Source of the DNA: Seleniivibrio woodruffii
GTDB taxonomy: Bacteria; Chrysiogenota; Deferribacteres; Deferribacterales; Geovibrionaceae
Direction of reading: 5' to 3'
DNA length: 64,000 nucleotides
Assembly: GCF_004339245.1 (NCBI RefSeq)
Contig: NZ_SMGG01000005.1
Coordinates: 1 to 64,000, forward strand
The translations under genes and the position numbers were made by a program. The notes beneath the pieces were generated by a model, which was not told where the DNA came from, did no database searches, and saw only the letters and a program-made list of their open reading frames with translations. Positions within the stretch are counted from its first letter, which is position 1; each line of letters opens with the position of its first letter. This document shows positions 1 through 64,000 of the stretch, in pieces.

Positions 1-59
1 GAACCCGCAGGGTGAAGAATCTCTGCGTTTGAGACTCTTCGGCTATGCCTCAGAGTGAC
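1..59. repeat. Family A dispersed palindromic repeat, left-truncated
   Basis: This unit contains the paired signatures GAAGAATCTC and GAGACTCTTC followed by CTCAGAGTGAC. The same pattern recurs at 11274-11420, 19750-19868, 27901-27964, 27982-28052 and 40531-40593. The arms can pair with each other. When translated, such repeats give the peptide HSERSEESL that appears in spurious ORFs. Confidence 0.75.
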
Positions 60-105
60 GTGGCTTACCTTGTGATAGTTGCCGAATAGAGTGACCAATA
101 TTTTA

Positions 106-141
106 CGTCACTGCGAGGGCTTTAGCCCGTGGCAGTCTTCC
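106..141. repeat. Family B dispersed palindromic repeat
   Basis: The unit begins CGTCACTGCGA and ends GGCAGTCTTCC, with an internal perfect GGGCT/AGCCC hairpin at 117-128. The same ends recur, in either orientation, at 249-282, 7287-7408, 11435-11525, 11562-11599, 27831-27868, 28061-28156, 40466-40520 and 49277-49350. Confidence 0.75.
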
Positions 142-193
142 AATTTCATATAACCCGCCGCTTTGGTAAGTTCTACACTCGGGAGTTTCGTAT

Positions 194-230
194 TTCCCCC
201 TTTAATAAAGGGGGACTAAGGGGGATTTAC
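194..230 (-). repeat. Family C repeat (C-run/G-run hairpin), short form
   Basis: A perfect CCCCCTTT/AAAGGGGG hairpin (196-203 with 207-214) is followed by ACTAAGGGGGATTTA. Read on the minus strand this matches the first half of the longer copy at 25823-25900. A third, deleted copy lies at 40601-40627. Confidence 0.7.
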
Positions 231-248
231 ATTCCGGTTTTCCACACG

Positions 249-282
249 TGGAAGACTGCTTCACTTCGTTCGCAGTGACGGG
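249..282. repeat. Family B dispersed repeat
   Basis: The unit carries GGAAGACTGC and CTTCGTTCGCAGTGACGG, the same ends as the unit at 106-141 but inverted. It lies immediately left of a family D element. Confidence 0.7.
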
Positions 283-291
283 AAACCACAT

Positions 292-411
292 TTGCTTTTT
301 AGAACCGAGCAGTTCAAGGCGGACGATGAAAAATTGACGAGCGTATATTGAAATACGTGAGGATAATTTTTATGAGGACAACGAAGAAATGCGAAGCGTT
401 ATAAAAAGCAA
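292..411 (+). repeat. Family D structured element, copy 1 (120 nt)
   Basis: The termini TTGCTTTTTA (292-301) and TAAAAAGCAA (402-411) form a perfect 10-bp inverted repeat. A middle stem pairs AAAAATT (329-335) with AATTTTT (365-371). The apical stem pairs CGTAT (342-346) with ATACG (353-357) around a 6-nt loop. Flanking single-stranded parts (CAAGGCGGACGA, TGAGGA, ACAACGAAGAAATGCG) are shared with copy 2. The acnA terminator starts 6 nt further on. The function is not known to me. Confidence 0.75.
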
Positions 412-438
412 AAAAAAGGCGGGGTTAAAAACCCCGCC
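403..438 (-). terminator. Rho-independent terminator of acnA
   Basis: GGCGGGGTT (418-426) pairs perfectly with AACCCCGCC (430-438). On the minus strand the hairpin follows the acnA stop by a few bases and leads into a run of seven T (417-411). A nearly identical hairpin terminates the ompA-like gene at 28301-28322, and both sit next to a family D element. Confidence 0.9.
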
Positions 439-442
439 CTGC

Positions 443-3088
443 TTACTTAGCCATATTCCTCAGCACATAAGGCAATATGCCTCCATGCTTAAAGTATTCG
501 ATCTCGATCTCGGTATCCAGTCTGCACATGACATCAAACTTTATCTCTTTGCCGTCGGGCTTTTTAGCCGTAACAGCGAGGGTGCATCTGGGTGATACCT
601 TGTCCACACCCACGATATCATATGTTTCCGTGCCGTCCAGTCCCAGCGATTTCCAGCTTTCGCCGTTCTTGAACACCAGAGGCAGAACGCCCATTCCCGC
701 AAGGTTGCTTCTGTGGATACGCTCAAAGCTCTCTGTTATAACAGCTTTTACGCCGAGAAGAACCGTACCCTTCGCCGCCCAGTCACGGGATGAACCGGAA
801 CCGTATTCCTTGCCGCCCAGAATAACCGTGGGTACGCCCTCTTTGATATATTTCATTGCGGCGTCATAGATATACATATCTTCGCCGTCAGGCATGTGCT
901 TGGTGAAGCCGCCCTCTTTGGGTTCTGCAAGTTTATTTGCGATCCTGACGTTGGCCAGTGTTCCACGCATCATCACCTCATGGTTTCCGCGTCTTGCGCC
1001 GTAGGAGTTGAAGTCAACGGGTTTTACTCCGTTCTCCTGAAGATATCTGCCCGCAGGGTAGTCCGCAGGGATGGAGCCGGCGGGTGAGATGTGGTCGGTG
1101 GTGATGGTGTCGCCCAGCAGGCACAGGGGCTTTGCGCCCTTGATATCTGTGGGTGCAACTGGTGTCAGGCTGAAATTCTCGAAGAACGGAGGTCTTCTGA
1201 TGTAAGTTGATTTTGCCTCCCAGTCATAGATGCTGCCTTTGACTGTGGGGAGTGCTCTCCAGTTCTCGTCTCCGTCCAGAATTTCGCTGTAGCGTTTTTT
1301 GTACTGCTCGTTGCTGACGCACTTGTTGACCAGCGCCCATATTTCATCGTTAGAGGGGAAAACATCCTTCATGAAAACGTCTTTGCCGTCTTTTGACTTT
1401 CCGATGGGATCTTTATAGAGGTCGATGTCCATTGTTCCGGCCAGTGCGTAGACCACGACGAGCATGGGTGAGGCCAGATAGTTCTGGCGAACCTGAGGAT
1501 GTATCCTCGCCTCGAAGTTTCTGTTGCCCGAAAGAACGGACGCAACGTTCAGTTTATTCTCTTTAACTGCCTTTTCAAGTTCGGGTCTAAGGGGACCTGC
1601 GTTACCGATACAGGTTGTACAGCCGTATGCGGCGAGGTTGAAGCCGAGCTTATCGAAGTACACATCCACACCCGCCTCACGCAGATAGTCTGTCACCACC
1701 TGAGAACCGGGGGCAAGGCTGGTCTTCACATATGGCTTGATGGTAAGCCCCAGTTCAACTGCCTTTTTGGCAACCAGACCTGCGCCTATCATAACATAGG
1801 GGTTTGATGTGTTGGTGCAGGATGTGATGGCGGCGATAACAACGTCGCTCTCTCTGAGGGTGACTTTTTTGCCGTCCAGTTCAACTTCGACGGTTCTGGG
1901 AGCGGCAACCTCTTTGGCCACCGTTTCCTTAACTGCATCCAGCGGAACGTGCTGATGGGGCTTTTTGGGACCTGCGATGCATTTTTTGACGGTTGAGAGG
2001 TCAAGCTCAAGCACCTGAGTGTATTCGGGTTCCTGCGAATAGTCGTTAAACAGCAGGTTTGCTTTCGTATAGTTTTCAACAAAGTCCGCAACGTCGGCTC
2101 TGTTTGTGTTGCGCAGATAGCGCAGGGTCTCGTCGTCCACTGCGAAGAAGCCCATGGTTGAGCCGAACTCGGGAGACATGTTGGAAATGGTTGCTCTGTC
2201 GGGCAGAGTGAGTGATTTAAGACCGGGGCCGTACACCTCAACAAACTTCTCAACAACTTTCGCCTTGCGCAGAAGCTCTGTGATTGAAAGAACAACGTCT
2301 GTTCCGGTGATTCCCTCTGCTATTTTGCCTGTGAGTCTCAGACCGATAACTTCGGGAATAGGCATATAATAGGGCTGACCGAGCATGACCGCTTCCGCCT
2401 CGATTCCGCCCACGCCCCAGCCCATAACGCCGATGGCGTTGATCATGGTTGTGTGTGAATCCGTGCCCACGAGGGTGTCGCAGTAGGCCGTCATTTCGCC
2501 GTGGACTTCACCTTTCAGAACCACCTGACCGAGGTATTCAAGGTTCACCTGATGGCAGATGCCTGATTTCGGGGGAACGATGCGCATGTTGTTAAAGCTG
2601 GCCTGAGCCCACTTAAGAAAAGCATAGCGTTCGCCGTTGCGCTCATACTCCAGCTTAACGTTCTTATCCAGTGCATCCGCCGTTCCGTAATAATCCACCT
2701 GAACGGAGTGATCGACAATGAGGTCAACGGGAACAAGAGGGTTGATGAAAGAGGCGTCTTTGCCCTTTTCCACCAGAGCGTCACGCATGGCGGCGAGATC
2801 CACCACGCCGGGAACGCCTGTGTAGTCCTGCATAATCACCCTTGCAGGGTGATAAGGTATTTCATAGGGCACTGCATAGGACTTTTTCCACTGGCCAAGC
2901 TCCTTAACAGCGTCCTCCTTAACTACCTTTCCATCGAAATTTCTTACGAGGTTTTCAAGTAAAACTCTTATGGAGAATGGAAGTTTAGCGATGTCGGCAA
3001 CTCCGGCATCACGAACTTTCTTAAGGTCGTAATAGGCATATATCTTTCCGCCAAACTCAAAATGACTTCTGAATTGCTCTCTGTTCAT
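443..3088 (-). CDS. acnA: Aconitate hydratase, AcnA type
   Basis: This 881-residue protein is a full-length AcnA/IRP1-type aconitase, which interconverts citrate and isocitrate through cis-aconitate in the cytoplasmic TCA cycle. The 4Fe-4S ligands are visible as C424 in SCTNTSNP and C490/C493 in GCTTCIGNAGP. The C-terminal swivel domain has the substrate-binding GSGSSRDWAAKG motif. An AAGGAG ribosome binding site precedes the ATG. The gene is monocistronic, diverges from the SRPBCC gene at 3192, and ends at a strong terminator. With the ferredoxin-dependent KorAB enzyme at 17188-19694 it suggests a TCA cycle of anaerobic type. No key residue is missing. Confidence 0.97.
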   Translation of the reverse strand: MNREQFRSHFEFGGKIYAYYDLKKVRDAGVADIAKLPFSIRVLLENLVRNFDGKVVKEDAVKELGQWKKSYAVPYEIPYHPARVIMQDYTGVPGVVDLAAMRDALVEKGKDASFINPLVPVDLIVDHSVQVDYYGTADALDKNVKLEYERNGERYAFLKWAQASFNNMRIVPPKSGICHQVNLEYLGQVVLKGEVHGEMTAYCDTLVGTDSHTTMINAIGVMGWGVGGIEAEAVMLGQPYYMPIPEVIGLRLTGKIAEGITGTDVVLSITELLRKAKVVEKFVEVYGPGLKSLTLPDRATISNMSPEFGSTMGFFAVDDETLRYLRNTNRADVADFVENYTKANLLFNDYSQEPEYTQVLELDLSTVKKCIAGPKKPHQHVPLDAVKETVAKEVAAPRTVEVELDGKKVTLRESDVVIAAITSCTNTSNPYVMIGAGLVAKKAVELGLTIKPYVKTSLAPGSQVVTDYLREAGVDVYFDKLGFNLAAYGCTTCIGNAGPLRPELEKAVKENKLNVASVLSGNRNFEARIHPQVRQNYLASPMLVVVYALAGTMDIDLYKDPIGKSKDGKDVFMKDVFPSNDEIWALVNKCVSNEQYKKRYSEILDGDENWRALPTVKGSIYDWEAKSTYIRRPPFFENFSLTPVAPTDIKGAKPLCLLGDTITTDHISPAGSIPADYPAGRYLQENGVKPVDFNSYGARRGNHEVMMRGTLANVRIANKLAEPKEGGFTKHMPDGEDMYIYDAAMKYIKEGVPTVILGGKEYGSGSSRDWAAKGTVLLGVKAVITESFERIHRSNLAGMGVLPLVFKNGESWKSLGLDGTETYDIVGVDKVSPRCTLAVTAKKPDGKEIKFDVMCRLDTEIEIEYFKHGGILPYVLRNMAK

Positions 3089-3191
3089 CTTCGTCTCCTT
3101 GTTTATTTTCCGAAAGTATATATAATTTTACTATCATTATCAGAAGACGCAAATGAATAAGATAAGTTTTATGAAATTTTAAGAGGATAAT

Positions 3192-3653
3192 TTGAAGGCT
3201 CACCGCTTAACAAGGACACAACTGCTCCCCATATCCATTATTGAGGCATGGAATTTCTTCTCATCCCCTATGAATCTGGCGGATATCACTCCCGAATGGC
3301 TGGGGTTTAAAGTTATGTCAGAACCGCCCGCAAAGATGTATGAAGGGCTTATAATTCAGTACAACGTGACGCCCATGATGGGGCTTCCGCTGTGGTGGGT
3401 CACCGAGATAACCCATGTCAGGGAGCCTTTTTTCTTTGTGGATGAACAGCGCAAAGGTCCTTATGCCATGTGGCACCACGAACACCACTTCGAAGATACC
3501 GCAGACGGAGTTCTCATGACGGATATGGTGCATTACATCCTGCCCCTCTCAACCATCACTCAGCCTGTTCTGGGCGGCTATGTGGCAAAAAAGCTGGACG
3601 AAATATTCGACCACCGATACAGGACTCTGGAAACCAGATTCAAGACTTTATAA
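3192..3653 (+). CDS. SRPBCC (START-like) family protein
   Basis: A 153-residue soluble protein with the look of the SRPBCC helix-grip fold, a hydrophobic-ligand-binding family that includes polyketide cyclases and coenzyme Q-binding proteins. Supporting features are the N-terminal strand with PISIIEAWNFFSSP, the mid-section WWVTEITHVREPFFFVDEQ and a C-terminal amphipathic helix. The start is the TTG at 3192, preceded by AAGAGG; no ATG lies nearby in frame. It is divergent from acnA. There is no signal peptide or membrane segment. The family fits but ligand and role are unknown. Confidence 0.72.
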   Translation: MKAHRLTRTQLLPISIIEAWNFFSSPMNLADITPEWLGFKVMSEPPAKMYEGLIIQYNVTPMMGLPLWWVTEITHVREPFFFVDEQRKGPYAMWHHEHHFEDTADGVLMTDMVHYILPLSTITQPVLGGYVAKKLDEIFDHRYRTLETRFKTL

Positions 3654-3707
3654 TTTATTTAACAACATCTGACAATTACATAACATTTTCCCACTATTTA
3701 TGGCAGT

Positions 3708-5546
3708 ATGTTAAAGACACTGGAACTGCCCTCCATCTGGCAGAAAAGACTTTTACATCTCGAACATGCATTTCAGCCCATAATCAATCCCCTCAGCGGC
3801 AGACTGTTCGCCGTGGAGGCACTTCTGCGGGGATGGGACAAGGCCGGGTTTGAAAGCATCTTCGACCTGTTCGACACGGCGTTTTCCGACGGCGTGCTCC
3901 TTCCTCTTGACATAGAGCTGAGGCGCAGGGCAGTTGAGAAATTCACCCGCATCCACCACCACAAAAAGATCAAGCTTTTCTACAACTTCGACGTGCGCAT
4001 CACCGACATGGAGGACTACAAACCCGGAGTTTCCGGCCGCCTTATGCAGGATATCGGGCTTGATCCCGGAGTCTTCTGTTTCGAGATAAGCGAAAGGCAC
4101 AAGATAAACGACAAACACATGAACTGCCTGCTGAACAGCGCAAAGACATCCGGCTGCCGCATAGCCATTGACGATTTCGGTTCCGGATTCGCAAACTTCG
4201 AGCTGTTCTATTTCAGCGAACCGGACTACATAAAGCTGGACAGGTTCCTCATCTCCGACATCCACAAGGACGTGCGCAAGCGCAAGTTCTGCTCACATAT
4301 AATAAATCTTGCACATTTCTTCGGAATCAGCATCATAGCCGAAGGCATAGAGACCGAACGGGAGTTCCTCTCATGCCGGGATATGGGGGTTGACCTCATT
4401 CAGGGTTACTACGTCGCCCGCCCGTCACTGAACACCGACGACATGCTCCAGCTGTACAGCCACATTGAGGCACTTTTCGCCGGAAACAGACGACTGAACA
4501 CACAGGATGCCCATCTGGTGAGCAACGAGATGGTATACATCGACCCCATAGACATAGGCGGTTCCGTTGAGGAGCTTCTGCACAAGATAAGCCTTAAGCC
4601 CGACCTGAACTTTGTCCCCGTGGTCGACGCAAACCTGATACCCGTGGGAATAATCAGCGAAACAGATCTGAAACAGTACCTCTATAAGCCATACGGAAAA
4701 GAACTGCTCTTCAACAAGAGCCACACGCCGTCCATCAAAAAATTCATGAAAAAATGCCCCATCATAGAGATAACCATCCCCCTTGAGCAGATGCTGGAGA
4801 TATACGTTGCCAACCCCGAATCCGAAGGCATCATCATCACAAAAGACCTGAAATATCACGGTTTCATGACCGCCCAGTCACTGCTTAACACCCTGAACGA
4901 AAAGAACCTCGCCTTTGCCAGAGACATGAATCCGCTGACCAAACTGCCCGGCAACAGCCTTATCAACAACTATCTGAACAAGGCATACAGGGACGAGGAC
5001 AGTTCATATGTCTTCATATACTTCGATTTCGACAACTTCAAACCCTTCAACGACCGTTTCGGCTTCCGTCAGGGCGACAGAGCCATAATGCTGTTCACCG
5101 AAATAATGCGGGAGCGCATAACCGAATCGGGTTCGTTCATCGGACACATCGGCGGGGATGATTTCTTCTGCGGAGTCTCCTTCAGAGCGGATGATCCGGA
5201 GAGCGGAGTAAACGTCATGGCTGTCATAAACACCGTCATACACGACTTCACCGATGCCGCCGCCAGCTTCTATGACCCAGAAGAGGTGTCGGCAAAAAGC
5301 TATGCCGGAAAGGACAGGGACGGAAACGAGCGCCTGTTCCCTCTGCTGTCTGTCAGCGCAGCCATAATAAGGCTTCCCGAAGGCAAAAGGGACTACACCT
5401 CCGACGACCTCAGCAACACCCTTGCGGTATTGAAAAAAGAGGCGAAAAAGTCAACGACTAAAACAGCTTTCATAGATCTCGGTTCGGAAAACAAGGTGGA
5501 CACACGGATAAATATGCTTCTGAAGCACGCCATTAACACAATTTGA
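3708..5546 (+). CDS. EAL-CBS-GGDEF cyclic-di-GMP signalling protein
   Basis: This 612-residue cytoplasmic protein has an N-terminal EAL phosphodiesterase domain (about 20-250), a CBS pair (about 265-400) and a C-terminal GGDEF domain (about 420-605). The EAL domain keeps its signature (37-39), DDFGSG, KLD, AEGIETE and IQGYY, so it could hydrolyse c-di-GMP. The GGDEF site reads GGDDF (482-486), a permitted active variant. CBS pairs usually bind adenine nucleotides, so c-di-GMP turnover here may follow energy charge. This domain order is a known one, with the EAL in front. There is no membrane segment. Which activity dominates cannot be told from sequence. The next gene also contains CBS domains. 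Confidence 0.92.
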   Translation: MLKTLELPSIWQKRLLHLEHAFQPIINPLSGRLFAVEALLRGWDKAGFESIFDLFDTAFSDGVLLPLDIELRRRAVEKFTRIHHHKKIKLFYNFDVRITDMEDYKPGVSGRLMQDIGLDPGVFCFEISERHKINDKHMNCLLNSAKTSGCRIAIDDFGSGFANFELFYFSEPDYIKLDRFLISDIHKDVRKRKFCSHIINLAHFFGISIIAEGIETEREFLSCRDMGVDLIQGYYVARPSLNTDDMLQLYSHIEALFAGNRRLNTQDAHLVSNEMVYIDPIDIGGSVEELLHKISLKPDLNFVPVVDANLIPVGIISETDLKQYLYKPYGKELLFNKSHTPSIKKFMKKCPIIEITIPLEQMLEIYVANPESEGIIITKDLKYHGFMTAQSLLNTLNEKNLAFARDMNPLTKLPGNSLINNYLNKAYRDEDSSYVFIYFDFDNFKPFNDRFGFRQGDRAIMLFTEIMRERITESGSFIGHIGGDDFFCGVSFRADDPESGVNVMAVINTVIHDFTDAAASFYDPEEVSAKSYAGKDRDGNERLFPLLSVSAAIIRLPEGKRDYTSDDLSNTLAVLKKEAKKSTTKTAFIDLGSENKVDTRINMLLKHAINTI

Positions 5547-5559
5547 TTGCGCACAGCCC

Positions 5560-5588
5560 TTGACAACCTGTAATATTCAACCTATAAA
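5560..5588 (+). promoter_or_regulatory. Sigma-70-type promoter for the pyrophosphatase gene
   Basis: A perfect -35 TTGACA (5560-5565) is separated by 17 bases from TATAAA (5583-5588). The pyrophosphatase ATG is about 40 bases downstream, so the gene is probably transcribed independently of the EAL-CBS-GGDEF gene. Confidence 0.75.
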
Positions 5589-5629
5589 ACCACACCAAAT
5601 CAGTATTCCGGCATCTTCACGAGGTCAAC

Positions 5630-7270
5630 ATGTCAGAAGTTATTATCGTCGGCCACAAAAACCCCGACAGCGACTCCGTCTGTTCCGCATACGGCTATGC
5701 ACAGCTTAAAAACCGTCTGAACGACGGGTTCCGATATACCCCCGCACGCTGCGGAAACCTGAACAAACAGACCAGATTCATCTTCGAGCGTTTCGGTGCT
5801 GAAGTTCCTAAGTTCATAGGCGACGTATACCCGAAAGTTAAAGACGTTATGACACACAAGGTTATAGCAATCGACGAAAACGACCCCATAAAGGGAGTTC
5901 TGCGCAATATTGATGAACTGAAGATCCGCATAACGCCTGTGACCACCGGCGGCGTAAAACTCTGCGGAGTCATCAGCATCCTCGAAATTGCACATTTCTT
6001 CACACCCGAAGACCCGTCACAGCGTCCGGTCTATCTTTTCAGAGGCTCGAACTTCGAAAAATCAGTTAAAGGATACACCCACATCAGGGGCGAAAAAGAG
6101 GAGCTCGAAGCGGGATTCATGATAGGTGCGATGCCCTACGACAGGTTCGTTGAGCGCATGGAGAACGTTGACAAATCACGCACCCTGCTCATTGTGGGCA
6201 AGCGACGTGACATAGTGGAATACGCCATCAGCAACGATCTGCCCGCAATCGTCCTTACAGGAATAAGGGGCGAGAGCGATATGGATTTCGACTTTTCCGG
6301 CTACAAAGGCTGGGTTTACGTTTCCGAGCTGGACACAGCGGAGACCCTGCGCAACCTTCAGCTCAGCATACCCGCAAAAGCCTTCATGAAAGCCGACATC
6401 CCCGAGCTTTCCGCCGAGGACTATCTGGAGGCGGCAAGCAACGTTCTTATGAGTGTTGACCACAAAGGCCTCCCCGTAACCAGTGACGGCAGACTGATAG
6501 GCATTTTCACCCGCTCGGACATCATAAAAAAAGCTCAGAAAGAGCTTATTCTGATGGACCACAACGAGCTGACACAGGCGGTTGACGGTGCGGAATCCGC
6601 AAAAATCGTTGAAATAGTCGACCACCACAAACTTGGCACAATAAAAACAAAAACACCCATACATTTTTTCGCAAAACCCGTGGGCAGCACCTGCACACTG
6701 GTATATCAGCTTTTCAGAATAAACGGACAGGAGGTCGACAGGATCACTGCGGCAATTCTGCTGTCGGGAATCCTCTCCGACACCGTAATTCTGAAATCAC
6801 CCACAACCACCTCTCAGGACGAGCAGGCTGTTAAAGAACTGGCGGAGGTAGCCGGACTTGACTACACGGCATACGGGGTTGAGATGTTCTCGTCCACCGA
6901 CAGCCTAAAGGCAAGAGACCCCAGAGATGTCCTGAACACAGACTTCAAGATATTCAGCGAATACGGAATAACTCTGGGCATCGGTCAGGTGGAGGTTGTG
7001 AACCTCGAAGAGCTTGCGGATGCGCAGGAATCACTCCTGAAGGTAATCGACGAGCTCAAGAACGAGAAGGGGCTGAACTGGTGCATGCTTCTGGTGACAG
7101 ACATCATCAAAGAGGAATCGGTGCTTCTGACCAGCGGCTACGAGGCCGCCGAAAAACTGCTGGCATACAAACACATAGCACCGAGAAGATTCTCTCTGCC
7201 CGGCGTGCTTTCACGTAAGAAACAGCTTCTGCCGGAGATTCTCAGGGTTCTGGAAGACATAGCGTCTTAA
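5630..7270 (+). CDS. ppaC: Manganese-dependent inorganic pyrophosphatase with CBS and DRTGG domains (family II)
   Basis: This 546-residue enzyme hydrolyses pyrophosphate to phosphate in the cytoplasm. The N-terminal DHH domain has HKNPDSDS (H9, D13, D15). It is then interrupted by a regulatory insert of CBS1 (about 75-130), DRTGG (about 135-245) and CBS2 (about 250-305). DHH resumes with DHHK (331-334), and the DHHA2 domain closes the protein. The length and order match CBS-PPases, which AMP and ADP inhibit and ATP or diadenosine polyphosphates activate. All catalytic residues are present. A good promoter precedes it, and the 3' spacer holds family B repeats. Confidence 0.95.
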   Translation: MSEVIIVGHKNPDSDSVCSAYGYAQLKNRLNDGFRYTPARCGNLNKQTRFIFERFGAEVPKFIGDVYPKVKDVMTHKVIAIDENDPIKGVLRNIDELKIRITPVTTGGVKLCGVISILEIAHFFTPEDPSQRPVYLFRGSNFEKSVKGYTHIRGEKEELEAGFMIGAMPYDRFVERMENVDKSRTLLIVGKRRDIVEYAISNDLPAIVLTGIRGESDMDFDFSGYKGWVYVSELDTAETLRNLQLSIPAKAFMKADIPELSAEDYLEAASNVLMSVDHKGLPVTSDGRLIGIFTRSDIIKKAQKELILMDHNELTQAVDGAESAKIVEIVDHHKLGTIKTKTPIHFFAKPVGSTCTLVYQLFRINGQEVDRITAAILLSGILSDTVILKSPTTTSQDEQAVKELAEVAGLDYTAYGVEMFSSTDSLKARDPRDVLNTDFKIFSEYGITLGIGQVEVVNLEELADAQESLLKVIDELKNEKGLNWCMLLVTDIIKEESVLLTSGYEAAEKLLAYKHIAPRRFSLPGVLSRKKQLLPEILRVLEDIAS

Positions 7271-7469
7271 AAGGCAACTGGATATTGCGTCATTGCGAAC
7301 CTGCCAAAGCGGCGGGCTGTCTGGATTTGGAAGACTGCTTCACTGCGTTCGCAGAGACGGGATATATTTACGTCATTGCGAACCTGCGCAGCAGGTGTGG
7401 CAATCTCAACTTGTTTTGCAACAGCCACAGGCATAAAGCCCCCGCAATGATGCTGAAACTATAAAAATA
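7271..7469. repeat. Family B repeat cluster between convergent genes
   Basis: At least two units lie here (7287-7360 and 7370-7408), with CGTCATTGCGAAC, GGAAGACTGC and CAATCTC ends. The segment CTGCCAAAGCGGCGGGCTG recurs inverted at 151-165 and 40486-40504. No terminator with a T-run was recognised. Confidence 0.65.
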
Positions 7470-9074
7470 TCAAAGATAAGGCAGGCTGATGGTCATAACG
7501 GTGCCGACGGGCATTGAAGCGGCTGTCAGTCTGCCGTTCATATGCTCCTCAACAATAACCTTCGACATATAAAGTCCGATGCCCGAACCGCCGGCTTTGG
7601 TTGTGAAATACGGATCGAACATCCGTTCCGCAATATCACCGCTGATTCCGCATCCGTTGTCGGTGATGTATAGATTAAGCCTGTCTCCGGCCTCTTCAAC
7701 CTTAAGGGAGACTCTTCCGTCGCCGGACTCCTTCTCTATGATGGCATCCACAGCATTGTTCAGAATGTTGATTATCACCTGCTTGAACTCCGCCGGAACA
7801 CCCCTGAGTCTTATAAAATCGTTGCTTTCAAGCACCTGCTGAATATTGTTCTCGTCCGCATGAAGGTTCCTTGCGCCTGCAAAACAGCTGAAAGCCAGAG
7901 AAACCCCGCTGTTCTTCATTCTTGCGCTTTGCAGGGTGATAACCTCGCCGAGCACCCTGAACACGGAGAAAATCTCCTCCTCCTGTCCGGAGCGGAAGAA
8001 ACTGCTCAAATCGTCCATTGTCTTTGAGATGGTCTTTATGAGAGCCATGGAGTCCACCGTCAGCTCTTTAATGTATTGCTCGTCCAGTTCGCCTGCGTTG
8101 TATGCGTCTTCAAGGTCTTCAATGTTAATTCCCAGAGCCGAAAGGGGCTGCCGCCACTGGTGGGCTATGGCGCTTATCATCTGCCCCATGGCCATGAAGC
8201 GTGACTGCTCGAAAATTATCTGTTCGTTCTTTCTTCTCTTGTCCGTCTCTTCGGCCACAGCCTTCGCCAGCTCAATATTCACCAACTCAAGCTCTTTCTG
8301 TTTTGCTATCAGCTGTTTCTCAGCTTCAAGCTGATCTGTTATATTGTGGAAGATGTGGACTATACTGCCGGACGGAAGTCTGTAGAGATAGCTGTTGAAC
8401 CAGCCTCTGATAACATCGTCCTCGTAGTACATTTTTTCGTTTTTAAGGGGCTGTCCTGTCTCCTGAACCTGCCTCAGTGCCTCCAGAAAGCCGTATTCCT
8501 TTGCGTTTTTGTAAACGGCCGTCATTGGGCGGGACACAAGGTCGGTTCTGTCCCTTTTCAGCAGAGTGCAGGCGGCGTTGTTCACATCGGTGAAGATATA
8601 TTTGCTGCCGAACTCTATCAGGTCGTAGATGGCGACACCGCTGGACATGTTGTTGAAAAGCTCGCGATATTTCAGCTCGCTCTCTTTAACAGAGGTATCG
8701 TTACGGAATTTGTGCAGTGCCAGCTCAATTGTCGTTTGCAGGGTGCCTTCGTCAAACGGTGTGTAGATGTAGCCGTAGTGGTTGGTCTTCATGGTCTGAT
8801 AGAGGGTTCTGCTGTTGATGGCTTCTGTGAAATAGATCACGGGAACAGAGAGCTCTGTCTGAATCAGGGAGACTTTGGCTATAACGTTTCTGTCGGCGTT
8901 CACAGTCATATCGACTATGAGTGCATCAGGCATATAGGCCTTAACCTCTTCTGCGATATCGGAAGAACGCAGACCTATAACACGGACGCCGTACATCAGT
9001 CCTTTCAGGGCTTTTTCAAGATTTCCGGTGGCATCCTTTTTGGATTCCACAATCATAATGTTTCTGCTTTTCAT
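7470..9074 (-). CDS. Sensor histidine kinase with degenerate receiver and PAS domains
   Basis: A 534-residue soluble kinase. Residues 1-120 resemble a response-regulator receiver: a candidate aspartate is kept in LIVDMTV, but the acidic pocket reads IVES and the conserved lysine is replaced by T in IYTPF, so phosphorylation is doubtful. A PAS domain (about 130-250) and a coiled coil follow. The dimerisation helix carries the phosphoacceptor H305 in IAHQWRQPL, and the HATPase domain has NILNNAVDAI, DNGCGI and GSGIGLYMSK. It lies 97 bases downstream of the STAS gene on the same strand, next to a receiver-PP2C protein that is a natural output candidate. No membrane segment is present. Confidence 0.9.
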   Translation of the reverse strand: MKSRNIMIVESKKDATGNLEKALKGLMYGVRVIGLRSSDIAEEVKAYMPDALIVDMTVNADRNVIAKVSLIQTELSVPVIYFTEAINSRTLYQTMKTNHYGYIYTPFDEGTLQTTIELALHKFRNDTSVKESELKYRELFNNMSSGVAIYDLIEFGSKYIFTDVNNAACTLLKRDRTDLVSRPMTAVYKNAKEYGFLEALRQVQETGQPLKNEKMYYEDDVIRGWFNSYLYRLPSGSIVHIFHNITDQLEAEKQLIAKQKELELVNIELAKAVAEETDKRRKNEQIIFEQSRFMAMGQMISAIAHQWRQPLSALGINIEDLEDAYNAGELDEQYIKELTVDSMALIKTISKTMDDLSSFFRSGQEEEIFSVFRVLGEVITLQSARMKNSGVSLAFSCFAGARNLHADENNIQQVLESNDFIRLRGVPAEFKQVIINILNNAVDAIIEKESGDGRVSLKVEEAGDRLNLYITDNGCGISGDIAERMFDPYFTTKAGGSGIGLYMSKVIVEEHMNGRLTAASMPVGTVMTISLPYL

Positions 9075-9171
9075 ATATGTTCCGATTTAGCCCAAATTAC
9101 CGACAAATACAATATTAAACTGACCAAAATAATCACAGACAGAAAAAAAATGCATCAATATTTCAGTATTC

Positions 9172-9468
9172 CTAAAATTGACGAACGTTGAAAAACTTGA
9201 TCAGATTCAGGTCGCAGAGCAGGCTGTACAGTTTTTTATCGTGCACCTTCAGCGACAAAGATATTCCGTCCCTGTGTATAATTTTTGTAAAGAAGCCTAT
9301 GATAGAGGAGTTTATCGACATCGAATCGGTTATTTCGATTGTCAGCTCCTTTTCTCCGGATGCTATAAATTCCGTGAGCCTTCGTTTCAGCTCGACATAG
9401 TTCTCAATTGTTTTGACATCGCCTCCGAGGCGCATAACATTTGGTTCAGGAAATTCAACAATCATCAT
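9172..9468 (-). CDS. STAS-domain anti-sigma-factor antagonist-like protein (HsbA-like)
   Basis: A 98-residue single-domain protein with the STAS fold pattern: IVEFPEPNVMRLGGDV forms the first strands, then ELTIEITDSMSINSSIIGFF, where SpoIIAA-type proteins have their phosphorylatable serine, and a closing LKVHDKKL strand with helix. Such proteins are switched by a serine kinase and a PP2C phosphatase. Both activities are predicted in the protein encoded divergently at 9571, which makes this its likely substrate. The pairing resembles HsbA with HsbR in Pseudomonas. The ORF is read from the ATG at 9468. Confidence 0.75.
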   Translation of the reverse strand: MMIVEFPEPNVMRLGGDVKTIENYVELKRRLTEFIASGEKELTIEITDSMSINSSIIGFFTKIIHRDGISLSLKVHDKKLYSLLCDLNLIKFFNVRQF

Positions 9469-9570
9469 ATTCCCCGGCAGCGGTTATCACTTTTTCTTTT
9501 TTTCATTTGTAATTATAAACTGAAATTGATAAGATTTCATCAAAATAAAAATGTCTTATTACGGATAGAT

Positions 9571-11268
9571 ATGAACGAAATCAGCATTATGACCGACCTG
9601 ATGCGGGAGCTGACGGTTCTATGTGTGGATGATGAACCGCTGGCACTGGAATACCTGGGCGCAAAACTCGCCCGCAGGTTCAAATCCGTTTTAAAAGCAT
9701 CCGACGGCACAGAAGGTCTGGAAATGTTCATCGCCCAGAAGCCCGATCTGGTCATAACCGACAACAGAATGGGTTTCATGGACGGCATCGACATGATCAA
9801 AGAGATCCGCAGGATCAATGCCGACGTGCCTATCATCCTTGTAACTGCATACACAGAGAAGGACGCTCTGGTTGAGGCGATAAATAACAACGTCACCCAG
9901 TTCCTCTCAAAACCTATAGACACTAAAAAGCTGACACAGGCCATTGAGAAATCAATGCAGTCGTTCGTAAACCAGAGACTGCACGAAACAAACCTGCGTC
10001 AGGAACTGGAACTGCTGAAATATCAGGAGAAATACCACTCCCAGCAGGAACTTAACGCATTCAAAAAAGAACTTAGCCTTATCCAGAACGATCTGTTCCT
10101 CGAAAAATTCGGACTTAAGAACTGCTACGGCGACGAATACAGCGTTTATCTGAACATCTTCTACAAACCGCTGGATATCCTCAGCGGCGATATATACTCA
10201 ATCAGAAGGCTGGATGACGGTTCGCTGTTCATATTCCTTGCGGATTCAATGGGCAAAGGGCTTTCGGCATCGGTAACATCGATCCTGACCTCCGCCTACA
10301 TGAATCACATCATAGACACTGAAATGTCTGTGGTGGTGGGGCCTTTAAGAAACTCGGTAAAAATATTCAATAACTACATAAGAAGCATCCTTCTGGATGA
10401 CGAGATACTCTCAATAACATTCCTGAAAATAGACTTTGCCAAAGAGAAGATGGAGATAGCCAGCTTCAGCTCCCCTCCTGTCTATGTGAAGGACAGAGAC
10501 GGCAACGTTGAGATAATCAAATGCAACAACCCGCCCCTGACGAAATATATGACGGATTTCTGCACGGACGAAACCGACATAAGGGACGTGTTGGGCATAA
10601 TGGTCATAACCGACGGGCTTTACGAATGCAGAAGCCACGAGGGCGAAACCATGGTGGACAAGGTCACCGACGGTTTTAAAGCATCGGCAATGAAGACCGA
10701 CTTCCACAAATACGTCGGCAGCCAGATGGCCACTCCTGAGGACGATATATCGTGCATCCACATCCTTAAGATTGATGAGAAACTTAAGGATGAGCGTGTA
10801 TTTGAGTTCGAATCCAGCCTCAAAAATGTCGGCAGATCCATTGAATGGGCGGAAACCTGTTTCACAGAGATGCAGAGCGACTTTGAAACCATGAACATGC
10901 TCACGCTGGCATTCACCGAGATGGTGATGAACTCCTTTGAGCACTCTGTTCTGGAGCTGGACAACAGACAGAAATATCAGATGATAAATCAGGGCGTTTA
11001 TGACGATTACATAGCCGCCGCATCATCGGAAAAGAAGATAAAGACCACAATAGGCATTCAACACCTCTGGGACAAGACCGCCATAGTAATCCGTATCGAA
11101 GACGAGGGCACGGGATTCAACCCCCATATCCTCAAAACATGGATGTATGACAAAGAGAAGAGCGACGGCAAAGGCATAAAGATATCACGACGTATCACGG
11201 ACGAGATCTATTATGCCAAAGGCGGCAGGGAATCGATAATCATCAGGGTTCTGGAAGACCATTCATAA
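9571..11268 (+). CDS. Response regulator with PP2C phosphatase and HATPase kinase domains (HsbR/RsbU-like)
   Basis: A 565-residue cytoplasmic switch protein. The receiver (about 10-125) is intact, with D20/D21, phosphoacceptor D64 and K114. A coiled coil (about 130-175) leads to a SpoIIE-type PP2C domain (about 185-390) with ILSGDIY, LADSMGKG and VITDGLYE. The C-terminus is an anti-sigma-type HATPase domain with TEMVMNSFEHS and DEGTGFNP. HsbR of Pseudomonas has this order and both dephosphorylates and phosphorylates its STAS partner. A STAS gene is divergent, 102 bases away. I start at ATG 9571; the frame stays open further upstream but runs through the STAS gene, and ATG 9589 is an alternative. 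An orthodox receiver implies control by a kinase, perhaps the one at 7470. Confidence 0.88.
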   Translation: MNEISIMTDLMRELTVLCVDDEPLALEYLGAKLARRFKSVLKASDGTEGLEMFIAQKPDLVITDNRMGFMDGIDMIKEIRRINADVPIILVTAYTEKDALVEAINNNVTQFLSKPIDTKKLTQAIEKSMQSFVNQRLHETNLRQELELLKYQEKYHSQQELNAFKKELSLIQNDLFLEKFGLKNCYGDEYSVYLNIFYKPLDILSGDIYSIRRLDDGSLFIFLADSMGKGLSASVTSILTSAYMNHIIDTEMSVVVGPLRNSVKIFNNYIRSILLDDEILSITFLKIDFAKEKMEIASFSSPPVYVKDRDGNVEIIKCNNPPLTKYMTDFCTDETDIRDVLGIMVITDGLYECRSHEGETMVDKVTDGFKASAMKTDFHKYVGSQMATPEDDISCIHILKIDEKLKDERVFEFESSLKNVGRSIEWAETCFTEMQSDFETMNMLTLAFTEMVMNSFEHSVLELDNRQKYQMINQGVYDDYIAAASSEKKIKTTIGIQHLWDKTAIVIRIEDEGTGFNPHILKTWMYDKEKSDGKGIKISRRITDEIYYAKGGRESIIIRVLEDHS

Positions 11269-11273
11269 ACAGT

Positions 11274-11420
11274 TCAAGAATGAGATTCTTCGTTACACTC
11301 ACTAGTTATTATTAATTGCCGAATAGAATGACGTTAACCGTACAAACAACGTCACTCTGAGCGCAGCGAAGAGTCTCAAACAGAAGAGAGATTCTTCACC
11401 CTACGGGTTCAGAATGACAA
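11274..11420. repeat. Family A repeat cluster
   Basis: Two partial units are joined by TTGCCGAATAGAATGAC, which also occurs near 79-95. They include CGTCACTCTGAGCG, AAGAGTCTC and GAGATTCTTCACCCTACGGG. Confidence 0.65.
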
Positions 11421-11434
11421 TAATTACTTTTGCC

Positions 11435-11599
11435 GTCATCCTGAGGCTTACGCCGGAAGACTGCGTTCGCAGTGACGGGGATTTTACGTCATTGCAAACT
11501 CTGCAAGAGTGAAGCAATCTTCCAACTACAGAGCTATCTTAAGTGGCGGTTTATCTATACACGGAAGACTGCCACGGGCTAAAGCCTTCGCAGTGACGG
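11435..11599. repeat. Family B repeat cluster
   Basis: Several units with GGAAGACTGC, TTCGCAGTGACGG and CGTCATTGCAAACTC ends occupy this span, the last at 11562-11599. It lies directly left of family D copy 2. Confidence 0.65.
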
Positions 11600-11612
11600 A
11601 TACATATTCCCA

Positions 11613-11733
11613 TTCGTTTTTTAGAGTCAAGCAGTTCAAGGCGGACGATAAAAAATTGACGAGCATACATAGAAGTATGTGAGGATAATTTTTTGAAGGA
11701 CAACGAAGAAATGCGCAGACTATAAAAGACGAA
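11613..11733 (+). repeat. Family D structured element, copy 2 (121 nt)
   Basis: Termini TTCGTTTTTTA (11613-11623) and TAAAAGACGAA (11723-11733) pair with one G-T mismatch. The middle stem pairs AAAAAATT (11650-11657) with AATTTTTT (11687-11694). The apical stem is CATAC (11664-11668) with GTATG (11675-11679), loop of 6. Two apical base pairs and the terminal arms differ from copy 1 by paired changes. Confidence 0.75.
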
Positions 11734-11928
11734 AATATGGAATGGCCGCCTGCTCTGACGGCCATCAACATAAGGGGACTGTGTGAGATTAAAACGTAAA
11801 CCCTGCTGCTCAATTCAGGGCTTACGCCTGATTTAATGATACACCCCTGAAATAATAAAACAAGTCTTTTCTTTGTTTCATTTTTCAAACATTATCTCGC
11901 TTTTTTTCATGAAACGCCAACAATTTCC

Positions 11929-11956
11929 TTGTCACATCCGTCTGTTAATGTATAAA
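11929..11956 (+). promoter_or_regulatory. Candidate promoter of the HAD phosphatase gene
   Basis: TTGTCA (11929-11934), a 16-base spacer and TATAAA (11951-11956). Transcription would begin at about 11963, the A of the proposed start codon, implying a leaderless or near-leaderless message. Confidence 0.5.
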
Positions 11957-11962
11957 AGACCT

Positions 11963-12634
11963 ATGAAACTGAACATACTTTTCGATCTGGACGGAACACT
12001 GACAGACCCGTCCGAAGGCATCACCGGATGCATTGAATACGCATTGAACAGGCTGAACGTCCCCTGCCCGCCCCGTGAGCAGCTTAAAAAATATATCGGC
12101 CCTCCCCTCTGGCAGGCGTTCGCAGAACTTCTGAACACCACCGACAAGGCAGAGGCTGAAAACGGTGTATGCATCTACCGTGAGCGGTTCTCAACGATCG
12201 GTCTCTTCGAGAACACCGTGTATGAAGGCATAACAGACGCTCTTGAGGCGATCACCGCCGCCGGACACACACTTTTCATCTGCACATCCAAACCGAAAGT
12301 ATTTGCAGACAGGATAGCCGACAGGTTCGGCCTCAGCCCGTTCTTTAAGCAGATATACGGAAGCGCACTGGACGGAAAGCATGTGGAAAAGGATATGCTG
12401 ATAGCCCACCTGCTGAACACCGAAGGGCTGGATACCGGAAAAACAGTCATGATAGGCGACAGAATTTACGACATCAAAGGTGCTCTGGCAAACGGGATAA
12501 AGGGTTACGGGGTAACTTACGGTTTCGGAGAGAGGGAAGAGTTTGACGGTGCGGCCGGTATTTTTTCAAATCCCGCAGAGATAGCGGCATTTTTCGTACA
12601 AAACCCCTCTGCACCGGAAAACGGACGGGAGTGA
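11963..12634 (+). CDS. HAD-superfamily phosphatase, phosphoglycolate phosphatase-like
   Basis: A 223-residue HAD hydrolase of subfamily IA. Motif I is FDLDGTLTD (nucleophile D8, acid D10), motif II is ICTSKP, and motif III/IV includes KPKVF and MIGDRIYDIKGA. The cap is helical. Members closest to this pattern are Gph/PpaX-like phosphatases acting on small phosphoesters, but the substrate cannot be read from sequence. The start at ATG 11963 fits the homologous N-terminus; an in-frame ATG at 11948 would overlap the -10 box. There is no clear Shine-Dalgarno sequence. It converges on the unknown gene at 12696. Confidence 0.85.
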   Translation: MKLNILFDLDGTLTDPSEGITGCIEYALNRLNVPCPPREQLKKYIGPPLWQAFAELLNTTDKAEAENGVCIYRERFSTIGLFENTVYEGITDALEAITAAGHTLFICTSKPKVFADRIADRFGLSPFFKQIYGSALDGKHVEKDMLIAHLLNTEGLDTGKTVMIGDRIYDIKGALANGIKGYGVTYGFGEREEFDGAAGIFSNPAEIAAFFVQNPSAPENGRE

Positions 12635-12695
12635 GTCGTCCGCAGCGGTGCAGAGAAGTTATATCAATGCCGCACAAAACGGCAGTGAGAGCGTA

Positions 12696-13046
12696 TTAAA
12701 CGGTTCTCGTCTTCGTGAACTTGTCGTTTATGAACGCAGCAAGATCTGCCGCGATCATGTTTATGTTGCCGACATATGTCAGCGAATCTTCACCGGAAAG
12801 GTACAGGATCTCCTCTCTGGAGAGTCTTGTCTTTTCGAACTGGTTAACATAGGCCAGCTCTCTGTCTGTCCAGCGCTCGAAAGTTGAAAGGCTCAGGAGC
12901 GTGAAGTGTTCCTTTTCGATGATGAATCTGGCGAGGACAACGAGTTTCTCTTTCTGCAGTCCTCTGTCAAAAACCCTGAAAATGTCTCCAACGCAGTACA
13001 TAGCTTGACTGTGCATCATAACCTCATAGCGGGCTTTGCCCGTCAT
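12696..13046 (-). CDS. Hypothetical protein
   Basis: A 116-residue protein I do not recognise. It has no signal peptide or membrane segment and appears mainly helical. One segment, about 30-60, has YCVGDIFRVFDRG then KLVVLARFIIEKEHF; the C-terminal part has FEKTRLSREEILYLSGED. The proposed start could instead be one of two adjacent in-frame methionines (MMHS, residues 10-11). Non-coding AT-rich DNA lies upstream, and a convergent HAD gene lies downstream with a 61-base gap. The ORF is the only long one here on either strand, which supports it being real. Confidence 0.6.
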   Translation of the reverse strand: MTGKARYEVMMHSQAMYCVGDIFRVFDRGLQKEKLVVLARFIIEKEHFTLLSLSTFERWTDRELAYVNQFEKTRLSREEILYLSGEDSLTYVGNINMIAADLAAFINDKFTKTRTV

Positions 13047-13323
13047 TGTTGTGTAGCTTCAATTAGAATTATAAAGACTGTATCTGTTTCCGCAAGCAAA
13101 AGTTTTTTCTTAATTAATAACTTCTTTATGAAATCCCCCTTCGCTTTCACAAACAATGCAACGGAATGAAAAAAATATGCATGCTCAATATCTTCCGAAG
13201 AGGCATGAAAGAAAAGATGTTTTATTCATGAAAAATCGTCATTAAAAAAAATTATAGCGGCGCATAATTTTAACATACACCGAACAGATTGCTGATTTAC
13301 AGTAATGATATCCGCAATGGGTT

Positions 13324-13368
13324 TATCCAATGACCATAATATAGTCACTGCTGATTAAAAATTGGATA
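13324..13368. promoter_or_regulatory. Perfect dyad, candidate enhancer site
   Basis: TATCCAAT (13324-13331) and ATTGGATA (13361-13368) form a perfect 8-bp inverted repeat with 29 bases between. A second, shorter dyad TGAC/GTCA (13331-13347) is nested within. The distance of roughly 105-150 bases upstream of the sigma-54 promoter is typical of NtrC-family activator sites. No regulator is identified. Confidence 0.4.
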
Positions 13369-13473
13369 GCCGGAAAATGTTTATCGTTTAACAATAAGTC
13401 TTTGCGGCTTCAAAAATCAATCCAGTACAGGGATACGCCCCATTGTAACAAATAAAACAATCCGGCTCTTTTT

Positions 13474-13489
13474 TGGCACAATCATTGCA
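13474..13489 (+). promoter_or_regulatory. Sigma-54 promoter
   Basis: TGGCACAATCATTGCA matches the RpoN consensus: the GG (13475-13476) and GC (13487-13488) dinucleotides are exactly 10 bases apart, with TGGCAC and TTGCA intact. It lies 28 bases upstream of the chemoreceptor start, leaving room for an AGGAGG ribosome binding site. Confidence 0.85.
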
Positions 13490-13516
13490 AAACCTACCAA
13501 AAGCAGGAGGACGAAT

Positions 13517-14929
13517 ATGTGGGGAACGTCTAACAATTATTTCAATAATTTATTTACAAAGCTCGACAAAATGATTAACAGCGGACTGAATCTCAATCTC
13601 CGTTTCGAAAATTCCGGCAACAGTCTATGCTCCAAAACCGGCGATGCGCTGAACCGTCTTTTTGAGAGGATACAGACCTCGGTCTTCGACATCTCCTCCG
13701 CCTCGGTAAAGCTGTCGAAAACCGCACCTCTTCTGGAATCTGCCGCACACACACTGAAAGGTGCATCGGTTGCTCAGGCGGAACAGGCAATGCAGATTGC
13801 CGCCGCATCACGACAGCTCTCGGCAACCGTTGAGAATGTCACAGGAAGCACTGTGGAGGCATCAGAATTTTCATCAACAATAATAAAATCCGCAGATGCC
13901 GCAATGCAGAAGAGCAAAAGCTCTTCGGACACCATGCAGGAGGTTAAAAAGCAGGTCACCGAACTTCAGAACCAGATGCGTTCAATGGAGGAATACTCCA
14001 AAAGCATCGGTTCCATCATGGAGATGATCAAAAAAATAGCTGACCAGACAAACCTCCTCTCCCTTAATGCTTCAATAGAGGCGGCAAGAGCAGGAGAGAT
14101 GGGCAGAGGCTTTGCGGTTGTGGCAACCGAGGTGCGCAAGCTGGCAGAGCAGTCCATGGAGGCCACTGACGGGGTGGAGAACATTCTGAACAGCATCCGC
14201 TACAGCATAATGTCCTCCAGCAAGTCCGTGAACGACGTTCTCAAGTCAGTGGACGAGAGCGCCGACATCAGCTGTGAAGCCGTGGTGCTTCTGGAAAGCG
14301 TTAACCTGAGCATAGAAAAGCTGGATGAAAGGCTGAACATGATAGCTTTGGCAGGCAAGGAGCAGGAGGAGACCGTACGCAGTGTTGCGGATTCCATTGA
14401 GCAGATTGCAGTGCAGGCTGATGAGCAGTCCGGTCTGGCATCCCGTCTGGAGGATATCGTAAACACCATAAACGGCGGTTGCGACGATCTTTTGATGGCT
14501 GTGGGCAAATTCAGGCTTAAAACACACGAAAAATCCGCACAGACAGCTGAAACAGCGGCGGCGGCAAGAGAGATACAGTCCATGGACGGATACGCCATGG
14601 AAAATTTCCTGAACGGTTTCATCTCACGCAACAGCTTCATAGAGCTTGCCTATGTCACCGACAGCAGAGGAAGGCAGATTTCGCCCAACGTCTGGAATAA
14701 AGCCGTTAAGGATTCCAACGACCGCTCCGCAGTGGGTTCCGACTGGGGCAGAAGGGACTGGTTCAGCATTCCGGCCAACACGGGAGAAACATATATCAGC
14801 GACATATACCGCTCGGTAGCGTCAAACAGTTTCTGCTTCACCGTTTCAGTCCCAGTGAAATCTCCCGAAGGAACTTTAAGGGGTGTTTTCGCAGTGGATA
14901 TCAACTTTTCCACGATGCTTGACATCTGA
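13517..14929 (+). CDS. Soluble methyl-accepting chemotaxis protein with C-terminal Cache-like sensor
   Basis: A 470-residue receptor with no membrane segment. The signalling domain comes first (about 40-330), with the hairpin tip [21 protein letters not shown] that contacts CheA and CheW. A small-molecule-binding domain of Cache/PDC type follows (about 355-470), recognisable from [38 protein letters not shown] and GVFAVDIN. Cache domains are normally outside the membrane at the N-terminus; here one is predicted inside the cell at the C-terminus. The ATG at 13517 has a strong AGGAGG site, and transcription is predicted to be sigma-54 dependent. The ligand is unknown. Confidence 0.88.
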
Positions 14930-14991
14930 AAATTAAAAATTTGACATATCTCAATTGAAACTCACCGAAAATAGTGCGATAAAATAGTAGC

Positions 14992-15019
14992 GGGCCGATT
15001 CGAAATCAACGGATCGGCT
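14992..15019 (+). other. Hairpin in the methyltransferase leader
   Basis: GGGCCGAT (14992-14999) pairs with ATCGGCTC (15013-15020), with one G-T pair. No T-run follows, so it is not a standard terminator. It could be the remains of a terminator for the chemoreceptor or a leader hairpin. Confidence 0.35.
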
Positions 15020-15054
15020 CGTTAACCTATTCAGAACTTATTGAGGTCAGAAAG

Positions 15055-15732
15055 ATGGATTTCTACAGAATGCTCTCGGCAGCCTATGATGAAATTTTCC
15101 CCTACTCTCCCGACACAGCCTCAATGGTAAAGAGCTTCGCCCCCCACGGAGGGAATATTCTTGATGTGGGCAGCGCAACCGGACAATACGTCAAAAGGTA
15201 TCTCCGGTGCGGTTACAGCGCTTTCGGTCTGGAATATGTGCCGGGACTTGTGCATTTCCACGAGTATACTGCCGTGGGCGACATGACCAGCCTGCCTTTT
15301 CAGCCTGTTTTCGATGTAATCGCCTGCACAGGCAACACCCTCGCCCATTGCAAAAACTACACCCACGCCGAAAGCATCCTCGGCGGATTCCACGACACCC
15401 TAAAACCCGGCGGAGCGGCTGTCATTCAGATTCTTAATTACTATAAAATTCTGATGCACAAACCTTCGCAGCTTCCGGAAATCAAGACCAAACACTATAT
15501 TTTCAAAAGACACTACGAATACGTCAAAAACCATATAACCTTTAAAGGCACGCTGAAGAACGGAAGGGACACGAAAACATCATCCGTGACCCTGTATCCC
15601 CTCACCCCCAGAGAGGTTCTGGACGGTGCCCTGGCCGCAGGATTCAGCTATATTGAGTTCTTCGGCGACTTCAAGGGCAAAGGATTTGACATCGAAGAGG
15701 ATTTTATGCTGGTGGCGGTACTTAAAAAATGA
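15055..15732 (+). CDS. Class I SAM-dependent methyltransferase
   Basis: A 225-residue soluble protein with motif I ILDVGSATGQY (about 36-46), an acidic motif II loop in FGLEYVPG, and the post-I FDVIACTGNTLAH segment where Ubi/BioC-like enzymes have their substrate site. This places it in the Methyltransf_25/11 group; the acceptor is not identifiable. The ATG has TGAGG upstream. Its stop overlaps the start of the dioxygenase-like gene by four bases (ATGA), so the two are translationally coupled and may share a pathway. Confidence 0.8.
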   Translation: MDFYRMLSAAYDEIFPYSPDTASMVKSFAPHGGNILDVGSATGQYVKRYLRCGYSAFGLEYVPGLVHFHEYTAVGDMTSLPFQPVFDVIACTGNTLAHCKNYTHAESILGGFHDTLKPGGAAVIQILNYYKILMHKPSQLPEIKTKHYIFKRHYEYVKNHITFKGTLKNGRDTKTSSVTLYPLTPREVLDGALAAGFSYIEFFGDFKGKGFDIEEDFMLVAVLKK

Positions 15733-16493
15733 AAACACCCGTACTTTTCGTGGGACACGGCTCCCCAATGAACATAACGCTGGATAACGAATTTACCGGA
15801 AGTCTGAAAGAGTTGGGAAAAACACTGCCGAAACCCAAGGCCATAGGGATTTTCTCAGCCCACTGGCAGACGCAGGGAATAAAAGTGCACTGTGCCGACC
15901 GTGCCAAACAGATATACGACTTTTTCGGCTTTCCCGATGAGCTTTATCAGGTGACCTATAATCCTGCAGGAGCATCGGCCTACGGAAAAAAGGCTGCGGA
16001 ACTGCTGGGCGGAAAATGCGACAGCTCATGGGGCAACGACCATGCCGCATGGAGCGTTCTGATGCATATGTACCCTGAAGCGGACATTCCGGTTTTCTAT
16101 ATAAGCTCCGACATGGCGGCGGAATATCAGACACTTCTGGAAACCTCCGCAAAGCTGAAACCTCTGCGTGAGGATGGGGTTCTGTTCATCGGCAGCGGAA
16201 ACATAGTCCACAACCTGCGCAATGCTGATTTTTACAACATGGACGCAAAACCTCTGCCCAGAGCAACGGAGTTTGACACCGCCATCAAAGGCGCAATAAT
16301 GTCGGGACTGTCGTCAAGAATATGCGACATTGCCCAATACGGCGAATGTGCAAAATTTGCAGTGCCCACCAGAGACCACTACATACCCTTTATAATGGCA
16401 TGCGGACTGCGGGACAAGAACGACAGGGTCAGCTTCCCTTGTGAAATTTTCCAGAACGCCAGTATTTCAATGCGCTCGGTAATGTTCTCCTGA
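15729..16493 (+). CDS. LigB-superfamily class III extradiol dioxygenase (YgiD/DODA-like)
   Basis: A 254-residue protein of the DODA-type extradiol dioxygenase family, which cleaves catechols using a non-haem Fe(II) or zinc. Diagnostic pieces are FVGHGSPMN (H10), SAHW near residue 45, WGNDHAAWSVL, and IGSGNIVHNLR near the active site, with a late H in TRDHYIP. Bacterial members are annotated 4,5-DOPA dioxygenase extradiol, but their natural substrates are mostly unknown. It starts inside the methyltransferase stop codon. The LigB fold is shared with Memo proteins, and the next gene is an AMMECR1 protein, so the neighbourhood echoes the AMMECR1-Memo pairing, although a radical SAM partner is absent. 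Confidence 0.85.
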   Translation: MKTPVLFVGHGSPMNITLDNEFTGSLKELGKTLPKPKAIGIFSAHWQTQGIKVHCADRAKQIYDFFGFPDELYQVTYNPAGASAYGKKAAELLGGKCDSSWGNDHAAWSVLMHMYPEADIPVFYISSDMAAEYQTLLETSAKLKPLREDGVLFIGSGNIVHNLRNADFYNMDAKPLPRATEFDTAIKGAIMSGLSSRICDIAQYGECAKFAVPTRDHYIPFIMACGLRDKNDRVSFPCEIFQNASISMRSVMFS

Positions 16494-16510
16494 TTTACCA
16501 TTTCTTAGCG

Positions 16511-16539
16511 TTGACAAAGGCGGTTCTTGCCGTTTTAAT
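16511..16539 (+). promoter_or_regulatory. Promoter of the AMMECR1-korA-korB operon
   Basis: TTGACA (16511-16516), a 17-base spacer and TTTAAT (16534-16539). It is the best sigma-70 match between the dioxygenase and AMMECR1 genes. Confidence 0.7.
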
Positions 16540-16549
16540 TTGTGTATAA

Positions 16550-16565
16550 GGCAGAGGGGTCTGCC
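16550..16565 (+). other. Leader hairpin upstream of AMMECR1
   Basis: GGCAGA and TCTGCC pair perfectly around a GGGG loop, near the predicted transcription start. There is no T-run, so termination is unlikely. Role unknown. Confidence 0.4.
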
Positions 16566-16619
16566 GGAATCCTGAAAAGCCCGTACCTTACCCACTAATT
16601 ATTTATTTTGCGGTGTTTT

Positions 16620-17186
16620 ATGAGTTCAAAACTGAGCAGGGAAGCGAAAATGTTTCTGCTGAAAGCGGCACGAAACAGTATTAAAAGCAGATTATTCGAC
16701 ACTTTGCCGGACATAGGGAAAATCCCCGCCGAGCTGAACTTTAAAAGCGGGTGTTTTGTGACACTCCATCTGCGCAAACGTCTGTGGGGGTGCATAGGCA
16801 ACTTCCGTGAAGACATAAATATCGTCGACAACGTCATGGACATGGCCTGTCAGGCGGCGTTTTCCGATCCGCGCTTCGGCCCCGTCTCCCGTGATGAGTT
16901 CATGATGTGCGACGTTGAGATATCGGTGCTCTCCCCGATGTTGCCTGCAAATGCAGAAGAGATAACCGTGGGCAGGGACGGACTTTATATCATAAGGGGA
17001 GCAAACGGCGGCGTGCTTCTGCCGCAGGTGGCAAAGGAGCACTACTGGGACAGAGAAACCTTCCTTGAGCAGACCTGCGTAAAAGCCGGACTGCCGAAGG
17101 ATGCCTATAAAGACAAAGAGACAGCTATATTCAGGTTTGAGGCCACCGTTTTCGGCGAAGACGACCTCTACCGATCAGAGGAATGA
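16620..17186 (+). CDS. AMMECR1-domain protein (AmmeMemoRadiSam system protein A-like)
   Basis: A 188-residue protein of the AMMECR1 family, recognised from FVTLHLRKRLWGCIGNF (the LRGCIG-type core motif), DMACQAAFSDPRFGPV, ISVLSP and LPQVAKEHYWDRETFLEQTC. In many genomes it sits with Memo and a radical SAM protein, but here neither is present within view. Its biochemical role is not established. The ATG at 16620 is preferred over an in-frame TTG at 16608. KorA begins two bases after its stop, so it is in one operon with the 2-oxoglutarate oxidoreductase. Confidence 0.88.
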   Translation: MSSKLSREAKMFLLKAARNSIKSRLFDTLPDIGKIPAELNFKSGCFVTLHLRKRLWGCIGNFREDINIVDNVMDMACQAAFSDPRFGPVSRDEFMMCDVEISVLSPMLPANAEEITVGRDGLYIIRGANGGVLLPQVAKEHYWDRETFLEQTCVKAGLPKDAYKDKETAIFRFEATVFGEDDLYRSEE

Positions 17187-17187
17187 T

Positions 17188-18876
17188 ATGGAAAAAACTT
17201 TTGTATGGAAAGTGGGCGGCCCCGCCGGTTTCGGCATAACCACGCTAGGGCCTGTTTTCGCAAAGATCCTTAAGGACTGCGGCTACTTCATTCACGGATA
17301 TCTGGAATATCCCTCACTCATCAGAGGCGGATACAACAGCTATCAGATGGTGTTCGGAAGAACCCCCGTAACAGCTCCGAAAAAGCGTATCGACCTGTAC
17401 ATCGCTCTGGACGATGTCTGCTTTGAGCGGGAAACTTTTGATGACGACACCATCGTAATAGGCGATTTCGACAACCTGAAAAAGGCTGACGGCATAAAGG
17501 GCATCAAGTGCAACGTGCCCCTTAAAAAGATTGTGGAAGACCTGAACGGAAAAGATATCATGCGAAACACTGCGGCACTGGGTGCCTCTGTTGCGGCGCT
17601 GGGTCTGCCCCGTGAGGTTATGACGGAAATTGTTGCGGCAAGCTACCCCGGCAAGATATCCAAACCCAACGTCGATGCGGCTCAGGCGGGCTTTGATGCC
17701 TGCTCATGCAAAATCCAGCTTGAAACTGCAAAGAACGGAGCCTGCAAAAGCATGGCGGTTATGACGGGAAACGAGGCCGTATGCATCGGAGCGATCCGTG
17801 CGGGGGTGTCATTTTTCAGCACCTACCCCATGACGCCAGCATCATCCATCCTGCATTATCTGGCAAAGGAAGCCCGCAACTATCATATAACCGTTAAGCA
17901 CGCAGAGGACGAGATAGCCGGTATCCTTATGGCCATAGGCGCATCCCATGCGGGCGCAAGAGCCATGACAGGAACATCCGGCGGCGGTTTCGCCCTGATG
18001 AACGAAGGCTTCGGTCTGGCGGCCATAACCGAGATTCCCCTCGTTGTCGCACTCTCCCAGAGACCCGGCCCCGCAACGGGCATGCCCACATGGACAGAGC
18101 AGGCCGACCTGCAGTATGCGCTCCATGCATCACAGGGCGAATTCGTAAGAGCTATCTATTCGCCCGCCGACCTTGAAGAGGCATACAAATTTACAGTGGA
18201 CGCTTTCAACCTTGCAGATAAATATCAGATACCCGTCATAGTACTTCTGGACAAATTCCTGTCCGAATCCCACTTCATGACGGACAAAATGTCCTCCGAC
18301 TACGGAACCATGGACAGAGGGCTTATCTTTAAAGGCAATCCCGAAAAACCCAACGAGCATTTCAAAAGATATGAGGAGACTGAGAACGGCGTTCCCACCA
18401 GAAGCATCCCCGGCACACCCGGCGGACTCTTTGTGGCTGGCAGCAACGAACACGACAAGTTCGGATTCGTAACGGATGCCGCCGACAACAGGGTATACCA
18501 GACCGACAGACGCTTCAGAAAGGAGCCGTTCATTGCGGCTGAGATGCCCCATCCATATCTGATAGGCAAAGAGGATGCGAAACTGACCTTCGTCTGCTTC
18601 GGTTCCATGAAGCAGATACTGCTTGAAGCAATGAAGCATGACGACAGGTTCAACTTCATCTATTTCCCCTCCGTGCATCCGCTCAACTGGGAAAAGATAA
18701 AGCCGCTGTTCGCAGGCAGAAACCTTGTTGCCTTCGAAAACAACAGAACCGCACAGCTTCGTGCGCTCATAGCCGAAAACACGGGAATATACATTCAGAA
18801 GACCTGTCTTAAATATGACGGTCGCCCCTTCTTCACCGAAGAAGTGCTCGAATACGTAGGGGAGGCGCTTAAATGA
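17188..18876 (+). CDS. korA: 2-oxoglutarate:ferredoxin oxidoreductase, alpha (gamma-alpha fused) subunit
   Basis: A 562-residue subunit that, with KorB, converts 2-oxoglutarate and CoA to succinyl-CoA with reduction of ferredoxin, or the reverse. The N-terminal third (about 1-190) is the gamma domain, starting KVGGPAGFGITTLGPVFAK. It continues with the pyrimidine-binding alpha domain, where SFFSTYPMTPASSI, HAEDEIAGILMAIGAS and TGTSGGGFALMNEG are typical, and a C-terminal domain II. The start is ATG 17188, with an AGAGGAA site inside the preceding gene; the longer ORF would overlap AMMECR1. It overlaps korB by four bases. The two-subunit form lacks a separate ferredoxin-like delta subunit here. 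Confidence 0.93.
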   Translation: MEKTFVWKVGGPAGFGITTLGPVFAKILKDCGYFIHGYLEYPSLIRGGYNSYQMVFGRTPVTAPKKRIDLYIALDDVCFERETFDDDTIVIGDFDNLKKADGIKGIKCNVPLKKIVEDLNGKDIMRNTAALGASVAALGLPREVMTEIVAASYPGKISKPNVDAAQAGFDACSCKIQLETAKNGACKSMAVMTGNEAVCIGAIRAGVSFFSTYPMTPASSILHYLAKEARNYHITVKHAEDEIAGILMAIGASHAGARAMTGTSGGGFALMNEGFGLAAITEIPLVVALSQRPGPATGMPTWTEQADLQYALHASQGEFVRAIYSPADLEEAYKFTVDAFNLADKYQIPVIVLLDKFLSESHFMTDKMSSDYGTMDRGLIFKGNPEKPNEHFKRYEETENGVPTRSIPGTPGGLFVAGSNEHDKFGFVTDAADNRVYQTDRRFRKEPFIAAEMPHPYLIGKEDAKLTFVCFGSMKQILLEAMKHDDRFNFIYFPSVHPLNWEKIKPLFAGRNLVAFENNRTAQLRALIAENTGIYIQKTCLKYDGRPFFTEEVLEYVGEALK

Positions 18877-19694
18877 AACCTGTAGAATACAACACCGGAA
18901 AAGTCCCCAACTGGTGCCCCGGATGCGGAAACTTCGCCATCTGGAACAGCATTAAAAAGGCACTCTCAACCCTTGAGATAGAACCCCATAAGCTCGCTCT
19001 GGTTTCTGGCATAGGATGCTCCGGAAAAATGGTCAACTATGTCCGAAGCTACGCCCTGCAAACACTGCACGGCAGAACAATGCCCGTAGCAACGGGAATA
19101 AAGCTGGCCAACCCCGAAATGACAGTTCTGGTTAACGGCGGCGACGGCGACGGATACGGAATGGGTCTGGGACACCTCATCCATGCCATCAGACGCAACA
19201 TAAACGTCACATACATAGTCCACCACAACAAGGTATACGGCCTCACCACAGGACAGGCCGCACCCACGTCTCCAGAAGGAACTGTCACCAAATCCACCCC
19301 CTTCGGAGTTGTGGACGCAACGCTTAACCCGCTGATCCTTGCCATGGCCGCAGGGGCTACCTTTGTTGCCAGAGGCTATTCCGGCGAATCGGAGCACCTC
19401 ACCGACCTCATCATGCAGGGAATAAACCATAAAGGCTTTGCCCTCATAGACGTTTTCCAGCCCTGCGTGACCTTCGGCGGCGAATATAAGTATGAATACT
19501 ACGACGCCAGAGTGACCAGGATGGACAAAATACCCTCCCACGACGAGGCGATAGCCCTCGCCACGGATCAGGAGAAACTCTCCATCGGAATCTACTCTCA
19601 ATACGAGCGTGCACCATATGAGGACAGGCACCCAGAAATAAGCAAACATACCGAACTGAAGGATATTTCCTCTCTGGTTCAGTCCTTCGTATAA
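18873..19694 (+). CDS. korB: 2-oxoglutarate:ferredoxin oxidoreductase, beta subunit
   Basis: A 273-residue TPP-binding subunit. NWCPGCGNF supplies cluster-binding cysteines near the N-terminus, GIGCSGK follows, and the diphosphate-binding motif is NGGDGDGYGMGLGHL with YGLTTGQAAPTS beyond it. Its length fits a KorB without ferredoxin domain. The GDG and N motif for magnesium binding is intact. It is coupled to korA by an ATGA overlap and followed by a strong terminator. Together with AcnA this gives steps of an oxidative or reductive TCA cycle of anaerobic type. Confidence 0.93.
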   Translation: MKPVEYNTGKVPNWCPGCGNFAIWNSIKKALSTLEIEPHKLALVSGIGCSGKMVNYVRSYALQTLHGRTMPVATGIKLANPEMTVLVNGGDGDGYGMGLGHLIHAIRRNINVTYIVHHNKVYGLTTGQAAPTSPEGTVTKSTPFGVVDATLNPLILAMAAGATFVARGYSGESEHLTDLIMQGINHKGFALIDVFQPCVTFGGEYKYEYYDARVTRMDKIPSHDEAIALATDQEKLSIGIYSQYERAPYEDRHPEISKHTELKDISSLVQSFV

Positions 19695-19708
19695 CAGATT
19701 TCTCTCAG

Positions 19709-19738
19709 GCTCCTCTTTTAAAGGGGAGCCTTTTTTTT
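19709..19738 (+). terminator. Rho-independent terminator of the kor operon
   Basis: GGCTCCTCTT (19709-19718) pairs with AAGGGGAGCC (19721-19730), with one G-T pair, followed by eight T. It lies 14 bases after the korB stop. Confidence 0.9.
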
Positions 19739-19749
19739 CGTGAAAAACA

Positions 19750-19868
19750 AAATGAGACTCTTCGCAATGCTCAGAGTGACAACCAGCCGTTTTGGCATGG
19801 ACACCTGTCATTCTGAACGAAGTGAAGAATCTCTAACACCGAAACTCATCGTAAAGCTCCGTATGACG
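19750..19868. repeat. Family A dispersed repeat
   Basis: GAGACTCTTCGCAATGCTCAGAGTGAC and, further on, GTCATTCTGAACGAAGTGAAG form two inverted family A units. Confidence 0.7.
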
Positions 19869-20069
19869 AAAACCAACGATATTCTGCAAACCATTATCAG
19901 CAAACAAATACCGACACACTGCATCCATAATTCAACACTTATCAAAGCATATAAACTTATCTATCAACAACTTCACTGATAAAAAAAAATTTCTGCACGT
20001 TTATTTCAGTGCATCAGAACTTTAAATTCGGAGAATTATAAACCGTATTAAACGATAATATTTTTCGTC

Positions 20070-20098
20070 TTGACATCTCTGCTTGAAAGTGGAAATAT
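20070..20098 (+). promoter_or_regulatory. Promoter of the cytochrome c peroxidase gene
   Basis: TTGACA (20070-20075), 17 bases and AAATAT (20093-20098). The same 9-mer AACGATAAT occurs on both sides, at 20051 and 20104. Confidence 0.6.
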
Positions 20099-20103
20099 TA
20101 CTC

Positions 20104-20126
20104 AACGATAATTTTTATTATTCGTT
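20104..20126. promoter_or_regulatory. Operator-like dyad over the peroxidase transcription start
   Basis: AACGATAAT (20104-20112) opposes ATTATTCGTT (20117-20126), an inverted repeat with a one-base bulge. Its left arm repeats the 9-mer found at 20051-20059, upstream of the -35 box. The arrangement suggests a dimeric regulator binding both sites; a redox or iron regulator would be reasonable for a peroxidase, but none is identified. Confidence 0.4.
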
Positions 20127-20146
20127 AGAAAATAAAGAGGTGGATC

Positions 20147-21208
20147 ATGAAAGTATTACACAAGAGTAAATGGGCTGATTTACTCGCAGTCGCTTCATTT
20201 TTCGCTCTGTTTCTGACATTCGGAACAGCAAGCGCAGACGCCCTTCAGAAAGAGGCACAGTCTCTTTTCAAACCCATTCCTGCAAAGGCTCCCGCCATTA
20301 AAGGCAACCCCGCAACACCCGAAAAGGTTGAGCTGGGCAAAATGCTCTTTTTTGAGCCCAGAATCTCAAAAAGCGGATTCATAAGCTGCAACTCCTGCCA
20401 CAACGTAGGTATGGGCGGTGTTGACTATCAACCCACTTCAACCGGCCACGGCTGGAAACAGGGTCCCAGAAACGCCCCCACAGTTCTGAACTCTGTGTTC
20501 AACGTTGCCCAGTTCTGGGACGGCAGAGCAAAAGACCTTGCAGAGCAGGCTAAAGGCCCCGTTCAGGCAGGTGTTGAAATGAACAACACACCCGCAAACG
20601 TGGTAATTACTCTGAAAAGCATGCCCGAATACGTTGACCTGTTCAAAAAATCCTTCCCCGGCGAGAAAGACCCCGTTACTTTCGACAACATGGCTAAAGC
20701 CATCGAAGTTTTCGAAGCAACGCTCATCACTCCCGATTCAAAATTTGACCAGTACCTGAAAGGCAACACAAAAGCACTTACCAAAGTTGAATCCGAAGGT
20801 CTCAAACTCTTTATCGACAACGGTTGTGCGGGATGCCACTCAGGCGTTAACGTAGGCGGCGACGACTACTACACAATGGGCGTTGTTGAAAGACCCGCCG
20901 ACAGCATCATGAAAGGCGACAAAGGCCGCTTTGCAGTGACAAACGCAAAAGCTGACGAGTTCTCTTTCAAATCTCCCACACTGAGAAACATAGAGCTGAC
21001 AGGCCCCTATTTCCACTCAGGCTCGGTTTACAGCCTGAAAGAGGCCATCTCCATAATGAACGTGGCACAGCTCGGTTCCAAACTTTCCACAACTGACATT
21101 GAGAAGGTTGAAGCGTTCCTGAAAACTCTGACCGGAAAACAGCCCAAGGTTGTTTACCCGATCCTCCCCGCTCCCACTGACCTTACGCTGAAACCCGCTC
21201 TCGACTGA
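20147..21208 (+). CDS. ccpA: Diheme cytochrome c peroxidase
   Basis: A 353-residue periplasmic enzyme that reduces hydrogen peroxide to water with electrons from c-type cytochromes. A signal peptide ends near residue 30 (FGTASA). Two haem-binding sites are visible, CNSCH at 81-85 and CAGCH at 227-231. The MauG/CcpA framework is shown by GKMLFFEPRISKSG, APTVLNSVFNVAQFWDGRAKDL and the late TLRNIELTGPYFHSG. Length and spacing are those of bacterial cytochrome c peroxidases. The ribosome binding site AGAGGTGG precedes the ATG. It appears monocistronic with its own regulated promoter. Confidence 0.95.
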   Translation: MKVLHKSKWADLLAVASFFALFLTFGTASADALQKEAQSLFKPIPAKAPAIKGNPATPEKVELGKMLFFEPRISKSGFISCNSCHNVGMGGVDYQPTSTGHGWKQGPRNAPTVLNSVFNVAQFWDGRAKDLAEQAKGPVQAGVEMNNTPANVVITLKSMPEYVDLFKKSFPGEKDPVTFDNMAKAIEVFEATLITPDSKFDQYLKGNTKALTKVESEGLKLFIDNGCAGCHSGVNVGGDDYYTMGVVERPADSIMKGDKGRFAVTNAKADEFSFKSPTLRNIELTGPYFHSGSVYSLKEAISIMNVAQLGSKLSTTDIEKVEAFLKTLTGKQPKVVYPILPAPTDLTLKPALD

Positions 21209-21225
21209 TAACAAGCCTCCTTTCA

Positions 21226-21253
21226 AAGGGTGCACTAAAAAAAGTGCACCCTT
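21226..21253 (+). terminator. Hairpin after the peroxidase gene
   Basis: AAGGGTGCACT (21226-21236) pairs perfectly with AGTGCACCCTT (21243-21253) around six A. The T-run after it is weak, so it is a probable but not ideal terminator. Confidence 0.6.
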
Positions 21254-21275
21254 ATGTTCAAATTCACACCATCTT

Positions 21276-21304
21276 TTGTCAAAAACTTATAAAAATATGA
21301 TAAT
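21276..21304 (+). promoter_or_regulatory. Promoter of the membrane chemoreceptor gene
   Basis: TTGTCA (21276-21281), 17 bases and GATAAT (21299-21304), 42 bases upstream of the start codon. Confidence 0.65.
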
Positions 21305-21346
21305 ATCTATCTGAATATTATTTTACTCCTCTGGAGCTTTAACAAA

Positions 21347-22966
21347 ATGAACATCAGAACAAAACTTCTCGCCGCAGTCACCGCAGTCAATATCATCATT
21401 ATTTCAATCTACGTTATCTACGCATCGGACATCAAAAGGGATGCGGTTTACAGCAGAATAGACGGAATACTCATCTCCTCTGCGTATTCTGTCACCCCGT
21501 TTCTGAGGGAATGGCATGAAAAAACGGCCAAGACGCCGCCCACAGAGGCAGAATATGCCGAGCTTATGGAAACTCTCTCTGAACCTGTTAAAGGTACGGG
21601 GGTGGAATATCTCTACGCTGTTATAGAAAAGGACGGAAAACTCTTTTTCACAGCCGATGCCGCAACGCCGGAAGAATATGCAAGCAAGGATTTCAGCGCA
21701 TACATGAGCGCATATGAGGACGCAAGCCCCAAGGTTGCGGAAGCCATTAAAACCGGAAAACCTCAGTATGACGAATTTACCGATGACTGGGGCACATTCC
21801 GCTCAGTCTTTCTGCCTCTGGGCAGCATAGGCGGGTATCAGACTGTAATATGTGTGGACTACTCCCTTGCGGAAATAAAGAGCGAAGTCAACTCCGCCAT
21901 TCTCGGAGCACTCTGGAGGGGCGGGCTGCTTTTTCTGATATCGACAGCCGCTCTGGTTCTGCTTCTGAATCCCATAATAAAAAATGCACGGTCGATAATA
22001 AGCCGTCTGGAGAGCATGTCGTCAGAAGGGCTTGACCTGCGCTCGAAAGTTGACATCAACTCAGGGGACGAGTTCGGAAAAATAGCGAACCATTTCAATA
22101 ACTTTATAGACACCACCCGTGCCGCACTCTCGGACATCATGAGCCAGGTGGAGGTTATAACAGGTTCCGGCAGGAGACTTAAAACCAGTGTTCAGGAGAT
22201 ATACGGCGGGATAAGCTCGCAGGGGCAGGAGATAGAGATGCTGATGCAGTCGCTGAACGAGATGAACCTCAGCATAACCCAGATAGCCGAAAGCGCAGTG
22301 GAGACATCGCAGAAATCCACCGACACGCTTAACATAACCTCCGACAGCAGAAAATCCGTCGACACAACAGTGGCGCAGATCGAGCAGATAGCCGCAAGCG
22401 TTGAGCAGAACAAAAAATTCATAGAGAATCTTCAGCAGTCCGCAGAGGCAATCGGCTCAATCAGCAGCGTTATAAACGATATCGCCGACCAGACCAACCT
22501 GCTGGCGCTGAACGCCGCAATTGAGGCCGCAAGAGCCGGAGAACACGGCAGAGGTTTCGCAGTGGTGGCGGACGAGGTGCGGAAGCTGGCGGAAAAGACC
22601 CAAAGCTCAACCAAAGAGATAGACAGCATGATAGCCGCTCTTCAGGGCGAGATGCAGGGCATAGTTGAGAACTTTACCGAAACGACAAGAAAGTCTGAGA
22701 AAGGCAAAGATATAGCCGTTGTTATCGGCGCTAGCATAAGCAGGATAAACGAACATACGAACGTCACATCGGATATGATAGGCAGGATAGCCTCGGCCGC
22801 CGAAGAGCAGGCCGCAACCAGCGAGGAAATAACCTGCAAAGTTGGTAACATAAACGAGATAGCGCATAAGAATACTGATGATCTGGAAGAGATAAACAGC
22901 TCCGCCGCAGAACTTAACAGCGTTGTGACGGAGCTGAAAAAAGCAGTTTCCGTGTTCAGAATTTAA
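21347..22966 (+). CDS. Membrane methyl-accepting chemotaxis protein
   Basis: A 539-residue transmembrane receptor. The first membrane helix is about residues 8-28. A periplasmic sensor of roughly 150 residues follows and looks like a single Cache domain ([44 protein letters not shown]). The second helix is about 182-206, then a HAMP domain and a long signalling domain with [28 protein letters not shown] precedes the ATG. No C-terminal CheR-binding pentapeptide is seen. The gene ends four bases inside the convergent dehydrogenase gene. The ligand is unknown. Confidence 0.92.
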
Positions 22967-23907
22967 AGGGCGTTGTTAGGCGTTTTGCCTGCAAAAACAG
23001 AGAGAACGCTATCGCAGCAGAGTGCACCCATTGCCGCTCTGGTGTCTGTTGTGCCGCTGCCGATGTGGGGAGCGAGCACCACGTTGTCCAGAGCGAAAAG
23101 ACGCTCCTCGATGACGGGCTCGAACTCGTAAACATCCAGTCCGGCGGCAAATATCAGCTTCTGCTCCAGAGCATCCGCCAGATCGGACTCCTTAACTATC
23201 TCCCCTCTGCCGATGTTCACCAGAACCGAGGTGGGCTTCATCTGTTTAAAGGCATCCATTGTGAATTTATGCTTTGTGCCTTCATTTGCGGGGGCTGTTA
23301 TGATTATGAAGTCGGATTTTCTCAGCAGTTTTTCAAAGTCCACGAATGAGGCGTTCATAGCCATTTCCGCAGAGTATTTCTTAGAACGTGAGTGATAGAG
23401 TATCTTCATGTTGAATCCGGCGGCCATTCTGGCAACAGCCTGCCCGATGCGTCCGAAACCGAATATGCCTATGGTCTTTCCGTAGAAATCAACCCCCAGC
23501 ATCATGTCGGATTTCCAGCCCCTGAACTTTCTGTCACGGGTGAATTTGTCCGATTCCACTATGCGCCTTCCGGCGGCCATCATCAGCGAAAAGCCAAGCT
23601 CCGCAGTGGCCTGAGTGAGCACGTCCGGTGTGTTGCAGACGGTTATTCCCAGTTCTTTTGCCGCCGCAACGTCTATGTTGTTATAGCCAACCGCATAGTT
23701 CGCCACAACCTTCAGGTTCGGGCATCCTTTCATAAAATCGGCGGTGATTTTGTCGCTGAGCATTGAAATGACAGCGTCCGCATCCTTCGCCCTTTCGGCA
23801 AGCTCTGCGGGTGTCAGCGGATCATCGGTGTTGTTGTAGTCAACTTCATGCCCCTCAAGATGTTTCAGCACATCATAGGGCAGTTTTGCGGTCACAAGAA
23901 TCTTCAT
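22963..23907 (-). CDS. D-isomer 2-hydroxyacid dehydrogenase (glyoxylate reductase-like)
   Basis: A 314-residue NAD(P)H-dependent dehydrogenase. The Rossmann motif is [15 protein letters not shown], and the catalytic residues are the arginine in NIGRGEIV, an acid in GLDVYEFEP and the histidine in [13 protein letters not shown]. The overall pattern matches glyoxylate/hydroxypyruvate reductases, but lactate or other 2-oxoacids are possible substrates. I start at the second methionine (23907) because GGGGGAGAG lies directly upstream; the longer ORF adds 11 unlikely residues. It is convergent with the chemoreceptor and divergent from gatC. Confidence 0.9.
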
Positions 23908-23994
23908 TCTCTCCCCCGTTTCAATTTTTCGAAAAGTCATATCGCATGAAATTAATTAATCGGCATCTTACTCCAATTTTGTAAACAATCAAAC

Positions 23995-24023
23995 TTGAAA
24001 AATATCTGAAAGAAAGTCATAAT
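23995..24023 (+). promoter_or_regulatory. Promoter of the gatCAB operon
   Basis: TTGAAA (23995-24000), 17 bases and CATAAT (24018-24023). The predicted transcription start near 24030 lies downstream of the first ATG (24022) and so favours the GTG at 24058 as gatC start. Confidence 0.6.
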
Positions 24024-24057
24024 GTCATTTCTCATTAAAACCATAGAGGTATGCAAA

Positions 24058-24351
24058 GTGTCCCAAACCGTTTCAAAACAGGATGTACTGCACATCGCAA
24101 CCCTCGCCAGACTGAAGTTTGACGACGAGCAGGCCGAACGATTCACAAATGACCTTAACAACATTTTAGGCTATATCGAAAAGCTGAACGAACTTAATAC
24201 CGACAACATAGAACCCACTTCCCACGCACTTGACGTTTTCACCGTCACCCGTGAGGACAAAGCCGCACCCTCACTCTCGAACGAAGACGCAGTGAGAAAC
24301 GCTCCCAAATCTGAAAACGGCATGTTCCGCGTGCCCAAAGTAATAGAATAA
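24058..24351 (+). CDS. gatC: Asp-tRNA(Asn)/Glu-tRNA(Gln) amidotransferase subunit C
   Basis: A 97-residue subunit that stabilises the GatA-GatB complex, which amidates Glu-tRNA(Gln) or Asp-tRNA(Asn). The family core is HIATLARLKFDDEQAERF, LNNILGYIEKLNELNT and IEPTSHALD. The GTG at 24058 is chosen because AGAGGT sits seven bases upstream and the mapped promoter excludes the earlier ATG; the length then equals the family norm. The next gene, gatA, starts 11 bases after the stop. Confidence 0.93.
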   Translation: MSQTVSKQDVLHIATLARLKFDDEQAERFTNDLNNILGYIEKLNELNTDNIEPTSHALDVFTVTREDKAAPSLSNEDAVRNAPKSENGMFRVPKVIE

Positions 24352-24362
24352 GAGGCGCACAC

Positions 24363-25814
24363 ATGCTGGGATATACATTAAAACAACTCTCCGAAGCTCT
24401 TCAGAAAAAAGAGTTTTCCTCGGCGGAACTTACTCAGTTCTATCTGGACAGAATACAGAAATATGACGGCGAAATAGCCGCTTACAACTTTGTTAACGAA
24501 AACGTGCTGACGCAGGCAAAAGCTGTGGACGAAAGACGTGCGAAGGGCGAAGCTCTGCCCGCTTACGCAGGTATCCCCATGGCTCTGAAAGACCTTATCA
24601 TTCAGAAGGATATGCCCGCAACATGCAGCTCAAGGATCCTGGAAGGCTTCGTTCCCCCTTTTCAGGGAACGGCTGCACAGCTTCTTGAGGACGCAGGGTT
24701 CCTCTGCCTCGGCAAACTGAGCATGGACGAGTTCGCAATGGGCTCATCCAACGAAACAGCCTACTACAAAAAGACAAAAAACCCATGGGATACCACCCGT
24801 GTTCCCGGCGGTTCATCAGGCGGCTCTGCGGCGGCTGTTGCGGCAGGGCTTACAACTTTCGCTCTGGGCAGTGACACAGGCGGCTCAATCCGTCAGCCCG
24901 CTTCCCTCTGCGGCATCACCGGAATGAAACCCACCTACGGAAGGGTTTCACGCTTCGGACTCATCGCATTTGCATCATCACTTGACCAGATAGGCCCCAT
25001 GACGGCAACCATTCAGGACAACGCCGCCGTGCTCTCTGTCATCGGCAAATATGACAAAAAGGATTCAACCAGCCTCGACGTTGCGCAGGAGGACTACACC
25101 AAATACCTCACAGGCGACGTTAAAGGCATGAAAATAGGCGTTCCCAGAGAATACTTTGCGGAAGGTATCACCGCCGAGGTGCGTGAGTGCGTTAACAACG
25201 CAATCAAAGCATACGAGGCAATGGGATGCGAGATAGTGGACATCAGCATGCCCCACACGGAATATGCTGTGGCCACCTACTACATCATCGCAACAGCGGA
25301 AGCATCAAGCAACCTCGGACGCTACGACGGAATCCGCTTCGGATACCGTGCGGAAGCGGACAGCCTTAAAGACATGTTCTATGAGACCCGCTCCCAGGGC
25401 TTCGGAGACGAGGTTAAACGCCGCATCATGCTCGGAACCTACGTTCTCAGTGCAGGCTACTACGATGCATACTATATAAAGGCACAGAAGGTCAGAACCC
25501 TTATCAAACAGGACTTTGTGGACGCATTTGAAAAGGTTGACGCCATAATCTGCCCAACGTCCCCCACAACCGCTTTCAAAGCAGGCGAAAAGATGAGCGA
25601 TCCTCTCCAGATGTACCTCAGCGACATCAACACCATTTCGCTGAACCTCTACGGCGGCTGCGGCCTCTCAATGCCTTGCGGATTCGGAAGCGACGGAATG
25701 CCCATCGGCGTTCAGCTTCTGGGCAAATATTTTGACGAGGGCAGACTCTATAACCTCGCATATGCATTCGAACAGCAGGCAAAACTGCCCGTTATGCCCG
25801 AAAAACTGAAATAA
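24363..25814 (+). CDS. gatA: Asp-tRNA(Asn)/Glu-tRNA(Gln) amidotransferase subunit A
   Basis: A 483-residue amidase that releases ammonia from glutamine for transamidation. The Ser-cisSer-Lys triad is in place: the lysine in ALKDLI, the GGSSGGSAAAVA loop, and the nucleophile serine in GSDTGGSIRQPAS. Length is standard. AAGAGG precedes the ATG. A 105-base spacer carrying a family C repeat separates it from gatB, which is unusual for an operon encoding one complex. Confidence 0.96.
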   Translation: MLGYTLKQLSEALQKKEFSSAELTQFYLDRIQKYDGEIAAYNFVNENVLTQAKAVDERRAKGEALPAYAGIPMALKDLIIQKDMPATCSSRILEGFVPPFQGTAAQLLEDAGFLCLGKLSMDEFAMGSSNETAYYKKTKNPWDTTRVPGGSSGGSAAAVAAGLTTFALGSDTGGSIRQPASLCGITGMKPTYGRVSRFGLIAFASSLDQIGPMTATIQDNAAVLSVIGKYDKKDSTSLDVAQEDYTKYLTGDVKGMKIGVPREYFAEGITAEVRECVNNAIKAYEAMGCEIVDISMPHTEYAVATYYIIATAEASSNLGRYDGIRFGYRAEADSLKDMFYETRSQGFGDEVKRRIMLGTYVLSAGYYDAYYIKAQKVRTLIKQDFVDAFEKVDAIICPTSPTTAFKAGEKMSDPLQMYLSDINTISLNLYGGCGLSMPCGFGSDGMPIGVQLLGKYFDEGRLYNLAYAFEQQAKLPVMPEKLK

Positions 25815-25822
25815 AAAGAATG

Positions 25823-25900
25823 TAAATCCCCCTCAGTCCCCCTTTGCCAAAGGGGGAATAAAGCTCCCTCCTTTTTCAAAGGAGGGTTGGGGTGGATTTA
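25823..25900 (+). repeat. Family C repeat, long form, between gatA and gatB
   Basis: The outer arms TAAATCC (25823-25829) and GGATTTA (25894-25900) enclose two perfect hairpins: TCCCCCTTT with AAAGGGGGA (25837-25857) and CCCTCCTTT with AAAGGAGGG (25866-25886). The whole can fold as a three-way junction. Shorter relatives are at 194-230 and 40601-40627. Confidence 0.75.
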
Positions 25901-25919
25901 AATTATAAGGATAAAGAAA

Positions 25920-27344
25920 ATGAGCTATGAACCCGTAATAGGACTTGAAGTACACGTGCAGATGGCTACCGACAGCAAAATATTCTGCACCTGTTCAAAT
26001 AAATTCGGCTCAGAGCCGAACACCAACGTTTGCCCTGTCTGCCTCGGAATGCCCGGCGTTCTGCCCGTTCTGAACGAAAAGGTTGTGGAATACACCGTCA
26101 AGGCAGGCCTTGCGCTTAACTGCCAGATACGCACAAAAAGCGTATTCGCCAGAAAGAACTATTTTTATCCAGACCTGCCCAAGGCATATCAGATATCCCA
26201 GTATGAACTGCCAATCTGCGAGCATGGCTACATCGACATAGAGCTTGAAGACGGCACACAGAAACGCATCGGCATAACCCGTATCCACATCGAAGAGGAT
26301 GCCGGCAAGCTGAACCACGAGGACGGATACAGCCTTGTTGACCTGAACCGCACGGGAACCCCCCTTATGGAGATTGTTTCCGAGCCCGACCTGCGCAGTG
26401 CGGAAGAGGCAAAGGCATATCTTACAAAACTTAAAACCATCCTTGAATACGTTGAAGTTTCCGACTGCAACATGGAAGAAGGCTCAATGAGATGCGATGC
26501 CAACGTATCCATCCGCCCCGACTCTAACGCACCCTTCGGAACAAGAGCGGAAATCAAGAACGTAAACTCTTTCAGAAACGTTGAAAGAGCCATAAAGCAT
26601 GAGCAGAAGCGTCAGGAGAAGGTTCTCTCCGAGGGCGGCAAGGTAGTACAGGAAACACGCCTTTTCAACGCCGACACGGGCACCACAGCCTCCATGAGGG
26701 GCAAAGAGGATGCCCACGACTACCGCTATTTTCCCGACCCAGACCTTGTGCCCATCGTCCTTGAGGACAAGTTCATAAACGACCTGAAAGAGTGGATGCC
26801 GGAACTTCCTGACGCAAAACGTGCACGCTTCATCAGCGAATACGGCCTGCCCGGCATTGATGCGGATTTTCTTGTGTCCGTAAAGGCATATGCCGAGTAT
26901 TTCGAACAGGCGGTAAAGGCTCACAACAACCCCAAAGGCGTCTGCAACTGGGTAATGGGCGAGCTGATGCGCAGACTGAACGACAAACAATGCACCATCT
27001 TCGAGGCGGGAATAACTCCCGAACACCTTGCAGAAGTGGTCAAACTGATAGATGAAGGCAAGATAAGCGGAAACATCGCAAAACAGGTTTTCGACGAATC
27101 CGCCGAAACAGGTAAAAAGCCTTCCGCAATCGTTGAAGAGAAGGGACTGGTTCAGAACAGCAACGAGGACGAACTGGAAAACATAGTCCGTCAGGTGCTT
27201 GAGGCCAACCCCGCAGAAACGGAAAGATTCAAAAACGGCGAAGCAAAACTTCAGGGCTTCTTCATGGGGCAGATAATGAAAGCCTCAAAAGGCAAAGCAA
27301 ACCCCGGAATTGTTGCGCCGATACTTAAGAAATTAACCAGCTAG
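25920..27344 (+). CDS. gatB: Asp-tRNA(Asn)/Glu-tRNA(Gln) amidotransferase subunit B
   Basis: A 474-residue subunit that binds and phosphorylates the misacylated tRNA end and receives ammonia from GatA. The opening [12 protein letters not shown] and CTCSNKFG, the [18 protein letters not shown] motif, [11 protein letters not shown] and the C-terminal YqeY-like helical tail are all present. AAGGATAAAG lies in front of the ATG. Together with gatC and gatA it implies that Gln-tRNA and/or Asn-tRNA is made by the indirect route. It is followed 11 bases later by the epimerase gene. Confidence 0.96.
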
Positions 27345-27355
27345 AGGTGATTTGC

Positions 27356-27772
27356 ATGCTTGAGAAGATCGACCACATCGGTATAGCCGTCAGAAATCTT
27401 GAAGAGGCCACTAAGTTTTACGAGTCCATGGGCGCAAAACCTTACCACTACGAAGAGGTTGAAAGCCAGAAAGTTAAGGTTGCGTTTGTGAAGGTCGGCG
27501 AGAGCAATATTGAGCTTCTTGAGCCCACAAGCCCCGAAAGCCCCATCGCAAAATATCTTGAGAAGAAGGGCGAGGGTATACACCACATCGCATACAGCGT
27601 TGCGAATGTGTCTGCCGCACTTCAGAAACTGAAAGACGACGGCGCATCACTCATAAATCAGGAGCCGATGGACGGCGCACACGGCAAAAAGGTTGCCTTT
27701 GTGCACCCGAAAAGCGTGAACGGTGTCCTCACCGAACTCTGCATGGACGGCGACTGCGGCTGTCACCACTAA
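27356..27772 (+). CDS. mce: Methylmalonyl-CoA epimerase
   Basis: A 138-residue vicinal-oxygen-chelate protein that interconverts (R)- and (S)-methylmalonyl-CoA. Metal-binding positions are seen in KIDHIGIAV (H7), GIHHIAYSV and LTELC, and the LLEPTSPESPIAKYLEKKGEG stretch is typical of the family. The ATG at 27356 is chosen because AGAGGTGA precedes it. It sits at the end of the gatCAB operon. The C-terminal CMDGDCGCHH tail is cysteine- and histidine-rich and not part of the core fold. Confidence 0.9.
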   Translation: MLEKIDHIGIAVRNLEEATKFYESMGAKPYHYEEVESQKVKVAFVKVGESNIELLEPTSPESPIAKYLEKKGEGIHHIAYSVANVSAALQKLKDDGASLINQEPMDGAHGKKVAFVHPKSVNGVLTELCMDGDCGCHH

Positions 27773-27784
27773 AATATCAGTCCG

Positions 27785-27814
27785 GGCGGGGCTTTTGCTC
27801 CGCCTTTTCTTTTT
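27785..27814 (+). terminator. Terminator of the gat-mce operon
   Basis: GGCGGGGC (27785-27792) pairs with GCTCCGCC (27797-27804) around TTTT, with one G-T pair, followed by TTTTCTTTTT. Confidence 0.85.
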
Positions 27815-27900
27815 AAACACATCTAATGTTATGAGACTGCTTCGTCACTCCATCCCTCGCAGTGACGCTAATCTGCACGCAAAAACGGATGACGTTTCCA

Positions 27901-28052
27901 GTCATTCTGAACGCAGTGAAGAATCTCTGCCTTTTAATGAGACTCTTCACTTCATTCAGAGTGACCATAAATGTTATTATTGTCATTCTGAGCCCGAAGG
28001 GTGAAGAATCTCTCCTTCAGCTGAGACTCTTCGGCTTAAGCCTCAGAGTGAC
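27901..28052. repeat. Two adjacent family A palindromic repeats
   Basis: Both units open with GTCATTCTGA and close with CAGAGTGAC, enclosing GAAGAATCTC and GAGACTCTTC. Each can fold as a long hairpin. The second is the most complete copy in the window. Confidence 0.75.
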
Positions 28053-28060
28053 TAAAATAA

Positions 28061-28156
28061 CGTCACTGCGAACGGAATGAAGCAGTAGTACATGATGCGA
28101 ATGCTGTATCTGTGCGTGGAAGACTGCCACGTCATTACATTCCTCGCAGTGACGGG
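28061..28156. repeat. Family B repeats
   Basis: CGTCACTGCGAACG opens the first unit; GGAAGACTGCC with CTCGCAGTGACGGG makes the second. They sit directly left of family D copy 3. Confidence 0.65.
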
Positions 28157-28171
28157 AATTTGTATTCCATC

Positions 28172-28292
28172 TTGGCTTTTAGATGCAAGCAGGACAAGGA
28201 AGGTTATCAATTTTGAAGGGGAGTGTACACATAAGTACATGACCCGAAAAATTGATAAACTGACGCTGTAATGCGCCGTATATAAGAGCCAA
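28172..28292 (+). repeat. Family D structured element, copy 3 (121 nt)
   Basis: Termini TTGGCTTTTA (28172-28181) and TAAGAGCCAA (28283-28292) pair with one G-T. The middle stem is a perfect 11 bp: TTATCAATTTT (28204-28214) with AAAATTGATAA (28248-28258). The apical stem pairs TGTAC (28224-28228) with GTACA (28235-28239), loop of 6. Terminal, middle and apical arms all differ from copies 1 and 2, and all remain paired. Confidence 0.78.
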
Positions 28293-28293
28293 T

Positions 28294-28322
28294 AAAAAAA
28301 GGCGGGGTTATTTAACCCCGCC
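28294..28322 (-). terminator. Terminator of the ompA-like gene
   Basis: GGCGGGGTTA (28301-28310) pairs with TAACCCCGCC, with a T-run on the minus strand at 28294-28300. It is nearly identical to the acnA terminator, and the family D element ends two bases before the T-run. Confidence 0.88.
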
Positions 28323-28349
28323 TCTCTATAGTCTTCTGACTGATATAAC

Positions 28350-29495
28350 TTACTTAACTACAGCTTCTACTCTGCGGTTTTTCAGCTTGTTCTCTGCTGT
28401 GTCGTTAGGAACGATAGGCTGAGATTCGCCGTAACCAACGCCTGTAAGTCTGTCTGCAGCAACACCGTTTTTAACGAGTTCTTTAACAACTGAATCTGCT
28501 CTTTTCTGAGACAGGTTTTTGTTGTAAACATCGTTGCCGTCGCTGTCAGTGTGACCCTGGATCTCTACTTTGATAGAGGGGTTAGCGTTCAGGAAAGCTG
28601 CAAATTCTGTGATGTCTTTGTCATAACCGTCAGCAATGATGTTGCTGTTGGTTTTGAAGTTTACGTGAAGTGTTACAGCGATGAAGCAGCCTTCAGCGTT
28701 AACTTTAAGACCTGCTTTTGTTCCGGGGCATTTGTCGAGGTAGTCGAAAACGCCGTCGCCGTCAGAGTCAAGGGGGCATCCTGCGATGTCAACGGGTGCG
28801 CCGGCGGGAGTTGCGGGGCACTGGTCTTTTTCATCGATAACGCCGTCTTTGTCGCTGTCAACGGGAGCAACAACAACTGCTGCGGGAGCGGGAGCCGCTT
28901 CAACTTTTGCAGGAGCAGCGGGTGCTTCTTCTTTAACGGGTTCTGCTGCTTTGGGAGCGGGAGCCGCTACGGATGCAGGAGCGGGCGCTGCCTTAACTGC
29001 GGGTGCGGGTTTGCCGAAAGCAATTGTCAGAGCCGCAGAGGGGATGATGTCGTTGAAGCTGTCTGTCATCAGTATATCTTTGACACGAAGGTCAAGACCG
29101 AAAGTTTTGTTAAAAGGAACTTTAACACCGACTCCGCCGGCGATTGCCGCACGAGCTTCGTCATAGAACTGTCCGCTTACACCAAGGAGAACATAGGGGC
29201 GGAAAAGGCCGTCAGTGTTGAAGTGGTAGAGACCGTTAAGAGCAACAGTGGAAGCGTTCATATCTTCGCCGTTGTCCTTATCCGTTGTTGTGAAGCCGAA
29301 TTCACCCTCAAGTGCGCAGGTGTTGCTGAAAAATCTGCCCAGTCTGATCGCACCTTCAACGCTGTTGTCAGCATCGAAGTCGTTATCGAAAATGTGATAG
29401 CCTAAGGCGGGAGCAACATACATTTCGCCTTTATCATATGCAAAGGCGGTTGACACACATGAGAGTGCCAAAATGGAAACAAGCAATTTTTTCAT
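28350..29495 (-). CDS. OmpA-family outer membrane protein (OprF-like)
   Basis: A 381-residue envelope protein. A signal peptide ends at STAFA (about 19). A beta-barrel of about 150 residues follows, then an alanine/proline-rich linker (about 165-215), two thrombospondin type 3 calcium-binding repeats with DSDKDGVIDEKDQCP and DSDGDGVFDYLDKCP, and the peptidoglycan-binding OmpA domain (about 270-381) with GHTDSDG and NRRVEAVV. It is expected to anchor the outer membrane to the cell wall. GGAGGAATTC precedes the ATG, and an extended -10 (TGTGATAAT) is read on the minus strand at 29529-29534. The repeats and strong terminator suggest high expression. Confidence 0.93.
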   Translation of the reverse strand: MKKLLVSILALSCVSTAFAYDKGEMYVAPALGYHIFDNDFDADNSVEGAIRLGRFFSNTCALEGEFGFTTTDKDNGEDMNASTVALNGLYHFNTDGLFRPYVLLGVSGQFYDEARAAIAGGVGVKVPFNKTFGLDLRVKDILMTDSFNDIIPSAALTIAFGKPAPAVKAAPAPASVAAPAPKAAEPVKEEAPAAPAKVEAAPAPAAVVVAPVDSDKDGVIDEKDQCPATPAGAPVDIAGCPLDSDGDGVFDYLDKCPGTKAGLKVNAEGCFIAVTLHVNFKTNSNIIADGYDKDITEFAAFLNANPSIKVEIQGHTDSDGNDVYNKNLSQKRADSVVKELVKNGVAADRLTGVGYGESQPIVPNDTAENKLKNRRVEAVVK

Positions 29496-29528
29496 CTCTG
29501 AATTCCTCCTGTATTGCTGGAAAAAAAC

Positions 29529-29537
29529 ATTATCACA
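29529..29537 (-). promoter_or_regulatory. Extended -10 element of the ompA-like gene
   Basis: On the minus strand TGTGATAAT is an extended -10 sequence, about 35 bases upstream of the ATG. The -35 region is poor, as often happens with extended -10 promoters. Confidence 0.45.
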
Positions 29538-29617
29538 TAAAATAAAATACTAAAACACTCATTTCATGTAGTTATGTTATTTTTCACGTATAAACAAGTC
29601 AGCCGATCAGGAATACA

Positions 29618-29890
29618 TCAGAAAACATCTTCTTTTGCCTTATACTCCAGAAGCTTAATGTATTTATCGACATCCTGTTTAGCCACACTCCCCTTTTCGG
29701 GAAGTGCACATATTTCTATTCTTTTATACATGTTCCACGAATCAATTTCAAGGATATCTCCGATCTTAAGCTGAGCCGAGGGTTTCGCAACCCGTCCGTT
29801 CAGCTTTACAAACCCTTCATCCGCCATCTCATTAGCTACCGTACGACGCTTAATGAGCATCATAACTTTCAGGAATTTATCAAGCCGCAT
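29618..29890 (-). CDS. S4-domain RNA-binding protein (RqcP/HslR-like)
   Basis: A 90-residue protein consisting of a single S4 domain: MRLDKFLKVMMLIKRRTVANEM at the start, VKLNGRVAKPSAQLKIGDILEI in the middle. Small S4 proteins of this type include HslR and RqcP, which act on stalled 50S subunits with peptidyl-tRNA. It ends the gmhA-mfd-prsA-surA operon and overlaps surA by 11 bases. The precise role is an inference from the family. Confidence 0.82.
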   Translation of the reverse strand: MRLDKFLKVMMLIKRRTVANEMADEGFVKLNGRVAKPSAQLKIGDILEIDSWNMYKRIEICALPEKGSVAKQDVDKYIKLLEYKAKEDVF

Positions 29891-30821
29891 ATTTCCTCTG
29901 AATGAAGATGCCCTCTTTTTTATCCTGAAGCCACTGCTGAAAAGTTTCCGTGGCTTTTTTATCTTTAATGGCTCTCATTATGTTCTCTTTCTTGTCTGAA
30001 CCGACCTCGGTCTTCTCTTTATAACTCTCAACATAGAAGACCCTGTAGCCGTCAACGTCTTCCAGAGGCTTTGTTACACCCTGTTTCATACCGACGATAA
30101 GTTCTCTGATCTTTTCGTCCAGAAATCCGAGTTCAACCCAGCCCAGATAGCCGCCGTCGGAAGCCAGTTTGTCCTCTGAATACTTTTTGGCAGTGTCTGC
30201 AAAGTTTTTGGCAGTGTTGAAATCTTTCAGAGCTTCGTCCAGTTTTTCCTTTGTGGAGACTTTCATCATACGCAGTTCGTAGGTATCGGAAAGGTCGAGG
30301 TTTTTTTCGTTCTGCGTAACGAATTTTTTAAAGTCGTCGTCTGTAACAACCACTTTCGCACGGAAGACCGAAGACATGAGTCTGGCTGAGAGGATATCAA
30401 TCTTAATTTTCCATTTATACTGTTCATAGGTCTGGTGCTGTGCGGCCAGAAGTTCGTCCAGCATCTTTCTTGTTATGTTGTTTCTCTGCATGATGTCCTG
30501 AATGGCGGCTTCGGCCTCTGTGTCGGAAACACGGAAACCCTCCGTCTCGGCAGCAATTTCAATGACATAGTTATCTATAAGATTTTCCATGTTCTCACGG
30601 TAATATTCTTTTATCTGCGCCTGACGCTCTTCGCCCTGAAACTTTTCATAAATGAGCTTAAGCCTCTGAGGGTTCAGGGTTTCTATGTCGTACTGTGTTA
30701 TGACCCTGTCACCGACAACAGCAAACACACGGTTAACAATCTCTGCATGTGCGCTATTTAGAGTCAGAATCCCCAGAAGAGCTGTCAGCATAAACAATTT
30801 TAGATTTCTGATATAAGCCAT
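29880..30821 (-). CDS. SurA-like periplasmic chaperone and peptidyl-prolyl isomerase
   Basis: A 313-residue exported protein. A signal peptide (about 1-26, ending NSAHA) is followed by a SurA-type N-terminal domain (IVNRVFAVVGDRVITQYDIETLN) and one parvulin domain (about 175-275; YSEDKLASDGGYLGWVELG, GVTKPLEDVDGYRVFYVE). It would help outer-membrane proteins such as the OmpA-like protein fold. The AAAGGA site before the ATG at 30821 supports this start, though it overlaps the upstream gene by 68 bases, more than the usual few. M11 is an alternative. Confidence 0.87.
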   Translation of the reverse strand: MAYIRNLKLFMLTALLGILTLNSAHAEIVNRVFAVVGDRVITQYDIETLNPQRLKLIYEKFQGEERQAQIKEYYRENMENLIDNYVIEIAAETEGFRVSDTEAEAAIQDIMQRNNITRKMLDELLAAQHQTYEQYKWKIKIDILSARLMSSVFRAKVVVTDDDFKKFVTQNEKNLDLSDTYELRMMKVSTKEKLDEALKDFNTAKNFADTAKKYSEDKLASDGGYLGWVELGFLDEKIRELIVGMKQGVTKPLEDVDGYRVFYVESYKEKTEVGSDKKENIMRAIKDKKATETFQQWLQDKKEGIFIQRKYAA

Positions 30822-31728
30822 CGATATAGTCCTTTATTTTATTTTCCTCTTTTATCTCATAAAGCTCTTCTTTCAGCTGAGCCTTATAATAGTCATATGA
30901 GCTGACCTTGTCCTTAACGTCTATCAGCTTGAAAATATGGTACCCAAACTCGGATTTCAGCACACCGCTGACCTCGCCCTTTTTCAGTTTCAGAGCTTCC
31001 GAGAAGATGTCCGGATAGGTTGAAATGTCTATATATCCCAGATCGCCGCCCTGTTCGCCCTCGGGAGCTATGGAATATTTCTGCGCCACCTCTTCAAAGC
31101 TGATGCCCTTGTTCATCATTACAAGAGCCTCTTTTGCCTTCTTTTCGTCTGCGGTGACAATATGATATATATGAGCAAGCGTCACATCCGAAAGTTCACT
31201 TTTTCTCTTTTCATAATACGCTTTGATCTCTTTGTCGGAAACCTCTGTACGGCCTGTCTTTTTGTTCAGAAACTCCGTAACAAGCACACGCTGGCGCAGA
31301 ATATCCTCTATCTTACTGAAATCAAGGTCATACTGCTTCTGCATCTCGGCTATGGTCTGTTCGCCCTGCTCATTTTTAAAGGCTTCCAGCATTGTGTTCA
31401 GTTTCTTTTCGTCGATCTTCGCCCCTTCCTTTTTCGCTGCCTGAAGCAGGAGTCTGTGGCGGACAAAGTCTTTCTTCAGATACTCCATGACAGCTCTGTT
31501 GTCTCTGTTCTCAGGATCCATCATGGCATAGGAATAGGATATGAAATCTCTGAAGTCACCGTTGGTCAGTTTTTCGCCGTTGATGGTGACAAAGGTTTCG
31601 GCGAGTGATGCGTCGTCGGCTCTGGATGACTGCTCTTCGGCCTGCGGCTCCTGTTTCTCCTTCTTTCCGCAGGAGAGAATCATAAAACAGGAAAAGAGCA
31701 GTACAGCGGCTATAAAAATTCTTTTCAT
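30754..31728 (-). CDS. PrsA-like lipoprotein foldase with parvulin domain
   Basis: A 324-residue lipoprotein. The signal peptide ends in the lipobox LSCG (cysteine near 20). A charged, low-complexity linker follows, then a chaperone domain with TLNSKEIT-like helices and a parvulin domain (LAHIYHIV, YSIAPEGEQGGDLGYIDIS, GVLKSEFGYHIFKLID). The ATG at 31728 is preferred over an in-frame GTG at 31734; neither has a clear Shine-Dalgarno sequence. It lies between mfd and surA, so three operon members serve the envelope or transcription-coupled repair. Confidence 0.85.
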   Translation of the reverse strand: MKRIFIAAVLLFSCFMILSCGKKEKQEPQAEEQSSRADDASLAETFVTINGEKLTNGDFRDFISYSYAMMDPENRDNRAVMEYLKKDFVRHRLLLQAAKKEGAKIDEKKLNTMLEAFKNEQGEQTIAEMQKQYDLDFSKIEDILRQRVLVTEFLNKKTGRTEVSDKEIKAYYEKRKSELSDVTLAHIYHIVTADEKKAKEALVMMNKGISFEEVAQKYSIAPEGEQGGDLGYIDISTYPDIFSEALKLKKGEVSGVLKSEFGYHIFKLIDVKDKVSSYDYYKAQLKEELYEIKEENKIKDYIDGLYQKSKIVYADSSSGDSDSK

Positions 31729-31769
31729 ATTCACAGATTACTTAATAGAGGCTTATTTTGCAATAGTCT

Positions 31770-34700
31770 TTATTCCCTTTCGGGCACTATGGACGAAAGG
31801 AAAACAGCCGAAGACCGAAGAGTTTTTTCAGCCTTTTCAAAGAGCAGGGAAAGGGTGTATTCGTCCTCAAATTTAAGCATTCCGCCGCATTTTGATGCGC
31901 TCTCCATGAGTATCTGCGGAAGTATCGGGCTGTTCTTTGAAAACTTCATTTTAAGTCTGTTGGAATAGATGTATATCTTCTCGATGTTCGCCCTGCCTGC
32001 AAGGTTTTTAAGCAGCATTATACGTGCAAAATTCCTCGTCTGTTCGCCGGGATCGCCGAACATTCCCGCCATCTCGTCCAGAAGCCCCAGAGCCTCCTCC
32101 TCTGTGACGACGTATGAGAATTTTCTGTAATAGTCCAGTCTCAGGCGTGTGTCCTCGATATAGTCCGCAGGGATGTAGTGGGGTATGCCTGTGATTATCT
32201 CGGTGTCGGTGAAGATATCCGTTATGCCTTTCAGCTCTTTAACAGCTTCGTCTATCATTGCTATGAACAGCTCATAGCCCACTTTGACAACAAAGCCCGA
32301 CTGGTCGGCACCCAGAAGGTCCCCCGCACCCCTGAGCTGTAGGTCATAAAAGGCTATTTTAACACCGCTGCCGAGATCTGAAAGCTGCTGAATTATCTTG
32401 AGACGCTTCTGCGCCACAAGGGACAGGCCGGAGAAGTTCGGAACCACGAGGTAGCAGTAGCCCCTGCGCACGGAACGCCCCACCCTTCCTTTCAGCTGAT
32501 ATATCTGCGCCAGCCCCAGATGGGCGGCGTTGTTTATTATTATCGTATTTACGTTGGGAATATCGATGCCGTTCTCTATGATCGCTGTGCATACCAGAAC
32601 GTCCGTCTCGCCGGAATAAAAATCCATAAGGATCTTTTCCAGCGCCTGAGCCTCCATCTGTCCGTGGGCAAAAGCGACTCTGGCTCCGGGAAGCATACCC
32701 CGGACACCTGCGGCAACCTGATCTATATCCTCAACCTTATTATGCAGATAGAAAACCTGACCGCCACGTTCAAGCTCACGCTGAATGGCAATCTTTATCT
32801 CCTCATCCTTCTTAACAACCTTTGTGATGACCGGCAGTCTGTCCACCGGAGGAGTGTCTATCACCGAGATATCACGGATGCCCGAAAGAGAAAGCTGGAG
32901 TGTTCTTGGAATGGGAGTTGCCGACAGATAAAGAACGTCCACGTTGGTCTTCATGGCCTTTATCTTCTCTTTGTGGGCGACACCGAACCTCTGCTCCTCG
33001 TCTATGATGAGAAGCCCCAGATCGGTGAACTCAATCTCCTTGCCGAGGAGCTTGTGGGTTCCCACCAGAACATCTATCTGACCCTTTGCCAGCTTATGCA
33101 GAATCTCCCGCACGTCCTTTGCGGAGCGGAAACGGCTTATATAGTCAACGTTTATGGGCAAATCGCCGAAACGCTTCTTAAACGTGAGATAGTGCTGACG
33201 GGCAAGAACTGTTGTCGGCACCAGCACCGCAACCTGTTTGCCCCCTGCAACGGCCTTACATGCGGCCCGCATGGCAACTTCCGTCTTTCCGAAGCCTACG
33301 TCTCCGCAGACGAGCCTCTCCATGGGAAGCTGATTCTCCATGTCGCTGTAAACGTCGTGTATGGCGGTGAGCTGGTCGTCCGTCTCGTCAAACTCGAAGA
33401 GCTGTTCGAACTCCTCAACCATCTTTCCGTCATCGTTGAATGCAAACCCTTTTTCCAGCTTGCGTTTTGCATAGAGCTGGAGCAGGTCGAAGGCTATTTT
33501 TTTTGCACGGGTTCTGGCCTGTGCCTTCAGTTTTTTCCATGTCTGTGTCTGTAGAGAGCTGATTCGGGGTCTGCCGCCCTCGGAACCGATATATTTCTGG
33601 AGCTGACCGATGGACGACAGCGGAACGTAGAGAAACTCACCGTTCTCGTACTCAAGCTGAAGGAAATCCCCCTCAACCCCGCCGATATTCTCGTGTACCA
33701 GTCCTTTGTAGATACCGATACCGTAGTCGACGTGTACAACGTAGTCGCCGCTCTCAAGGTCGGAAATGGAGGTTGAATAAACCTCCTTCTTGCCCCTTTT
33801 CGGCTTCTTGCGCGCCACACCGAAGATATCCTCATCCGAAAAAACAGCCAGCAGGCGTTTTTCGTCGATAAACCCCCCTCTTATCTTTTCATTAAAGAGG
33901 TAAAGTCCGGCATGGGTAACTTCCGAATGAACGGAGATCTTTGCGGCCGAATAGCCGTAGTCCACCGAAAAATTGTCGAAAAGTCCCATAAGCCGTTCGC
34001 TCTCTATGGCGCATACGACCCTGTAGCCCTTGTCGGTGTGACTTTTTATGATATCCATTGCGGCGGCCATGGACTGATATACGTTGCCCTTTTTATGGCC
34101 GAACAGCATGGCGCTGCTCTTGTAGGGAACGGAAACGGCAGTCTCCGTGACGATGTCCGCAAGTATCTGGTAGGTTTTTTCAGTATATTCGGGATATATC
34201 ACCGACTGGTTTATGAAGTTGCGGGCAAAGAACTCCCCCTCAGGCCTGCGCCTGTCCGCCAGAGAGAGCAGATCGGTGAAATGTGTTTTGAAATCTTCAG
34301 TGAAAAATACAAAATTGTAGCTGTCCCCTGCATATTCCAGCAGGTTGGACATGCGGCCGTATATTGCGGGAGCAAGCCAGTGGCATCCGGCATATTTGCC
34401 GTAAAGCTCGGCCTTATCCAGTATATCTTTGTCCGTTATGTGTTTTTTGATATCCTCAGCGTCAAAGAGAGCCTCGGATGCGGGGAGCAGAACCGCCTGC
34501 TTCAGGGTTTTGATGGGCTTTCTGGTGGCTGAGTCGATGAGCGATATTCGCTCCGCCTCGTCACCGAAAAACTCTATCAGGCAGGGGTTGTCGTAGTCCG
34601 CAGGGAAAACCTCAAGTATATCCCCCCGAAAGGCATATTCACCCTGTCCGTCAACCAGCTCCACATGAACGTATCCGGCGTAGTTCAGCAGATATTCAAG

Positions 34701-35078
34701 CTCCTGCCTGTCATAGTCCTCGCCGACCTTTATGTTTATCACAGAGCTTTTGAAGACGTCTGCGGGGGGAAGACCTTTCAGCAGTGCATATGGAGTGGTC
34801 ACAACGATGCAGGGCGCATCGGACGAAAGAAGAGTGTGGAGAGTTGCCGCACGGGCAGATATCAGCTCCGGCAGAACTCTGGCCTCCTCAAAAGGCTCCT
34901 GAGTGTATTCCGGAAACCCCAGCACCGCCGAGCGGGAGAAAAAATACTTGGTCTCCTGCAGAACAAGCTCATATTCCCTTCTGTTGGCGGCGACAAAAAA
35001 AGTGACCCGTCCCTCCGGCCTGTGGTTATAAAAATACCAGACGGAGGAACATCCCCATAGGTTGCAGAATCTCTTCAT
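31770..35078 (-). CDS. mfd: Transcription-repair coupling factor
   Basis: An 1102-residue ATP-dependent translocase that displaces stalled RNA polymerase and recruits UvrA. It has the UvrB-like N-terminal part, a CarD-like RNA-polymerase-binding segment (GDYVVHVDYGIGIYKGL, about 440-500), a superfamily 2 helicase core with Walker A GDVGFGKTEVAMRA and DEEQRFG, and the TRCF C-terminal domain. UvrB is encoded at 44039. It starts one base inside the gmhA stop (TGATG), so it is translationally coupled. The N-terminus appears slightly shorter than in Escherichia coli. Confidence 0.96.
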   Translation of the reverse strand: MKRFCNLWGCSSVWYFYNHRPEGRVTFFVAANRREYELVLQETKYFFSRSAVLGFPEYTQEPFEEARVLPELISARAATLHTLLSSDAPCIVVTTPYALLKGLPPADVFKSSVINIKVGEDYDRQELEYLLNYAGYVHVELVDGQGEYAFRGDILEVFPADYDNPCLIEFFGDEAERISLIDSATRKPIKTLKQAVLLPASEALFDAEDIKKHITDKDILDKAELYGKYAGCHWLAPAIYGRMSNLLEYAGDSYNFVFFTEDFKTHFTDLLSLADRRRPEGEFFARNFINQSVIYPEYTEKTYQILADIVTETAVSVPYKSSAMLFGHKKGNVYQSMAAAMDIIKSHTDKGYRVVCAIESERLMGLFDNFSVDYGYSAAKISVHSEVTHAGLYLFNEKIRGGFIDEKRLLAVFSDEDIFGVARKKPKRGKKEVYSTSISDLESGDYVVHVDYGIGIYKGLVHENIGGVEGDFLQLEYENGEFLYVPLSSIGQLQKYIGSEGGRPRISSLQTQTWKKLKAQARTRAKKIAFDLLQLYAKRKLEKGFAFNDDGKMVEEFEQLFEFDETDDQLTAIHDVYSDMENQLPMERLVCGDVGFGKTEVAMRAACKAVAGGKQVAVLVPTTVLARQHYLTFKKRFGDLPINVDYISRFRSAKDVREILHKLAKGQIDVLVGTHKLLGKEIEFTDLGLLIIDEEQRFGVAHKEKIKAMKTNVDVLYLSATPIPRTLQLSLSGIRDISVIDTPPVDRLPVITKVVKKDEEIKIAIQRELERGGQVFYLHNKVEDIDQVAAGVRGMLPGARVAFAHGQMEAQALEKILMDFYSGETDVLVCTAIIENGIDIPNVNTIIINNAAHLGLAQIYQLKGRVGRSVRRGYCYLVVPNFSGLSLVAQKRLKIIQQLSDLGSGVKIAFYDLQLRGAGDLLGADQSGFVVKVGYELFIAMIDEAVKELKGITDIFTDTEIITGIPHYIPADYIEDTRLRLDYYRKFSYVVTEEEALGLLDEMAGMFGDPGEQTRNFARIMLLKNLAGRANIEKIYIYSNRLKMKFSKNSPILPQILMESASKCGGMLKFEDEYTLSLLFEKAEKTLRSSAVFLSSIVPERE

Positions 35079-35656
35079 CAGGCAAATTTGCCGAACATCA
35101 TCTCATCCACAAGCTGGCAGATTATGTGCGCCGCCGCTATGTGGATTTCCTGTATTCTGGGGGTGTTGTCTGTGGGCGACTGGAAAAGGATGTCGCAGAG
35201 ACCCTTCATTTTTCCGCCGTCCCTTCCTGTGAAGCCTATTATGCGTATTTTCAGCCTGTCGGCCTCACGCAGAGCACGAACAACATTCTCAGAATTGCCG
35301 CTGGTGGATATTCCCCAGAGGATATCGTTTTCGTTGCCCAGTGCGCTAACCTGTTTCAGGAATATATCATTGAACTCGTAATCGTTTCCTATGGAAGTTA
35401 TTATTGATGTGTCGGTGGTTATGGCGATGGCGGGCAGAGGGGGACGCTCCATCTTGAACCTGTTCACAAACTCCGCCGCAATGTGCTGTGCGTCCGCCGC
35501 AGAACCGCCGTTTCCGCAGATGAGCAGTTTTCCGCCCTTCTCAAAACACTGGGTTATCTCAGTTGCAATGGCGATGAGCACAGGCATGCTCTCCATAACG
35601 AACCTATTCTGAACCTCTTTCATTTCCTCAAAAATAGATGATATGTATTTATCCAT
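35078..35656 (-). CDS. gmhA: Phosphoheptose isomerase (sedoheptulose 7-phosphate isomerase)
   Basis: A 192-residue SIS-domain enzyme that forms D-glycero-D-manno-heptose 7-phosphate, the first step towards ADP-heptose for the lipopolysaccharide core. ICGNGGSAADAQHIAAEFVNRF is the diagnostic GmhA motif; it is followed by ALGNENDILWGISTSGNSENVV and a late QEIHIAAAHIICQLVDE. It heads the mfd operon. No other heptose gene is in view. Confidence 0.93.
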   Translation of the reverse strand: MDKYISSIFEEMKEVQNRFVMESMPVLIAIATEITQCFEKGGKLLICGNGGSAADAQHIAAEFVNRFKMERPPLPAIAITTDTSIITSIGNDYEFNDIFLKQVSALGNENDILWGISTSGNSENVVRALREADRLKIRIIGFTGRDGGKMKGLCDILFQSPTDNTPRIQEIHIAAAHIICQLVDEMMFGKFA

Positions 35657-35726
35657 AAATTCCCTTTAACAAAAGATTATTACTTTAATATACACCTGAT
35701 CGGAATATAACAATAGAAAAAAATTA

Positions 35727-36203
35727 TTATCTTACAACAAGCCTGTCCGGCTTAAACTTAACGGCGGCGTTGAGATAATACATCCCTTCGGCGTTTATCC
35801 CACATCCCTCGTCCTCTTTGGGGTCTGTGAGGTTGTAGTACATCTCCTCCGCACGGGGGCCGAAAGGACAGACGAAGATTATCTTTTTGGTGTCGGGCAG
35901 CAGGGGCATGACCCTTCCGCAGGCTCCAGCCTCTTCAAAAAGCGCAACGGGAATATTTACAGTGCCTTCGGTGTGCTCCTTTTCATACTCCTCCGCAGTC
36001 CTGACATCCACAACAACATAGTCGGCAGGCAGACCGTCATAAAACAGCGGTGCGGCATGTTCCACTGTCAGTTCGCCGCTTTCAGGAACAGGCAGGGGAT
36101 TTTTCACACTTCTGGGGGTATTTTTTATGTAGGCATAAATACCGAAAACGGCCAGAACAAGTACAAGCAAAGCGGATATTATTACTGTTACTTTCTTTTT
36201 CAT
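35727..36203 (-). CDS. Membrane-anchored rhodanese-domain protein
   Basis: A 158-residue protein with an N-terminal membrane helix (about 5-26) and an outward-facing rhodanese domain. VVDVRTAEEYEKEHTEGTVNIP is the CH2A motif, and the active loop is CPFGPRA (cysteine near 110). Single-domain rhodaneses handle persulfide sulfur. The position suggests periplasmic sulfur transfer; the substrate is unknown. A GGAGG site is seen upstream. It is divergent from the kinase at 36277. Confidence 0.85.
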   Translation of the reverse strand: MKKKVTVIISALLVLVLAVFGIYAYIKNTPRSVKNPLPVPESGELTVEHAAPLFYDGLPADYVVVDVRTAEEYEKEHTEGTVNIPVALFEEAGACGRVMPLLPDTKKIIFVCPFGPRAEEMYYNLTDPKEDEGCGINAEGMYYLNAAVKFKPDRLVVR

Positions 36204-36276
36204 ACTTCCTCCCCCTCATTTTTACCCCCGATTGTCGTCAGAATCAATATAAACATCTATATTGCGTAGATGAAAC

Positions 36277-38295
36277 ATGGGTAGTAAAATAAATTTTAAA
36301 CGGTGTAAAGTGTATCAGAATAAAGAAAAGTTTAAACGTTACTACTTTGTGACAACTTTCGCAGTAATAGCGGCGATAGTCATGGCTTTCGGAATCGGAT
36401 TTGTGGTGGAGGAACACCGTAACTTCGAAGAAACCCTGAGGATCAACCGCATCAACCTGCTGGAAAGCAAAAAAGAGACGCTCAAAGGCGTCGTGGACAG
36501 TGTCGCCCAGCAGGTCAGCCTGTCTATTGATGATTCTGAACGCCTTCTTGGCGAAAGAATAGACGAACGCCTCAACATTGCATATGAAGTTGCAATGTCA
36601 AACTATAACATAGCCAAGGACGATGCTGATGCCAGAAGGGACATAAAGGCTGCACTCTCCGGCATGGTCTGGGGCAACAACTACGTTTTCATCTTCGATA
36701 CCGACGGATACGTCATAAGCTCCCCCATCCAGAAACACCTTGAAGGCAGAAACATTCTGGAAAGCCCGAACAAAGCCATGCGGGAGACGATGCTCTCATC
36801 AATTAAGAAACTTAAAACTGCGGAAACTGTCAGTGCTGTTTCCCCCTGGAGAAAGCCCGACAGTAAGGAAGTCGCAGTAAAGCATTACAAACTAAGGGTG
36901 TTCCGCCCGCTTAACTGGGTTATAGGCTACGGGGAATACGTTGACGATTTCACACTGGAGACCCAGCAAAAGATAATCAAACAGCTTGAATCCATAAAAC
37001 TCCCTGAAGACGGCTACATCTTCATGGCCGACTATAATGGAACCTCCCTTACGAAACCCGCCAAGGGAAAACTCATGCTGAATATACAGGATTCGGATGG
37101 CAAATATATCGTAAAGGATATGATTGCTCTGGCAAAAATGGGCGGCGGATTCTATGAGTATCAGATGCCCCCTTTCCCCGGCTTGAAACCGGAAACAAAA
37201 CTCAGCTATGTTACGGGTATCAAAGGCTGGAACTGGTATGTGGGAACCGGAATCTACCTGACCGACTTTGAAAACACCTATGCCGCCCGCATGAAAGAAG
37301 CAAGAAAAGATGCCCGCAAAGAGCTGATAATGATGATGGCTCTGCTGTCGGCGGTTCTTGCGGTCTCTGGAGTTATTACCTTTATGATGTCGAACCGGAT
37401 GGAAAAGCTCATAAACAGGCACAGCAAGGAGATGCAACGGAAAAACGAGGAACTGCGCCAGCTGAACACCTCTCTGGAAACAAAGGTTCAGGAGAAGACG
37501 GCGGAACTGACAGCACTGAACTCATCCCTAGAACAGCGAATACGCGAGGAGATAGAGAAGAACAGGGAGCAGGAACACATTATGTTTCAGCAGGGCAGGC
37601 TCGCGGCCATGGGCGAAATGCTCTCAAACATTGCCCACCAGTGGCGGCAGCCCCTTAACAACATAGGACTTTATATTCAGGATATTCAGGATGCCCACGA
37701 AACCGGCAGACTGGACAACGAATATATGAACAGATCGGCAGACACCTGTCTGGACATCATCCAGCACATGTCGCTCACAATAGACAATTTCCGGGACTTC
37801 TTCAAACCAGACAAGGAGAGAGTGCTCTTCGACGTTAACGACTGCATAAGACACAGCATAACCCTTCTGGTTGCGGGAATTGAGAACAGCAGAATAGGCA
37901 TAAGCACCGACCTGAAAGCTGTCGGCAAGGTTACCGGGGTTCCGGGGGAATATTCGCAGGTGCTCATAAACATCATAACAAACGCCAAAGACGCTCTGAT
38001 AAACAGCAACAGCCCGAACCCGCAGATAAAGATACGCTCTTTCAGCTTCAACGGAACCGTCACCGTTGAAATTGAGGATAACGCAGGGGGCATCCCCGCA
38101 GAGATATGCGACAAGATATTCCAGCCCTATTTCACAACAAAGCAGGACGGTCAGGGCACAGGAATAGGCCTCTACTTCTCCAAGATAATCATTGAAAAGA
38201 ACATGGGCGGCAAGATATCATTCAGCAATTCCGACAGCGGAGCAATATTCACAGTTCAGCTGCCGGAGGTGGCCGAAGAAAGCTCTTATCTGTAG
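36277..38295 (+). CDS. Membrane sensor histidine kinase with double Cache domain
   Basis: A 672-residue kinase. The first membrane helix is about 22-44, and two Cache repeats occupy about 90-345 (YVFIFDTDGYVISSP; GYIFMADYNGTSLT; GWNWYVGTGIYL). The second helix is about 350-370, then a coiled coil. The dimerisation domain has H454 in IAHQWRQPLNN and the ATPase domain has NIITNAKDALI, DNAGGIP and GTGIGLYFSK. The IAHQWRQP box is shared with the kinase at 7470. No cognate response regulator is adjacent. It overlaps the convergent cupin gene by 10 bases. Confidence 0.92.
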   Translation: MGSKINFKRCKVYQNKEKFKRYYFVTTFAVIAAIVMAFGIGFVVEEHRNFEETLRINRINLLESKKETLKGVVDSVAQQVSLSIDDSERLLGERIDERLNIAYEVAMSNYNIAKDDADARRDIKAALSGMVWGNNYVFIFDTDGYVISSPIQKHLEGRNILESPNKAMRETMLSSIKKLKTAETVSAVSPWRKPDSKEVAVKHYKLRVFRPLNWVIGYGEYVDDFTLETQQKIIKQLESIKLPEDGYIFMADYNGTSLTKPAKGKLMLNIQDSDGKYIVKDMIALAKMGGGFYEYQMPPFPGLKPETKLSYVTGIKGWNWYVGTGIYLTDFENTYAARMKEARKDARKELIMMMALLSAVLAVSGVITFMMSNRMEKLINRHSKEMQRKNEELRQLNTSLETKVQEKTAELTALNSSLEQRIREEIEKNREQEHIMFQQGRLAAMGEMLSNIAHQWRQPLNNIGLYIQDIQDAHETGRLDNEYMNRSADTCLDIIQHMSLTIDNFRDFFKPDKERVLFDVNDCIRHSITLLVAGIENSRIGISTDLKAVGKVTGVPGEYSQVLINIITNAKDALINSNSPNPQIKIRSFSFNGTVTVEIEDNAGGIPAEICDKIFQPYFTTKQDGQGTGIGLYFSKIIIEKNMGGKISFSNSDSGAIFTVQLPEVAEESSYL

Positions 38296-38603
38296 TCCTC
38301 ACGCACGGGATAAAAAACGTCCAGCATTTCGCAGTCGGATATTGCCCTGCCCTTGTGCTCAACTCCCGAAGGAATCATGGCAACATCGCTCAGGGTCATG
38401 ACCTTCACCTCATCGCCCACCGTCAGCTCGAAAACACCGCTGAGCAGCTTTGTCATCTGCTCGTGGGGATGGGAATGTGCGGGAAGCTCGGCTCCGGCCT
38501 CAAAACGCCACAGAGAGAGCGTCATGTTCTCCGAATGAACAAATCTGGCCTTTGCACCTTTAAACATTTCTTTTTCTAATTTTTCAGTATCAATGAACGA
38601 CAT
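38286..38603 (-). CDS. Cupin-domain protein
   Basis: A 105-residue single cupin barrel. The metal-binding motif HSHPHEQMTKLLSG gives two histidines and a glutamate, and MIPSGVEHKGRA supplies the last histidine. Small cupins of this sort are often metal-dependent dioxygenases or regulators; no specific role can be assigned. The start at 38603 has AAAGGAG upstream; a longer ORF would add 13 residues. It converges on the Cache kinase. Confidence 0.82.
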   Translation of the reverse strand: MSFIDTEKLEKEMFKGAKARFVHSENMTLSLWRFEAGAELPAHSHPHEQMTKLLSGVFELTVGDEVKVMTLSDVAMIPSGVEHKGRAISDCEMLDVFYPVREDYR

Positions 38604-38711
38604 TTCTGCTCCTTTTTCACATATTTCAACAAAAAACAACATATAGAAATAATCAAATAACCACCATTTCTGGTAATAAAAGAAATTTTACAAAAATACA
38701 GGTAACATTCA

Positions 38712-38740
38712 TTTACAAGATATAGTATTTAGGTTAGTAT
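38712..38740 (+). promoter_or_regulatory. Promoter of the hemerythrin chemoreceptor gene
   Basis: TTTACA (38712-38717), a 17-base spacer and TAGTAT (38735-38740), 33 bases upstream of the start codon. Confidence 0.6.
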
Positions 38741-38773
38741 TTCTTGTTAATTTATTTATTTTCAGGAGAAATC

Positions 38774-40420
38774 ATGAGTCAGGTCAAATCTAACCGTTTC
38801 ATGCTCAAAGTTGTGGGAGTTCTCCTCCTACAGGGAATTGTAGCATTTTTTATTTTCTGGTTCAACTACAGTAAATTATCAAAAGCAGCCTCTCTTGATG
38901 CCGAAGCCGCAAAAGCATATCTGGCAGATGCTTCGGGCTCTGCGTTCCTCATTTCAATGCTTCTGCTCATTTTCGGGCTTCTGATAGCTATTGTAGTGGC
39001 ATATTTTGTCAGCGGGGCATACGGAAAAAGTGTTGCCGAGGTCACAAGCGTCCTCTTCAAGGTTAAACAGGGAGACCTGAGAGTCCGTGTCGACGGAACG
39101 GTCGCAAAATCGATGCCTGAGCTGGGCGAGTCCATCAACTCCACTGTTGAGGATTTCGAAACCACCATCGCCAGCTTCGGATTCGCATCGAACAACATCA
39201 AAAGCGCATCTAAAAACCTCATCGAAATATATACCAACGTGGGCAACAGAATAAGCAATGTTAACGACAATGTCGTAAGCGTAAGCTCTGCGGCCGAAGA
39301 GCTCTCCTCCACAGGCTACAACGTTCTTGAAAAATGCCGGACGTCCTTTGAAAGCATCAGCAAATGCAACGAGGACGTTGTCAAAGGCAAAAATATAGTC
39401 TCCCAGAGCAAAGAGAGCATGGAGGAGATAGCAGGAAGCATCAACTCCATAGTAGACGTTGTATCCGGATTTCAGAAACAGTCACAGGAGATAGGACAGA
39501 TAGTAATCTCCATCAACGATATAGCCGAGCAGACAAACATGCTGGCGCTCAACGCCGCAATTGAGGCCGCAAGAGCCGGAGAACACGGAAAAGGCTTTGC
39601 GGTGGTTGCGGACGAGGTTCGCAAACTGGCGGGCAAGACATCTGAATCAACGAAGAAGATCGAAGATGTTATCAAAGAACTTCAGACACGCATCAAAACA
39701 GTGTCCACATCCGTTCAGAGCTCCGTTCAAATGGTTGAAAAGGGTATTGAGCTTTCAGAATATTCAGTTCAGTCCATCGAGGCCATCGACAGCAACATAA
39801 GAAACGTTGCCCATCAGATAGAGGGTATCGTCCATTCTAAGGAGGAGGAGTCACTCGCCCTTGCCGATGTCACCAGAAGCACAACCGAGATAAGCTCCGA
39901 GACATCCGAAATAGTTGCTGTGGTTGCGGAATCTTTCAGCGCAGGGCAAAACCTTGTGGATCTGGCGGACGGACTGAGCGGCAAAGTTAAAAAGTACAAA
40001 TCCGATAAAATGAACGTATATATGCCTTGGAGTAAAGACCTTGAACTAGGCATCAAGGTTTTTGACGATCAGCACAAAAAGCTCATCGAACTGATAAACC
40101 AGCTTTACGACGCAATCCGTGATAACAAGGTAAAATCAGCTATCGACAAGATACTTAACGACCTCGTTTCATACACCGTATACCACTTCAACACCGAAGA
40201 GGAAGCGTTCAGAAAATACGGCTATCCCGACTCGGCAAAACATGTCGAAATACACGAAGCCCTCAAAAGAACAGTGGGAGAGGTTAAGGCAAAACTTGAT
40301 TCCGGTAAAGAAGTTATCGGATTCAACATCATCTCTTTCCTTGAAAACTGGGTTAAAAACCACATTCTGGTGGAAGACAAAAAATACGCCCCGTTCTTTA
40401 AGAAAAACGGTATGCAGTAA
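38774..40420 (+). CDS. Chemoreceptor with C-terminal bacteriohemerythrin domain
   Basis: A 548-residue receptor. Two close membrane helices (about 10-30 and 50-75) leave a very short outside loop, so sensing is probably internal. A HAMP domain and the signalling hairpin [25 protein letters not shown] follow. The C-terminus (about 415-548) is a hemerythrin domain: [22 protein letters not shown] and [13 protein letters not shown] carry the di-iron ligands. DcrH of Desulfovibrio is the best known such protein and responds to oxygen. The ATG at 38774 has CAGGAG; a longer ORF adds 10 residues. Confidence 0.93.
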
Positions 40421-40427
40421 GACTGTT

Positions 40428-40456
40428 AAGCCCGCTCAACTGAGCGGGCTTTTTTT
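40428..40456 (+). terminator. Terminator of the hemerythrin chemoreceptor gene
   Basis: AAGCCCGCTCA (40428-40438) pairs perfectly with TGAGCGGGCTT (40441-40451), followed by a T-run. Confidence 0.92.
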
Positions 40457-40465
40457 ATGTCAATG

Positions 40466-40520
40466 AAGCAGTCTTCCATATTCAGGCAGCCCGCCGCTTT
40501 GGCAGTCTTTGCATTTGACG
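40466..40520. repeat. Family B dispersed repeat
   Basis: GAAGCAGTCTTCC and CAGCCCGCCGCTTTGGCAGTC, matching units at 106-165 and 7302-7335. Confidence 0.65.
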
Positions 40521-40530
40521 CTTATTTCCC

Positions 40531-40593
40531 GTCATTCTGAGCCTAGCGAAGAATCTCTCTGCTTATGAGACTCTTCGTTCCACTCAGAGTGAC
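40531..40593. repeat. Family A dispersed repeat
   Basis: GTCATTCTGAGCC, GAAGAATCTC, GAGACTCTTC and CTCAGAGTGAC in order, one full palindromic unit. Confidence 0.72.
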
Positions 40594-40600
40594 CAAAATG

Positions 40601-40627
40601 TAAATCCCCCTTTGTCAAAGGGGGAGA
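40601..40627 (+). repeat. Family C repeat, internally deleted
   Basis: TAAATCCCCCTTT then AAAGGGGGAGA: a CCCCCTTT/AAAGGGGG hairpin joined directly to the outer TAAAT end. It lacks the internal CTCAGTCCCC present in the copy at 25823. Confidence 0.6.
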
Positions 40628-40671
40628 GAAAAACAAGTTGCTTGTCAGATGCGAGCAGAGAAAAATTCACA

Positions 40672-40793
40672 ATCGCCGTTTTAATGCGAGCAGAACAAGG
40701 CGTTTATGAGGAAATTTCCGCAGTGTACGAGTGTGTACATGAGGAAAATTTCCGAATAAACAACGCAGTTATGCGACACATAAAAACGGTGAT
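40672..40793 (+). repeat. Family D structured element, copy 4 (122 nt)
   Basis: Termini ATCGCCGTTTT (40672-40682) and AAAACGGTGAT (40783-40793) pair with one G-T. An additional TTTAT/ATAAA pair (40703-40707 with 40756-40760) flanks the middle stem GGAAATTTCC (40710-40719) with GGAAAATTTCC (40743-40753). The apical stem TGTAC/GTACA (40724-40728 with 40735-40739) has a 6-nt loop. The element ends at the base next to the stop codon of the kinase gene. A truncated left end of another copy lies at 40638-40660. Confidence 0.75.
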
Positions 40794-41738
40794 CTAGGGG
40801 TTTATCATGGGAATGTAGATACTGAACGTCGTCCCTATCCCCACCGTCGACTGCACCTCAATCCTTCCCTTATGCTTCTCGGTTATCTCCTTTGCGATGA
40901 CCAGCCCAAGCCCCGTGCCTCTGTTCTTTGTGGTAAAGAACGGAGTGAACAGCTTTCCGATGGTCTCCTCGGGAACGCCCGGCCCTGTGTCGGATATTGA
41001 CACTTTAAGCATGGGAACGGCCTGTCCGCTGGCTCTGCACATATACTTTATCGTGGGGTCAAGCCCGATATGCAGGGTTACCTGTCCTGAGCGCTGAGCC
41101 TCACAGGCGTTTTTCAGTATATTGTTGACAGCCATGAACAGTTTTTTCTTATCTGCATAAACAGTGGTGAGATCCGGCTCAACCTGAACGGAGAGCTTTA
41201 TGTCGGGAAAAAGAACCGACAGCGAATTGAGCATCTCCTCCAGAAACTCCTTAACCTCAAACTCGCCGTATTCGAGAACCATGCCCGAAAGGAGTCTGAT
41301 GTTCTGAAGCATATGCTTAATTCTCTGTGTCTCGTTCAGGATTATTCCTGCGCATTTTTTGATATAGTCATCGGAGGTTTTAGCAAGAACCAGCTGAGAG
41401 GTTCCGTCGATAACTGTCAGCGGGTTTTTCATCTCGTGCTGAAAGGAGCTGATGTCGAACAGTTCCTCCAGACTGGGTCGGAACTCGTCCAGTCCGAAAA
41501 CAAGTATGCGCTGGGGTGTTGAGGGAGTTATTATCTTTATTCCGAACTCCCTGTGCTGGAGCCTGAAGTTGACCTCACCCGCAGAAACACGGTCGGCCAG
41601 CACCTTTTTAAAGTTCTTAATACCCGCCTCAAATGCGAGCTGCAGAAGTTTTTCGGCGGCAGGGTTCATATCGGTGACCCTGCCGTCCTGCAATTCGAAA
41701 AAGGCGATATTCAGGTCATTGACACTGCAATCGCTCAT
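40794..41738 (-). CDS. Soluble sensor histidine kinase (NtrB-like)
   Basis: A 314-residue kinase without membrane segments. A short PAS-like N-terminal region (about 1-85) precedes a dimerisation domain with H101 in FQHEMKNPLTVI and an ATPase domain with NNILKNACEAQ, DTGPGVPEE and GTGLGLVIAKEI. The HEMKNPL box is the NtrB/ZraS style that often pairs with sigma-54 activators, and the sigma-54 promoter at 13474 needs such an activator; this is only a possible link. It is the last gene of the selA-selB-uvrB-PBP1A operon. No cognate regulator is adjacent. Confidence 0.88.
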   Translation of the reverse strand: MSDCSVNDLNIAFFELQDGRVTDMNPAAEKLLQLAFEAGIKNFKKVLADRVSAGEVNFRLQHREFGIKIITPSTPQRILVFGLDEFRPSLEELFDISSFQHEMKNPLTVIDGTSQLVLAKTSDDYIKKCAGIILNETQRIKHMLQNIRLLSGMVLEYGEFEVKEFLEEMLNSLSVLFPDIKLSVQVEPDLTTVYADKKKLFMAVNNILKNACEAQRSGQVTLHIGLDPTIKYMCRASGQAVPMLKVSISDTGPGVPEETIGKLFTPFFTTKNRGTGLGLVIAKEITEKHKGRIEVQSTVGIGTTFSIYIPMINP

Positions 41739-41745
41739 CAGTTTT

Positions 41746-44025
41746 TTACTCCGTAATGCTCATCGGGCGGTCATACGGCTCGAAGGAAAATTCATCGCTG
41801 TAGCCGTCCGTTATCTGTTTTGTCTCCGCATCAACACGGAAATATGAAACGTCCTTTGCAACGGGGAACATCTTGCGTCCGAACTTCGGATATACCTTTC
41901 CGGTGTAGCGTACCCACTGGGGCAGAGCGGCGTTTGAGCCGGATGCGCCTCTGGGCAGGGGTTTGAAATCGTCAAAGCCCACCCATGTTCCGGAGACGAG
42001 ATCGGACATATAGCCCACAAACCATGTATCCTTGCTGTCGTTGGCTGTTCCGGTCTTTCCGCCCACAACTCTGGGTATTGCCAGAGCGCGTCGTGCCGTA
42101 CCGTGGTCAACGGCATTGACAAGTGTATCGGTGATTATCTGCGCTGTGCTCTCTTTGATGACCGGAACGGGCTCGGAGGGAGGAAATTCCTTCTCAGGCT
42201 TTCCGTCCGGATAGACCAGCTTAGTTATGAAATAAGGTTTGTATCTTACTCCCATATTGGGAAAAACGCTGTATGCGTATACCATTTCCTGAAGTGTCAC
42301 TGAGTTTGAACCGATACTGACCGCCAGCTCTCTGTTCATCTCCCCTTCTATGCCGAACTTGCGGGCAAGCTCGATTATTCTGCCGATGCCGACCTGCTCC
42401 GCCAGTTTGATGGTCACGAGGTTGCGGGAGTGGGTCAGAGCGTCTTTAAGGGTGGTGTTTCCGAAATAGTCGCCGGAGGAGTTTTTGGGTCTCCAGACCT
42501 CGCCCTCTTCGTTCAGCTGTTTCTCGATGGGAGCATCCAGCACCTGAGACATCATGTTCATTCCGCTCTCAAGAGCCGCAGAATAGACTATGGGTTTCTG
42601 GAGTGAACCCGCCTGACGCTTGGCCTGATATGCTCTGTTGAACATGGATTTTCTGTAGTCAAATCCGCCCACCATCGCATATATGGCTCCGTCCTGCGGT
42701 GCTATTGAAAGCAGTGCGCCCTCGATGGGGGGATCCTGAACCAGTCTGTATTTTCCGCCCTTCATACGGACGTAGACAATATCATTTTCGCTGAGTATCT
42801 CGGAAAAGCTGTTCAGCCTGCCTGTTTTGCCCTCGGCGGGTCTCGCCCAGCGGCAGTCTTCTATCTTAAGCTCGGCCTCTTCGGAAAGTGTCGTGACGTA
42901 TGCCACGGAAGAGGTCACCTTTGTAACCAGCGCCTTTTCGAAGTCCAGTTCCGCCAGATATGATTTATCCATCTTGAGCTGTTCGCTCATTGTTCCGTTC
43001 TCTGAGAGGAACTTGGCGACGGGGCCGTAATAGCCGGTCTGTTCGGAAAGCTCCAGAAGGTTCTCTTTAACAGCCTCTTCAGCTTTGGTCTGCATGTCCA
43101 GATCGAGTGTGGTGTATATGGCCATACCTGAGTTGTCGAGATCTTCTATCTTTTCAACTTCGGTAAGATATTTTTTAACGTAATCAACGAAATAGCCCGC
43201 CAGAAGGTTTTTAGGCTGAATCTTGTCGACTATGACGGGAACCTCTCTTGCCGCTTCCTTGTACTGGGCTTCGGTAATGTAGCCCACTTCCGCCATGCGG
43301 TAGAGAACGTGGTTGCGTCTTTTTATTGATTTATCAAGGCTCAGGTGGGGTGCGTATATGCCGGGAGCTTTGGGAATCCCCGCTATCATGGCGCATTCGC
43401 CCAGCGTAAGCTCGGAAACGTCCTTTCCGAAGTAGTTCATGGCCGCCGCCTGAACGCCGTACGAGCCTCTGCCGAAATAGACCTGATTCAGGTACATCAG
43501 CAGAATCTCTTTTTTGGACAGTGCCTTGTCGATTTTATATGCAAGGATCTGTTCCTTGACCTTTCTTTTCAGTTTCTTTTCCGGGGTCAGATAAAGAATT
43601 TTCACAAGCTGCTGGGTCAGAGTACTTCCGCCCTCAACAACCCTTCCCGCGCGGATGTTTGTGACAAACGCACGCATGATGCCCATCATGTCCACGCCGC
43701 CGTGCTCATAGAATCTGGCGTCCTCAACGGCCACCACTGCGTTCTGGAGGTTGTCGGGGATCTTTTCCATGCCGACAGGATATCTGCGCTCTTCGCCCAG
43801 CTCGGCTATCTGCTTGCCGTTTCTGTCGTATATCATTGTGGGTCTTTTATATTTGAAGTTTTTCAGTTCCTCTGTTGAGGGGAGTTCACGGCTCATCATG
43901 AAGAAATAAAACGCAAGGGCGAGCATGCCCAGAAGAGCCATAGCCAGCATGGCCAGCCCCGCAGCCAGAACAACCTGACCTGCGGTGAGGCTCTTGAAAT
44001 CGAAATCTTTAAAATTGAATTTCAT
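41746..44025 (-). CDS. Penicillin-binding protein 1A, bifunctional transglycosylase-transpeptidase
   Basis: A 759-residue class A enzyme that polymerises and cross-links peptidoglycan. One membrane helix lies near the N-terminus (about 20-45). The glycosyltransferase domain has EDARFYEHGG and GGSTLTQQLVK; the transpeptidase has the nucleophile SLQK, SRN and KTGTAND motifs. The start at 44025 (MKFNFK) is preferred over the longer ORF, which would add 24 non-homologous residues overlapping uvrB; AGAGGAA is upstream. It lies 13 bases after uvrB. Confidence 0.93.
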   Translation of the reverse strand: MKFNFKDFDFKSLTAGQVVLAAGLAMLAMALLGMLALAFYFFMMSRELPSTEELKNFKYKRPTMIYDRNGKQIAELGEERRYPVGMEKIPDNLQNAVVAVEDARFYEHGGVDMMGIMRAFVTNIRAGRVVEGGSTLTQQLVKILYLTPEKKLKRKVKEQILAYKIDKALSKKEILLMYLNQVYFGRGSYGVQAAAMNYFGKDVSELTLGECAMIAGIPKAPGIYAPHLSLDKSIKRRNHVLYRMAEVGYITEAQYKEAAREVPVIVDKIQPKNLLAGYFVDYVKKYLTEVEKIEDLDNSGMAIYTTLDLDMQTKAEEAVKENLLELSEQTGYYGPVAKFLSENGTMSEQLKMDKSYLAELDFEKALVTKVTSSVAYVTTLSEEAELKIEDCRWARPAEGKTGRLNSFSEILSENDIVYVRMKGGKYRLVQDPPIEGALLSIAPQDGAIYAMVGGFDYRKSMFNRAYQAKRQAGSLQKPIVYSAALESGMNMMSQVLDAPIEKQLNEEGEVWRPKNSSGDYFGNTTLKDALTHSRNLVTIKLAEQVGIGRIIELARKFGIEGEMNRELAVSIGSNSVTLQEMVYAYSVFPNMGVRYKPYFITKLVYPDGKPEKEFPPSEPVPVIKESTAQIITDTLVNAVDHGTARRALAIPRVVGGKTGTANDSKDTWFVGYMSDLVSGTWVGFDDFKPLPRGASGSNAALPQWVRYTGKVYPKFGRKMFPVAKDVSYFRVDAETKQITDGYSDEFSFEPYDRPMSITE

Positions 44026-44038
44026 AAAAGGGTTTCCT

Positions 44039-46009
44039 CTATTTAACGGAAAGCTCAAAAAGCATGTCACGGATCTTGGCCGCCTTTTCAAACTCAAGGT
44101 TTTTGGCGTGTTCCTGCATCTGCTTTTTCAGTTTCTCAATATCTTTTTCTTTATTTCCGGATAATGTTATACCGATATCCGTGTCAATATCAACCGTTAC
44201 ATAATCCTTTTCATAAATTGATTCGAGAATATTAACGATCTCGTTCTTAACTGTCTGGGGTGTAATGCCGTTTTCTTCGTTATATTTCTGCTGTTTCGCA
44301 CGTCTGCGGGCTGTTTCGTCGATGGCGGACTGCATAGACCTCGTTATGTTGTCCGCATAGAAAATTGCCCGCCCGTTAACGTTCCTTGCGGCTCGTCCCA
44401 CGGTCTGGATAAGCGCCTTGGCCGAACGGAGAAATCCTTCCTTGTCCGCATCCAGAACAGCCACCAGAGACACCTCCGGAAGGTCGAGACCCTCACGCAG
44501 AAGGTTGATGCCCACCAGAACGTCAAACTCGCCCATTCTCAGCGAACGCAGAATCTTGATACGCTCTATGGTGTCTATGTCCGAGTGGAGATATTTCACC
44601 CGAACGCCCATTCCGTCGTAATATTTGGTCAGCTCTTCCGCCATGCGCTTTGTAAGGGTGGTGACAAGCACCCTGCCGCCATCCGCCGTAACCTTTACAA
44701 CCTCGGCGTAGAGGTCGTCCACCTGACTTCTGGACGGGCGGATATCGATAGGCGGGTCTATGAGACCCGTAGGGCGGATTATCTGTTCCGCCAGAAGCCC
44801 CTGCGAATCCTCAAGTTCATACTGGTCGGGAGTTGCTGAAACATACATAACCCTGTTCACACGCTCCCGGAACTCCTCAAACTTCAGCGGTCTGTTGTCC
44901 AGAGCGGCGGGCAGACGGAAACCGTATTCCACAAGGGTAGTCTTGCGGCTTCTGTCGCCGTTGTACATCCCCCGTATCTGGGGAACTGTCATGTGGGATT
45001 CGTCTATGATAACAAGAGCATCCTTTGGCAGGTAGCTGAGAAGTGTCGGAGGTGCATCCCCCGGCTTTCTGTTCTCGAAGAATCGGGAGTAGTTCTCAAT
45101 TCCGCTGCAATAGCCAGTTTCAACTATCATCTCTATGTCGAACATTGTCCGCTGGGTGAGCCTCTGGCTCTCAAGGATCTTGTTCTCGTTCTCAAGCTGG
45201 GTGGTGCGCACCGCAAGCTCGCTCTTAATCTTTGCCAGTGCCTCATCCCGTGAAACCGCCGTGGTGACGTAGTGGGTGTTGGGATATATGGCCACTTTGG
45301 GTCTGTTGCGTATGGTTTTACCTGTGAGCGGGTCGAACTCGGATATCCTGTCGACCTCGTCGCCGAAAAATTCTATGCGGTATGCAACGCTGTCCTCGTG
45401 GGCGGGGAACACCTCAAGGGTGTCGCCCTTCATGCGGTATGTGCCCCTGTGAAAGTCGTAGTCGTTGCGGTCATACTGTATTTCCACCAGTTTCGCCAGA
45501 ATGCTGTCCAGTTCAACGGTGTCGTTGACCTCAAGCACAACAAGCATGCCTGAATATGCCTCCGGCGAACCGAGGCCGTATATGCATGAAACCGATGCGA
45601 CAATGACCACATCCCGCCTCTCAAGCAGGCTTCGTGTGGCACTGTGGCGCAGTTTGTCTATGTCTTCGTTGATGGATGAATCTTTCTCTATGAACGTGTC
45701 GGTCTGGGGCTTGTAGGCCTCCGGCTGATAGTAGTCGTAGTAGCTGACGAAATATTCCACGGCATTGTCGGGAAAGAACTTTTTAAACTCTCCGTATAGC
45801 TGCGCCGCAAGGGTTTTGTTGTGGGCAATAATAAGGGTAGGAACGTTCAGTTCCTGAATGACGTTGGCCATGGTATAGGTCTTTCCTGAACCGGTAACGC
45901 CAAGCAGAACCTGCGCCTTTGCGCCGCCGTTGTAATTTTCCACCAGCTGACGCACAGCCTCCGGTTGGTCGCCCGCCATCTCATATTCGGATACCAGTTT
46001 AAAACTCAT
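44039..46009 (-). CDS. uvrB: Excinuclease ABC subunit B
   Basis: A 656-residue damage-verification helicase. Walker [14 protein letters not shown], the beta-hairpin [14 protein letters not shown], and the helicase motif QTVGRAARN are present, and the C-terminal UVR domain [21 protein letters not shown] contacts UvrC. Its start overlaps the selB stop by four bases, an unusual pairing of a repair gene with selenocysteine genes. Mfd at 31770 is its partner in transcription-coupled repair. Confidence 0.97.
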
Positions 46010-47856
46010 TTGTACTTAAGCACCCTCTTGTTACTTTTGTTGATGAAAAGCCCTGTTTTATCAAGCTGTTCCATCAGAGGTATCAGCAGTTTCCTCGGCA
46101 GATCGAAATGCTCCTTCATCCGGTTCAGATCGATCTCTCCGCTCTTCCTTGCCTCCGTCTCCGCCCGCTCCACAAAGCTGTTTATAAGCTCCATTGAGAT
46201 GAAGACGTTGCCCTCGACTTTTCTGGCCATGCTCCTGTTGCAGAGATATTGCAGGCACTTGCCGACCTTCTCCTCCGGCAGCCCCGTCTTTTCGGACAGG
46301 AGCTGTGCGTTTGAAAGGTTCGGTTCCTGCTTCATTGCCGCCAGAACAGAGAGCGACTCCTCCTCGAAGGGGTCTTTTTTGTTCTGTTTCAGCATGTTGC
46401 CGTCAAAAATATATCCCATCCTGCGGGCTGTCTCTATGATACGGTTAACAATGTCCGACCGCACCTGCTCCGGCAGCGAGCAGTCCAGTTTAAGCCCGTT
46501 CACCGACAGCACCCCTTTATCTTTAAGCTCCTGTATGGAGCTTTCGGCAAAGGAATCTATCATCCGGCTGTCTATAAGGAATCCGTAATAGTTCACAATG
46601 TTCAGCTGTGCCAGTTTGCCCGCCAGCTCGTTCCGGAAGAGACCAGAGAACTGGATAGGCTCGGACATCACGAACCCGCACCTGTACACCCGCATTATCT
46701 CACGGATGGCCTCGTCATAGTCGTATCTGCTCATGTGCAGAATTATTTCATGGCTGTTTCTGCGGTCTGGATAGGTCTGTTCCAGCCCCAGAACACGCCC
46801 TCCGGCGATGCTGTGCAGGGGGCTGGCTCCACGGATGACAAACGGTTCGTTGAAGAACACGACTGCGGGTTTGTCCAGTTTTATAAAACATATGGCCTCG
46901 GCTGAGGCTTTTAAGATCTTTTCGTCGTAAAAAATTATTCTGCCCTCGAAGGTTTCGGAGCCTATCACGAGGGAGTAGGTTTTGTTGTGCCTGATAAGTT
47001 CGGCATCGGTGCATCCGTCAAACGCTTTCACAATGGCGTATATGCCGTTTGTGTCTGTAATCTTGCCGTTTTCGGAGATTATGTCCCCTTTTTTCACATC
47101 ATCTGTGGAAAAATCCGGCAGATTAAGAGCCGTTCTCTGCCCCGCAACGGATTTCTCTGCGGGTTTGTCGTGCACCTGAATGCTCTTTATGCGGGCTTTC
47201 TGACCTGTGCGAAGGTTATAGACGGTGTTCTCCACCCCTATCTTGCCGAAAAGGGACGTTCCAGTGACAACAGTTCCGTGCCCCTTTACTGCGAAAACCC
47301 TGTCCGTCCGCAGAACGTAGCACCTGTTCTGAGTTTTGGGTGTTGTCTTTCTTGCACACTCGGAGATTGCGTTTTTCAGGTTTTCAATGGATGCGTCATT
47401 ATATATGGATACGGCAAGCACGGCCTCAGCCGTTATGCCGCTGTCTTTGAAAAGCTCACGAACCGCATTCTCTGAGGCTTCAAGCTCGGAAGCTGTGCAC
47501 TTGTCGGCCTTGGTCAGCACAGCCACCGCATGCTTTATGCCGATGGTCTTTAATATATTGAAATGCTCACGGGTCTGGGGCATGATTCCCTCACGGCCGT
47601 CAACGCAGAACAGAACCGCATCAAACCCCACAGAGCCTGCTATCATCGTTTTAACAAGTTTTTCGTGCCCCGGAACGTCCACGAAGGAGACCAGTGCGCT
47701 GTCCAGCTCCAGTCCGGCATAGCCCAGCTCAATGGTTATCCCCTTCTCCTGCTCCTCTTTCAGCCTGTCGGGATCTTTCCCCGTCAAAGCCCGAACCAGA
47801 GAGGATTTGCCGTGGTCAATGTGTCCGGCGGTTCCCATTATTATGCTCTTTTTCAT
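46006..47856 (-). CDS. selB: Selenocysteine-specific translation elongation factor
   Basis: A 616-residue GTPase that delivers Sec-tRNA(Sec) to UGA codons marked by a SECIS hairpin. The G motifs are [27 protein letters not shown] and a TKAD-type loop; EF-Tu-like domains II and III follow, and winged-helix repeats fill the C-terminus (about 440-616). The length is normal. It overlaps both selA and uvrB by four bases. The gene demonstrates selenoprotein capacity, but no selenoprotein gene or tRNA(Sec) was found here. Confidence 0.95.
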
Positions 47857-49187
47857 TTCAATGCACCCAGAGCATTTAAGATTGTCTCAAAATCCCTTTC
47901 GTCAAGTGTCCGCACGTCAAAACAGACCTTTTCGCCCACACGGGCTATGACGGGTGTCTCCCATCTTCGCAGATGTCTGTCCAGTGCGGCAGAGGACATA
48001 CCCTTAACGCTCACTTCAACCCCGAAGGACTTCATCTCCGTCATGGGGCAGCTTCCGCCGCCCACAGTTGACTTTGTGCTTACTACTTTCCCGCCGATAA
48101 GAGCGGCAAGCTTGGCCGCACGAAGCCCCAGAACCTCTATGCCTTCGCTCAGCATGCGGTTAACGGGTATTTCGTTCTCCCGTCCGGTGAGATACAGCCT
48201 GAAAACAGACTGGAGCACCGCAATGGTCATCTTGTCCACCCGTAGCATCCGCATGAGAGGATTTTTTTTCAGTTTATTTATCAGTGTTTTCTTTCCGGCT
48301 ATTATGCCCGCCTGACAGCCGCCCGCCATCTTGTCGCCGCTGAAGGATATCAGGTCGATCCCCGAAGACATGAAATCCGCTATGGTTCTGTCACGGCAGA
48401 TATCGTCCGGCAGATGCTGCACAAACAGCCCGCTTCCCGCATCGTAATATGATATGCACCCCGCCCCGGCGGCCGACTGCGCCACTTCGCAGAGGCTGGC
48501 CTCTTCGGAAAACCCCACTATCTCGTAGTTGCTCCGGTGCACCTTCATCATAAGAGCTGTTTTTTGGGTTACGGCATCGTCATAGTCCGCTTTTCTGGTC
48601 TTGTTGGTGGTTCCCACCTCGACCATCTTAGCCCCGCTCTGCTTCATAACATCGGGAACCCTGAACGAACCGCCTATCTCCACCAGTTCGCCCCTGCTCA
48701 CCACCGCCTCTTTGCCCTTCGCAAAGGTGTTCAGCACCAGAAAAACTGCGGATGCGTTGTTGTTTACTATAACGGCATCCTCTGCACCCGTCAGAATTTT
48801 CAGATACTCGGCCGCATGGTGATATCTGTCGCCACGCTTGCCGGTTTCGGTGTCGAACTCAAGGTTGGAATATCCGCATACGATGCTTTTAAGCTCGTCT
48901 GCGGCGCACTCTGGCAGGGGAGACCTGCCCAGATTGGTGTGTATGGGAACTCCCGTGGCGTTTATCACCCTTTTGAGGCTTCCGCCAGAAAGCTCCGAAT
49001 ATATTTTTGCTGTGTCTGTCAGAATATCTTCATAAACAGGTTCCTTTCCGGCGGCGGCCTCTGCCCTTGCGGCCTCAACAGCACGCTTTGCGGCCTCTTT
49101 CAGCAGAAGCTTAGGAAGCCCCTGAAACCGCTGTTCGCCTATGATCCTGTCCATTTTTGGGAGTAGTCTAAAGAGGTTGCTGTCCAT
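47853..49187 (-). CDS. selA: L-seryl-tRNA(Sec) selenium transferase
   Basis: A 444-residue PLP enzyme converting Ser-tRNA(Sec) to Sec-tRNA(Sec) with selenophosphate. The PLP lysine is in [10 protein letters not shown], the typical [13 protein letters not shown] and [14 protein letters not shown] motifs are present, and the C-terminus has GGGSCPMTE. It begins the five-gene minus-strand operon. The spacer to the divergent M20 gene contains a family B repeat. selD is not in the window. Confidence 0.96.
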
Positions 49188-49397
49188 TCAGATATAGTAA
49201 GCAAATTTCAGGAAATTATAAATACCTATTTAAAATAAAACTATGCGTGGTTATTATATAGAAATCTATGCGGTATGAGATCGCCACGTCGCTGCACTCC
49301 TCGCGATGACGCTAATCACACGTCACTGCGAGCGCAAGCGCGGCAGTCTCATAACATTGAACCGCCAATATTGCAGAAAATCGGTAAAGGAACACTC
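49188..49397. other. Divergent spacer with a family B repeat
   Basis: The AT-rich left half probably holds the selA promoter; no confident -10/-35 pair was picked. A family B repeat spans 49277-49350 (GATCGCCACGTCGCTGC and CGTCACTGCGAGCGC). An M20 ORF reading frame runs through it but should start later. Confidence 0.6.
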
Positions 49398-50498
49398 ATG
49401 GAAACAATAAACATACGACAGGCGCAGCTTGACCTTAAAGAGCTTTTCGAAAGAGCCGAGCCGTCATTCGGCGAATACAGAACATCGGAATACATCAAAG
49501 AGCGTCTGAACGCAATGGGACTAACCGACTGGAAGACCTGTAACACCGGAATCTTCGGCACTATAGATGCCGGAAAAGAGAAGACGGTGGGAATCCGTGC
49601 CGATATGGACGCACTCCCCGCAAACACTGAAAAGACCGAATATATGCATCTCTGCGGCCACCATGCCAACATGACCACCATACTGGGTGTTCTGGAGAAC
49701 ATCACAAAGAACAGAGACAAGCTCAAATATAATGTCAGATACATCTTTCAGCCTGCGGAAGAGGTAATAGGCGGAGCGGTCACAATGATAGAGGCAGGAT
49801 GTATGGAGGGAGTAGACGAGGTTTTCGCAACCCACACAACGCCCGACGTTGCCCTCGGCTCCGTCGCACTGATTGCGGGCGGATGCATGGCAGGCTCGAA
49901 CCATTTCGAGGTGCGCATAAAAGGAAAATCCACCCATGCGGCGATGCCCAGCTCCGGAACGGACACTGTTACAGCGGCATGCGAATACGTCATGTCCATG
50001 CAGACGGCCATAACCCGACTGAAAAACCCCGTTGATCCCGGACTCATCTCATTCGGGATGATAAACGGCGGCACGGCGGCAAACATTCTGCCTGAAACGG
50101 TCGTGCTCCAAGGCACTTTCAGACACTTCGACCCAGTCGTAAAAGAGGTTATCCATAACGCAATGCAGACCCGTCTGAAAGCCATAGAAGAGTTTTACGG
50201 CGTTACGGGTGAGCTTATAATCCATGACGGAACGCCCCCTGTGATATGCGACAAAGACCTTGTGGCGAAACTAATAAACCTCAGCAACGCCAAAGACATC
50301 ACAGTCTCAAGATATGACCGCAAAAGCATGGGCGGCGAGGATTTCGCTTTTATGACCGAACTGGCGAAGGGCGCATTCATCTGGCAGGGTGTCAGCACAG
50401 GAGGATATCAGCCCCCGCTCCACAACAAAGACTACAGAGTGCCGGACGAAGCGGTGTATCCCGGAATAAAGCTTCTGACCGCTTATCTGACGGACTGA
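49398..50498 (+). CDS. M20-family amidohydrolase/peptidase
   Basis: A 366-residue zinc or manganese hydrolase in the style of M20D aminoacylases. GIRADMDALP, C86 and H88 in CGHHANM, the PAEEVIGG pair of glutamates, ATHTTPD and PPLHNKDY provide the expected metal ligands. The usual CGHDxH box reads CGHHAN, so D and the second H are replaced. The start at ATG 49398 has TAAAGG upstream; the longer ORF is repeat-derived. dprA follows four bases after its stop. The substrate is unknown. Confidence 0.85.
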   Translation: METINIRQAQLDLKELFERAEPSFGEYRTSEYIKERLNAMGLTDWKTCNTGIFGTIDAGKEKTVGIRADMDALPANTEKTEYMHLCGHHANMTTILGVLENITKNRDKLKYNVRYIFQPAEEVIGGAVTMIEAGCMEGVDEVFATHTTPDVALGSVALIAGGCMAGSNHFEVRIKGKSTHAAMPSSGTDTVTAACEYVMSMQTAITRLKNPVDPGLISFGMINGGTAANILPETVVLQGTFRHFDPVVKEVIHNAMQTRLKAIEEFYGVTGELIIHDGTPPVICDKDLVAKLINLSNAKDITVSRYDRKSMGGEDFAFMTELAKGAFIWQGVSTGGYQPPLHNKDYRVPDEAVYPGIKLLTAYLTD

Positions 50499-50502
50499 TA
50501 TA

Positions 50503-51630
50503 TTGATAAGCTCAAAAGCACTTAACACACTTAAACTGAAATGCATAAAGGGCATGAACGACACAGCCCTTTCCAGAATATATTCCGCCTGCGGAAGCCT
50601 CCACGACGCCTTCGGGCTGGACTTCGGCTCGCTGACGGGACTTGGCATAAAAAAAGAGCTGGCGGAGAACATTGTCACCGCAGATATTGACGAAAAGCTT
50701 TTTGAAAGGGAACTGGAATCGGTTCACAAACGTGATGCGGACGTGCTCTGCATTGACGATGAGGAATACCCTCAGCTTCTGAAAGAGACCGAGACCGCAC
50801 CCGCAGTTCTGTTTGTGCGGGGCAGAAGAGAAGCCCTGCAAAGACCGTCCATAGCCGTTGTGGGCGCAAGAAGCGCAACACGTCAGGCATGCGACTTTGC
50901 AAAGAAGATATCGCAGGATCTCGCCGAGGTGGGGTTCAACGTCGTGAGCGGCTTTGCAATGGGAATAGACGTCTATGCCCATGCGGGAGCAGTCAACAAG
51001 GGAATGACCACCGCCGTCATGGGCTGCGGAATAAACCATTTCTACCCCGAAGCCAACAAACGGTACGAGGCGACAGTGCTTAAAAGCGGCTGCATAGTCA
51101 CAGAGTTCTTCTCGGACGAACAGCCTAATTCATGGAATTTCCCCCAGCGCAACCGAATCATCAGCGGTATGTCATACGGCGTGATAGTCGTTGAGGCATC
51201 AGCCAAAAGCGGCAGTCTGATAACCGCCCGCTACGCCGCCGAACAGGGCAGAGAAGTTTATGCCGTACCCGCCTTTCCAATGTCAAAAAATTGTGCGACC
51301 AACCGTCTGATAAAAGACGGGGCGAGGCTCACAGAGGGCTATTACGACATTCTGGATGAGCTGAAATACCGGATTCAGGGACTTAAAGAGGTTGACAAGC
51401 CCGAAGCGATTGGGCTACAGTTTGGTAACCCAGATGACGCGAGACTCTATTCACTACTGGAAAACGGTATGCTGAACCCTGATGAACTCAGCACCCTTTC
51501 GGGGATGGATATCGGCAGTGTCACAATAAGCCTTGTGCAAATGGAACTTGAGGGCTATGTTATCAGGGAAATCGACGGTAAGTATCGAGCTGCCGGAGGA
51601 AACTATGGACAAAATAGTCATAGCTCTTAA
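50503..51630 (+). CDS. dprA: DNA-processing protein A
   Basis: A 375-residue single-strand-DNA-binding protein that loads RecA during natural transformation. It has the Rossmann core with VVGARSATR, VVSGFAMGIDVYAHAGA, FPQRNRIISG and VVEASAKSGSLITARYA, and a C-terminal winged helix. The start is TTG at 50503, because no ATG is near the family N-terminus. It sits four bases after the M20 gene and overlaps the smg-like gene by 26 bases. The context dprA-smg-topA-trmFO is a frequent bacterial arrangement. Confidence 0.93.
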   Translation: MISSKALNTLKLKCIKGMNDTALSRIYSACGSLHDAFGLDFGSLTGLGIKKELAENIVTADIDEKLFERELESVHKRDADVLCIDDEEYPQLLKETETAPAVLFVRGRREALQRPSIAVVGARSATRQACDFAKKISQDLAEVGFNVVSGFAMGIDVYAHAGAVNKGMTTAVMGCGINHFYPEANKRYEATVLKSGCIVTEFFSDEQPNSWNFPQRNRIISGMSYGVIVVEASAKSGSLITARYAAEQGREVYAVPAFPMSKNCATNRLIKDGARLTEGYYDILDELKYRIQGLKEVDKPEAIGLQFGNPDDARLYSLLENGMLNPDELSTLSGMDIGSVTISLVQMELEGYVIREIDGKYRAAGGNYGQNSHSS

Positions 51631-52021
51631 TCTCGTGATCGACTTTCTGGAATCCAGCGACAAGGTAAACGAAAAAAGTATCAAAGATTACCTCTTCAAC
51701 ACAGGGTTTGACGATCATGTAATCAGACAGGTGATGACTGTGCTGGATATCAGCAATTTTGACGGAAATATATGGTTTCGTGTTTTTACCAGAAAGGAGA
51801 AGAATCTGCTCACTCCCGATGCAATAAGCTACCTTCAGAAACTGCATCTGACGGGCATTCTCGACCCTCTGGGACTTGAAGACGTTATTGAAAACGCCAT
51901 GTCCTCCGAAAACTACAAGGTGGATGTGGAGACTGTAAAAAATCTCGTGCTGTACTCACTTATGGAGAGAAAATCCCTCTATGCCTCAGGCGTGGAGGAC
52001 GATGAGGAATATCTGCACTGA
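51605..52021 (+). CDS. Smg-like DUF494 protein
   Basis: A 138-residue protein of the DUF494/Smg family, which has no settled function and typically sits between dprA and topA, as here. It is rich in acidic residues near its C-terminus (EDDEEYLH) and mostly helical. The ATG at 51605 is preceded by GGAGGA. It overlaps dprA by 26 bases, suggesting translational coupling. Confidence 0.8.
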   Translation: MDKIVIALNLVIDFLESSDKVNEKSIKDYLFNTGFDDHVIRQVMTVLDISNFDGNIWFRVFTRKEKNLLTPDAISYLQKLHLTGILDPLGLEDVIENAMSSENYKVDVETVKNLVLYSLMERKSLYASGVEDDEEYLH

Positions 52022-52034
52022 TACGGGAATATAA

Positions 52035-54380
52035 ATGCCTAAAAATCTAGTTATTGTTGAGTCACCTGCAAAAGCAAGGACAATCGAAAAGTATCTCGGA
52101 AAAGACTTCAAGGTTCTGGCGAGTGTCGGACACGTTAAAGACCTGCCCGCAAATGATCTCGGCGTGGACATTGAGAACGGATTCGAGCCTAAATACTCTG
52201 TTATCAGAGGAAAAAAGAAGGTCATTGACGACCTGAAAAAGGAAGCCGGCACAGCCGAAAAAATATTCCTTGCGCCTGACCCCGACCGTGAGGGAGAGGC
52301 CATCGCATGGCATATCGCCGAAGAGCTGGGCAAGAAGAATGCGGCCAAGATAAGCCGTGTTCTCTTCAACGAGATAACCCCCAAAGGTATCAAAGACGGC
52401 ATAAGCAACCCCGGCCCCGTCAACGAAAACCGTGTGAACGCCCAGCAGGCAAGAAGAATCCTTGACCGCCTCGTGGGCTATCTGGTAAGCCCCCTTCTCT
52501 GGAAACCCCTGAAATACGGCCTCTCCGCAGGACGTGTTCAGTCTGTCGCACTTCGCCTTCTGGTGGAGCGTGAGGAGGAGATAGAAAAGTTCAAGCCGGA
52601 AGAATACTGGCTCATCGATGTCACCTTCGACAAGCACGAACAGGGCAAGCTGAAAGCCAGACTGGAAAAGAAAGACGACAAAAAGATAAAAGTTGATAAC
52701 GAGACCGAGGCCAAGAAAGTTCTTTCGGAACTCAAAGCCGGAGAATACATCGTTGCGGACGTTGTGAAAAAGGAAGTGCCCGAAAAAGCACCCCTGCCCT
52801 TCATAACCTCCAGACTCCAGCAGGAAGCCAGCCGCAAACTGGGCTTCTCCGCCAAAAAAACAATGATGGTGGCTCAAAGACTTTACGAGGGTGTTGACCT
52901 CGGCAAAGAAGGCCCCGTGGGTCTCATAACCTATATGAGAACCGACTCCGTAAGGATATCCCCCGAAGCACAGGCAGAGGCCGCAGACTACGTTAAAAAA
53001 GAGTTCGGCGAAAAATTCCTCGCAAAAGCGGGAAAAACCGCCGCCAAAAAGAAAAACGTTCAGGATGCCCACGAAGCAATCCGCCCCACTTCCGTTCTGC
53101 GCACCCCCGACAGCGTAAAGAACAAACTCGACAACGACCAGTACAGACTCTATAAACTCATCTGGGACAGATTCGTTGCCAGCAACATGGCCGACGCAAT
53201 CTACGACCAGAACACCATAAACATCAACAACGGCCCCTATGGCCTGAAATCTCAGGGCAAGGTTATAAAATTCCCCGGTTTCCGCACACTTTACATCGAA
53301 GGAACGGACGAAACGGCGGAAAAAGATCAGGAGATCATCTTCGAGACCGAAGCCGGCGAAAAGCTGAAAGCATCCAAGCACGACAGCAAGCAGATGTTCA
53401 CACAGCCCCCCGCTCGCTATTCAGAAGCGACACTGGTCAAAACCCTCGAACAGGAAGGCATAGGCCGACCCAGTACCTACGCATCCATCATATCCACAAT
53501 CATCGACCGTGAATACGCAGAGATGGTGGAAAAACGATTCAAACCCACAGAGCTCGGACGCATCGTCTGGAATCTGCTTCAATCCAACTTCGATAAATTC
53601 TTCGCCACCAAGTTCACCGCCAACATGGAAGAGGAGCTTGACGGTGTCGAAGAGGGCAAAAACACATGGAAGGGCGTTCTGGAAGACTTCTTTAAGAAGT
53701 TCAAACCGGAACTGACAAAGGCGGAGAAGAAATTCACCGTCGATCTCAAGCTCGACCTCACATGCCCCATATGCAGCAAGGAACTGACCATAAAACACGG
53801 ACGCAACGGCTCTTTCGCCGCCTGTACGTCATATCCGGACTGCAAGTTCACCTCGAACTACGAAAGGCTTGAGGACGGAACCTTCCGCCTCACCGAAAAG
53901 CAGGGCGACGAGCCCAGCGGCATAGAGTGCGAAAAGTGCGGAAAGGAGATGGTGTTCAAAGCCACCCGATTCGGCAAGGTTCTGGCATGCCCCGGCTATC
54001 CTGAGTGTAAGAACATAAAGAACTACGTCAAACTGGCCGACGGTTCCATAAAGATTCTGGCAACAGGCGAAAAAGCCGCAGTGCCCTGTCCTAAATGCGA
54101 CAGCGAACTCACTGTGAAAGCAGGCAAAAACGGCATGTTCATCGGCTGTTCAAACTATCCGAAATGCGACTTCACCGCCAACATGAAGGTCACCGACAAG
54201 GGCGAGATAATGCCCCACACCGACAAGGTTGACGAGAACGTCACATGTGAAAAATGCGGAAAGAAAATGGCTCTGCGCAAAGGCCCCAGAGGCAGGTTCT
54301 TCGCCTGTACTGGTTACCCTGAGTGCAAGAACATCAAGTCTACAAAGGTTCTTGAAGACGGAACCATAACGGTTAAATAA
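52035..54380 (+). CDS. topA: DNA topoisomerase I
   Basis: A 781-residue type IA topoisomerase that relaxes negative supercoils. The Toprim domain begins VIVESPAKARTIEKYLG, DPDREGEAIAWH carries the metal acids, and the catalytic tyrosine is Y300 in YMRTDSVRIS. Four C4 zinc ribbons form the C-terminus (CPICSKEL, CEKCGKEM, CPKCDSEL, CEKCGKKM), each ending in a YPxCK-type pair. trmFO overlaps its stop by one base (TAATG). Confidence 0.97.
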   Translation: MPKNLVIVESPAKARTIEKYLGKDFKVLASVGHVKDLPANDLGVDIENGFEPKYSVIRGKKKVIDDLKKEAGTAEKIFLAPDPDREGEAIAWHIAEELGKKNAAKISRVLFNEITPKGIKDGISNPGPVNENRVNAQQARRILDRLVGYLVSPLLWKPLKYGLSAGRVQSVALRLLVEREEEIEKFKPEEYWLIDVTFDKHEQGKLKARLEKKDDKKIKVDNETEAKKVLSELKAGEYIVADVVKKEVPEKAPLPFITSRLQQEASRKLGFSAKKTMMVAQRLYEGVDLGKEGPVGLITYMRTDSVRISPEAQAEAADYVKKEFGEKFLAKAGKTAAKKKNVQDAHEAIRPTSVLRTPDSVKNKLDNDQYRLYKLIWDRFVASNMADAIYDQNTININNGPYGLKSQGKVIKFPGFRTLYIEGTDETAEKDQEIIFETEAGEKLKASKHDSKQMFTQPPARYSEATLVKTLEQEGIGRPSTYASIISTIIDREYAEMVEKRFKPTELGRIVWNLLQSNFDKFFATKFTANMEEELDGVEEGKNTWKGVLEDFFKKFKPELTKAEKKFTVDLKLDLTCPICSKELTIKHGRNGSFAACTSYPDCKFTSNYERLEDGTFRLTEKQGDEPSGIECEKCGKEMVFKATRFGKVLACPGYPECKNIKNYVKLADGSIKILATGEKAAVPCPKCDSELTVKAGKNGMFIGCSNYPKCDFTANMKVTDKGEIMPHTDKVDENVTCEKCGKKMALRKGPRGRFFACTGYPECKNIKSTKVLEDGTITVK

Positions 54381-55681
54381 TGTCAGAAAAGGTTACGATA
54401 ATTGGCGGCGGGCTTGCAGGTTGCGAGTCCGCCTTTTTTCTCGCCGAAAGAGGCTTTCAGGTTGAGCTTTACGAAATGCGCCCAGAGCGCATGACACCCG
54501 CACACGAAACTAAATATCTGGGCGAACTGGTCTGCTCCAACTCACTGAAAAGCACCGCAGAGGACACCTCAAGCGGTCTGCTGAAATCAGAAATGAAGCT
54601 TCTGGGAAGCATAATCCTTAAAGTCGCAGAAAAGACCTCCGTCCCCGCCGGAAACGCTCTGGCAGTAGAAAGAGAACTCTTTGCGGCGGAGCTTGACAGC
54701 GTCATACGCAATCACCCCAACATCACCGTCATAAACAGGGAAATCACAGAAATTCCCTCCGACCGCCCCTGTATCATCGCCACAGGTCCTCTAACTAGCG
54801 ATGTTTTCGCTGATACCATCAGGTCGCAGTTTGGCGGAAATCTGTACTTCTTTGACGCCATAGCACCTGTCATTGCGAAAGACAGCATCGACATGGACAG
54901 GGCGTTCTTCAAAAGCCGCTGGGAAAAGGGCGACAACGACTACCTGAACATCGGCATGAATCAGGAGCAGTACGAACACTTCTACAACGAGCTTATGGCC
55001 GCAGAGAAAGTTGCTTTCGAGGATTTCGAAAAGCTGAACGTATACGAAGGCTGCATGCCCATTGAGGAGATGGCCGCCAGAGGTATAAAAACTCTCACAT
55101 TCGGCCCCTTCCGCCCCGTCGGTCTGCGCCATCCCGTCACATTTGAAAAATATGCCGCAGTGCTCCAGCTTCGCATGGAGAATAAAGAGGGTACCGCCTA
55201 CAACCTTGTGGGCTGTCAGACAAAAATGAAGATACACGAACAGAAGCGTGTCTTCGGGCTGATCCCCGGACTTGAAAACGCCGAGTTTCTCCGCTACGGA
55301 AGCATACACAGAAATACATACATCCACGCCCCGAAGGTGCTCAACCGTCTGTTTCAGGTTATCGGCGACGAAAAGCTCTACTTTGCAGGACAGATAACAG
55401 GAGTTGAGGGCTATATGGAATCCGCCGCCAGCGGACTTCTGGCCGCCTATTCCCTTGCGCATCCCGAATTTGAAGGCTTTTCAGAGCTGACCGCTCTGGG
55501 CGCACTCTCCCGCCACGTTTCCGGCGAAATAGCTGAAAACAAAAAGGAATACGTCCCCAGCAACTTCCATTTCGGAATGCTCCCCCAGTTCGAAAAACGC
55601 ATAAGAGACAAGAAAGAGAAGAAGGCCGCATACGCAAAACGTGCTCTGGAAGCACTCAGAGCAGACCTTAAACTCATTTGA
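54380..55681 (+). CDS. trmFO: Methylenetetrahydrofolate-tRNA-(uracil-5-)-methyltransferase
   Basis: A 433-residue flavoprotein that makes ribothymidine 54 in tRNA using methylene-tetrahydrofolate. The N-terminal FAD motif is IIGGGLAGCESAF, ELVCSNSLKS follows, and the C-terminal GQITGVEGYMESAASG is typical. Its length is normal. It completes the dprA-smg-topA-trmFO run and is coupled to topA by a one-base overlap. Confidence 0.96.
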   Translation: MSEKVTIIGGGLAGCESAFFLAERGFQVELYEMRPERMTPAHETKYLGELVCSNSLKSTAEDTSSGLLKSEMKLLGSIILKVAEKTSVPAGNALAVERELFAAELDSVIRNHPNITVINREITEIPSDRPCIIATGPLTSDVFADTIRSQFGGNLYFFDAIAPVIAKDSIDMDRAFFKSRWEKGDNDYLNIGMNQEQYEHFYNELMAAEKVAFEDFEKLNVYEGCMPIEEMAARGIKTLTFGPFRPVGLRHPVTFEKYAAVLQLRMENKEGTAYNLVGCQTKMKIHEQKRVFGLIPGLENAEFLRYGSIHRNTYIHAPKVLNRLFQVIGDEKLYFAGQITGVEGYMESAASGLLAAYSLAHPEFEGFSELTALGALSRHVSGEIAENKKEYVPSNFHFGMLPQFEKRIRDKKEKKAAYAKRALEALRADLKLI

Positions 55682-55757
55682 TTTGATATTTCGTTAAGCA
55701 AATTAATTTTTATTGACACTATGAACATTTGTGGCAGAATATGTCACGGAATACGAA

Positions 55758-57527
55758 ATGCAACTATACATAATATTTATTCTTATTTTTACAGCTGTTT
55801 TCCCCGCCTTTGCCGATGTTACGGCGAACGGCATAAGCGACAGAGACGACCGCACGGTCTATCTTTACACAGGCGACGCATCGGTCACCGACCCTTTTCA
55901 GCTTGATGCCGCCAGATTCAAACCAATGCCCGACCGCTTCTCTCTGGGCTATACCAGAGAGCCCCACTGGTTCAAAATATCTTTTAAATCAGAAACAGAT
56001 ACGCCCCTGAAAAGATTCGTTTCCCTTGAGGACGGATTCATGTTCGACAGGGTGGATTTCTATCAGATACGTGACGGGAAGCTGATAAAGGTCACCAACG
56101 ACGGTGTATACGTTCCCGCAAAAGTTAAAGAAGAGTATTACCACGGAGCGGTAAGCCTTTTGACCGCAGAAGGAAAAGGAGTCACCGACATTTATGTCCG
56201 TGCCGAAACAAAGACCCCCTGCCTTATCAACCTGCGCATAGTGGATGAAACGGCTTTCAACCACTACAACAAGCTCCGCATGTTCTTTCTTTCGCTTCTC
56301 ACAGGTTCAATGCTGGCCATAGCCTTCTATAACCTGTTCATATTTTTCAGTCTCCGCTCAAAGGAATACGTCTACTACTTCATATATGTCATCAGCGCAC
56401 TGATCTTTATGCAGGCGCAGACGGGGTTCGTAGTCGATATGTACGGAATGTACGGCGACACCCGCACAAACCTTTTCATAAGCGTTTATCTGATGAGCGT
56501 CTTCCTTCTGCTGTTCACCCAGCAGGTTCTGGAAACGAAAAAGCACCTGCCGATGCTGCATAAGATATTCAACGCCGTCATAGTAATAGACGTGCTCGGC
56601 ATTCTGGCGGCTCTGGTTCTGGGCATGAAGGAGACCCTTTTCCTCCAGACGCCGTTCGTAATGCTCACCTCTGTGGTAATGGCGGTTCTCAGCGTTGCGG
56701 CTATCATCAAACGCATCCACTCCGCATGGTATTACTTTATTGCGGTGGGCATATCCATAGTAACGATCTTCATCTCCTCCATGATGCTCATGGGCAGGAT
56801 CGAATATACGATATTCACCCGAAACGCCTATTTCTTCGGCTGTGTGGCCGAGGCAGTTCTGCTTTCATGGCTGCTTTCATACCGTATAAACAGCCTTCGC
56901 AGCCAGACCATCGCCGCTCAGCAGGAACTTATCGACATGAAGGACAGGGCGAACAAACAGCTGGAATCACTTGTGTATGAGCGCACGAAAGAGCTGGAGG
57001 TCAAAAACGCCGAGCTTGAGAACCTTGCGGTGATGGATGAACTGACAGGACTTTACAACAGAAGGTTCCTGCTTGCAACCTACGACAAAAAGCTGAAAAC
57101 CTGTGCAGACGAAGGCAAATATCTTGTGTTTATTCTTCTGGATGTGGATTTCTTCAAAAAATACAACGACCTTTACGGCCACCACAAGGGTGACGATGCC
57201 CTGAAAAAAGTATCAGGTATCCTTATCCACAGTTTCCGTCGCACCAGTGACCACGTTTTCCGCATCGGCGGGGAGGAGTTTGTAGTCCTCTGCACAGCTG
57301 ACACACAGGAGGAGGCCTCAGAACTGGGCGAAACCCTCCGCAGAAACATTGAAGCTGCCGATATTGAACACAAAGAGGGAGTGGACGGAAAACTGACATG
57401 CTCCGTCGGTGTATATGCGGTGAACGATGCCGAAGTGAATTTCTCAACAGCCTACCGAATAGCCGATCAGGAGCTTTATGAATCCAAGAACGGCGGCAGG
57501 AACATGGTTTCCGTGTTCAAAGGCTAG
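55758..57527 (+). CDS. 7TM sensor diguanylate cyclase (7TMR-DISM family)
   Basis: A 589-residue membrane protein. A signal peptide (ending PAFA) leads to an extracellular 7TMR-DISMED2 sensor (about 30-150), then seven membrane helices (about 165-380), a coiled coil and a GGDEF domain. The active site is GGEEF (504-508), with the RxxD inhibitory site not evident, so it is predicted to make c-di-GMP. The ATG at 55758 gives a proper signal peptide; the longer ORF adds nine residues. TTGACA at 55713 may be its -35 box, with a weak -10. The ligand is unknown. Confidence 0.9.
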   Translation: MQLYIIFILIFTAVFPAFADVTANGISDRDDRTVYLYTGDASVTDPFQLDAARFKPMPDRFSLGYTREPHWFKISFKSETDTPLKRFVSLEDGFMFDRVDFYQIRDGKLIKVTNDGVYVPAKVKEEYYHGAVSLLTAEGKGVTDIYVRAETKTPCLINLRIVDETAFNHYNKLRMFFLSLLTGSMLAIAFYNLFIFFSLRSKEYVYYFIYVISALIFMQAQTGFVVDMYGMYGDTRTNLFISVYLMSVFLLLFTQQVLETKKHLPMLHKIFNAVIVIDVLGILAALVLGMKETLFLQTPFVMLTSVVMAVLSVAAIIKRIHSAWYYFIAVGISIVTIFISSMMLMGRIEYTIFTRNAYFFGCVAEAVLLSWLLSYRINSLRSQTIAAQQELIDMKDRANKQLESLVYERTKELEVKNAELENLAVMDELTGLYNRRFLLATYDKKLKTCADEGKYLVFILLDVDFFKKYNDLYGHHKGDDALKKVSGILIHSFRRTSDHVFRIGGEEFVVLCTADTQEEASELGETLRRNIEAADIEHKEGVDGKLTCSVGVYAVNDAEVNFSTAYRIADQELYESKNGGRNMVSVFKG

Positions 57528-58066
57528 CCGAGAGCGCCGAGTATCTCCTCTGCAAAATCCCAGCACTGCTTCTTGTCCATCATTGTTCTGGGGCTCATGC
57601 GCTGAGCTTTTTCAGCTTCGCTGAGAGCTATGGAATGATAGAACTTCTCCAGACGGTGAACATCGCCCTCCGAGAGCCTGCTGAACACCATCTCTCCGCC
57701 AAGGATCTTTCCGGCTATACACTTCTGTCCAAGCATTGCGCCGTATCGCTCCAGCATGATAGCTCCGCCGTAGGCATTGCCTTTGCGAAAGAATGTCTCC
57801 GTCCGCATGGCCACACCGAAAAGCGCAGTCTTTTTTGTCATGAGCAGATTGATGTTTTCAGCGATATACTGCTCGATGGACGGCAGAAATTTATGGGAAT
57901 ATATACCCGAACCCAAAAGGATGAGATCGCACCCGAAGCACATGGGGTTTGTCTCAACATCCGCACACTCGGCTTTAAAGCCTTCCAGAGCGAATCTTTC
58001 GGTTATCCATTCGGCAACTGTTTTCGTTGAGCCGTATTTTGAAGCATAAATCGTAATTACTTTCAT
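57524..58066 (-). CDS. Flavodoxin-domain protein (HemG-like)
   Basis: A 180-residue flavodoxin-like protein. YASKYGSTKTVAEWI is the FMN phosphate-binding loop at the N-terminus, and LILLGSGIYSHKFLP follows. The shape is similar to menaquinone-dependent protoporphyrinogen oxidase HemG, although several flavodoxin-like oxidoreductases share it. It overlaps the start of the diguanylate cyclase gene at 58063 by four bases, so the two are co-translated, and is convergent with the 7TM cyclase. Confidence 0.82.
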   Translation of the reverse strand: MKVITIYASKYGSTKTVAEWITERFALEGFKAECADVETNPMCFGCDLILLGSGIYSHKFLPSIEQYIAENINLLMTKKTALFGVAMRTETFFRKGNAYGGAIMLERYGAMLGQKCIAGKILGGEMVFSRLSEGDVHRLEKFYHSIALSEAEKAQRMSPRTMMDKKQCWDFAEEILGALG

Positions 58067-60171
58067 TTTTCAACCCTGTTGCGGCCGCTCTGTTTCGCCC
58101 TATAGAGGGCATCGTCCGCTCTTTTTACCATATTATCCGTTCCGGCTTCGTCTATCTGCGCCACGCCGAAACTGCATGTCAGCTTGTCCACCTCAGGAAA
58201 CTCAAACAGCTCCACCTTCCTGCGCAGTTTTGAGGCGAGGTTGAACGCACCATCAAGCTCGGTTCCGCAGCAGATGACAAGGAACTCTTCGCCTCCCCAT
58301 CTTCCGAAGACGTCCGCTTCCCTGATGGATGATTTTATGAGTTTCGCCAGTGCCTTAAGTACTTCATCACCTGCCAGATGGCCATATGTGTCGTTCACCC
58401 TTTTGAAAAAGTCTATATCAAACACTATCAGGCTGTAAGGCTGTCCGAAACGCCTGAACCTTGCGAATTCGGTCAGAAGAACCTCGTCCAGCTTCATTCG
58501 GTTGAATATTCCGGTCAGTTTATCCGTCACCGAAATTATCTCTATCCGCTTCTTATCCGTAATATCCGCCGAAATGGACACGAATCCCGTTTTTATGCCG
58601 TTTTTAAACACCGGATGCAGCATGCTCTGAGTCCAGAATATGTCGCCGTATTTTGTAACACGCTTTATCTCGCCCTTCCAGACCTTTCCGGCATAGATGT
58701 TCTCCAGCAGACCGGAGCGCACCTCGCTGAGAGAATCGTCGTGGAAAAGCTCGAAAGCAGTCCTGCCCAGAAGCTCCCCCTCTTCGTATTCCGATATCCT
58801 GCAAAAGGCCCTGCTCACCGACTGGATAACCAGATTTATATCCATGCGCACCACAAGAACGTTGTCGTCAACTATGGCAATATACTCCTGAAGTCTGTCC
58901 TCCGCCTCAACCCTTTCGGTGATATCGGAGAAAGCGACCACCCCCATATCGTCAAAGACTGAATAGAGGAAAACTATCTCGCGTTTACTCCCGTCCTTAC
59001 AGGTCACAGTGGCCTGAACAGGTGTCGCCTGTTCGCCGTTCAGCACCGAACGGGCATATTTTTTCCACCGCTCACGGGTGATCACACGATACTGCTCGTT
59101 GGGAAAAGCCAGAGTCCACCAGACCCCTTTATGGGCAAGATCCTCCAGATTATATCCGAAGGTTTCCAGAAATTTTTTGTTCAACGCAACGGGTCTGCCC
59201 GTTCTGCTGTTCAGGCTGAGGGGTATCGGCGAGACCTCGAAAAGCTGCCGCAGATATTTTTCGCTTCTGGCGAGTTTCTGCTGATATTCTGTTATGGCCG
59301 AAACATCCCGCACCGTCAGCATTATGCTTCCGTTTGGCAGAAGGATCAGGTTCATCTGAACGTTTATCTCCTGACCGCCCTTTTTAATAAGCCTGAGTTC
59401 GAACCTGTCGTAATACCCTGTGGTCAGAAGAACCTGAAGCATATCCTCGGCTTTTTCCCTGTCTTCGCTGTGTATAAGCCCGGTAAGGTTTCTGTCGCTC
59501 AGTTCGCTCCTGTTGCGTCCTGTGAGGTTTTCAAAGGCTACGTTCATATCCTTTATAGTCCCCTCAACATCCAGAATGGCTATGCCGTCTCTGGACTGGC
59601 GGAATATCATCTCACGCTCACGCTTTGCCTTTATGTTTTCGGTGACATCCTCTATTATACCTCTGACCCTGTCCACTGCGGAACCCTCGAACGAAGGCAC
59701 TGCGGTGAACCGGATCAGCTTCTCTTTTCCGTCCGTTTCGAAATATATCCGTATCTTTTCGCCCTTCTCAATGCAGTTCTGCAACAGCCATGCGGAAACG
59801 GAATCACGCTCCTCCGGATCGACCTTTTTCAGAAAGGCATCCAGCCCGGTCTTCCCCGCCTTCTCAAGCCCCATGTGCTCGGCGGCAACATCCGACAGAA
59901 ACAGCATGCCGTCGCCCCTGCTCCATTCGAAACTGCCTATCCTGCCGATGGATTCCGCAAGGGACACAATGGACACATGTTTCTGGTTTTCTTTTTCCAG
60001 CCGATATTTGAATATGACAATGAACACTGCTGTCAGAAGCAGTCCGTAGAGTGCAAGATGTTTAATATGGGCTCTGGGCTGGGTGTCGCCGGAAAGGGAC
60101 ATGACAATGACGCCTGCAAATATGATGATAACCGCAATGAGTGTCAGCATGCTGAAGCTGTACTTTTTCAT
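58063..60171 (-). CDS. Membrane diguanylate cyclase with multiple PAS domains
   Basis: A 702-residue protein. Two N-terminal membrane helices (about 6-28 and 38-58) precede about four PAS domains (roughly 75-190, 195-310, 315-430, 435-545). A GGDEF domain follows (about 550-702) with GGEEF at 626-630 and an upstream FDIDFFKRVNDTYGH magnesium motif. The ATG at 60171 is preferred over an in-frame GTG at 60177. It is co-translated with the flavodoxin gene, so redox or flavin cues might reach its PAS domains; this is an inference. Confidence 0.9.
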   Translation of the reverse strand: MKKYSFSMLTLIAVIIIFAGVIVMSLSGDTQPRAHIKHLALYGLLLTAVFIVIFKYRLEKENQKHVSIVSLAESIGRIGSFEWSRGDGMLFLSDVAAEHMGLEKAGKTGLDAFLKKVDPEERDSVSAWLLQNCIEKGEKIRIYFETDGKEKLIRFTAVPSFEGSAVDRVRGIIEDVTENIKAKREREMIFRQSRDGIAILDVEGTIKDMNVAFENLTGRNRSELSDRNLTGLIHSEDREKAEDMLQVLLTTGYYDRFELRLIKKGGQEINVQMNLILLPNGSIMLTVRDVSAITEYQQKLARSEKYLRQLFEVSPIPLSLNSRTGRPVALNKKFLETFGYNLEDLAHKGVWWTLAFPNEQYRVITRERWKKYARSVLNGEQATPVQATVTCKDGSKREIVFLYSVFDDMGVVAFSDITERVEAEDRLQEYIAIVDDNVLVVRMDINLVIQSVSRAFCRISEYEEGELLGRTAFELFHDDSLSEVRSGLLENIYAGKVWKGEIKRVTKYGDIFWTQSMLHPVFKNGIKTGFVSISADITDKKRIEIISVTDKLTGIFNRMKLDEVLLTEFARFRRFGQPYSLIVFDIDFFKRVNDTYGHLAGDEVLKALAKLIKSSIREADVFGRWGGEEFLVICCGTELDGAFNLASKLRRKVELFEFPEVDKLTCSFGVAQIDEAGTDNMVKRADDALYRAKQSGRNRVEK

Positions 60172-60199
60172 ATGCACCGATGTTAAGTTATTACTACAA

Positions 60200-60216
60200 T
60201 TAGGCGTCTAACCTAA
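60200..60216. promoter_or_regulatory. Small dyad upstream of the PAS diguanylate cyclase
   Basis: TTAGG (60200-60204) and CCTAA (60212-60216) form an inverted repeat about 30 bases upstream of the cyclase start. It overlaps a TATATT sequence on the minus strand that might be a -10 box. Weak evidence. Confidence 0.25.
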
Positions 60217-60293
60217 TATATAGCACCCTTGCATATTTTTAGCACTATAAATTGCTTCCAGATTGTAAAAAATTTCCGAAGATAATTGAGGAT

Positions 60294-60322
60294 AAAAAAA
60301 GCGGGTGTTTTTCCACACCCGC
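60294..60322 (-). terminator. Terminator of the mtaB-purC operon
   Basis: GCGGGTGT (60301-60308) pairs perfectly with ACACCCGC (60315-60322), with a run of seven T on the minus strand (60300-60294). Confidence 0.9.
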
Positions 60323-60332
60323 TTAAATATGC

Positions 60333-61211
60333 TTAGCTTTTAAGGATATCCGCTATTTTGCGGTAGATTGCCTCTGTTCCCCTGACTATGTCTTCGGGGA
60401 GTTCCGGTCCGGGGGCTGTTTTGCCCCAGTCCAGCGTTTCCAGATAGTTTCTGACATACTGCTTGTCCATGCCCTGCTGGGGTTTTCCTGCGGCATAGTC
60501 GGCCTTGCTCCAGAATCTGGATGAATCGGGTGTGAGTATCTCGTCGATAAGGATTATCTCACCGTTCAGCTCGCCGAACTCGAACTTTGTGTCGGCGATG
60601 ATGATGCCTTTTTCAAGTGCGATGTCTCTGGCGGTTTCGTATATTTTTATGGTGTAGTCTTTCAGCCTCTGGGCTGTTTCAACACCCACTTTCTCTTTCA
60701 TCTGCTCAAAGGAGATGTTCTCGTCGTGCTCTCCCACTTCCGCTTTTGATGCGGGAGTGAAAAGGGTTTCGGGAAAACACTCGGATTCCTGAAGACCTGA
60801 GGGCAGTTTGATTCCGCAGATCTCGCCTGTGGATTTATAGTCTTTCCAGCCGGAGCCTGTTATGTAGCCTCTGGCAACACATTCAACGGGATAAGGCTTG
60901 CATTTGTGAACCAGCATTGTTCTGCCTTCAAGGATATCCGCATACTGGCGGCATTCCTCGGGCATTTCGTTCACATCGGCGGTTATAAGGTGGTTCTTGA
61001 TGATGTGTTTCGTCTTCTCAAACCAGAAAAGGGACAGCTCGGTAAGTATTTTTCCCTTGTTGGGAATGCCGTTGGGCATGATAACGTCGAAAGCTGAGAT
61101 TCTGTCTGTCGTAACGATGAGCATTTTGTCGCCCATGTCGTAAATGTCTCTAACCTTGCCTCTGCCGAGGAGTTTCAGCCCTTTAAGGTCTGTGGAAAGA
61201 ACTGTTTCCAT
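60333..61211 (-). CDS. purC: Phosphoribosylaminoimidazole-succinocarboxamide synthase
   Basis: A 292-residue purine-synthesis enzyme joining aspartate to [49 protein letters not shown] and ADTKFEFGE are typical of the longer PurC type found in many bacteria. The ATG at 61211 has AGAGG slightly far upstream, and the in-frame GTG at 61223 is an alternative. It lies 20 bases downstream of the CoA-disulfide reductase gene and ends the operon. Confidence 0.94.
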
Positions 61212-61231
61212 TTTATTAAGCACCTCTGTTT

Positions 61232-62884
61232 TTAGGATATTTTCTTAACCCTGAAATAGGCCTCTATGCCGCCTGTTATGTTGAATGCCTCAAAACCGAG
61301 GTTGCGAAGCGTCCGCACGGCCAGATAGCCCCTGAACCCGACAGCACAATATACATAAACGGGGAGGCTTCTGTCAATTTTATCCGTACAGTTTCTTACA
61401 TCATTCACAGAAATATTAACGGCACCCTCAATTGCATACGCCGCAAACTCAGGTGCGGAGCGTACATCCAGAATCTGAAGTTTTGCGCCGCTTCGAATTT
61501 TTTCGTATATAAACTCAGGGGTCACGGTGAAACCTGTGCTTCTGAGGCTGTTCGCCGCAACGAATCCAGCGATGTTCAGGTTGTCCTTTGCAGATGCAAA
61601 CTGGGGAGCGTAGCAGAACTCAAGATGCTCAAGGTCGTAGACAGTGAGTCCGGAATAGATGGCCACCGCCGCCTCGTCCGCCCTCTTCTCCGTTCCCTCG
61701 GCTCCGCATGCGGAAAGCCCCAGCAGACGGCTTGTCTTTCTGTCAAAAACCGTCATCATGAATATATAGCCGTGGCCTGGATAATATGAAGTTGTGTTCA
61801 CGTCCTCGGTGTAAACGTAGTCCGCATCGAACCCCGCCGCCAGCGCCTGCTCGTATGTAAGTCCCGTCTGGGCGACAACAAAACCCTGAAAACCCAGAAC
61901 GGATGAGCCTATCACGCCTTTGAATACCATATCTCCGCCCGCCATGTTGCATCCGGCGGTTCTTCCCTCACGGTTTGCAGGACCTGCCAGCGGCAGGAGC
62001 ATCTTTTTTCCCGTAATGAGGTTGGTCTTCTCCGCAGCGTCCCCTGCGGCGTATATATCCTGTACACTGGTTTCCATCCGCTCGTTTGTGAGTATGCCGC
62101 CCTTCTCGCCTATCTGAACTCCCGCCGAAACGGCAAGCTCAACCTCCGGCCGCACACCTGTGCAGAGGATAACAAAATCAGCCTGAACAGTCTGTCCGTC
62201 GGAAAGCTCCGCCTCTATTCTTTCTGCTTTTCTGAGGCTTCTGACAAATCTTTTCGTGACGACGGTACAGCCGGACTCCTCCATCTTCTCACGGAGGTTC
62301 ACGGCTATTATTTTAGGCAGGTTGGGCATTATCTCGTCTGCGGCTTCCGCAACAACAGGCTTTATCCCGCAGTGAAGCATCGCCTCCGCAGTCTCAACGC
62401 CTATGAAACCGCCGCCTATGATGAGGGCTGTCTGCGGTCTGTTCTTCTCTATGAAATCCTTTATGCCGTCAGCGTCCTCCACCGTGCGCATGGTGAAACA
62501 GGGCACGCTGTCCAGCCCGTCTATCTTCGGGATGAAAGTTTTCGCTCCGGTGGCTATCAGAAGTTTGTCATAAGGTTTTTCGGTGATCTTTCCGCCTGAA
62601 CTGAATGTGACCCTCTTTGATTTCGGGTCTATGTTGACGGCTTCGGTTCCGGTCAGCACTTCTGCATTGAACCTCTGCCCGAATGACTGTCTGGTGTGGA
62701 GCAGGATGTCGCTTCTGCTTTCAATGACACCGCCGGTGTAATACGGCAGTCCGCAGTTTGCGAACGAGATGTACCGGCTCTTTTCGGCCATGGTTATGGA
62801 GACGTCCTCGCTGGTGCGTCTCGCTTTTGCGGCGGCTGTGGCTCCCGCCGCAACGCCGCCGATGATTACTATTCTATTGTTCAT
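61232..62884 (-). CDS. CoA-disulfide reductase-like flavoprotein with C-terminal rhodanese domain
   Basis: A 550-residue protein. The FAD domain begins [18 protein letters not shown] and has the single redox cysteine C44 in [12 protein letters not shown], the hallmark of CoA-disulfide and CoA-persulfide reductases. The NADH-binding [16 protein letters not shown] and dimerisation domain follow, and the C-terminal rhodanese (about 455-550) has its cysteine in [10 protein letters not shown]. Proteins of this CoADR-RHD type reduce CoA persulfides or polysulfide. It overlaps mtaB by 11 bases. A second rhodanese is at 35727. Confidence 0.92.
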
Positions 62885-64000
62885 ACCCTATTATCTCCGC
62901 TTCCAGTATATTGTCATTTCTGACTATATTAATATATACATCCAGAAGCAGATTTTGTTCAACACCTTTCGGGAACGCCACCGTAAAAAAGTTGTCGGTA
63001 AGTCCGGTGTTGTCGTTCTGAGTGAGCACCCTGAGCCGCTTTCCGATCATTCTTTCGGCTGAGGCACGTTTCATCTCAGCCGCAAGCTCACGCAGTGCCT
63101 TTGCCCTTGCAGACTTGGTCTTTGCGTCCACCTTGCCCTCCATTCTGCTGGCCTCTGTGCCGGAGCGGTCGGAATAGCTGAAAACGTGTATGTGGTCGAT
63201 GCCCGCCCTGCGGACGGTATCCATTGTCTCGCTGAAGTTTTTGTCGGTCTCCGAGGGAAACCCGACTATGATGTCCGCACCGATGGTGCAGTCGGGAACA
63301 AGGCTTTTCAGCCTCCGCACACGCTCGATATAGTCCTCGGCGGTGTAGCTGCGCTTCATTCTGGCCAGAATCTCCGTAGAGCCGCTCTGAAGAGGGATAT
63401 GGTAGTGTCTGCATATTCTGTCAGTATTCTGTGTCAGAAGCTCCACCATCTCGTCCGTCAGCTCGTTCGGTTCTATTGAGGTCAGGCGTATACGGCACCC
63501 TTCGGTTTCGCTGAGGATCTTTTTGATGAGTGTCACCAGATTTATCCCGCCCTCCAGATCAAGCCCGTACTTGCCCACATGGATACCCACGGGGACTATT
63601 TCTTTGTGACCGCTGGCAACAAGCCTTTTGACCTCCGCAACCACTGAATCCATATCTCTGCTGGAAGGTTTCCCACGCAGAGCCGGAATTATGCAGTAGG
63701 CGCAGAAGCTGTCACATCCGTCCTGAATCTTTACAAACGCACGGGTACGGGTTGACATTTTCGAATTTTCCGCCAGAACAAATTCGTGAGGCTCTGAAAT
63801 ACTCTTCAGGAAATCGGTATTTTCAGAAATATAACGCAGAATATCCATTTTTCCGGAGTTGGTAACCACAATATCTGCGCCTATATCTTTAAGTTTCTCT
63901 TTATCTTTCTCCGCCGCACAGCCTGTTGCGGCGATAATTACATCGGGTTTGTCATTTTTCAGTTTTTTTATGAGATTACGGAACTTTTTCTCTGCATTCT
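62874..64000 (-). CDS. mtaB: tRNA N6-threonylcarbamoyladenosine methylthiotransferase (5' end outside the window)
   Basis: A radical SAM enzyme that adds a methylthio group to t6A37 in tRNA. The open frame runs to the right edge with no upstream stop; the edge portion reads IIAATGCAAEKDKEKL, which belongs to the MiaB/MtaB N-terminal domain and its third cluster cysteine. The radical SAM cluster is GCDSFCAYCIIP. A TRAM-like tail closes the protein (VAFPKGVEQNLLLDVYINI). The QDGC and YCIIPALRGK pattern favours MtaB over MiaB or RimO. A GTG inside the frame at 63869 is not the true start. Confidence 0.88.
   Translation of the reverse strand, partial: NAEKKFRNLIKKLKNDKPDVIIAATGCAAEKDKEKLKDIGADIVVTNSGKMDILRYISENTDFLKSISEPHEFVLAENSKMSTRTRAFVKIQDGCDSFCAYCIIPALRGKPSSRDMDSVVAEVKRLVASGHKEIVPVGIHVGKYGLDLEGGINLVTLIKKILSETEGCRIRLTSIEPNELTDEMVELLTQNTDRICRHYHIPLQSGSTEILARMKRSYTAEDYIERVRRLKSLVPDCTIGADIIVGFPSETDKNFSETMDTVRRAGIDHIHVFSYSDRSGTEASRMEGKVDAKTKSARAKALRELAAEMKRASAERMIGKRLRVLTQNDNTGLTDNFFTVAFPKGVEQNLLLDVYINIVRNDNILEAEIIGYEQ

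Follow-up and report, generated by a model that had tools for sequence, protein, structure and literature searches.

A candidate two-component-controlled partner switch in Seleniivibrio woodruffii, probably acting on c-di-GMP enzymes and/or chemoreceptors

Partner switches are usually interpreted as ways of controlling sigma factors. The locus of Seleniivibrio woodruffii considered here, in which a gene encoding a STAS protein faces a gene encoding a receiver-PP2C-HATPase protein, raises the question of what such a switch controls and what controls it. The sequence-only reading had proposed an HsbA/HsbR-like switch beside a hybrid-like kinase, and had pointed to motility and c-di-GMP as what the Pseudomonas equivalents steer. 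The window (the whole stretch of 64,000 nucleotides that was analysed) contains the divergent pair, 102 bases apart, and the histidine kinase on the STAS strand, all at the positions given by that reading:

3708-5546, plus strand: EAL-CBS-GGDEF protein, a possible output of uncertain membership (Pfam; genus-conserved neighbour)
7470-9074, minus strand: PAS-HisKA-HATPase histidine kinase whose N-terminal receiver is degenerate; its gene follows the STAS gene on that strand
9172-9468, minus strand: STAS-only protein, 98 aa (ORF and predicted fold)
9469-9570, no strand: spacer of 102 bases between the divergent STAS and receiver-PP2C start codons
9571-11268, plus strand: receiver-PP2C-RsbW-type kinase, 565 aa, predicted bifunctional partner of the STAS protein
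9616-9948, plus strand: its receiver domain, residues 16-126, with D21, D64, T92 and K114 intact (Pfam and alignment)
10213-10758, plus strand: its SpoIIE/PP2C phosphatase domain, with D207, D225, D348, D391 and D392 (Pfam and alignment)
10807-11229, plus strand: its HATPase_c_2 (RsbW-type serine kinase) domain, with E450, N454, H458, D511, G513, G515 and G535 (Pfam and alignment)

The ATG at 9571 is the supported start of the receiver-PP2C protein because its relatives align from residue 1, and the TTG start of the mechanical ORF 9178-11268 is spurious. No specific NCBIfam name was obtained for the STAS, receiver-PP2C or histidine kinase proteins, and no RNA family was found in the window at Rfam gathering scores. 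The STAS and receiver-PP2C proteins are present in the same 34 of the 50 genomes of the phylum. This co-occurrence (34/34), together with the linkage of the kinase in 8/8 genomes, rules out a chance juxtaposition. As judged from their sequences, the three proteins are intact, paired and conserved.

All three domains of the receiver-PP2C protein scored above the curated Pfam cut-offs (receiver 92.5 bits, SpoIIE/PP2C 60.5, HATPase_c_2 31.2), and they stand in the order receiver-PP2C-RsbW within one protein. The receiver residues are complete as had been claimed: in alignments of 71 distinct proteins of this architecture D64 is kept in 69 and K114 in all 71, D21 is in place, and the other acidic position is D20 in the window protein and mostly E in its relatives. 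Each of the five PP2C residues is present in 71/71 proteins and each of the seven HATPase residues in 69/71, the remaining two being gapped. The order RsbW-receiver-PP2C, which is that of SypE in the SypE/SypA system and differs from the order in the window, is also present at loci L146 and L157.

The STAS protein scored 15.4 bits in Pfam, below the cut-off of 22.6, and in the sample tested the subfamily as a whole escapes Pfam at E 0.001. Nevertheless its AlphaFold model (pLDDT 91.7) matches RsbV, RsfB, TM1442 and SpoIIAA with probabilities of 0.99-1.00 (best E 4.8e-3), while SiaC is a weak match (rank 17, probability 0.84). A coiled-coil spike construct that scored above RsbV in the PDB profile search was dismissed as spurious, since the construct is built of repeats and one stretch had matched weakly three times. 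The predicted phospho-acceptor, Ser54, opens the helix 54-67 of the model and aligns with the D-S-T serine of RsbV (PDB 6m36); this first motif serine is kept in 40/40 distinct relatives, and its counterpart in HsbA is S56. The residue before the phosphoserine is Asp in RsbV, Asn in the window protein, which is also a difference from HsbR-HsbA, and mostly Thr in the STAS family. From the alignment and the model, the protein would be a STAS-only partner carrying a candidate phosphorylatable serine at the canonical place.

With regard to the input, the H, N and G boxes of the histidine kinase are all intact, and 8/8 orthologues keep the histidine. The description as hybrid-like holds only in outline, because its N-terminal receiver is degenerate, one acid and the invariant lysine being missing in 8/8 orthologues. 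The gene adjoins the STAS gene in 8/8 genomes of two genera, with gaps of 16-120 bases, and from this position the kinase is the likely input to the receiver-PP2C protein. It is confined to these two genera, whereas the pair spans three phyla, and CheA is encoded in 49 of the 50 genomes, which speaks for a receiver served by CheA or another kinase, the neighbour belonging to a different pathway; given the constant linkage to the STAS gene we consider this rather unlikely. The presence of CheA in nearly all genomes also rules out its loss as the reason for a missing pair. In the proposed switch the PAS histidine kinase would sense a cytoplasmic signal and, as its gene position suggests, phosphorylate D64. 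This phosphorylation would set the balance between the PP2C phosphatase and the RsbW-type serine kinase, and that balance in turn the phosphorylation state of Ser54. To judge from the gene neighbours, the STAS protein may then bind an effector and not mainly release a sigma factor.

Sigma-factor control is the classical output of switches of the HsbR/CrsR type. The likeness to HsbR-HsbA of Pseudomonas aeruginosa, which works with HptB, HsbD, FlgM and RpoS, rests on architecture, a receiver-PP2C-kinase beside a STAS-only protein, and this part of the earlier proposal stands. The input differs, HptB being fed by hybrid kinases whereas in the window it is probably the adjacent PAS histidine kinase that acts. 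The HsbR/HsbA cluster adjoins flgM, according to the available part of PMC5085249, and in Shewanella oneidensis CrsR-CrsA has the same architecture and domain order, with the CrsR kinase domain acting as anti-sigma factor for RpoS (PMC6482189, available in part). A genome search for FlgM, suggested by the sequence-only reading, did find the protein, but at G000:C3:654776, on a different contig from the window (C5) and without genetic link to the pair.

The window genome encodes FliA and an RpoS-like sigma factor as well as FlgM, and these could be targets as in Pseudomonas, which has to be weighed against a c-di-GMP output. The RpoS-like protein reaches 323 bits to TIGR02394 (cut-off 378.7), and the gene before its own is one which we take, from its sequence, to be pcm. 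Nevertheless the pair is equally frequent whether or not a genome has an RpoS-like sigma factor (17/25 in either group, Fisher p = 1). This is unlike what HsbR-HsbA and CrsR would lead one to expect, and RpoS was rejected as a universal target. FlgM was likewise rejected as a marker of the pathway, as it is found in 44/50 genomes, including 12 that lack the pair. The window STAS gene has no sigma or anti-sigma gene beside it, and the six Sigma70_r2 proteins of the genome are all encoded outside the window, in line with the first reading, which had seen no sigma factor there. Classical control of the HsbR/CrsR type, with the kinase domain or else the STAS protein as the sequestering partner of RpoS or FlgM, seems to us improbable here. 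An ECF sigma gene that follows the STAS gene in L083 after a gap of 223 bases was set aside, being confined to one genome.

Binding of a STAS protein to a diguanylate cyclase is established for HsbA, which acts on HsbD (in the part of PMC5085249 available), and SiaC-SiaD is a second such pair (PDB 7e6g). Three GGDEF proteins were located in the window, so that its three c-di-GMP proteins are borne out, and the EAL-CBS-GGDEF neighbour is shared by 5/5 genomes of the genus (the window and L185-L188). Within the genus to which the window belongs, the closest GGDEF/EAL gene is separated from STAS by two gene positions and lies on the opposite strand. All 3 sister-genus genomes have the STAS, kinase and GGDEF-EAL genes running in one direction, and all 4 genomes of another genus have STAS followed co-directionally by GGDEF-EAL (background 5/329 genes). 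The effector of the window STAS paralogue would most likely be a c-di-GMP enzyme, since downstream of its sister-genus orthologue come the kinase gene and a GGDEF-EAL gene, both co-directional with it. Such an output can be lineage-specific at best, because only 11/114 STAS ORFs have a c-di-GMP gene among the next three co-directional genes downstream, and only 1/54 Campylobacterota loci have one in the STAS run.

The idea of c-di-GMP steering is thus supported by the operons of relatives, but a dedicated chemoreceptor class tracks the pair better. This class is found in 23/34 genomes with the pair and 0/16 without, as raw genome counts that ignore phylogeny, and its 25 matches scored 214-618 bits against 138 for the next best, the cut having been set after this gap had been seen. 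Eighteen of the 25 receptors adjoin a STAS or PP2C gene, often in the same operon, and at 42/54 Campylobacterota loci the receptor lies inside the STAS run. In a tree whose comparison set was 8 receptors, none from Campylobacterota, the 27 receptors sampled from both phyla group together as a single clade (support 100/100). Where the PP2C protein has no receiver, 10/11 loci keep the receptor gene, so the chemoreceptor link is independent of the receiver; the abutting or overlapping genes at such loci hint that the receptor may touch the switch directly. It is conceivable, if tentative, that this class of methyl-accepting chemotaxis proteins is a target or a controller of the STAS protein (or of the kinase/phosphatase), so that the switch tunes a chemosensory array. 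The receptor of the window genome would then be the orphan at G000:C4:50438-51391. Against this, the class is absent from 11 of the 34 genomes with the pair and no receptor gene of the class adjoins the window STAS gene. Within the family, the second STAS paralogue encoded by the window genome falls into the chemoreceptor branch.

The general stress switch RsbU-RsbV-RsbW has separate phosphatase and kinase proteins and a SigB-type gene alongside, whereas in the window both activities are fused and no Sigma70_r2 gene is present. SiaABCD of Pseudomonas aeruginosa, in the part of its description available, comprises a PP2C phosphatase, an RsbW-like kinase and an activator of a diguanylate cyclase that has the STAS fold; it differs in keeping kinase and phosphatase separate and in phosphorylation at a threonine, against fusion and a predicted serine here. 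F7 chemosensory clusters (PMC7184735, partial text) unite an mcpA-like receptor, an anti-sigma factor antagonist and a serine phosphatase within a full che cluster. Receptor, STAS-type and PP2C genes travel together there too, and no full che cluster of that kind was seen around the loci inspected. Literature searches found no report on Deferribacter and partner switching, nor on Epsilonproteobacteria with chemoreceptor, anti-anti-sigma and phosphatase together. In Campylobacterota, clusters of receiver-PP2C-STYK, STAS and chemoreceptor genes have been described, with the STAS protein proposed, without experiment, to affect the chemoreceptor and the receiver to be served by a histidine kinase called unknown (PMC9239204, available portion). 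As far as compared with that portion, our Campylobacterota loci have the same gene set. The window differs in belonging to Deferribacterales, in the histidine kinase within the STAS run and in having no receptor beside this STAS gene, and it offers a candidate for the cognate histidine kinase, a piece that was likely missing.

The STAS subfamily ranges over Deferribacterota, Nitrospirota and Campylobacterota; the gut genus Mucispirillum is included. That the whole subfamily is a sigma-free adaptor, whose serine-phosphorylation state gates a c-di-GMP enzyme or else the dedicated chemoreceptor class, the paralogues of one genome being divided between these outputs, is a speculative extension that we regard as doubtful. 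For the window itself we favour, with moderate confidence, a complete two-component-controlled partner switch in which the STAS protein most likely acts on a c-di-GMP enzyme, sigma release not being the main output; more broadly, the output is probably to c-di-GMP enzymes and/or chemoreceptors. The relatives in three phyla tie the switch to c-di-GMP enzymes or to a special chemoreceptor class, and this points to behaviour being steered directly and not via a sigma factor. If such direct gating is true, it would link serine phosphorylation with chemosensing and with surface behaviour across three phyla.

The three genes of the locus are intact open reading frames, arranged as follows:

9468-9172, minus strand: STAS protein.
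9074-7470, minus strand: histidine kinase, 97 bases past the STAS gene.
9571-11268, plus strand: receiver-PP2C-HATPase_c_2 protein of 565 residues, with Pfam domains.

The sequence-only reading, in which the STAS protein faced the receiver-PP2C-HATPase protein across 102 bases, was thus correct as to the frames and the spacing of these two divergent genes (the pair). The organism is a member of Deferribacterales with a genome of 2.9 Mb (G000), and the window is the start of its contig C5. At 13517-14929 the window also encodes a chemoreceptor-like protein whose cache/PDC domain lies at the C-terminal end, past the signalling domain.

The STAS protein scores under the Pfam cut-off (15.4 versus 22.6 bits), and none of the 28 family members tested matches any Pfam family at E 0.001. 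Its AlphaFold model (pLDDT 91.7) matches RsbV, RsfB, TM1442 and SpoIIAA in Foldseek with probabilities of 0.99-1.00, no E-value being below 0.001. All 40 distinct proteins conserve S54, the first motif serine; it aligns with the serine of the RsbV D-S-T motif and starts helix 54-67 of the model. The following serine is Ala or Thr in five of the 40. The residue before S54 is Asp in RsbV, whereas it is Asn in the window protein and mostly Thr in the family. A second STAS paralogue of G000 (42% identity; C4:257959-258225, L003:9439-9735) stands alone between PhoH-like and ABC-F genes, whereas its equivalent in three other genomes (G018, G020, G025) has as a neighbour a gene of the chemoreceptor class described below.

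The receiver-PP2C-kinase protein was aligned with receiver-PP2C-RsbW proteins from the fetched loci, 71 distinct sequences in all including its own. D207, D225, D348, D391 and D392, the metal positions of the PP2C family, are conserved in all 71, and E450, N454, H458, D511, G513, G515 and G535, the ATP-binding positions of the kinase family, in 69, the remaining two rows being gapped. The receiver residues D64 and K114 reported earlier are indeed present, and conserved in 69/71 and 71/71. The D64 exceptions are two Sulfurospirillum proteins (L144:10273-11934, L176:5778-7442) with Ala where the receiver phospho-Asp should be, at loci where the receptor gene is still there. The AlphaFold model (pLDDT 86.4) matches P. 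aeruginosa RssB (receiver-PP2C) as well as the RsbU-RsbW domains of Rv1364c. G000 also encodes a second PP2C-RsbW protein (C3:20630-21925, L098:7950-9929) with no Pfam receiver match, its gene convergent with that of another PAS histidine kinase.

Full-length orthologues of the histidine kinase (58-100% identity) were found only in the window's genus (five genomes) and the sister genus (three), and in all eight they adjoin the STAS gene, 16-120 bases apart. The description "hybrid-like kinase" holds in part: all eight orthologues have intact H, N and G boxes, and an N-terminal receiver with its Asp (IVDM) is there. Canonical phosphorylation of this receiver is nevertheless improbable, because in all eight the second acid is replaced by Ser, Ala or Tyr and the lysine by Thr, Ser or Ala.

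Among 50 genomes of the phylum, the STAS protein (E 0.001) and the receiver-PP2C protein (E 1e-20) each occur in 34, and these are the same 34; in the three genomes of family f10 the best match spans query residues 7-406, with just the receiver and PP2C domains. In a wider scan with one genome per species (STAS alignment A2), 80 of 99 relatives were retained, a set biased by the retention pattern S[IM]TSS[VI]IG[FY]. They comprise 16 Deferribacterota, 10 Nitrospirota and 54 Campylobacterota, as assigned from record titles and neighbours (one title says merely "bacterium"), and a PP2C gene lies in the STAS run in 13/16, 9/10 and 48/54, respectively. One Nitrospirota contig (L112:1-10535) carries STAS and GGDEF-PAS-PP2C-RsbW genes in nearly identical repeats. 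SypE has the domain order RsbW-receiver-PP2C, and this permuted order adjoins a STAS gene in two Campylobacterota loci (L146:976-3252, L157:3200-5476).

The window was said to contain no visible sigma factor, and none of the six Sigma70_r2 proteins of G000 lies within it. One of the six, after a pcm-like gene, is RpoS-like (TIGR02394, 323 bits, under the cut-off of 378.7). At E 1e-90 such a protein is present in 25/50 genomes, and the pair is equally frequent with and without it (17/25 each; Fisher p = 1), so RpoS as a target tracking the pair was rejected. FlgM was rejected as a marker, being found in 44/50 genomes, including 12/16 without the pair (p = 0.07). An output through RpoS or FlgM, as in Pseudomonas, is unlikely. 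In a single genome (G029) an ECF sigma gene (L083:7565-8140) lies 223 bases past STAS.

A class of chemoreceptors does accompany the pair. A search of the 50 genomes with the signalling domain from the receptor adjoining the second STAS gene of G018 gave 25 matches of 214-618 bits before a fall to 138 bits, the cut being set after this gap had been seen. These belong to 23 genomes, 23/34 with the pair and 0/16 without (Fisher p = 2.7e-6, uncorrected for kinship), and 18/25 adjoin STAS or PP2C genes by coordinates. The G000 receptor is solitary (C4:50438-51391, PilJ sensor), and 11 genomes have the pair without the class (G006-G009, G016, G019, G024, G029-G032). In Campylobacterota a receptor lies in the STAS run at 42/54 loci. 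Twenty-seven sampled receptors from Deferribacterota and Campylobacterota form one clade (100/100) against eight others, all from Deferribacterota and none an unrelated Campylobacterota receptor; win_38744, whose tip pattern was absent, was left out. Sensor domains vary within the class (NIT, dCache_3, PilJ).

CheA is present in 49/50 genomes. Of the 48 Campylobacterota loci that have a PP2C gene, 12 encode a PP2C protein with no receiver. One of these (L137) is a broken frame, and the receptor is retained in 10 of the other 11. There the PP2C gene begins on the receptor's last base in 7/10 loci and within 22 bases in the other three. Since a receptor acting via CheA on a receiver within the PP2C protein is impossible at these loci, direct contact, or the receptor as output, is more likely.

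Enzymes of c-di-GMP are the other neighbours. In the sister genus STAS, kinase and GGDEF-EAL genes are co-directional in 3/3 genomes (95-309 bases between the last two); in another genus, g5, 4/4 have a GGDEF-EAL gene after STAS (L079, L080, L198, L200); and all five genomes of the window's genus carry an EAL-CBS-GGDEF gene on the opposite strand, two genes past the kinase. Within three co-directional genes downstream, GGDEF/EAL occurs for 11 of the 114 STAS frames of the larger loci (102 distinct) versus 5/329 other genes. STAS paralogues seem to be split between the neighbourhoods of the two candidate outputs: G018, of the sister genus, has one with kinase and GGDEF-EAL (L092) and another with a receptor (L091), and G023 has one with receptor and PP2C and another beside genes for a solitary receiver, a binding protein and a GGDEF-EAL protein. 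A Sulfurimonas run (L182:2785-8261) includes STAS, an N-terminally unusual histidine kinase, a receiver-PP2C protein without kinase domain and a receiver-GGDEF-EAL protein.

The nearest experimentally tested systems in the parts of the literature available are HsbR/HsbA, CrsR/CrsA and SiaABCD (PMC6482189, PMC5085249, PMC7647112). The available part of PMC9239204 makes two proposals for Campylobacterota, and itself says that experiments are lacking: such a receiver-PP2C-kinase protein, whose histidine kinase it calls unknown, would affect a chemoreceptor by way of STAS, and a different PP2C/STAS set would affect a c-di-GMP enzyme. In F7 chemosensory clusters, according to the part seen of PMC7184735, receptor, anti-sigma antagonist and phosphatase genes lie together. 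Several points were not found in those parts of these papers and are therefore possibly new: that such genes extend to Deferribacterota and Nitrospirota, the class of chemoreceptors and the way it co-occurs with the pair, the receiver-less loci and the candidate cognate kinase.

The proteins of the window are intact and conserved. Beyond this we infer, as the most likely mechanism, that the kinase would phosphorylate D64, whose state would shift the balance of PP2C and kinase activities of the 9571-11268 protein; this balance would set the state of Ser54, through which the STAS protein may act on a c-di-GMP enzyme or, in the family at large, alternatively on a chemoreceptor.
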